DNA from: a virus
Strand: one strand, 5' to 3'
Length of the DNA: 22,381 bases
Virus record (IMG/VR): IMGVR_UViG_3300037240_000232
Location: 1 to 22,381 of that record
Position numbers and translations under genes: made by a program. The stretch's first letter is position 1. Each line of letters begins with the position of its first letter. This document shows positions 1-22,381 of the stretch, piece by piece. Below the pieces are notes generated by a model that searched no databases, was not told the origin of the DNA, and saw only the letters and a program-made list of their open reading frames with translations.

Positions 1-1
1 T

Positions 2-40
2 ATCACAATTCCCTTTCGGACACAAGAGGCACACTTATGA
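2..40 (+). CDS. possible 3' end of an upstream gene (partial)
   Basis: The frame starting at base 2 is open to a TGA at 38-40, which overlaps the ATG of the next gene as ATGA. The same ATGA junction joins several other gene pairs in this window, so a translationally coupled upstream gene ending here is plausible. Only 12 residues are visible and no function can be given. Another frame is also open over this short stretch. Confidence 0.3.
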   Translation: MTIPFRTQEAHL

Positions 41-1224
41 ATCAAGTTCAAACGGCAGTGAGTCCGGCCACACAAACGGCTCAAGATCCTTTAGTCGATT
101 CTTTCTTTACAGATATCGGCAACACAAAACCATATTTTAAAGCGGCATTTGAAGGCGACCCCGGAACCGGCAAAAGCTGGACCAGCGCGCTTGTTGCCAT
201 CGGCATTCATAAAATGATTAAAAGCACTAAGCCTATAGTCATTATCGATACCGAAAAGGCTTCCAAGTTCTTAGTGGACTTATTTGCCGAGCATGGCATT
301 AAGGCTATGGTTCGCGAAAGCCAGTCATTGGCCGACTTTGTTAAAGCCATTGATCTTTGCTCAAAGGGTTTTTCCGACATTATTATTGTCGACAGCATTA
401 CCCACCTTTGGATGAATTTCCAAGAGGCTTATAAAAGAAAATTAAATAGGCAGACTTTCCAGATTCAGGACTGGATGACCATTAAGTCGGATTGGAATAA
501 AAACTTTTCCAACTTGGTGGTGCATTCCCCGGTTCACATTCTGGCTACGGGTAGAATCTCCGACCGCATGGAGCAGGAAGTAGATGAGGACGGCCGCAAG
601 GAATTCACTAAGACCGGCGTAAAAATGCAGGCGGAAAAGAATGCGGCTTACGAGTTCGATATGCTCGTTCTTATGGAACGGCATGAAATCATCCAGCGCA
701 AGAAGCGCGAGGTCTGGCGCCAGGCAGTGGTGCTTAAAGGCCGCGGCAACTTGCTCGATGGCGCGGTGTTTAAAAACCCCGACTACGAAAACTTTGCTCC
801 GGCAGTTGAAGCGGTGCTAAAGGATCCGGCTGCGGCTAGATTCGATCAGGGCGAAACCGATGCCGCCGCTTTGATTACAACCGAAGAAGATAAGCGCGGC
901 TGGGTTCAGGCTAAAAAGAAATGGCTGGAAGAAATTGAAGGCTATTTGGTTCAGGTCAGGCCTGGACAGGATGCGGTTTCCAAAAAGTTTAAAGTCGATG
1001 CAATTGAATATGCTTTCGGGACCCGCAGCTGGACTGCGATCGAGGGCATGTCCCCCGATAAGCTGGAAGTAGGCTTTGGAAAAATCCAAGAATTCACCCA
1101 GCAGTTTATTGAGAAAGAAAAAGCGGCTTTGCTGCCTCCGGTAAAGGAAGGCGAAAGCGAAGCTGCTAAGAAAATCCGCGCCGGGATTGAGAAGACGAAA
1201 GGAAAAAAGCATGAACCTGCCTAA
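37..1224 (+). CDS. RecA-like AAA ATPase (AAA_24/Sak4-type phage ATP-binding protein)
   Basis: A 395-residue protein with a P-loop NTPase core. Walker A is GDPGTGKS at residues 40-47, an IIDTE strand with an acidic residue follows at 69-73, and Walker B is IIIVD at 115-119, followed by Ser and Thr as in RecA-like cores. This order matches the AAA_24 / Sak4 group of phage ATPases, which are linked to single-strand annealing and recombination, although Sak4 proteins are often shorter. The C-terminal part from about residue 260 is charged and helical and may be a separate partner-binding region. A weak AAGAGG lies 8 bases before the ATG. The gene heads a run of small genes before the replication gene, which fits a DNA recombination or repair role. 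The fold is clear; the exact function is inferred. Confidence 0.8.
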   Translation: MNQVQTAVSPATQTAQDPLVDSFFTDIGNTKPYFKAAFEGDPGTGKSWTSALVAIGIHKMIKSTKPIVIIDTEKASKFLVDLFAEHGIKAMVRESQSLADFVKAIDLCSKGFSDIIIVDSITHLWMNFQEAYKRKLNRQTFQIQDWMTIKSDWNKNFSNLVVHSPVHILATGRISDRMEQEVDEDGRKEFTKTGVKMQAEKNAAYEFDMLVLMERHEIIQRKKREVWRQAVVLKGRGNLLDGAVFKNPDYENFAPAVEAVLKDPAAARFDQGETDAAALITTEEDKRGWVQAKKKWLEEIEGYLVQVRPGQDAVSKKFKVDAIEYAFGTRSWTAIEGMSPDKLEVGFGKIQEFTQQFIEKEKAALLPPVKEGESEAAKKIRAGIEKTKGKKHEPA

Positions 1225-1540
1225 GCTGCTTACTCAAAACCAAGCCTATGTCAGCGAAATTATCAATACCAGTTTTATGGGTACGGTTGAAATCACCTAT
1301 AAGGAGCTAATCAACCTGCTCGGCAGGGCTCATTTTGAAGGCAGCGTGGATGATAAAGTCGGCGTACAGTGGGCTTACCTGATTAGCCGCGACAATAAAA
1401 AAACCGTTGTAACCATCTATGACTACAAATATGACGGAGATCCTGCTGAGCTAACCACTTGGCATATTGGCGGCAAAGGCGACCAAGAATTAATCAAGGA
1501 TTGGGTGAAGGCCGTCTTTCAGCGGCCCATGAGCAAATAG
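1211..1540 (+). CDS. small phage protein of unknown function
   Basis: A 109-residue protein that I do not recognise. The ATG at 1211 is preferred over an in-frame TTG at 1187 because it has an AGGA-type ribosome site just upstream. It overlaps the end of the ATPase gene by 14 bases, so the two are probably co-translated. The sequence looks like a small soluble alpha/beta domain: a helical N-terminus, then alternating strands (VQWAYLISRD, TVVTIYDYKYDG) and a C-terminal amphipathic helix. There is no membrane segment, signal peptide or obvious catalytic motif. Its position between a recombination ATPase and the replication gene suggests an early DNA-metabolism accessory role, by context only. 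Confidence 0.7.
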   Translation: MNLPKLLTQNQAYVSEIINTSFMGTVEITYKELINLLGRAHFEGSVDDKVGVQWAYLISRDNKKTVVTIYDYKYDGDPAELTTWHIGGKGDQELIKDWVKAVFQRPMSK

Positions 1541-1546
1541 GAGCAT

Positions 1547-1747
1547 ATGAAAAACGACAAATTAATCCAATTTACTTTCAAATTAAATTTGGGCAAGGAA
1601 CAGGCAGTGAAATGGCCAAAGGCCAGCATACGGCAAGTCATGACCGTATATGAGGCCGTGCTTGGCAGATTCGTCTACGAACAGTCTGGAAAAAAGCCGC
1701 GGCGCAGCCGCACTGTCACGCTTTACTTGCACAGGGAAAATCTATGA
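1547..1747 (+). CDS. small basic protein of unknown function
   Basis: A 66-residue protein with a clear Shine-Dalgarno (AGGAG, 5 bases before the ATG). It is basic, with a cluster GKKPRRSRT near residues 48-56, and ends in a short strand. This composition would suit nucleic-acid binding, but no known motif is visible. It starts 7 bases after the previous stop and its own stop overlaps the next start (ATGA at 1744), so it sits in a tight early operon. I do not recognise the family. Confidence 0.65.
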   Translation: MKNDKLIQFTFKLNLGKEQAVKWPKASIRQVMTVYEAVLGRFVYEQSGKKPRRSRTVTLYLHRENL

Positions 1748-2010
1748 ACCAAGCATTATTGAACGAGTTAAATCGCATCAAAAATCGCAATGTGCGCAAG
1801 CTGGTCGAAGAGACCATTTTGCCCGAAGTAATCGACAACATTAATGATTATGCCGGCGGCATGATGCGGCACATACAAAAAGATTTAACGGAACGGGAAG
1901 CTTTGCAGTCCATGGAAATGCTGGAAGAAATGCATGTTAAGGAGTTGATTTATTGCCTACGCATGTGGCTTAAGGGCAGCGAGGCGGTAAGAGGAGTTAT
2001 AAAAGTTTAG
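1744..2010 (+). CDS. small helical protein of unknown function
   Basis: An 88-residue protein, predicted almost wholly helical from its pattern of leucines, charged residues and methionines. There is no membrane segment and no recognisable domain. The start is fixed by an ATGA overlap with the previous gene, with an AGGG just upstream. It is followed by a 63-base gap with a strong hairpin and then a micro-gene. Size and content are typical of phage early accessory proteins, and function is not assignable. Confidence 0.65.
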   Translation: MNQALLNELNRIKNRNVRKLVEETILPEVIDNINDYAGGMMRHIQKDLTEREALQSMEMLEEMHVKELIYCLRMWLKGSEAVRGVIKV

Positions 2011-2013
2011 TTG

Positions 2014-2058
2014 GCTCTCGACCCGCTTCCTTTGTCGCGAGAGCGCAAGGGCAGCGGG
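2014..2058 (+). promoter_or_regulatory. intergenic RNA with two competing hairpins
   Basis: Two mutually exclusive stems are visible. A perfect 7-bp stem pairs GCTCTCG (2014-2020) with CGAGAGC (2038-2044). A longer stem pairs 2022-2034 with 2046-2058, 12 of 13 positions pairing with one G-U. A GGAG site at 2061-2064 and a small gene at 2074 follow. There is no T-run, so it is not an ordinary intrinsic terminator. It resembles the hairpin gap before the gene at 11788, sharing GCTTCCT and AGCGGGA words. Confidence 0.5.
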
Positions 2059-2073
2059 ATGGAGATCTAATTT

Positions 2074-2154
2074 ATGGACTACGATTTAGAAATTGAAAAA
2101 CGCTATCATCCGGAAAACTTTGAAAAGCCGGACGAATCGGAAACCGAAGATTAA
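2074..2154 (+). CDS. 26-residue acidic micro-protein candidate
   Basis: A short frame with ATG at 2074 and TAA at 2152-2154, preceded by GGAG 9 bases upstream. The product is strongly acidic, about ten Asp/Glu in 26 residues. It is too short for homology inference. Support comes from the ribosome site, the start context identical to neighbouring genes (AATTTATG) and its fit in an otherwise unexplained gap. It could be a chance frame or a leader peptide. Confidence 0.4.
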   Translation: MDYDLEIEKRYHPENFEKPDESETED

Positions 2155-2175
2155 ATAAAAATCTCACCTTTAAAT

Positions 2176-2199
2176 TGACCAAGTCAGCAATCTGACCAA
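2176..2199. repeat. paired TGACCAA repeats, possible operator
   Basis: The 81-base gap before the winged-helix gene holds TGACCAA twice (2176-2182 and 2193-2199), 17 bases apart. Between and overlapping them is a small inverted repeat, GTCAG (2183-2187) and CTGAC (2192-2196). The first copy overlaps a TTGACC that looks like a -35 box, but I see no -10 box at the right distance. A binding site for one of the two winged-helix proteins encoded just downstream is possible. Confidence 0.3.
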
Positions 2200-2235
2200 C
2201 CCTTCACCTTGCTCCCCTTGGGAAAACTCTAATTT

Positions 2236-2760
2236 ATGTTTTATATCCAAGTATCAAATGGACTCCTTAAAGGCGACCACCGCAAGCGCATGGGCGAAGC
2301 GGTGTGGGAGTTTATGTGGTGCATCGATAAAATAACAAAAATTGATGAGGATGGAATCGGCTGGGTGCTAGGCGGCAAGCCTATTAATCTCAAAGACCTT
2401 TCCGGCGATATGGGAGTCCATTTTACCACCGTTAGCCGCAACTTAAATAAGTTGCAAAAATTCGGCTATTTAGGTCTAGTGCATACTCCTTACGGAATCC
2501 GCATCAGCATAAATAAAGCAAAAAAAGTTTTCAAAAAGAACCACGGCAACGCTGTGGATAAACCTGAGGACAAGAAAAACAGGTTTAGCGTTTCCGAAAG
2601 GAGGTTTAGCGTAAACGCTAATCCTAATAAGATAGCTTCGCCAGTTACAGAATATAAATATTCCAGTAGCGGCGGCAATAAAAATTTTGAACCAATAAAC
2701 GCAGAAGGCAGAAAAAAAGTTGAAGAATTAAAAAAGAAATTAACCATTAAATCCATATGA
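2236..2760 (+). CDS. winged-helix replication-initiator-like protein
   Basis: A 174-residue protein. Residues 1-30 and the following WGVLGGKP-like hairpin precede a helix-turn-helix (LKDLSGDMGVHFTTVSRNLN, about 53-72) and a wing, the arrangement of phage replication organisers such as the lambda O N-terminal domain. Residues 95-174 are charged and low in complexity and end in a Lys/Glu helix. The DNA for this linker carries a DnaA box and iteron-like repeats, as in phages whose origin lies inside the initiator gene. No helicase-loader domain is visible. The gene overlaps the next as ATGA. The winged helix is clear; the replication role is inferred, and a plain transcription factor is the alternative. 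Confidence 0.65.
   Translation: MFYIQVSNGLLKGDHRKRMGEAVWEFMWCIDKITKIDEDGIGWVLGGKPINLKDLSGDMGVHFTTVSRNLNKLQKFGYLGLVHTPYGIRISINKAKKVFKKNHGNAVDKPEDKKNRFSVSERRFSVNANPNKIASPVTEYKYSSSGGNKNFEPINAEGRKKVEELKKKLTIKSI
2553..2756. other. candidate replication origin inside the initiator-like gene
   Basis: TGTGGATAA at 2553-2561 is a perfect DnaA-box consensus on the minus strand. AGGTTTAGCGT occurs at 2581-2591 and 2602-2612 (21 bp apart), and an inverted copy with one mismatch at 2615-2625, forming a TTAGCG/CGCTAA dyad with the second copy. About 130 bp of AT-rich sequence follow (roughly 2626-2756), with long A runs. The order box, iterons, AT-rich region is the known layout of lambda-like and plasmid origins. 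Function is inferred from layout. Confidence 0.5.
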
Positions 2761-2972
2761 ACATGAATCAAAATCTCTCTGTGCGGGAACAGGAGGCGTT
2801 GGAAAACATTGCCACTTTTCGCGATCTCTACGGCTATAGCCCCAGCTATTCCCAGCTCGGCAAACTTATGGGCGTAAGTAAATCTTATGTTGCCCAACTT
2901 GTTGAACTTTTAATCAGTAAAAAGCTTATTGCCAAGGACGGCAACAAAGCTAGAACACTGCAAATTTTATGA
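2757..2972 (+). CDS. LexA-type winged-helix DNA-binding protein, no peptidase domain
   Basis: A 71-residue protein that matches the N-terminal DNA-binding domain of LexA in pattern: a helix with REQEALENIATF, then GYSPSYSQLGKLMGVSKSYV (helix-turn-helix, about residues 26-45), then a helix and a wing ending KARTLQIL. The Ser-Lys autopeptidase domain of LexA is absent, so it cannot be cleaved like LexA. The start overlaps the previous stop as ATGA; a second ATG lies two codons in. It is coupled to the replication gene upstream and the methyltransferase downstream. A small repressor or activator of early genes is likely. Confidence 0.7.
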   Translation: MNMNQNLSVREQEALENIATFRDLYGYSPSYSQLGKLMGVSKSYVAQLVELLISKKLIAKDGNKARTLQIL

Positions 2973-4234
2973 GCGATCTTGTTTTTCACAACGAGAAGAG
3001 AAAGGTTAGCGAGCTTATTCCTTACGAACTCAATCCCCGCAAAATCTCTCCGGAGCAGATGGAGCAGTTAAAGATCAGCCTTGAAAAGTTTGGTTTGGTG
3101 GAAGTGCCGGCCATTGATCTTGATAACCGCATTATTGCCGGCCACCAGAGGCTCAAAGCCTTACAGGTGCTTGGGCGTGCAGAGGAAAGCATCGACGTGC
3201 GCGTGCCTAACAGGAAGCTTACCGAGCTGGAGTTTCAGGAATACAATCTGCGCAGCAATAGAAATACCGGCGAATGGGCTTACGACTTACTTGCTCGGTT
3301 TGATGAGGACTTGTTAAATGCTATCGGCTTCAATGCTTTTGAAATCGATCGCGTATTTGATTTAAAAACCAAAGAGGATGAATTTGATGCGGACGCCGAG
3401 GCCAATAAAATCATAAATCCAACTGCGCAGCGAGGCGATATTTATCGCTTGGGCAAACATCGGCTCATGTGCGGTGACGCTACCAGCGAAGCGGACGTCG
3501 GCTCGCTTATGGACGGAGAGTTGGCGGATGTGGTTTTCACCGATCCCCCGTATATGGTTGATTACAAATCGCCGGGAGGGCTTACTTACAATTCCAGTAA
3601 GTTCGGCGGCACGGGTGGAAAAATTTTCAATGACAACCTGAACGACGAAGAAGCGTTGCAATTTTATATTAATGTCTTAAATAATCTTTATAAATTCAGC
3701 CGCGACTTTACTCCGATCTATTGGTGGTTTGCAAATAAAAACAATTTAATGAACCGCGTGGCTTTTGAGCAGACCGATTGGTTTATGTCGCAAATAATTA
3801 TCTGGCTTAAAAATTCCATGATTTTCAGCCAAGGCCAGGACTATCACCGCTGTTACGAACCTTGCATGTTCGGATGGAAAAAAGGAAAGAAGCATTTTAA
3901 AAATAAAGAAATCGCAAATTATAAGGATGTGTTCGGCACAATGGAGTTTGACGAATTCCAGCATTACTTGGATGTCTGGTTTCAAAAGCGCGATAACACG
4001 GCCGATTATGTCCACCCGACGCAGAAACCCATTAAGCTGGCTGAACGCGCATTGTTTAAAAGCTCTAAGCCTGATGGCATTGTGGTTGATTTATTCGGCG
4101 GCAGTGGCTCTACTCTTATGGCCTGCGAGCAAATGCACCGTGCGGCTAGGGTCATGGAGTTGGACCCGAAATACGTGGATGTCATTATTTTGCGGTGGGA
4201 AAAGTTTACCGGCATGAAGGCCGAAAAACTCTAA
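2969..4234 (+). CDS. ParB-like domain fused to a DNA methyltransferase
   Basis: A 421-residue two-domain enzyme. Residues about 10-110 are a ParB/sulfiredoxin-like domain with the hallmark RIIAGHQRLKAL (54-65). Residues about 155-415 are an amino-methyltransferase: catalytic DPPY at 192-195 comes before the SAM-binding FGGSGST at 376-382, the order of beta-class N6-adenine/N4-cytosine DNA methylases. An HPTQKP motif before the SAM site is also typical. No restriction endonuclease is next to it, so it is probably an orphan modifier that protects or marks phage DNA, or affects packaging just before the terminase genes. It overlaps the LexA-like gene as ATGA. Target sequence cannot be read from the protein. 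Confidence 0.92.
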   Translation: MSDLVFHNEKRKVSELIPYELNPRKISPEQMEQLKISLEKFGLVEVPAIDLDNRIIAGHQRLKALQVLGRAEESIDVRVPNRKLTELEFQEYNLRSNRNTGEWAYDLLARFDEDLLNAIGFNAFEIDRVFDLKTKEDEFDADAEANKIINPTAQRGDIYRLGKHRLMCGDATSEADVGSLMDGELADVVFTDPPYMVDYKSPGGLTYNSSKFGGTGGKIFNDNLNDEEALQFYINVLNNLYKFSRDFTPIYWWFANKNNLMNRVAFEQTDWFMSQIIIWLKNSMIFSQGQDYHRCYEPCMFGWKKGKKHFKNKEIANYKDVFGTMEFDEFQHYLDVWFQKRDNTADYVHPTQKPIKLAERALFKSSKPDGIVVDLFGGSGSTLMACEQMHRAARVMELDPKYVDVIILRWEKFTGMKAEKL

Positions 4235-4238
4235 ACTT

Positions 4239-4742
4239 ATGGATCATGAAAACATACAAAAACATACAAAATCGCTTGTCCCTACAAAATACTATGACAT
4301 GTTTACCTACCGGCTAATGGGTCTTACTTATGAGCAAATAGCTGAAAAAACCGGCTATTCAGCCCCCTGGGTCAGGGCATTGTTTGCCAAGAGCGGTGTA
4401 TTGTATGAATTTTGGCAGCAGTGGCTTGAAGCGGCTAAGGAAAACAGCGTAGACGAGGCTCTCACCATGGTTTTCGGACACTTGCCCGATATTATGCGCA
4501 CTCGCATTTTGCAGGCCAAGTCTTTGGGTGCCGGATCGGTTGAATCTACAAAGCTTATTTTCGGATTGACGCTGGGGTTAGACCGCAAGAAAACCGTAGA
4601 ACCCATACCTCTTGATTCAAATGATGAACGGCAGCAAATGATTTTGCAAGCATTCTCTAATTTCAAAATATTGAATGATAAACCAAACCCTAACAACCCA
4701 GACGGCCAAGGAAATAATTCAAAGCCAGCAGCTGCGCCGTGA
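4239..4742 (+). CDS. terS: terminase small subunit (probable)
   Basis: A 167-residue protein directly before the large terminase. It has an N-terminal helix-turn-helix (GLTYEQIAEKTGYSAPWVRA, about 28-47) as in DNA-recognising small terminase subunits, a helical middle region suitable for ring assembly, and a disordered Pro/Asn/Gly-rich tail from about residue 145. The tail is encoded in the 68-base overlap with the large subunit gene. There is no Shine-Dalgarno before the ATG. The known role is to recognise the packaging start site and stimulate the large subunit. The assignment rests on position plus the HTH, since small subunits are poorly conserved. A tandem ACATACAAAA-like repeat lies in the first codons. 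Confidence 0.75.
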   Translation: MDHENIQKHTKSLVPTKYYDMFTYRLMGLTYEQIAEKTGYSAPWVRALFAKSGVLYEFWQQWLEAAKENSVDEALTMVFGHLPDIMRTRILQAKSLGAGSVESTKLIFGLTLGLDRKKTVEPIPLDSNDERQQMILQAFSNFKILNDKPNPNNPDGQGNNSKPAAAP

Positions 4743-6093
4743 AGCTGCTAAAACTTTTCTGGGTTTTTGTTTGATTTATCTCCCTCACTACTTTAGTTTG
4801 CCAGCTGCTGATTTTCATCCGGAGCTAATAAATCTTTTGGAGGATTGGAATAACGAGCTGCTTTCTATTGCCGGCTTTCGCGGAAGCGCAAAATCTACCT
4901 TTGGAGGACTTGCATTGCCGCTTTGGGCGGCATTGGAAAACAAAGCTAAGTTTATTATTCCGATTAATGAAACCGACGAAGTTGTTAAACTCACCATTGC
5001 AAATATAAGGCAGGAGCTGGAAGACAACGAATTCATCTTGGCCGACTACGGACTGCAAATAGACAATAAATTATCGGCGACTAAATTTACAGAGTCTAAC
5101 ATTTTACTTTCAAACGGCTGCCGCATTTGGGGCAGAAGCCGAGGGCAGAAAATTCGCGGACTTAGGCATAAGCAGTATCGCCCGGACTTGGTAATAATCG
5201 ATGATCCGGAAGAGCGCGAAAAAGTGCAGAAGAAAGAATACCGCGATAAAACCGAGCAATGGCTTAGAGGCGATGTCATTCCCTCGATTGAAGAAAGCAA
5301 AGCGAGGTTGGTTGTTATAGGAAACGTGCTGCACACCGACAGTCTAATGGCTCGTTTAAAAGTCGACGAAGTGTTTATTCATCGCGACTATTCTCTAATT
5401 GATAAAAACGGCAAGTGTGTTTGGCAAGGTAAATATCTGAATGAGGCTGCATTAAAAAAACAGGAAGCTAAAGTCGGACGCATTGCTTGGATGCGGGAAT
5501 ATCTTTTAAAGGTTGTGCCGCCGGACGATCAGGAAGTTAAAGAGGAATGGATTCAGTATTATGACAGGTTGCCAAAAGATTCAGCGGGCAAAGGCGGCGT
5601 AGGCGTTGACCTGGCTATTAGTAAAAAAGAAACCGCGGACTTTACCGCAATGGTGTCTGGAATACTTTCCCTTGATAACGCGCAGCCGAAGATTTACGTG
5701 ATACCAAATCCCGTTAATGAGCATTTAACTTTCCACGAAACTATTGAGCAGATGAAAAGCATTCACATCGCAATGCGCCTCTATGCCCACCCCACCTTTT
5801 ATATTGAAGATGTCGCTTACCAAAAGGCTGCGATTCAGGAAGCTAACCGGCACATGCTTTCCGTGCAAGCCATGAAGGCAGGCGGCGACAAGCGCGCAAG
5901 ACTTAGGACTGCCGCAACGTATATTCAAAACGGCGTGGTGCTGTTTCCAAAAAAAGGATGCGAGGATTTGATTGCGCAGCTGCTCGGCTTTGGAGTTGAA
6001 GACCATGACGATTTGGTCGATGCCTTGGTGTATTTAATCTTAGGACTTTCCGACGATGGTTTGGATATGCCGGAAGTAATTTTATTAGGCTAA
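4675..6093 (+). CDS. terL: terminase large subunit
   Basis: A 472-residue packaging motor. The N-terminal ATPase has an adenine-binding region near 20-30, Walker A GFRGSAKST (67-75), Walker B LVIIDDPEE (172-180) and an IGN coupling motif near 215-217. The C-terminal RNase H-like nuclease has the acidic residues of GVDLAIS (D312), YIEDV (E378/D379) and HDDLVDA (444-450). Both domains look complete. It pumps DNA through the portal and cuts the concatemer. The ATG at 4675 gives a 68-base overlap with the small subunit gene. It is supported by the conserved-looking LRREAAKTF segment (20-28) encoded partly in the overlap, and no later ATG precedes Walker A. No Shine-Dalgarno is seen. Confidence 0.95.
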   Translation: MINQTLTTQTAKEIIQSQQLRREAAKTFLGFCLIYLPHYFSLPAADFHPELINLLEDWNNELLSIAGFRGSAKSTFGGLALPLWAALENKAKFIIPINETDEVVKLTIANIRQELEDNEFILADYGLQIDNKLSATKFTESNILLSNGCRIWGRSRGQKIRGLRHKQYRPDLVIIDDPEEREKVQKKEYRDKTEQWLRGDVIPSIEESKARLVVIGNVLHTDSLMARLKVDEVFIHRDYSLIDKNGKCVWQGKYLNEAALKKQEAKVGRIAWMREYLLKVVPPDDQEVKEEWIQYYDRLPKDSAGKGGVGVDLAISKKETADFTAMVSGILSLDNAQPKIYVIPNPVNEHLTFHETIEQMKSIHIAMRLYAHPTFYIEDVAYQKAAIQEANRHMLSVQAMKAGGDKRARLRTAATYIQNGVVLFPKKGCEDLIAQLLGFGVEDHDDLVDALVYLILGLSDDGLDMPEVILLG

Positions 6094-6103
6094 AAATAAA
6101 CCT

Positions 6104-6301
6104 ATGGAAACAAACAAATTACCCATTGAGTGGCAGCAACTTATTGTAGCGGCGAAAAGACTAAATTACGGCAAGATGACAATTACCTTTGTGGGCGGAA
6201 AACCGAGCAGCGCGAAGCTTCCCATTGAAAAAGATTTTAAATTTGGCAGCGCAAGCAATAACGATTTTGAGGATTCGCTGGATGTTATTCCTTTAGGCTG
6301 A
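6104..6301 (+). CDS. small phage protein of unknown function
   Basis: A 65-residue protein starting 10 bases after the terL stop, with no Shine-Dalgarno. The segment LNYGKMTITFVGGKPSSAKLP (about 20-40) is a beta-hairpin that vaguely resembles the small YezD/DUF2292-like pattern of a YG turn, a TI(T/V) strand and a GK turn. I cannot confirm this by eye. The acidic tail ends DVIPLG. It lies between terminase and the late promoter region, so it may be the last gene of the left operon. Confidence 0.6.
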   Translation: METNKLPIEWQQLIVAAKRLNYGKMTITFVGGKPSSAKLPIEKDFKFGSASNNDFEDSLDVIPLG

Positions 6302-6319
6302 TATCCCCAAATCGTACAG

Positions 6320-6348
6320 TTGACCCTGTAATAAAGAAATTCTAAAAT
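6320..6348 (+). promoter_or_regulatory. sigma70-type promoter before the late genes
   Basis: TTGACC (6320-6325) and TAAAAT (6343-6348) are separated by exactly 17 bases, close to the consensus TTGACA-17-TATAAT. Transcription would begin near 6355. It lies in the largest non-coding gap before the structural genes. The downstream RNA meets an intrinsic terminator at 6401-6446, so the promoter alone would make a leader RNA of about 90 nt unless readthrough occurs. Confidence 0.6.
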
Positions 6349-6400
6349 AAAAATGAGATTCTTTAAAAACTATATAAATTTAGTCTGATTTGTACTCAAT

Positions 6401-6446
6401 AGGACTACCAAACGCATTCCCCCGATGCGTTGGTAGTCCTTTTTTT
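6401..6446 (+). terminator. strong intrinsic terminator upstream of the portal gene
   Basis: The arms 6401-6417 and 6425-6440 pair over 16 bp with a single bulged A, around a 7-base C-rich loop, and are followed by a run of T to 6446. This is a textbook rho-independent terminator. It can end transcripts from the terminase operon and also from the promoter at 6320-6348, and lies only 9 bases before the portal start codon. Confidence 0.9.
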
Positions 6447-6455
6447 ATTACCCGC

Positions 6456-8630
6456 ATGAATTTTATTGATAAAGTTTTAGGTCGTGTTGGCTTGTTGCGC
6501 AAAGGCGCGGCAAATATGCCGTTGGTGCAGGGAATGGGCAACGGCAGCGACCCATTTGCCATTTTTCGTGGCAACCAGACTTATGATGCCGGACAGGCTT
6601 TGGACGAATATCACGGCTGGGTATATGCATGCACGCGGGCTATCGCTGAAGAATTGGCTAAGACCAAATTCAAGTTAATGCAAATTTCAAGCGACCACAC
6701 TGAGGAAGAAGTCAGGCAGCACGAAATGCTGGATTTGCTGGCAAAGCCTTCTCCCTTTATGACCGGCTGGGAATTAATTCATATGCTCGCTTCCCATCTT
6801 GAAGCGTGCGGCAATGCTTACTGGTATTTATCGGGAGTAAAAAATGAGAACGATGTTCCGGACATGATAGTTCCGCTGGTGCCGCGCTACATGAAAATGC
6901 TTAAAGCTCCGCTCCCTACTTTTTGTACCGGATATGAATACAAAATCGATGGCAAGACTACAACTTACAAACCTTATGAGATTGTTCATTTCCGTTACCC
7001 AAATCCCAATGATCCTTATGAAGGCTTAGGAACAGTCCAGGCAATTATGAGCTGGATCATATCGGAAGATTTTCAGACAAGATATAACTTAAAGTTCTTT
7101 AAAAACGGTGCTCGTATTGGAGGCTTTCTTGAATCAGACTCTGCTAAAACGCCCGAGCAGTTGGAATATTTGAAAAAATCTTTTGAAGGTATCTATTCCG
7201 GTATTGAAAATGCCCACAAAGTCGCAGCACTTCCTAAAGGCACAAAATACACGCCGTCCTCTGAATCTCAAAAGGATATGGAGTTCGTGGAAGGCCAACA
7301 ATTGAACCGCGACAAAATTTTAGCCGGATTTAAAGTTCCAAAACCGGCAATTGGAATTACCGATGACGTCAATCGTGCAAATGCCGAAGCCACTGATTAT
7401 ATTTTTGCTTCAAGGACTATCTTACCAAAACTGGAAATGATTTGCGCGTTCTTAAATGCTTATCTAACTCCGCGCTTTGGCGAAAATATTTATTTAACTT
7501 ACATTGACCCAACTCCCGAAAACCGCGAGCTACTGGTTTCTGAAATGCAGGCGTCAGTCGGCCAATCCGGCATCCTCTCCCCCGATGAAGCCCGTGAGAA
7601 GTATTTTGGACTCGGACCAGTGGAGAATGGCGACCAAGTAAGAGCGCCGATTAATTCGCAGCCGATTGGAGCGCCAGCGCCAAAACCGCAGAAAGCGCTA
7701 GCGCCTAAAGCGAAAACCATAACCATAAGCGGCAGGTTTAACAAGAAAAAGAAAATGGATAAGGTCAGCACTGAAATTGCCGATGCTGTTAAGGATATTG
7801 TTGTCGGCGTTCACGCCGAATACAAACAGCGCATGGCTGATAAAGCCAAGGCTTTGGTTTCAATGAGCGATGAGCAACGGCAGGTTTCAAAACAAAACAT
7901 TGAAGCTCTAAAAGCTCCTTACGAAAAACTGCTGCTTACCACCCTTTATAAATTCAACGCCAAACAGAAAGCGGAAGTATTAAAAAATATAAGTGAAAAG
8001 TTTAAAGCTGGAATCAACAACGATGATTTGTTTGACCAAGCGCAAAATGTTAAAACGCTTACCAAATCAACCAACCCAATCTTTACGGATTTATTCCACG
8101 CTATCGGGCTTGCCGCGGCAGAGCAGATTGGTTTTGGCGGATTTGATTCCAATACCCAAAGAGTTCGGGATGCAGTTGATGCGGCTGTCGGCTTGATGGC
8201 TGACAGTTACACCGGCAGCACGCTTGATCTTTTAAAAGAAAAGTTAAATGAAGCTTTTGATGCTGGCGCGGGATTGGATGAACTTAAAAGCACCATTTCC
8301 GATGTTTACGCCTTTCAAGATGAAGTCAGCGCAACGCGGGTTGCCAGGACGGAAAGCTTCAGGGTTTCCAACATGGCGGCTAAGGAAGCATGGCAGCAAA
8401 GCGGCGTGGTTAAAACCCTTAAGTGGGTAGTGGCCGGCGCCAATCCTTGCCCTTATTGCGAAGAGCTTAACGGCAAAACAATTGGAGTCGATGATAACTT
8501 TTTTGACCAAGGTGATACGGTTTCAGCTGGCGATATGAACATGACATTGGATTACAGTGATGTCGGAACGCCGCCCCTACATCCCAATTGCGAGTGCGAT
8601 ATCGTTCCCGATGAAATTTCAATCGATTAA
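6456..8630 (+). CDS. portal protein fused to a MuF (SPP1 gp7-type) head domain
   Basis: A 724-residue fusion. Residues about 40-395 are an HK97-family portal, the dodecameric ring at the capsid vertex: YHGWVYACTRAIAEELAK (52-69), the EIVHFRYPNPNDPYEGLG segment and a C-terminal crown region. A Pro/Ala/Lys-rich linker near 405-425 follows, then a helical region, and finally a MuF/SPP1 gp7 domain with ARTESF (630-635), CPYC (665-668) and HPNCEC (709-714), the Cys/His set of that family. MuF proteins are injected or internal minor head proteins, and are often separate genes. The ATG at 6456 is used because an in-frame TTG at 6390 would place the terminator hairpin inside the coding region. No Shine-Dalgarno is visible. 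Confidence 0.92.
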   Translation: MNFIDKVLGRVGLLRKGAANMPLVQGMGNGSDPFAIFRGNQTYDAGQALDEYHGWVYACTRAIAEELAKTKFKLMQISSDHTEEEVRQHEMLDLLAKPSPFMTGWELIHMLASHLEACGNAYWYLSGVKNENDVPDMIVPLVPRYMKMLKAPLPTFCTGYEYKIDGKTTTYKPYEIVHFRYPNPNDPYEGLGTVQAIMSWIISEDFQTRYNLKFFKNGARIGGFLESDSAKTPEQLEYLKKSFEGIYSGIENAHKVAALPKGTKYTPSSESQKDMEFVEGQQLNRDKILAGFKVPKPAIGITDDVNRANAEATDYIFASRTILPKLEMICAFLNAYLTPRFGENIYLTYIDPTPENRELLVSEMQASVGQSGILSPDEAREKYFGLGPVENGDQVRAPINSQPIGAPAPKPQKALAPKAKTITISGRFNKKKKMDKVSTEIADAVKDIVVGVHAEYKQRMADKAKALVSMSDEQRQVSKQNIEALKAPYEKLLLTTLYKFNAKQKAEVLKNISEKFKAGINNDDLFDQAQNVKTLTKSTNPIFTDLFHAIGLAAAEQIGFGGFDSNTQRVRDAVDAAVGLMADSYTGSTLDLLKEKLNEAFDAGAGLDELKSTISDVYAFQDEVSATRVARTESFRVSNMAAKEAWQQSGVVKTLKWVVAGANPCPYCEELNGKTIGVDDNFFDQGDTVSAGDMNMTLDYSDVGTPPLHPNCECDIVPDEISID

Positions 8631-8648
8631 TTTTTAACCCTTTCGTTT

Positions 8649-9587
8649 ATGAACGAACAAACCAAAAAAATCAGCGAGGATATTCAAAAGCAATTTACCG
8701 ATTTTCTGCAAACCAAAGAAGTGCAGGACATGATTGTGTCCATTAAATCGGAAAAAGATGCTGGCGACAAATACGGCCGATTCAAAATGGCCATTTCTAC
8801 CGAGGATGTCGACCGCCAGGGCGAAGTTATAAAACAGGACGGCATTGATGCAAGCCTATATATGCAAAATCCTGTCGTGCTGTGGGCGCATGATTATTCC
8901 TCTACTCCAATCGGGATGGCGGAAAAAGTTTACATGGAAGGCAATAAAACCATTGCGGAAGGCATCTTTGCCCCAACTGAAAAGGCGCAGGAAATTCGTC
9001 AGCTGTATGACTTAAAAATCCAGCGCGCATCATCTGTTGGAATCATACCCTTGGAAATGGAAGGCAACACCATAACCAAATCACAACTGCTTGAATTCTC
9101 TTTTGTGCCGGTGCCGGCCAATCCTTACGCTTTAAGTTTAATGAAATCTGCAAACCTTGAACCCGAGGCTTTAATGCAAAAAGGGTTGGTGTATAAGGCG
9201 GATGAGGCGGAGAAAGTCGCACCCGGGGCAGATTTAGGCGAACAAAATGGCGACAAAGAAGGTGAAAAGGCGCAAACTCTCGTTCCCGCTGAAAAATCAG
9301 GCAAGGTGCTATCGGAAAAAAACCGCCAGGTTATTGAACAAACCGTTTCTGATTTACAAAACACAATCGCTGTCTTAAATGAGCTGCTTGCAGCTGCATC
9401 TTCGGGTAGCGAGGGCGAGGAAGACCCTGAAAACGGGGGTAGCCCAAAACAAAGGTCGAATGAAGCAGGGTCGGACATAAGCAAAGACTTTGACCAGTTT
9501 CTGCTCATGCATCAGGTCTTGCGGATAGTAAATATTAAATCAAGCGAAGCATTGGAGAAATTCAATGCTTTGAAAAGGAAAAAATAG
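8649..9587 (+). CDS. prohead protease (HK97 family, U35) with acidic C-terminal extension
   Basis: A 312-residue protein. Residues about 40-170 form the HK97 prohead protease fold, with catalytic His in LWAHDY (H81) and nucleophile Ser in RASSVGI (S129). The SFVPVPANPYA segment (151-161) is also typical of the family. The enzyme matures the procapsid by cutting scaffold and capsid N-termini. Residues about 180-312 are acidic and low in complexity, then helical, as expected for a scaffold-like extension joined to the protease. It starts without a Shine-Dalgarno (GTTTATG) and sits between portal and major capsid genes, the usual order. Confidence 0.92.
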   Translation: MNEQTKKISEDIQKQFTDFLQTKEVQDMIVSIKSEKDAGDKYGRFKMAISTEDVDRQGEVIKQDGIDASLYMQNPVVLWAHDYSSTPIGMAEKVYMEGNKTIAEGIFAPTEKAQEIRQLYDLKIQRASSVGIIPLEMEGNTITKSQLLEFSFVPVPANPYALSLMKSANLEPEALMQKGLVYKADEAEKVAPGADLGEQNGDKEGEKAQTLVPAEKSGKVLSEKNRQVIEQTVSDLQNTIAVLNELLAAASSGSEGEEDPENGGSPKQRSNEAGSDISKDFDQFLLMHQVLRIVNIKSSEALEKFNALKRKK

Positions 9588-9590
9588 TTT

Positions 9591-10778
9591 ATGGAAAAAG
9601 AATTATTGGAACAATTCGGCGAGAAAGTTAAAAGCGTAGTCGACAATGTCATGGAAGAAAAACTTAAAGTTGCAGTCGGACCCATGGTGGCGTCCGAAGT
9701 TCGCAGCTTAGTTGAAACCATGCGAGTTGAACGCGCGCTCTTTGGCAAAGATCGTTCCGGCTTAAACGCCGATCAGAAGCAAGCTTTTGTCGAGATGGCT
9801 AAGGCTGCGGCTTTTGGCAAAACCAAAGCCAACGCGACTTTGATTGAAGAGCAGGACAGCCGCGGCGGCTTTTTAGTGCCTAAAGAAATTGCCGACGCTA
9901 TCTTGCGCATTGCCGCCACTGTTGGCGTGGTTTTAAACCAAGCTACCAAATGGCCAATGGCAAGCGATGAGTTAGGAATTCCTAACTACACCGGCGCATT
10001 CCTCGAAGGCGGATATCTTGGCATAGATGCTGTTGGACCCATTACCTCTATGGGTTTTGGGCAGGTTGCCTTGATCCTTAAGAAATGGCAATTAGCGTTT
10101 GCCCTTGGCAATGACTTGCTCGCAGATGCGGTTGTTGATCTTGGCGATTGGCTGCTTAGTTTGGCTGCTGAAGCCTTGGCTAATAAAATCGACAAAGTCG
10201 GCTTTATTGGCAACAGCGATCCGTTCATCGGGGTTTTAAACAACGCCAATGTTACGGCTTATCCGTTATCTTCCGGCAACACCACGTTCGACAAGTTCTT
10301 GGTGATGGAAGATGCGGCCAACATGATTGCTCAAGTTGAGGAATCTGTTTTGGACGGCGCAGCATTTTATATGCACCGCACTGTCTGGGCTAAACTCCGC
10401 ACCCAAAAAGACGGCAATGGCAATTACATTTTGCCTTTCGCTGGCCTTGCCACTCCGGCCACCGTGGAATACACGCCCGGCAATGGCGGACCGAAGCCGG
10501 CCGGTTCAATCTCCGGCTACCCGGTTTATACCGTTCGGCATTTACCGGCATACGCTTCGAGCGGCACGACTTCCACCAACTTCCTTGTATTCGGCAACTT
10601 CAAAGCTGCTGCATATGGGGATCGCGGCGACATGACCTTGGAACGCTTCCAGTCTGGAACGTTTGACGGCAAAGAAATCGCTTTGGCCGACCAAGTCGGT
10701 TTGGTGTTTAAACACCGCCACGCTTTTGCCTTAGGTCTTCCGGCTGCATTCGTAGTCGCAAAAACTGCGGCTTCCTAA
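9591..10778 (+). CDS. major capsid protein (HK97 fold)
   Basis: A 395-residue major capsid protein. Residues 1-75 are charged and helical, like the delta domain that acts as an internal scaffold and is removed by the protease encoded just upstream. A typical entry to the mature part is SRGGFLVPKEIADAIL (about 90-105). The E-loop, A-domain and P-domain patterns follow, including GFIGNSDPFIGVLNN and the C-terminal VYGDRGDM-like region. The start is 4 bases after the protease stop, with an AAAGGA slightly far upstream. It builds the icosahedral shell. The next gap has a perfect hairpin. Confidence 0.93.
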   Translation: MEKELLEQFGEKVKSVVDNVMEEKLKVAVGPMVASEVRSLVETMRVERALFGKDRSGLNADQKQAFVEMAKAAAFGKTKANATLIEEQDSRGGFLVPKEIADAILRIAATVGVVLNQATKWPMASDELGIPNYTGAFLEGGYLGIDAVGPITSMGFGQVALILKKWQLAFALGNDLLADAVVDLGDWLLSLAAEALANKIDKVGFIGNSDPFIGVLNNANVTAYPLSSGNTTFDKFLVMEDAANMIAQVEESVLDGAAFYMHRTVWAKLRTQKDGNGNYILPFAGLATPATVEYTPGNGGPKPAGSISGYPVYTVRHLPAYASSGTTSTNFLVFGNFKAAAYGDRGDMTLERFQSGTFDGKEIALADQVGLVFKHRHAFALGLPAAFVVAKTAAS

Positions 10779-10792
10779 AGTTAATTAATCTC

Positions 10793-10829
10793 GGACTGCC
10801 GTGTTCCTCGCGGCAGTCCTTGCAGGGAG
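10793..10829 (+). promoter_or_regulatory. hairpin between capsid and next gene, loop complementary to the ribosome site
   Basis: GGACTGCCG (10793-10801) pairs perfectly with CGGCAGTCC (10811-10819) around a 9-base loop. The loop contains TTCCT (10804-10808), which can pair with AGGGA (10824-10828), the core of the Shine-Dalgarno for the gene at 10839. This would form a pseudoknot that hides the ribosome site. There is no T-run after the stem, so it is a poor intrinsic terminator. It could also protect the 3' end of the capsid mRNA. Confidence 0.55.
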
Positions 10830-10838
10830 AATATAAAA

Positions 10839-11219
10839 ATGTCAGACGAATTAAAAAAGTTGTATAAGGTCATTCAGCCCGTTGTCTTTAGCATTCGCAG
10901 AGAAATCGGTGAACTGCTTGAGCTGACCGCTGAAGAGGCCGAGCATCTTGCTGCGTTTATTGTACCGGCTGATGAAGCCGCGCAAAGCAGCACGGATGAA
11001 AATTCGGAGCAGCAAAGTTCCGACAGTTCCCAAACTGCCGACGGATCACAAAGTTCCGAACAGCAGGAAAACCAAAACCAAGAGCAAAATCAAACGCAAA
11101 CGGATCAGACCCAAAATGCCGATCCAAACCAGCAGCCTCAAAACACAAACCAAAATGAGCAGCCTTCAAATACCGAGGGCAGTTCACAGTCTGGGGATCA
11201 GTCGCAGCAAACCGCCTAA
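10839..11219 (+). CDS. head-region protein with a long disordered Q/N/S-rich tail
   Basis: A 126-residue protein. Residues 1-45 are ordered, with an amphipathic helix followed by ELTAEEAEHLAAFIVPADE. Residues about 46-126 are almost only Gln, Asn, Ser, Glu, Asp, Thr, Pro and Gly, with no hydrophobic core, so this part is very probably disordered and acidic. A good GGGAG ribosome site lies 9 bases before the ATG. Its position directly after the major capsid gene suggests a capsid decoration or surface protein, with the small ordered part binding the shell and the tail exposed. I do not recognise a family. The stop codon lies in the stem of the next hairpin. Confidence 0.7.
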   Translation: MSDELKKLYKVIQPVVFSIRREIGELLELTAEEAEHLAAFIVPADEAAQSSTDENSEQQSSDSSQTADGSQSSEQQENQNQEQNQTQTDQTQNADPNQQPQNTNQNEQPSNTEGSSQSGDQSQQTA

Positions 11220-11232
11220 GTCCCCTTAGGCG
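11213..11232 (+). promoter_or_regulatory. stop-codon hairpin
   Basis: CGCCTAAG (11213-11220) pairs perfectly with CTTAGGCG (11225-11232) over a TCCC loop. The TAA stop of the upstream gene (11217-11219) is inside the stem. TCCTT at 11233-11237 is complementary to AAGGA (11273-11277), the ribosome site of the next gene. No T-run follows. Possible roles are ribosome-coupled unfolding, mRNA protection or weak termination. Confidence 0.5.
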
Positions 11233-11282
11233 TCCTTGCGGTAAGTCGGCCGCACGGCAAATTAAATTAATAAAGGAAAATT

Positions 11283-11729
11283 ATGGACAATGTTTATGAC
11301 AATATCGCGTTTAGTGATAGCGCCGTCCCTCAAAGTTTTTCTGGCAGTTCTGCTGTCAATGGCTCTGCTGTTGATACCAAAGGTTTTAACAGCGCGGTAA
11401 TCAAGGCAAGCGGCGCGGCCGCTTCCGGCAGCCCTTCCACCGCTACCTTGGCCGTGAAGTTGCAGGAATCCGCAGACGGGTCAACCGGCTGGGCAGATGC
11501 TTTGGACACCACCGGCACGGCTATTGGTTTTACCTTAACTGTCACCGCCGCAAACGCCAGCAACTTGGCTCGCATTGAAGCCTTAGGCACCACTCGCAAG
11601 CGATACTTGCGCGCGGTAGTCACTCCGGCTTTCACGAGCGGAACTTCTCCGGCAGCTTTGGGCTTTGCCGAGATTGTATTGGGCAACCCCTTCTCATTGC
11701 CGGCCAATACGGCTGCAAGCAATACCTAA
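11283..11729 (+). CDS. probable capsid decoration protein (beta-sandwich)
   Basis: A 148-residue protein rich in Ala, Ser, Thr and Gly with alternating beta-strands: SSAVNGSAVDTKGFNSAVIK, then TATLAVKLQESADGSTGWADA, then RKRYLRAVVTPAF. The LQESADGSTGW turn is a common pattern of phage beta-sandwich proteins encoded just after the major capsid protein. No Cys and no membrane segment are present. A clear AAAGGA ribosome site lies 5 bases before the ATG. The likely role is to stabilise the capsid surface. Position and fold pattern support this, though exact family membership is unverified. Confidence 0.65.
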   Translation: MDNVYDNIAFSDSAVPQSFSGSSAVNGSAVDTKGFNSAVIKASGAAASGSPSTATLAVKLQESADGSTGWADALDTTGTAIGFTLTVTAANASNLARIEALGTTRKRYLRAVVTPAFTSGTSPAALGFAEIVLGNPFSLPANTAASNT

Positions 11730-11740
11730 CTTAAGGTTCG

Positions 11741-11779
11741 GCTTCCTCGCCTTTGTTTTCAGAGGCGAGCAGCGGGAGC
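11741..11779 (+). promoter_or_regulatory. extended hairpin that can mask the ribosome site
   Basis: CTCGCCT (11746-11752) pairs perfectly with AGGCGAG (11763-11769). In an alternative extended form, GCTTCC (11741-11746) pairs with GGGAGC (11774-11779, one G-U). This covers the GGGAG ribosome site of the gene at 11788, while 11747-11752 still pairs with 11763-11768. No T-run follows. It shares GCTTCCT and GCAGCGGGA words with the gap at 2014-2064. Confidence 0.5.
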
Positions 11780-11787
11780 TTAAATTT

Positions 11788-12429
11788 ATGCCACAAGAAC
11801 AAGTTTATGATTATGCGCTTACAACTTTGCAGCGGGTTAAAGACCGCATGGGAATTACCGTTACCGATTCCGATGCGGTGTTGACGCGGCTAGTCAACGC
11901 CATGACCGACTTTATAGAAAAGCAGTGCGGCGGTAGAAGGTTTTTGCAAACCGCTTACACTAACGAGATGTATTCCGTTTACGCTCCGCGGGCGGAATAT
12001 ATAACGCTTAAGCAGGCACCGGTCACTCAAATAACCAGTTTCCAATACAGCGTGTCGCAGCCGCCTACTTCAAGCAAAGTTTGGAATGATTTTCTGGCCA
12101 CCAACTGGGAATTATTGGAAGACGGCAAATCAGGACTGATTCGAGTTTATCAAAGTTTGTTTAAAGGCATTAATGTCGTTCGCTGCTCTTATACCGCCGG
12201 TTACTTAATCGATTGGCCGAATGCCGGAGACTCCAGCACCCACACTTTGCCAGCCGACCTTACCGATTTATGCGAACGCTTCGTGGTTAAGCTCTACAAA
12301 AAAAGAAATTCCGAAGGGAAAGACCGCGAGGGGCTTCAACAATCAGTGATTATCTGGTCGCAACAATTAGTCGCAGACGACGACCAAGATACTTTGGACA
12401 ATTATACACGCATTCCAATATTAGTCTAA
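11788..12429 (+). CDS. head-tail connector / DNA-packaging adaptor protein
   Basis: A 213-residue protein. The pattern ALTTLQRVKDRMGI....VLTRLVNAMTDFIEKQCGGRRF near the N-terminus is the helical signature of HK97 gp6-like connector proteins, which form the ring beneath the portal and close the head. A beta-rich middle follows, and a C-terminal helix with LTDLCERFVVKLYKKR. The ATG at 11788 is chosen because it has a GGGAG site 9 bases upstream; the frame is open further upstream, but that would overlap the decoration gene and the hairpin. The position between capsid and tail genes fits. Confidence 0.82.
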   Translation: MPQEQVYDYALTTLQRVKDRMGITVTDSDAVLTRLVNAMTDFIEKQCGGRRFLQTAYTNEMYSVYAPRAEYITLKQAPVTQITSFQYSVSQPPTSSKVWNDFLATNWELLEDGKSGLIRVYQSLFKGINVVRCSYTAGYLIDWPNAGDSSTHTLPADLTDLCERFVVKLYKKRNSEGKDREGLQQSVIIWSQQLVADDDQDTLDNYTRIPILV

Positions 12430-12434
12430 CGATC

Positions 12435-12932
12435 ATGCCAAGCATTGAATTCACAGTAAACGGATTAAGCCAAATAGTTGCGGCTTTAAAAAATTACCCT
12501 AGTATCTCAAAACCAGTATTCGCAGATACGATCAATGCAAGCTTGGCGGTATTAAAGAAAAATGCTAATGATACGAACTTCCAATTTAAAACGCCAAGAT
12601 CACAAAGAACAGGGCAACTCGCAGAAAGTTTTAACCGAGGCATTAATCTGGCGACACCTAATAATTTACAAGGGAGCATCGGACCTACAGTAAATTACGC
12701 GGATTTTGTTTACAGCGGAACTCAGGCGCACATTATTCAAATCAGGAATAAACAAGTATTGGCCAATGTGGATACTGGAGAAATATTCGGTAAAACTGTC
12801 CACTCCCCTGGAAGCGCGGCAAATCCTTTTCTCGATAGGATTCTGTCGGTTAGCGAAAAAGAAACCCAACAACTATTTGCGAATGCAATTGATAAAGTCT
12901 TGTCCTTAATAACTCAATATGAAGGAAGTTGA
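12435..12932 (+). CDS. HK97 gp10-like head-tail joining protein
   Basis: A 165-residue protein with the marks of the HK97 gp10 family: TGQLAESF near residue 61, YADFVYSGTQAHIIQI (92-107), and a late NPFLDRIL segment. Such proteins sit at the neck or complete the tail. The start follows the connector stop by 5 bases, with no Shine-Dalgarno. The 3' end overlaps the next gene by 14 bases. The order connector, gp10-like, terminator, tube is standard for siphophages. Confidence 0.85.
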   Translation: MPSIEFTVNGLSQIVAALKNYPSISKPVFADTINASLAVLKKNANDTNFQFKTPRSQRTGQLAESFNRGINLATPNNLQGSIGPTVNYADFVYSGTQAHIIQIRNKQVLANVDTGEIFGKTVHSPGSAANPFLDRILSVSEKETQQLFANAIDKVLSLITQYEGS

Positions 12933-13356
12933 TATTAAAAATTATATTACTAGCCGGCTTGAGACTTTAATTCCCGCAACTCTTGGCATGGTAGTCAGCG
13001 ACGATTTTACGACCGACTTTTTGGGACGGGAATCCAATATCAATACTTTCCCATTGGCTGTTGTCTGTCCCGCGGCTATTGATTCTGAAATGACAGACAG
13101 CAACAATAACCGCCGCACTTATACTTTTGACATTCTTATTGTCCAGAAAGGCGAAAATATTCAAAGTGGCACGGACATAGAAACAATCCGCGAAACTATA
13201 ATGAACTTATTTGATTCGGACTTAACCTTTGGCGGAAAAGCGGACGGTGGAGTTCTCCCCTCAAGCAGTCAGATCGGCTCATTCAGCCATGCGGATAAAA
13301 GCTGGGTAGGATTTGTCCTTACATTAAAACCAAAAGCATTAATTCCATTAAGTTAA
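12919..13356 (+). CDS. tail terminator / completion protein (probable)
   Basis: A 145-residue alpha/beta protein starting with MKEVDIKNYITSRLETLIP, a helix typical of tail terminator proteins (lambda gpU / HK97 gp11-like), then strands such as FPLAVVCPAA and YTFDILIVQKG and a helix ETIRETIMNLF. These proteins cap the tail tube. The assignment rests on the fold pattern and its place between the gp10-like and tube genes. It overlaps the upstream gene by 14 bases in another frame, suggesting coupled translation. Confidence 0.7.
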   Translation: MKEVDIKNYITSRLETLIPATLGMVVSDDFTTDFLGRESNINTFPLAVVCPAAIDSEMTDSNNNRRTYTFDILIVQKGENIQSGTDIETIRETIMNLFDSDLTFGGKADGGVLPSSSQIGSFSHADKSWVGFVLTLKPKALIPLS

Positions 13357-13372
13357 AAATTAATCAAAACTT

Positions 13373-13567
13373 ATGATTGAAAATACTAAAAACAAAATGA
13401 TCAATGAAGCTCCGGAAAATAAAGCTGTGGAGCAGCAATATCATTTCGGCGGTAGCGGGCAATTTGAACCGATGACTGTGATTGCGCACAGTATTGAGGA
13501 AGCTACTGAGATTTGGAAAAAACAGCGTAAACCCACTTCACAATTAACCAGCGAGGAAAGGAATTAA
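13373..13567 (+). CDS. small phage protein of unknown function
   Basis: A 64-residue protein. The middle reads YHFGGSGQFEPMTVIAHSIEEA (short strands and a helix), a pattern seen in small tail-region proteins of several phages, without a known role. The N-terminus is charged and polar and the C-terminus is a basic helix. There is no Shine-Dalgarno (CTTATG start), and 3 bases separate it from the tube gene. The GAGGAAAGGA near its 3' end serves as ribosome site for the next gene. Confidence 0.65.
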   Translation: MIENTKNKMINEAPENKAVEQQYHFGGSGQFEPMTVIAHSIEEATEIWKKQRKPTSQLTSEERN

Positions 13568-13570
13568 TTT

Positions 13571-14554
13571 ATGAAAGGTATAGGAAGACTGTTTGGCGTA
13601 GGTATTGCCAAAGAAACAAGTCGAGGCACAGCCGCTTCCAGTGCCGGTTTTTGGATTCCGTTTTCTGAAGGAGCGGCCGAGGAAAAAGATCAAAAAATAA
13701 TTAACGACCAGACCATTGGTGTAATTGAGGATTCAACTGGGCAAAGCATAGTTAAGCAGTGGTCGGAAATTACCATAAAAGCTCCAATTGGCGATGCTCA
13801 TTTCCCGCTTTTGCTTTATTCCTTTTTAGGCTCTATGGCCAACGCAACTCATAGCGGCGAATCCGCTGTATATGATCATACTATTACCGTAGCTGAAAGC
13901 AGCCAGCATCAAAGCTTAACTACTTTTTTGCATGATCCGCTTGGGAGTGCAGACTATAAATATGCCAATGCAGTAGCTGACCAATTGGAGATTGACTATG
14001 TACTGGGGCAATTCCTTTCTTACAGCGCCAGTCTTAAAGCTAAAAAAGGCGCGGGCGCATCCTCATTCTCCCCGAGCTACACCGCAGAGAACAGATTCTT
14101 GCCTGCTCACCTTACATTCAAGCTGGCAACCAATTTGGCAGGACTTAACGCGGCCAGTGCCACACAGATCAAATCTTTAAAGCTTACAATTACCAAAAAC
14201 TTGGAGGATGATGACGTGCTTGGTAGCTTATCGCCAAATGATTTCCTGAATAAACAATTTGCTATTGAGGGTGAAGTAGAACTTTTGTGGAATGACGAAA
14301 CCTTTAAAACTTTAGCTTTGGCTGCCACTCCCCAAGCAGTACGACTCGACCTGGTCAACACCGGCGTGACTATCGGCTCTGCTTCCAATCCGGAGCTTAA
14401 AATTGATTTGGCATCGGTTATTTTCACAGAAATTACGCGGCCGTTTAAGGTTAATGATTTGGTCAGCCAGACTTTGAAATTTAAAGCCCACTATTCCGCC
14501 TCGGATGCCAAGATGGTCAGTATCTTAGCTACAAACACCCAAGCTTCTTATTAA
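13571..14554 (+). CDS. major tail tube protein
   Basis: A 327-residue protein. It opens with GRLFGVGIAKETSRGTAAS, the usual start of siphophage tube proteins that carry a KE.SRGT motif, then beta-rich segments (VYDHTITVAESSQHQSL) and a C-terminal beta-sandwich with FKVNDLVSQTLKFKAHYS. It stacks as rings around the tape measure to form the tail tube. A strong GAGGAAAGGA ribosome site lies upstream. Its location before the assembly chaperones and tape measure confirms the role. Confidence 0.85.
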   Translation: MKGIGRLFGVGIAKETSRGTAASSAGFWIPFSEGAAEEKDQKIINDQTIGVIEDSTGQSIVKQWSEITIKAPIGDAHFPLLLYSFLGSMANATHSGESAVYDHTITVAESSQHQSLTTFLHDPLGSADYKYANAVADQLEIDYVLGQFLSYSASLKAKKGAGASSFSPSYTAENRFLPAHLTFKLATNLAGLNAASATQIKSLKLTITKNLEDDDVLGSLSPNDFLNKQFAIEGEVELLWNDETFKTLALAATPQAVRLDLVNTGVTIGSASNPELKIDLASVIFTEITRPFKVNDLVSQTLKFKAHYSASDAKMVSILATNTQASY

Positions 14555-14576
14555 ATAATTTTTGAAAGGAATATTT

Positions 14577-14909
14577 ATGGAACGAGAAACAAAAGAACTC
14601 ACCACACCCGGCGGTCACAAGGCAATAATTAAAACTTACCTAACGGCACGGGAAGCAAACGAAATTAAGGAAGTGTTTAATAAAGCCATCAGCATGCATT
14701 TGGAAAACGGACAGATTGTTAGTGATGCTATTCCCGCCACAGTTCTTTCGGAACAGGAAAAGAAAGTACTAGCTTTGCTTTTGGTCAGCTTGGACGGCGA
14801 TGCAAATAATATTTATGAACGGCTGCTTGATTTCAAGCAGGAGGATTACGAATTTCTAGTTGCGGAAGCTAACAATATACAAAAAGGTAATTTTCAGATG
14901 GCGAAGTAA
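14577..14909 (+). CDS. tail assembly chaperone, short form (gpG-like)
   Basis: A 110-residue helical protein starting with a strand-rich N-terminus (TTPGGHKAIIKTYLTAREANEIKE). Position and size match the gpG class of tail assembly chaperones, which bind the tape measure during assembly. The ATG at 14577 has AAAGGA upstream; an in-frame TTG at 14562 is less likely. The stop TAA (14907-14909) sits inside a 12-bp hairpin, and a -1 frame continues past it to give the longer chaperone form. Confidence 0.8.
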   Translation: MERETKELTTPGGHKAIIKTYLTAREANEIKEVFNKAISMHLENGQIVSDAIPATVLSEQEKKVLALLLVSLDGDANNIYERLLDFKQEDYEFLVAEANNIQKGNFQMAK

Positions 14910-15085
14910 CGGCAATCTGGCAGCGTTATTTCGCCTTAGGGAGGGTTGATTATCCAGTTCAGCTGGCAGCCATTCTTTGCCATGAGATGCATTGGAGCTG
15001 GGACGAATACTTAAATCAGCCGACATGGTTTATTGAACTTCTTTTGGAATATTTAAAAGTACAAAGCGAACATTTAAATAAATAA
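14577..15085 (+). CDS. tail assembly chaperone, frameshifted long form (gpGT-like)
   Basis: Predicted -1 frameshift product of about 169 residues: 106 residues of the short form, then 63 residues read from 14894 to the TAA at 15083-15085. The -1 frame is open only from 14891 (a TAA lies at 14888-14890), so the shift must occur in 14891-14906. The added part contains TAIWQRYFALG, then LAAILCHEMHWSWDEYL and a final helix, the Trp-rich helical look of T-domain chaperone parts. There is no good start codon for separate translation of this frame. The unexplained gap between the short form and the tape measure is fully used by it. Lambda gpG/gpGT is the known precedent. Confidence 0.75.
14891..14935 (+). 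promoter_or_regulatory. -1 ribosomal frameshift signal (slip run plus stem-loop)
   Basis: TTTT at 14891-14894 lets the Phe tRNA slip from TTT to TTT. A 5-base spacer (14895-14899) separates it from a stem pairing 14900-14911 with 14924-14935: 12 bp, one G-U, 12-base loop. Spacing and stem strength match known -1 frameshift signals. The slip site is not a canonical X XXY YYZ heptamer, because the preceding AAT codon cannot re-pair as TAA. Confidence 0.65.
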
Positions 15086-15089
15086 GATC

Positions 15090-16847
15090 ATGTCTGACGT
15101 TTCTACCACATTACAAATATTGGTAAAACTACAAGATGACGCTACCTCAGCTATTCAAAGCCTGGGCGGCCAAGTCGGCAGTTCCTTTGACCAGATGGCA
15201 CAAAAAGCCAGGGAGGCTGGCATTGCTATGGTCGCAGCTGGTACAGCGATTACTGGGGCTTTGGGTTACGCGGTTGATCAAGCCTCACAGGATCAGGAAG
15301 CTTGGCAGGGACTTAATACCACACTATCAGCTCTGCAAGATACCGCTAAAGAAGATACTTCAAATAAAGAACAAAACGCTGAACAGACTTCAGTTTTAAC
15401 CACCCAGGCTAAAGCATTACAGGCGCAAATCGACCAGACCCGATATGCAATGGAAAATTCAACAACTGCGCACAAAGATCATGCGGCGGCAGTTGCGGCA
15501 GGAGAAGCGAAAATAGAACTTCTTCAAAACAAACTTGATACTGTAAACCAAAAACTGCAAACTCATCAAAGCGAATTAGCATTGGCCACCGGTAATTTAG
15601 ACGATTGGGAAAAACAAATTGAGGCCGCAGCTAAAGCCAATGTAAATTTAGGTTTTAATGCAGACGATACCGCAGCAAGTATTCAAACCTTGGTAAACCA
15701 TACCAAGGATATAAATGAAGCTTTGCAGCTCAATAATATTGCTATGGATTTGGCGCGTGCCAAACACATTGATTTGAGTCAGGCTGCGAATTTAGTAGGG
15801 CTTGCCTTTGAGGGACAAGGGAAAGCATTAAAACAGTTCGGCATCAACATTAAAGATACCGCAACACCGATGGAGGCATTAAAAGAGCTCCAAGCACAGG
15901 TAGGCGGACAGGCAAAAGATTTTACCGACACTTTCGCTGGGCAGATGGATGTAATGAAAGCAAAGCAGGAAGAATTAATTGTTACTATCGGTAACCAGTT
16001 ATTGCCGGTCTTAACCCAGCTGACAGAAAAAATTTCAGATATCATCCAAAAAGTTTTAGATTGGACAAACACTCATCCGCAACTTACTAAAACTATAGTT
16101 GAAGTGGCGGCTGTAGTGGGACCATTGCTTATCCTATTGGGAAGCTTCTTAATTATTTTGCCCCAACTAGTTGCTGGAATTGGTTTAGTAGGTGCCGCCT
16201 TAGCTTTTCTTGCTGCAAACCCTGTTGTGCTTATCATCGCCGGCATTGTCGCTCTTATAGCAGCAATAGTATTAATGATTACTCACTGGCAGCAGACAAA
16301 AGATGTTGCGCTGTCGGTTTGGACTCAAATTAAAACAGTAATCGGTGGGGCAATGGATACAGTAAAAAATTATATCGACGCCGGAATGGATTATATTGAT
16401 TCTGCGTGGCGGCAAACTTGGTCAGCTATTCATGATTACGTATTAGGTATCTGGAATGACATAACAAATTCCATCACTAATTTTATTGGTAATATCATCG
16501 GCCAAATAAATAATTTAAGGAATACGTTATCAAGCGTTGCGAGTTCAGTAGGAAGCACTATAAGCAATGCTTATAATTCTGTATCATCCGCAGTTTCCGG
16601 CAAAAGAGCTTCCGGCGGATCCGTTGGCAGTGGCCAAACTTATTTAGTCGGAGAGAACGGACCCGAATTATTTACTCCAAATCAAAGCGGCTACATAACA
16701 CCCAATGGCGGTTTTGGCGGATCACCGATTGTCGTTTACGTGACCGGTAATAATATATCCAATTCCCTAAATCTAAATTATGTTGCAGAGCAGGTTGGCA
16801 GAGCAATTGTTAATAAGCTGAAGTTAAATCAAAAAATAAACGTATGA
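15090..16847 (+). CDS. tape measure protein
   Basis: A 585-residue tail-length protein. The N-terminal half is alanine- and glutamine-rich coiled coil (for example residues 90-180). A highly hydrophobic segment of several membrane-like helices lies at about 337-398, and a Gly/Ser-rich region precedes the C-terminal GENGPELFTPNQSGYI motif (about 527-542), which is typical of tape measures. It sets tail length, and at about 0.15 nm per residue predicts a tail near 88 nm. The hydrophobic part may insert in the host membrane during DNA entry. There is no Shine-Dalgarno; the start is 4 bases after the frameshift product stop. Confidence 0.93.
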   Translation: MSDVSTTLQILVKLQDDATSAIQSLGGQVGSSFDQMAQKAREAGIAMVAAGTAITGALGYAVDQASQDQEAWQGLNTTLSALQDTAKEDTSNKEQNAEQTSVLTTQAKALQAQIDQTRYAMENSTTAHKDHAAAVAAGEAKIELLQNKLDTVNQKLQTHQSELALATGNLDDWEKQIEAAAKANVNLGFNADDTAASIQTLVNHTKDINEALQLNNIAMDLARAKHIDLSQAANLVGLAFEGQGKALKQFGINIKDTATPMEALKELQAQVGGQAKDFTDTFAGQMDVMKAKQEELIVTIGNQLLPVLTQLTEKISDIIQKVLDWTNTHPQLTKTIVEVAAVVGPLLILLGSFLIILPQLVAGIGLVGAALAFLAANPVVLIIAGIVALIAAIVLMITHWQQTKDVALSVWTQIKTVIGGAMDTVKNYIDAGMDYIDSAWRQTWSAIHDYVLGIWNDITNSITNFIGNIIGQINNLRNTLSSVASSVGSTISNAYNSVSSAVSGKRASGGSVGSGQTYLVGENGPELFTPNQSGYITPNGGFGGSPIVVYVTGNNISNSLNLNYVAEQVGRAIVNKLKLNQKINV

Positions 16848-18334
16848 TTCAAATTCTTATTAACAATACGGACCACACTGGCCAAATTGACAGAGACTCT
16901 TTGCAGATTGTTCAAATACTAGGCCAAAGGGATACCGCGCAGTTGGAATATCGCAAATACGGCTCACGCTCTTATATTCCGCAGGTCTTTGACGTAGTTG
17001 TGATATATGATGGCAGTACCAAAATATTCGGCGGTCGAATCGCTCAAATTGCCGAGACTGTACTAAATGACGCGGACGGTTTGATTTACACTTTGCAATG
17101 TGTGGATTTTACCATTGATCTGGATTCATTGCTGGTTTCCCAAACCTATACTGACATGAGCGTACAGGATATTATTGCTGATTTTATTTCAAACAACGCT
17201 CCGGACTTTACCTACGTCAATGTTGTTGCCAGCTTTGTTGTTCCTAAAATTGTATTTAATCAGGTGCCTATAAGTCAGTGCTTAAAGCAACTGGCTGATA
17301 TGCTGCGGTACGACTGGTATGTGGATCCGGATAAAGACATCCATTTCTTTTCAAAGTATACAAATGCCGCACCGTACAACCTAACTGATACCAGCGGCAA
17401 CTATCTGGTAGATAGTTTTGAGCGTGACCTAGATGGCACGCAAATCGCCAATCAAGTAATTGTCCGCGGTGGTTTGTATGACGGCGCAACTTACAGCGAC
17501 AGTATTACGGTTTCTGGAGACGACTCCAAAACTTTTATCCTACCTTACCAATTTAGTAATCTAACTATTTCTCTTAATAGCACTTCCCAAACAGTCGGGA
17601 TAGATAATGTCGATACCTTTTCCACTAAGCAGGTTCTATATAACTATGATCAAAGTATTATCAAATTTGAAAATAACTTAAACAACGGAGATGTTATTGC
17701 ATATTCGGGTAACCCCAAAGTTCCGGTGCTGGCAATAGCCAGTGATGCAAACAGCATTACGCAATATGGTATTCGAGAAAAACTTATAGAGGATTCCTCT
17801 ATTGTGGACATTAATGTCGGCCGGCAGCGCGCCATCGCTGAACTGTTAGCTTATAAGGATCAACAAACCGGCGCTAAATTTGACACTTACTCCCCTGGGC
17901 TTCGAACAGGTATGGTTATAAACCTAGCCAGCACCAGACGTGCGTCCAATGTGGATTTTTTAGTAAACTCTGTTACTTTCACATCCCGAACTCCGACGAC
18001 CTATGCCTATAGTGTGGAGCTTATCACTACTAAAACTTATGATCTTATCCAAATTCTCCAAAGTTTACTCCAACCTGTTAATAGCCAACCAGATAATAAC
18101 ACAGTAGCCGATACCATTCGCACTGATATTGGAACAATCACCATTACTGAAACAATAACCCGCAATAGTCCCGGAGGCACAGACATTGCAACCATAACAA
18201 TTGCGGAAACTATTGCAAAAGATCCACTTGGTGCCGGAGTTGAACCTGATTGGGTCTTAGCCCCTTATGTGCCAAGCGGGACAACTGATACAAAGCGAGA
18301 AGGTTTATTAGATTATTCATTAAAAGTATACTAG
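16844..18334 (+). CDS. tail hub / tip protein (gp27- or Tal-like)
   Basis: A 496-residue protein overlapping the tape measure stop (ATGA at 16844). Its N-terminal part is beta-rich (YIPQVFDVVVIYDG, then KIFGGRIAQIAE), followed by QCLKQLADMLRYDWYVDPDKDIHFF, a pattern common in siphophage hub and gpD/gp27-like proteins. No separate distal tail (Dit) gene sits between the tape measure and this gene, so this protein may serve both roles or differ from the classic layout. The C-terminus holds two near-copies of a T-I-T-I-x-E-T-I strand (429-438 and 448-457). It ends in a flexible Pro/Gly region. Function is inferred mainly from position and pattern. Confidence 0.72.
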   Translation: MIQILINNTDHTGQIDRDSLQIVQILGQRDTAQLEYRKYGSRSYIPQVFDVVVIYDGSTKIFGGRIAQIAETVLNDADGLIYTLQCVDFTIDLDSLLVSQTYTDMSVQDIIADFISNNAPDFTYVNVVASFVVPKIVFNQVPISQCLKQLADMLRYDWYVDPDKDIHFFSKYTNAAPYNLTDTSGNYLVDSFERDLDGTQIANQVIVRGGLYDGATYSDSITVSGDDSKTFILPYQFSNLTISLNSTSQTVGIDNVDTFSTKQVLYNYDQSIIKFENNLNNGDVIAYSGNPKVPVLAIASDANSITQYGIREKLIEDSSIVDINVGRQRAIAELLAYKDQQTGAKFDTYSPGLRTGMVINLASTRRASNVDFLVNSVTFTSRTPTTYAYSVELITTKTYDLIQILQSLLQPVNSQPDNNTVADTIRTDIGTITITETITRNSPGGTDIATITIAETIAKDPLGAGVEPDWVLAPYVPSGTTDTKREGLLDYSLKVY

Positions 18335-18337
18335 GCC

Positions 18338-18898
18338 ATGCAAAAATCAATTGGACAGCAAATTAAAATTCAAGTAAATATTCGCACTTTTATTCTTGCC
18401 GGCTGGGTTAAGGAACATAGCCATTGGGTAAATTTAATCAGGCAATTCGTATTAACCGGCAACCAACAAATTTACGATTATCTTATACAGCAAGGAATAA
18501 TCCTAAATTTTCAATCCAAACATAACCTTATTACTACCCGCGGTCGGAATGTCTTATGTCGTCTACTCGCCGGCGACACTACGTATAGCGGACAAGTTAA
18601 TTACGGAGCTCTTGGGACAGGTGTAAGCCCTTCTCCGTCTAGCAGCAGCACCCAACTGGCAACTGAAGTTTATAGAAAAATTTATAGCAGCCACACACAG
18701 GACGGAGCTAATACATCATTTATAGATTTCTTCTATGCTGCCGGCGATACAAATGGTACATATACAGAATTTGGGAATTTTATTGATGGAACATCATCTG
18801 CAAACTCGGGCCAAATGTTCAGCTACGTCGCTACGGGAGGCTGGGTAAAAACTAGCCTACAGAGTTTATTTGTTAGCTGCCAATACATTATTAATTAG
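18338..18898 (+). CDS. tail tip or fibre-associated protein
   Basis: A 186-residue protein. The region NYGALGTGVSPSPSSSSTQLATEVYRKIY (about 87-116, read in two parts) is a pattern often seen in phage tail-tip proteins: a GTG turn, a Ser-rich loop, then L-A-T-E-V-Y-R-K. The second half is beta-rich with FGNFIDG. The N-terminal 45 residues are helical. It lies between the hub and the LamG protein. A structural role in the tail tip is likely, but I cannot name the family securely. Confidence 0.6.
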   Translation: MQKSIGQQIKIQVNIRTFILAGWVKEHSHWVNLIRQFVLTGNQQIYDYLIQQGIILNFQSKHNLITTRGRNVLCRLLAGDTTYSGQVNYGALGTGVSPSPSSSSTQLATEVYRKIYSSHTQDGANTSFIDFFYAAGDTNGTYTEFGNFIDGTSSANSGQMFSYVATGGWVKTSLQSLFVSCQYIIN

Positions 18899-18911
18899 AG
18901 TCAGGCGAAAT

Positions 18912-20594
18912 ATGCTTAAAACCAATTACAACCCCGGAGATAAAATTTTAGCGACGGATTTAAATGATCTTGTCAGCACTGTACTTACCAATGTACATAA
19001 TATTTTAGAATTGTTTTTAGAAAATTATTTTGCTGGAAAAAATACCCCATATCAGGGGCTTTGGTTTGATGGTTTTTCAGATACAAATAAAGCTTGCGGT
19101 GGTTCAGGGACAACTTCTGGAAGTACCAGCAGCGGCCAGAACCAAATTGTTCTTGCATCTTCCGGTCAAGCTAGTACTTTTACTATTGGCAACATAATTC
19201 AAATTTTTAACGCAACGAATCAAGAACTTAAAACAATAACAGCAATTAGTAGTGCCACACTTACTGTTGATAGCAACTTAGCTAATTCTTATGGCGATGG
19301 CAGCACTGTAAAAGAAACATCAGTAACAATAGATACAGCAGATAAAAAAATTATTACCGGCTCTTCGGGACCAGCGGAGCTAGCAAGCACTTCATTGTTT
19401 TCTGATTCAAATTTAGTTTCTTACTATCGTATGGAGGGCAATTCAAACGATAGTAAAGGTAGTAATAATGGCACAGACACCAGCATAACTTATAGCACAA
19501 GTAATGGTAAATTTGGCCAAGGCGCCGGGTTTGGTGGTTCTAGTTACATTGACCTTGGTAATCCATCTAATCTCAATGTGGGACATATTAGTGTGGCCTT
19601 TTGGCTCCAAGTTGGATCATTAAGTGCTGATTCAGTACCGGCTTCAAAGTATACAGATACCACGGCTTCATGGCTTTTCTATATAGACGGAACAGGTTCC
19701 AGTGGTTTTCACAACAAAATTAGGTTCAACATAACTAGGGACGGTACATCTGAAAGCTTCGCTAACAAGGCTACCTCCGACGATGTACTAACTCCTGGAG
19801 TTTGGTACCATGTCGTGGGTACTTATGATGGCAGCACTGTTAAATTGTATATCAACGGCCAGCTGCAATCCGATTCTACCACTGTAAGTGGAAGCATCTT
19901 TTCCGGCTCTGCTAATGTAAAAATTGGCGCGTGGCTCCCTTCAAACAGTACTACTCTGCCCAGCGGCAGTAAGGTAGATGACTTTGCCATTTTCTCCCGC
20001 GCCTTAACGGCTACCGAAGTGGCAAATTTGCAAATCGGAAATGGTAACCAATTTATTTACCAGAGTCAAAAAACACATTTTTTTGAGCCCATGAACCAAG
20101 TAAAATTATGGCTATCAAGAAAAATCTCGGCCAGCTACAATCTTTTATCTACGGCCGGTACAGGTACAAATACATTTACCTTATCAGGAGATATGACAAG
20201 TAAAATAAAAAATGGAGACTATGTTGAAATTCGCGATGCTTCAAACAATAACCGCCAGAGGTTAACTGTTGTATCCTCTTCAGTGGTCAGCGGGAATACT
20301 GTATTTTCCACAACAGAGAATTTAACTCATTCTTACACCTCTTCTGATTTTATAGAAAGAGTCGACTTCCTGCCGCAAGTAAGTTTGGTTGACACTGATG
20401 ACCCGATTGCTTACGCCACACCGACACTGGTTAAGAGCATACCCGCTACAGTAGATAGTGAACAGCTGATTGAAGATGAATACCAATATTCGCCTTCTAC
20501 TTCAGGCCGTGATTTAAATGTAGAAATTCTTGTCAGTAGAAATGATACTACCCTTAACCCATACGCAAAACGTTTAGGTGTTTCGCTTAATTAA
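18912..20594 (+). CDS. LamG / concanavalin-A-like domain protein, receptor-binding candidate
   Basis: A 560-residue protein. Residues 1-60 are an N-terminal tail-attachment-like segment (NYNPGDKILATDLNDLV is common at the start of phage tip proteins). Residues about 60-155 are Ser/Thr/Gly-rich. Residues about 158-376 form a LamG/concanavalin-like lectin domain: LVSYYRMEGNSNDSKGSNNG, then FWLQVG, WYHVVGTYDGSTVKLYING and DDFAIFSRALTATEVANL. A beta-rich C-terminal domain follows. LamG domains bind sugars or proteins, so host attachment is likely. The ATG at 18912 is preferred to a TTG at 18870 inside the upstream gene. Confidence 0.8.
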   Translation: MLKTNYNPGDKILATDLNDLVSTVLTNVHNILELFLENYFAGKNTPYQGLWFDGFSDTNKACGGSGTTSGSTSSGQNQIVLASSGQASTFTIGNIIQIFNATNQELKTITAISSATLTVDSNLANSYGDGSTVKETSVTIDTADKKIITGSSGPAELASTSLFSDSNLVSYYRMEGNSNDSKGSNNGTDTSITYSTSNGKFGQGAGFGGSSYIDLGNPSNLNVGHISVAFWLQVGSLSADSVPASKYTDTTASWLFYIDGTGSSGFHNKIRFNITRDGTSESFANKATSDDVLTPGVWYHVVGTYDGSTVKLYINGQLQSDSTTVSGSIFSGSANVKIGAWLPSNSTTLPSGSKVDDFAIFSRALTATEVANLQIGNGNQFIYQSQKTHFFEPMNQVKLWLSRKISASYNLLSTAGTGTNTFTLSGDMTSKIKNGDYVEIRDASNNNRQRLTVVSSSVVSGNTVFSTTENLTHSYTSSDFIERVDFLPQVSLVDTDDPIAYATPTLVKSIPATVDSEQLIEDEYQYSPSTSGRDLNVEILVSRNDTTLNPYAKRLGVSLN

Positions 20595-20605
20595 ATTTAT
20601 TGTCT

Positions 20606-20887
20606 ATGGAAGATAAACAAAATAGTTCCAACTTTAATCTTTGGGTTAGCAGGACTCGTAATTGGGTAGAGCTGATTGTATTGCTTGGTACTTTGCTGTT
20701 AGGCGCAGTGTTGCCAATTTATCAATTAAAACAAGATGTCGCGCTACTTAATCAAAAGGTCGATATTATGGTAAGCGATAATGAAAAACGTATTACCAAT
20801 CTAGAAACTGACCAACAACTGTTAAGTAGCCAGGTAGACAGAATTAATGCATTAGTTGAAGCTCAAACAAATGCAATCTCAAAATAA
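20606..20887 (+). CDS. one-TM coiled-coil lysis-region protein (holin- or XhlA-like)
   Basis: A 93-residue protein with one membrane segment (about residues 20-41, ELIVLLGTLLLGAVLPIYQL) and then a heptad-like coiled coil (42-90). This layout is like XhlA/hemolysin-type proteins next to phage amidases, but here the membrane helix is near the N-terminus, unlike classic XhlA. The ATG at 20606 is preferred over a TTG two codons earlier. It overlaps the amidase start by one base (TAATG), indicating coupling. The role is probably membrane-associated help in lysis; a tail-tip role is less likely. Confidence 0.65.
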   Translation: MEDKQNSSNFNLWVSRTRNWVELIVLLGTLLLGAVLPIYQLKQDVALLNQKVDIMVSDNEKRITNLETDQQLLSSQVDRINALVEAQTNAISK

Positions 20888-21528
20888 TGATAAATAATCC
20901 TCAAAATTTAATAGTACATCATTCAATCACACCACGAGATTTAGACATAGCGACGACTGAGCGATCAATACAGAATAATCATAAAGCGCGAGGGTTTCCT
21001 CTTTCCAGCATGGGCTGGAATATAGGTTATCAATATATAATTTATGGCAACGGCGAAATCAGGCAATACCGCCAGGACACAGAAGAAGGCGCACATACCA
21101 AAGAACAGGAAATGAATTTTAAAAGTATTGGCATATGTTTGATAGGTGATTTTGATAAAGAATTGCCGAGCGACAATGAAGTCAGCAGTTTAACACAGTT
21201 GATGCTAAAAAAGGTAGACCAATATTTAATTCCATCGGATAATATCTTTCCACACAGAAAATTTGCGACTTATAAAAGTTGCTATGGAAATCTTTTAAGC
21301 GATGATTGGGCAAAAAAATTATTAACAACAAACATTATGCCAATAATATATAAAAAACAAGGCGAGGATACGTTGTATGTTCTAATTACAAATAACACTC
21401 TTATTCCAATTACAAGTTGGGATGTGTTTCTTGAAATCAGCCAAGCAGATAAGATCGTCGAGTTATCTGCTGATCAATTTTCTAAGTTTAGCGTCTTAGC
21501 CGATTTGGCTATTGCCAAAGTACATTAA
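20887..21528 (+). CDS. N-acetylmuramoyl-L-alanine amidase (T7-lysozyme-like endolysin)
   Basis: A 213-residue protein. Residues 5-145 fit the zinc amidase (amidase_2/PGRP) fold: H11 in LIVHHS, Y50 in GYQYII, a GAHT turn (68-71), and H123, K130 and C132 in the PHRKFATYKSCYG segment. These match the zinc ligands His, His, Cys plus Tyr and Lys of T7 lysozyme. It cuts the amide bond between muramic acid and L-alanine of peptidoglycan. No signal peptide is seen, so export needs a holin. Residues about 152-213 are an extra small domain of unknown role, possibly cell-wall binding. It lies between two membrane proteins. Confidence 0.92.
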   Translation: MINNPQNLIVHHSITPRDLDIATTERSIQNNHKARGFPLSSMGWNIGYQYIIYGNGEIRQYRQDTEEGAHTKEQEMNFKSIGICLIGDFDKELPSDNEVSSLTQLMLKKVDQYLIPSDNIFPHRKFATYKSCYGNLLSDDWAKKLLTTNIMPIIYKKQGEDTLYVLITNNTLIPITSWDVFLEISQADKIVELSADQFSKFSVLADLAIAKVH

Positions 21529-21543
21529 TAAAAAAGGAGTTCT

Positions 21544-21777
21544 ATGGAATATTTATTGGGTGTGGTTGTTTCTTTAGTAGTTGAGGTATCTAAAAAATAC
21601 TTTAACACGAACACTGTAGGCACATACTTTTTACTGCTTATAACATCGGTTGCTGGTGCTGCCGGGTATTATTTTCTGGCACATTCTTCCTATTGGCCAA
21701 CCATTCTACAAATACTTACGATTGCCGCAGCTTTCCACAATTTGGTAATCCGGCAGCTTACTTCTACAAATCAGTGA
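21544..21777 (+). CDS. holin-like small membrane protein
   Basis: A 77-residue protein with two or three hydrophobic helices: LLGVVVSLVVEVSKKY (4-19), TYFLLLITSVAGAAGYYFLA (27-46) and a weaker ILQILTIAAAFHNLVI (55-70). Size, topology and position after the endolysin gene fit a holin, which makes the membrane hole that releases the amidase. A strong AAGGAG ribosome site lies just before the ATG, stronger than most in the window. It is the last gene of the late operon, with a terminator 9 bases downstream. Confidence 0.75.
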   Translation: MEYLLGVVVSLVVEVSKKYFNTNTVGTYFLLLITSVAGAAGYYFLAHSSYWPTILQILTIAAAFHNLVIRQLTSTNQ

Positions 21778-21785
21778 CAGCTATA

Positions 21786-21816
21786 AAAAATACGACCTGC
21801 ATGAGGTCGTATTTTT
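21786..21816. terminator. bidirectional intrinsic terminator
   Basis: Arms 21786-21798 and 21804-21816 pair perfectly over 13 bp around the loop GCATG. The stem starts with five A and ends with five T, so it can stop transcripts from both sides. It closes the late operon and also serves the convergent methyltransferase gene on the minus strand. Confidence 0.9.
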
Positions 21817-21836
21817 GAATTTAATTCCAAGCTTTT

Positions 21837-22381
21837 TTATTTCTTAGCGTAAAAATAGTAAGGCTTATGTCTTTTTATTTCTGAAAAGTAAGGCTTGAGT
21901 GACTTTTTTAAAAAAGCAAAATTCCATTGAGGCGTAAAGGGAAACAAATGGTATTCGCCAGCAATTTTTTTAATCATTCCGGCTTCTGCGGGAGTAATAT
22001 TTTCTAAAATTGGGAATTCAGCACCTTCCACATCCATCTTAACGTAATCAATTGCTTTAATGCCCAACTGCCCGCAAATTTCTGCCAGGGTAATTGTTTC
22101 AATAAATTGCTGAGATCCTTCTTCAATGCCTCTTATAATAGAATTGCCTCCGGAGTTAACTCCAGACCTTTTAAACGGAACTTTAGTGCTTTTAAAATAA
22201 ATTCCTTTGTTAATAGGAGTAATTTTATCCTGAAAATTATTTAACGCCATATTTTCTACTAATTTTTTATAGTTTAGCTCGTCCGGCTCAAAAGAATACA
22301 CCCTAGCTCCTTTAGATGCAGCATAAACAGAAAAAATGCCAATATGCGCTCCAATATCAAAAACTATATCACCTTTTTTTA
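21837..22381 (-). CDS. FkbM-family methyltransferase (5' end off the window)
   Basis: A minus-strand gene whose stop is at 21837-21839 and whose frame stays open to the window edge, so at least 180 residues are visible and the start is missing. The SAM-binding motif FDIGAHIGIFS begins at about residue 7 of the visible part, followed by YSFEPD (28-33) and KMDVEGAE (114-121), all hallmarks of FkbM methyltransferases, which methylate sugars or polyketides. A GTG at 22301 is not a credible start because it would remove the SAM motif. It is convergent with the lysis genes. It may be a phage gene altering surface glycans, or the first host gene if this is a prophage edge. Confidence 0.85.
   Translation of the reverse strand, partial: KKGDIVFDIGAHIGIFSVYAASKGARVYSFEPDELNYKKLVENMALNNFQDKITPINKGIYFKSTKVPFKRSGVNSGGNSIIRGIEEGSQQFIETITLAEICGQLGIKAIDYVKMDVEGAEFPILENITPAEAGMIKKIAGEYHLFPFTPQWNFAFLKKSLKPYFSEIKRHKPYYFYAKK

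Follow-up and report, generated by a model that had tools for sequence, protein, structure and literature searches.

The tail assembly chaperone of the virus described here is very probably made in two forms, some of the ribosomes slipping back by one base in the manner of phage lambda, as judged by comparing the window (the whole stretch of 22,381 nucleotides that was analysed, IMG/VR record IMGVR_UViG_3300037240_000232) with related loci. It appears likely that this is a programmed -1 frameshift giving a short protein of 110 aa and a long one of 169 aa, and that it would proceed by tandem slippage of two tRNAs with a mismatch at the P site. On the aligned sequences this is an ordinary lambda-type chaperone frameshift in a little-studied group of phages, with a departure of one base in the slip site of the window member.

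Gene arrangement, slip site and stem

In the record of 22.4 kb, the genes for terminase, portal, capsid, tail tube and tape measure are arranged as is usual in siphophage-like genomes. A small acidic, Q/S/N-rich low-complexity protein with no Pfam match is encoded right after the capsid gene (10839-11219), and the window also holds a DNA methylase (PF01555; 2969-4234) whose N-terminal part looks ParB-like by eye, a protein with a lectin-like Laminin_G_3 domain that is probably a tail fibre or spike (18870-20594), an N-acetylmuramoyl-L-alanine amidase that is likely the endolysin (PF01510; 20887-21528), and an FkbM-type methyltransferase (PF05050; 21837-22379, minus strand), which runs off the contig end on the strand opposite to the phage genes. 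The chaperone gene lies between the tail tube and tape measure genes, an order that is the same in the relatives L002-L004 and L008. The features of this region are as follows:

13571-14554, + strand: major/minor tail tube protein, 5' neighbour of the chaperone (phrog_290, E 7e-24)
14577-14909, + strand: zero-frame tail assembly chaperone, gpG-like, 110 aa, with ATG at 14577 and stop TAA at 14907-14909 (from ORF, gene order and fold)
14888-14890, + strand: -1-frame TAA, the 5' bound of the region in which the shift can occur and at the same time the triplet with which tRNA-Asn would re-pair (from sequence)
14888-14894, + strand: candidate slip site, degenerate heptamer T_AAT_TTT (from alignment with relatives)
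14891-15085, + strand: -1-frame extension, T-like, 64 codons including the slip codon, with the stop at 15083-15085
14895-14899, + strand: spacer CAGAT, 5 nt (from sequence; same length in nearly all relatives)
14900-14911, + strand: 5' arm of the stem, holding the zero-frame stop (from fold, covariation and wobble-codon bias)
14912-14923, + strand: apical loop, 12 nt, with two more weak pairs predicted (from fold)
14924-14935, + strand: 3' arm of the stem, coding within QRYFA in the -1 frame (from fold and covariation)
15090-16847, + strand: tape measure protein, 3' neighbour of the extension (phrog_28 and many others, E 4e-28)

A Pfam search with the chaperone matched no family, and a PDB fold search with both domains, chaperone and extension, gave no match. 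The AlphaFold model of the chaperone (pLDDT 86) had matches in BFVD that are annotated tail assembly chaperones (Foldseek, probability 1.0, E 5e-3 or weaker), and 3 of the 51 extensions of relatives matched phrog_9001, 'tail assembly chaperone'. The putative identity of the protein as a tail chaperone thus rests on gene order and modelled fold, not on Pfam.

The chaperone and extension ORFs overlap by just 16 nt 5' of the chaperone stop codon, and the first ATG in the extension frame of the window is at 14987, past the start of the conserved core. As the -1 frame is closed by the TAA at 14888-14890, the zero frame must be left between that point and 14906. Within this allowed overlap the sole run is TTTT (14891-14894), read in the zero frame as GGT AAT TTT CAG. 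The site, T_AAT_TTT, is not a canonical X_XXY_YYZ heptamer; its A-site half re-pairs perfectly (TTT to TTT), and a Z_ZZN tetramer, T_TTT, is present at 14891-14894 with zero-frame codons AAT TTT. The upstream run AAAAA (14881-14885) was rejected as a slip site, since the -1 frame entered there hits the TAA at 14888-14890 immediately. Transcriptional slippage was likewise rejected as the source of the extension, because the run has only four T and is short for that process. A Shine-Dalgarno-like AAAAAGG lies just 5' of the slip site, too near to resemble the internal one of dnaX.

An earlier note on this DNA had placed the chaperone stop at 14909 and the -1 frame at 14891-15085, had proposed a 63-residue extension and a product of about 169 residues, and had described TTTT at 14891-14894 as the only slip run, not part of a canonical heptamer, with a 12-bp stem containing the stop codon five bases past it. 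Each of these points holds in the window: 63 residues follow the slip codon, for a predicted fusion product of 169 aa, and the run, its non-canonical context and the stem are as described. In the light of the alignment, however, TTTT is the 3' part of the heptamer at 14888-14894, and it is this heptamer that appears to be the informative unit.

The predicted stem has 12 contiguous pairs with one G.U (14906.14929) and an energy of -19.0 kcal/mol. It stood out from dinucleotide shuffles (z -3.4, none of 200 equally good), and a helix of such length at the exact offset of the stem was found at 10 of 22,326 window positions. When synonymous codons were drawn according to the phage's own usage, with the -1 protein fixed, a helix of at least 12 pairs arose at the stem site in 0.2% of draws; with the zero-frame overlap also frozen, it arose in 5.5%. 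A generic minimum-energy test against synonymous recoding was weak for the window alone (22/300), and such tests were only mildly negative per locus. Since such single-locus minimum-energy tests are weak, fixed-register, wobble-codon and covariation tests were used, and the strong evidence for the stem, drawn from the aligned sequences, is comparative.

Conservation among relatives

Relatives were gathered with the tail tube protein, the capsid protein, extension profiles and a DNA pattern, and 53 loci were kept which had a clear extension (E <1e-20), a chaperone ORF ahead of it and the extension in the -1 frame of that ORF. The arrangement of chaperone followed by -1-frame extension is common to all 53, and none of them offers the extension an ATG, GTG or TTG in the 20 codons that precede its conserved core. 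No named phages were found by tblastn, and searches by chaperone, tape measure or DNA pattern found no close relatives of the window that cover the slip site; the nearest relative, L005, whose capsid protein is 98% identical, stops short of it.

Relatives of the extension were found in contigs labelled Kaiserbacteria, Uhrbacteria and Falkowbacteria, plus one labelled 'uncultured bacterium'. GAPDH and a phenylalanyl-tRNA synthetase beta-like protein are encoded on the Kaiserbacteria contig as well, and DnaK, DnaJ, alanyl-tRNA synthetase and an MnmA-like protein on the one labelled 'uncultured bacterium'; given these host-type genes, both contigs look like prophages. From these sequences the window phage would be kin to phages of tiny uncultivated bacteria, some of its relatives looking like prophages of Patescibacteria. 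A host whose ribosomes are permissive for want of bL9 was considered and rejected, as bL9 is present in 6 of 8 genomes carrying relatives.

When the loci were aligned on TTT, the commonest slip site was GGA AAT TTT, that is A_AAT_TTT, and A_AAT_TTA, G_GGT_TTT and G_GAT_TTT also occurred, so that most relatives whose P-site codon is AAT or GGT have a standard X_XXY_YYZ heptamer. G_GAT_TTT, which is non-canonical, is the site of one large clade (for example L011:14314-14320, L020:2983-2989 and L053:6890-6896). The YYZ codon is TTT in 45/51 and begins with TT, preceded by T, in all 51, a constancy that is partly by construction, given the alignment on TTT, though TTT was not bound to occur everywhere. 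The base X was constrained as well. Where a Gly codon precedes AAT it is GGA in 22 of 24 cases, against a background of 27.5% (binomial tail 7e-11). Before GAT, all 20 sites have G at X, whether the codon there is Gly, Ala, Pro or Thr (tail 7e-13); both tails overstate independence, as the sequences are related. Among the 51 sites X is mismatched only in the window, in L036 (G_CTT_TTT) and in L119 (C_AAT_TTC). These counts argue that the X base is under strong selection in the relatives and that tandem slippage is the norm of the family. By the same alignment, the window heptamer is the family heptamer with another first base, the Gly codon GGA being replaced by GGT, which is silent in the zero frame.

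Apart from TAG and ACG, no codon is conserved after TTT. A TAG stop follows the slip heptamer directly (A_AAT_TTT_TAG) at 12 of the 51 distinct sites (L018, L019, L022, L023, L025, L026, L032, L045, L074, L099, L102 and L104), so that termination and frameshifting would vie at one place. More distant relatives have other sites: T_TTT_TTA is used in L002-L004 and L009, and A-runs in L013, L038-L042, L121-L122 and L125-L128. As the deeper relatives L002-L004, L009 and L013 have other heptamers and stems, conservation of the cassette holds within a clade.

The stem was conserved along with the slip site. It starts 5 nt past the heptamer end in nearly all relatives, and in fixed register pairs 3-7 are formed in 98-100% of 51 sequences; the 12-bp stem of the window is longer than most. 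Within the stem the codons are nearly uniform when compared with the rest of the extension: GGC in 46/46 against 53/119, GAA in 45/47 against 202/387, TTC in 50/51 against 63/91 and GCC in 42/47 against 82/283. Some loci came from a DNA pattern naming GGCGAA and TTCGCC, which inflates these in-stem counts, and the same stem is present in loci from protein search alone. The near-fixed wobble bases of the stem codons thus appear unexplained by protein coding. In a set of 18 equal-length sequences (16 of them from protein search, the window included) the covariation score was 0.186, against 0.114 for shuffled sequences (0/500 as high) and at most 0.131 for slid registers. Paired exchanges in the stem were A-U/G-C, G-C/A-U and G-C/C-G, and in L024 a G-C pair has become C-G even though this alters an amino acid in each arm.

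These comparisons support the earlier proposal of a programmed -1 frameshift, in a chaperone resembling lambda gpG/gpGT, with a stem downstream. In the alignment of relatives, which had been suggested as a check, slip run and stem are kept together with the 5 nt between them, and neither an extension with its own start codon nor loss of the stem and slip run, both of which had been named as evidence against a frameshift, was seen among the 53 loci.

Proposed mechanism and alternative explanations

In the mechanism that we favour, a ribosome positioned on U_AAU_UUU, its P site holding AAU and its A site UUU, would meet the 12-bp stem 5 nt ahead. Translocation would be hindered and some ribosomes might move back by one base, the tRNA-Phe re-pairing perfectly from UUU to UUU and the tRNA-Asn going from AAU to UAA with a tolerated mismatch at the first position. 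Reading would restart at UCA (14894) to give ...KGNF-SDGEV... and the 63-residue extension, and the long form, like GT, would be expected to link the tape measure and the tail tube protein. The stem spacing of 5 nt, counted from the heptamer end at 14894, agrees with tandem slippage from AAU (P site) and UUU (A site). It is close to the arrangement in dnaX.

How much a mismatched P site might cost can be gauged from other systems. The dnaX site of E. coli, at which frameshifting is 80%, still gives 30-40% once its A1 is replaced by G or U, with slippage at the same translocation step, and U.U at P1 is one of the costliest mismatches (PMC6787027), so that a low efficiency would be expected for the window site. 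In pea enation mosaic virus, where the site G_GAU_UUU allows perfect re-pairing by the A-site tRNA only, 36-40% of activity is left when P-site re-pairing is abolished (PMC4737148). Some 35-50% of frameshifting is thus retained by the dnaX A1U variant and the plant-virus P-site variants. A low shift efficiency suffices for lambda, in which gpG and gpGT are made at about 30:1 (PMC5009743). Slippage at T_AAT_TTT is probably still occurring in the window phage.

The second-best explanation is the single-tRNA slippage suggested in the earlier note: the P-site tRNA-Phe on UUU 14892-14894 would slip alone to UUU 14891-14893 while CAG occupies the A site, and neither AAU nor its preceding base would count. 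Perfect U_UUU re-pairing is indeed the most constant feature of the family, and it is kept in the window, L119, L036 and L033 (C_CGT_TTT) despite poor P-site re-pairing; a TAG as the next codon, as in 12/51, would favour a P-site slip, and Z_ZZN is a recognised minimal -1 site (PMC5009743). If one tRNA slipped alone, however, X and XXY should drift, yet the base X is strongly conserved (22/24 and 20/20). The spacer of 5 nt is apt for a heptamer that ends at 14894; were CAG in the A site, only 2 nt would separate it from the stem. The codon that would then occupy the A site is conserved only as TAG or ACG. We therefore regard slippage of a single tRNA as possible but rather unlikely, and the selection on X and the spacing speak against it as the earlier note had proposed it. 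Both modes give an identical peptide.

It is less probable still that the cassette of the window is decaying, the loss of X=A having left the shift too weak, or that T14888 is an assembly error for a real A_AAT_TTT. The predominance of GGA before AAT in relatives (22/24), with the window among only three having X mismatched, would agree with either. Against this, the extension is intact over 64 codons with its core residues conserved, the 12-bp stem exceeds that of most relatives and the neighbouring genes are intact. Furthermore, L119 (L119:1657-1707, minus strand), from a separate branch, is also without X=A, having X mismatched and Z=C, and has retained both stem and extension. Translation of the extension without a frameshift, through a start codon of its own or by re-initiation past the chaperone stop, to which an ORF overlap as short as that of coupled genes might point, is hardly credible, being already contradicted by the lack of an ATG, GTG or TTG ahead of the core in the window or within 20 codons upstream in the 53 loci and by the conserved slip site and stem.

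Comparison with known systems

Frameshifting by -1 is widespread in the chaperone genes of tailed phages (PMC5009743; PRFect survey PMC10885494). The window resembles lambda gpG/gpGT in the position of the gene, which is flanked by those for tail tube and tape measure, in the -1 overlap, in the short and C-terminally extended chaperones and in having its slip site towards the end of the first ORF (PMC5009743). It differs from lambda-type chaperones in having no recognisable Pfam homology, a degenerate form of A_AAU_UUU, a strong 12-bp stem and a fixed 5-nt spacing. In the PRFect survey, the names of two classes for actinobacteriophage chaperones, 'twofour' and 'twoonefour', fit AATTTT of the window and GGATTTT of the G_GAT_TTT clade, which suggests that sites other than XXXYYYZ had been proposed earlier in phage chaperones (PMC10885494). 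Those classes were inferred from annotation, whereas the site described here was located by comparison and by a covarying stem, and in another phage group.

The heptamers GGAUUUU, AAAUUUU and GGGUUUU of the phage family also occur in umbraviruses and luteoviruses (pea enation mosaic, groundnut rosette and barley yellow dwarf viruses), where the sites are likewise close to the stop and P-site re-pairing is moderately needed (PMC4737148). Those are RNA viruses of eukaryotes, their stems are large and bulged and long-distance interactions take part, and, as their genes are unrelated to the phage chaperone, the shared heptamers would represent convergence. The E. coli dnaX A1U variant is alike in that bacterial ribosomes still shift on it at 30-40% although pairing at the first position is lost there too, and different in its Lys-Lys and Phe codons, its internal Shine-Dalgarno and the gene concerned; an Asn-Phe pair was not among the dnaX sites compared (PMC6787027).

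No earlier description of a frameshift cassette in Patescibacteria-linked siphophage-like viruses was found in the literature searched; the present work locates one by comparison in a large group of them. The general picture of phage chaperone frameshifting is unchanged by this finding. For annotation, the chaperone and extension ORFs should be joined. The relatives also provide a natural series of A_AAU, G_GGU, G_GAU, C_AAU and U_AAU before UUU, UUC or UUA with one conserved stem, which could be used to probe the weight of P-site re-pairing on bacterial ribosomes. A tentative reading of this series, which we hold to be possible though not favoured, is that the U_UUU slip in the A site alone drives the shift and that the P-site half tunes the ratio of short to long chaperone, A_AAU, G_GAU, G_GGU, C_CGU, C_AAU and U_AAU drifting by silent or near-silent changes before a fixed U_UU and stem. 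If this were true, U_AAU_UUU, with tRNA-Asn on UAA, would be a natural slip site undescribed in the literature searched.
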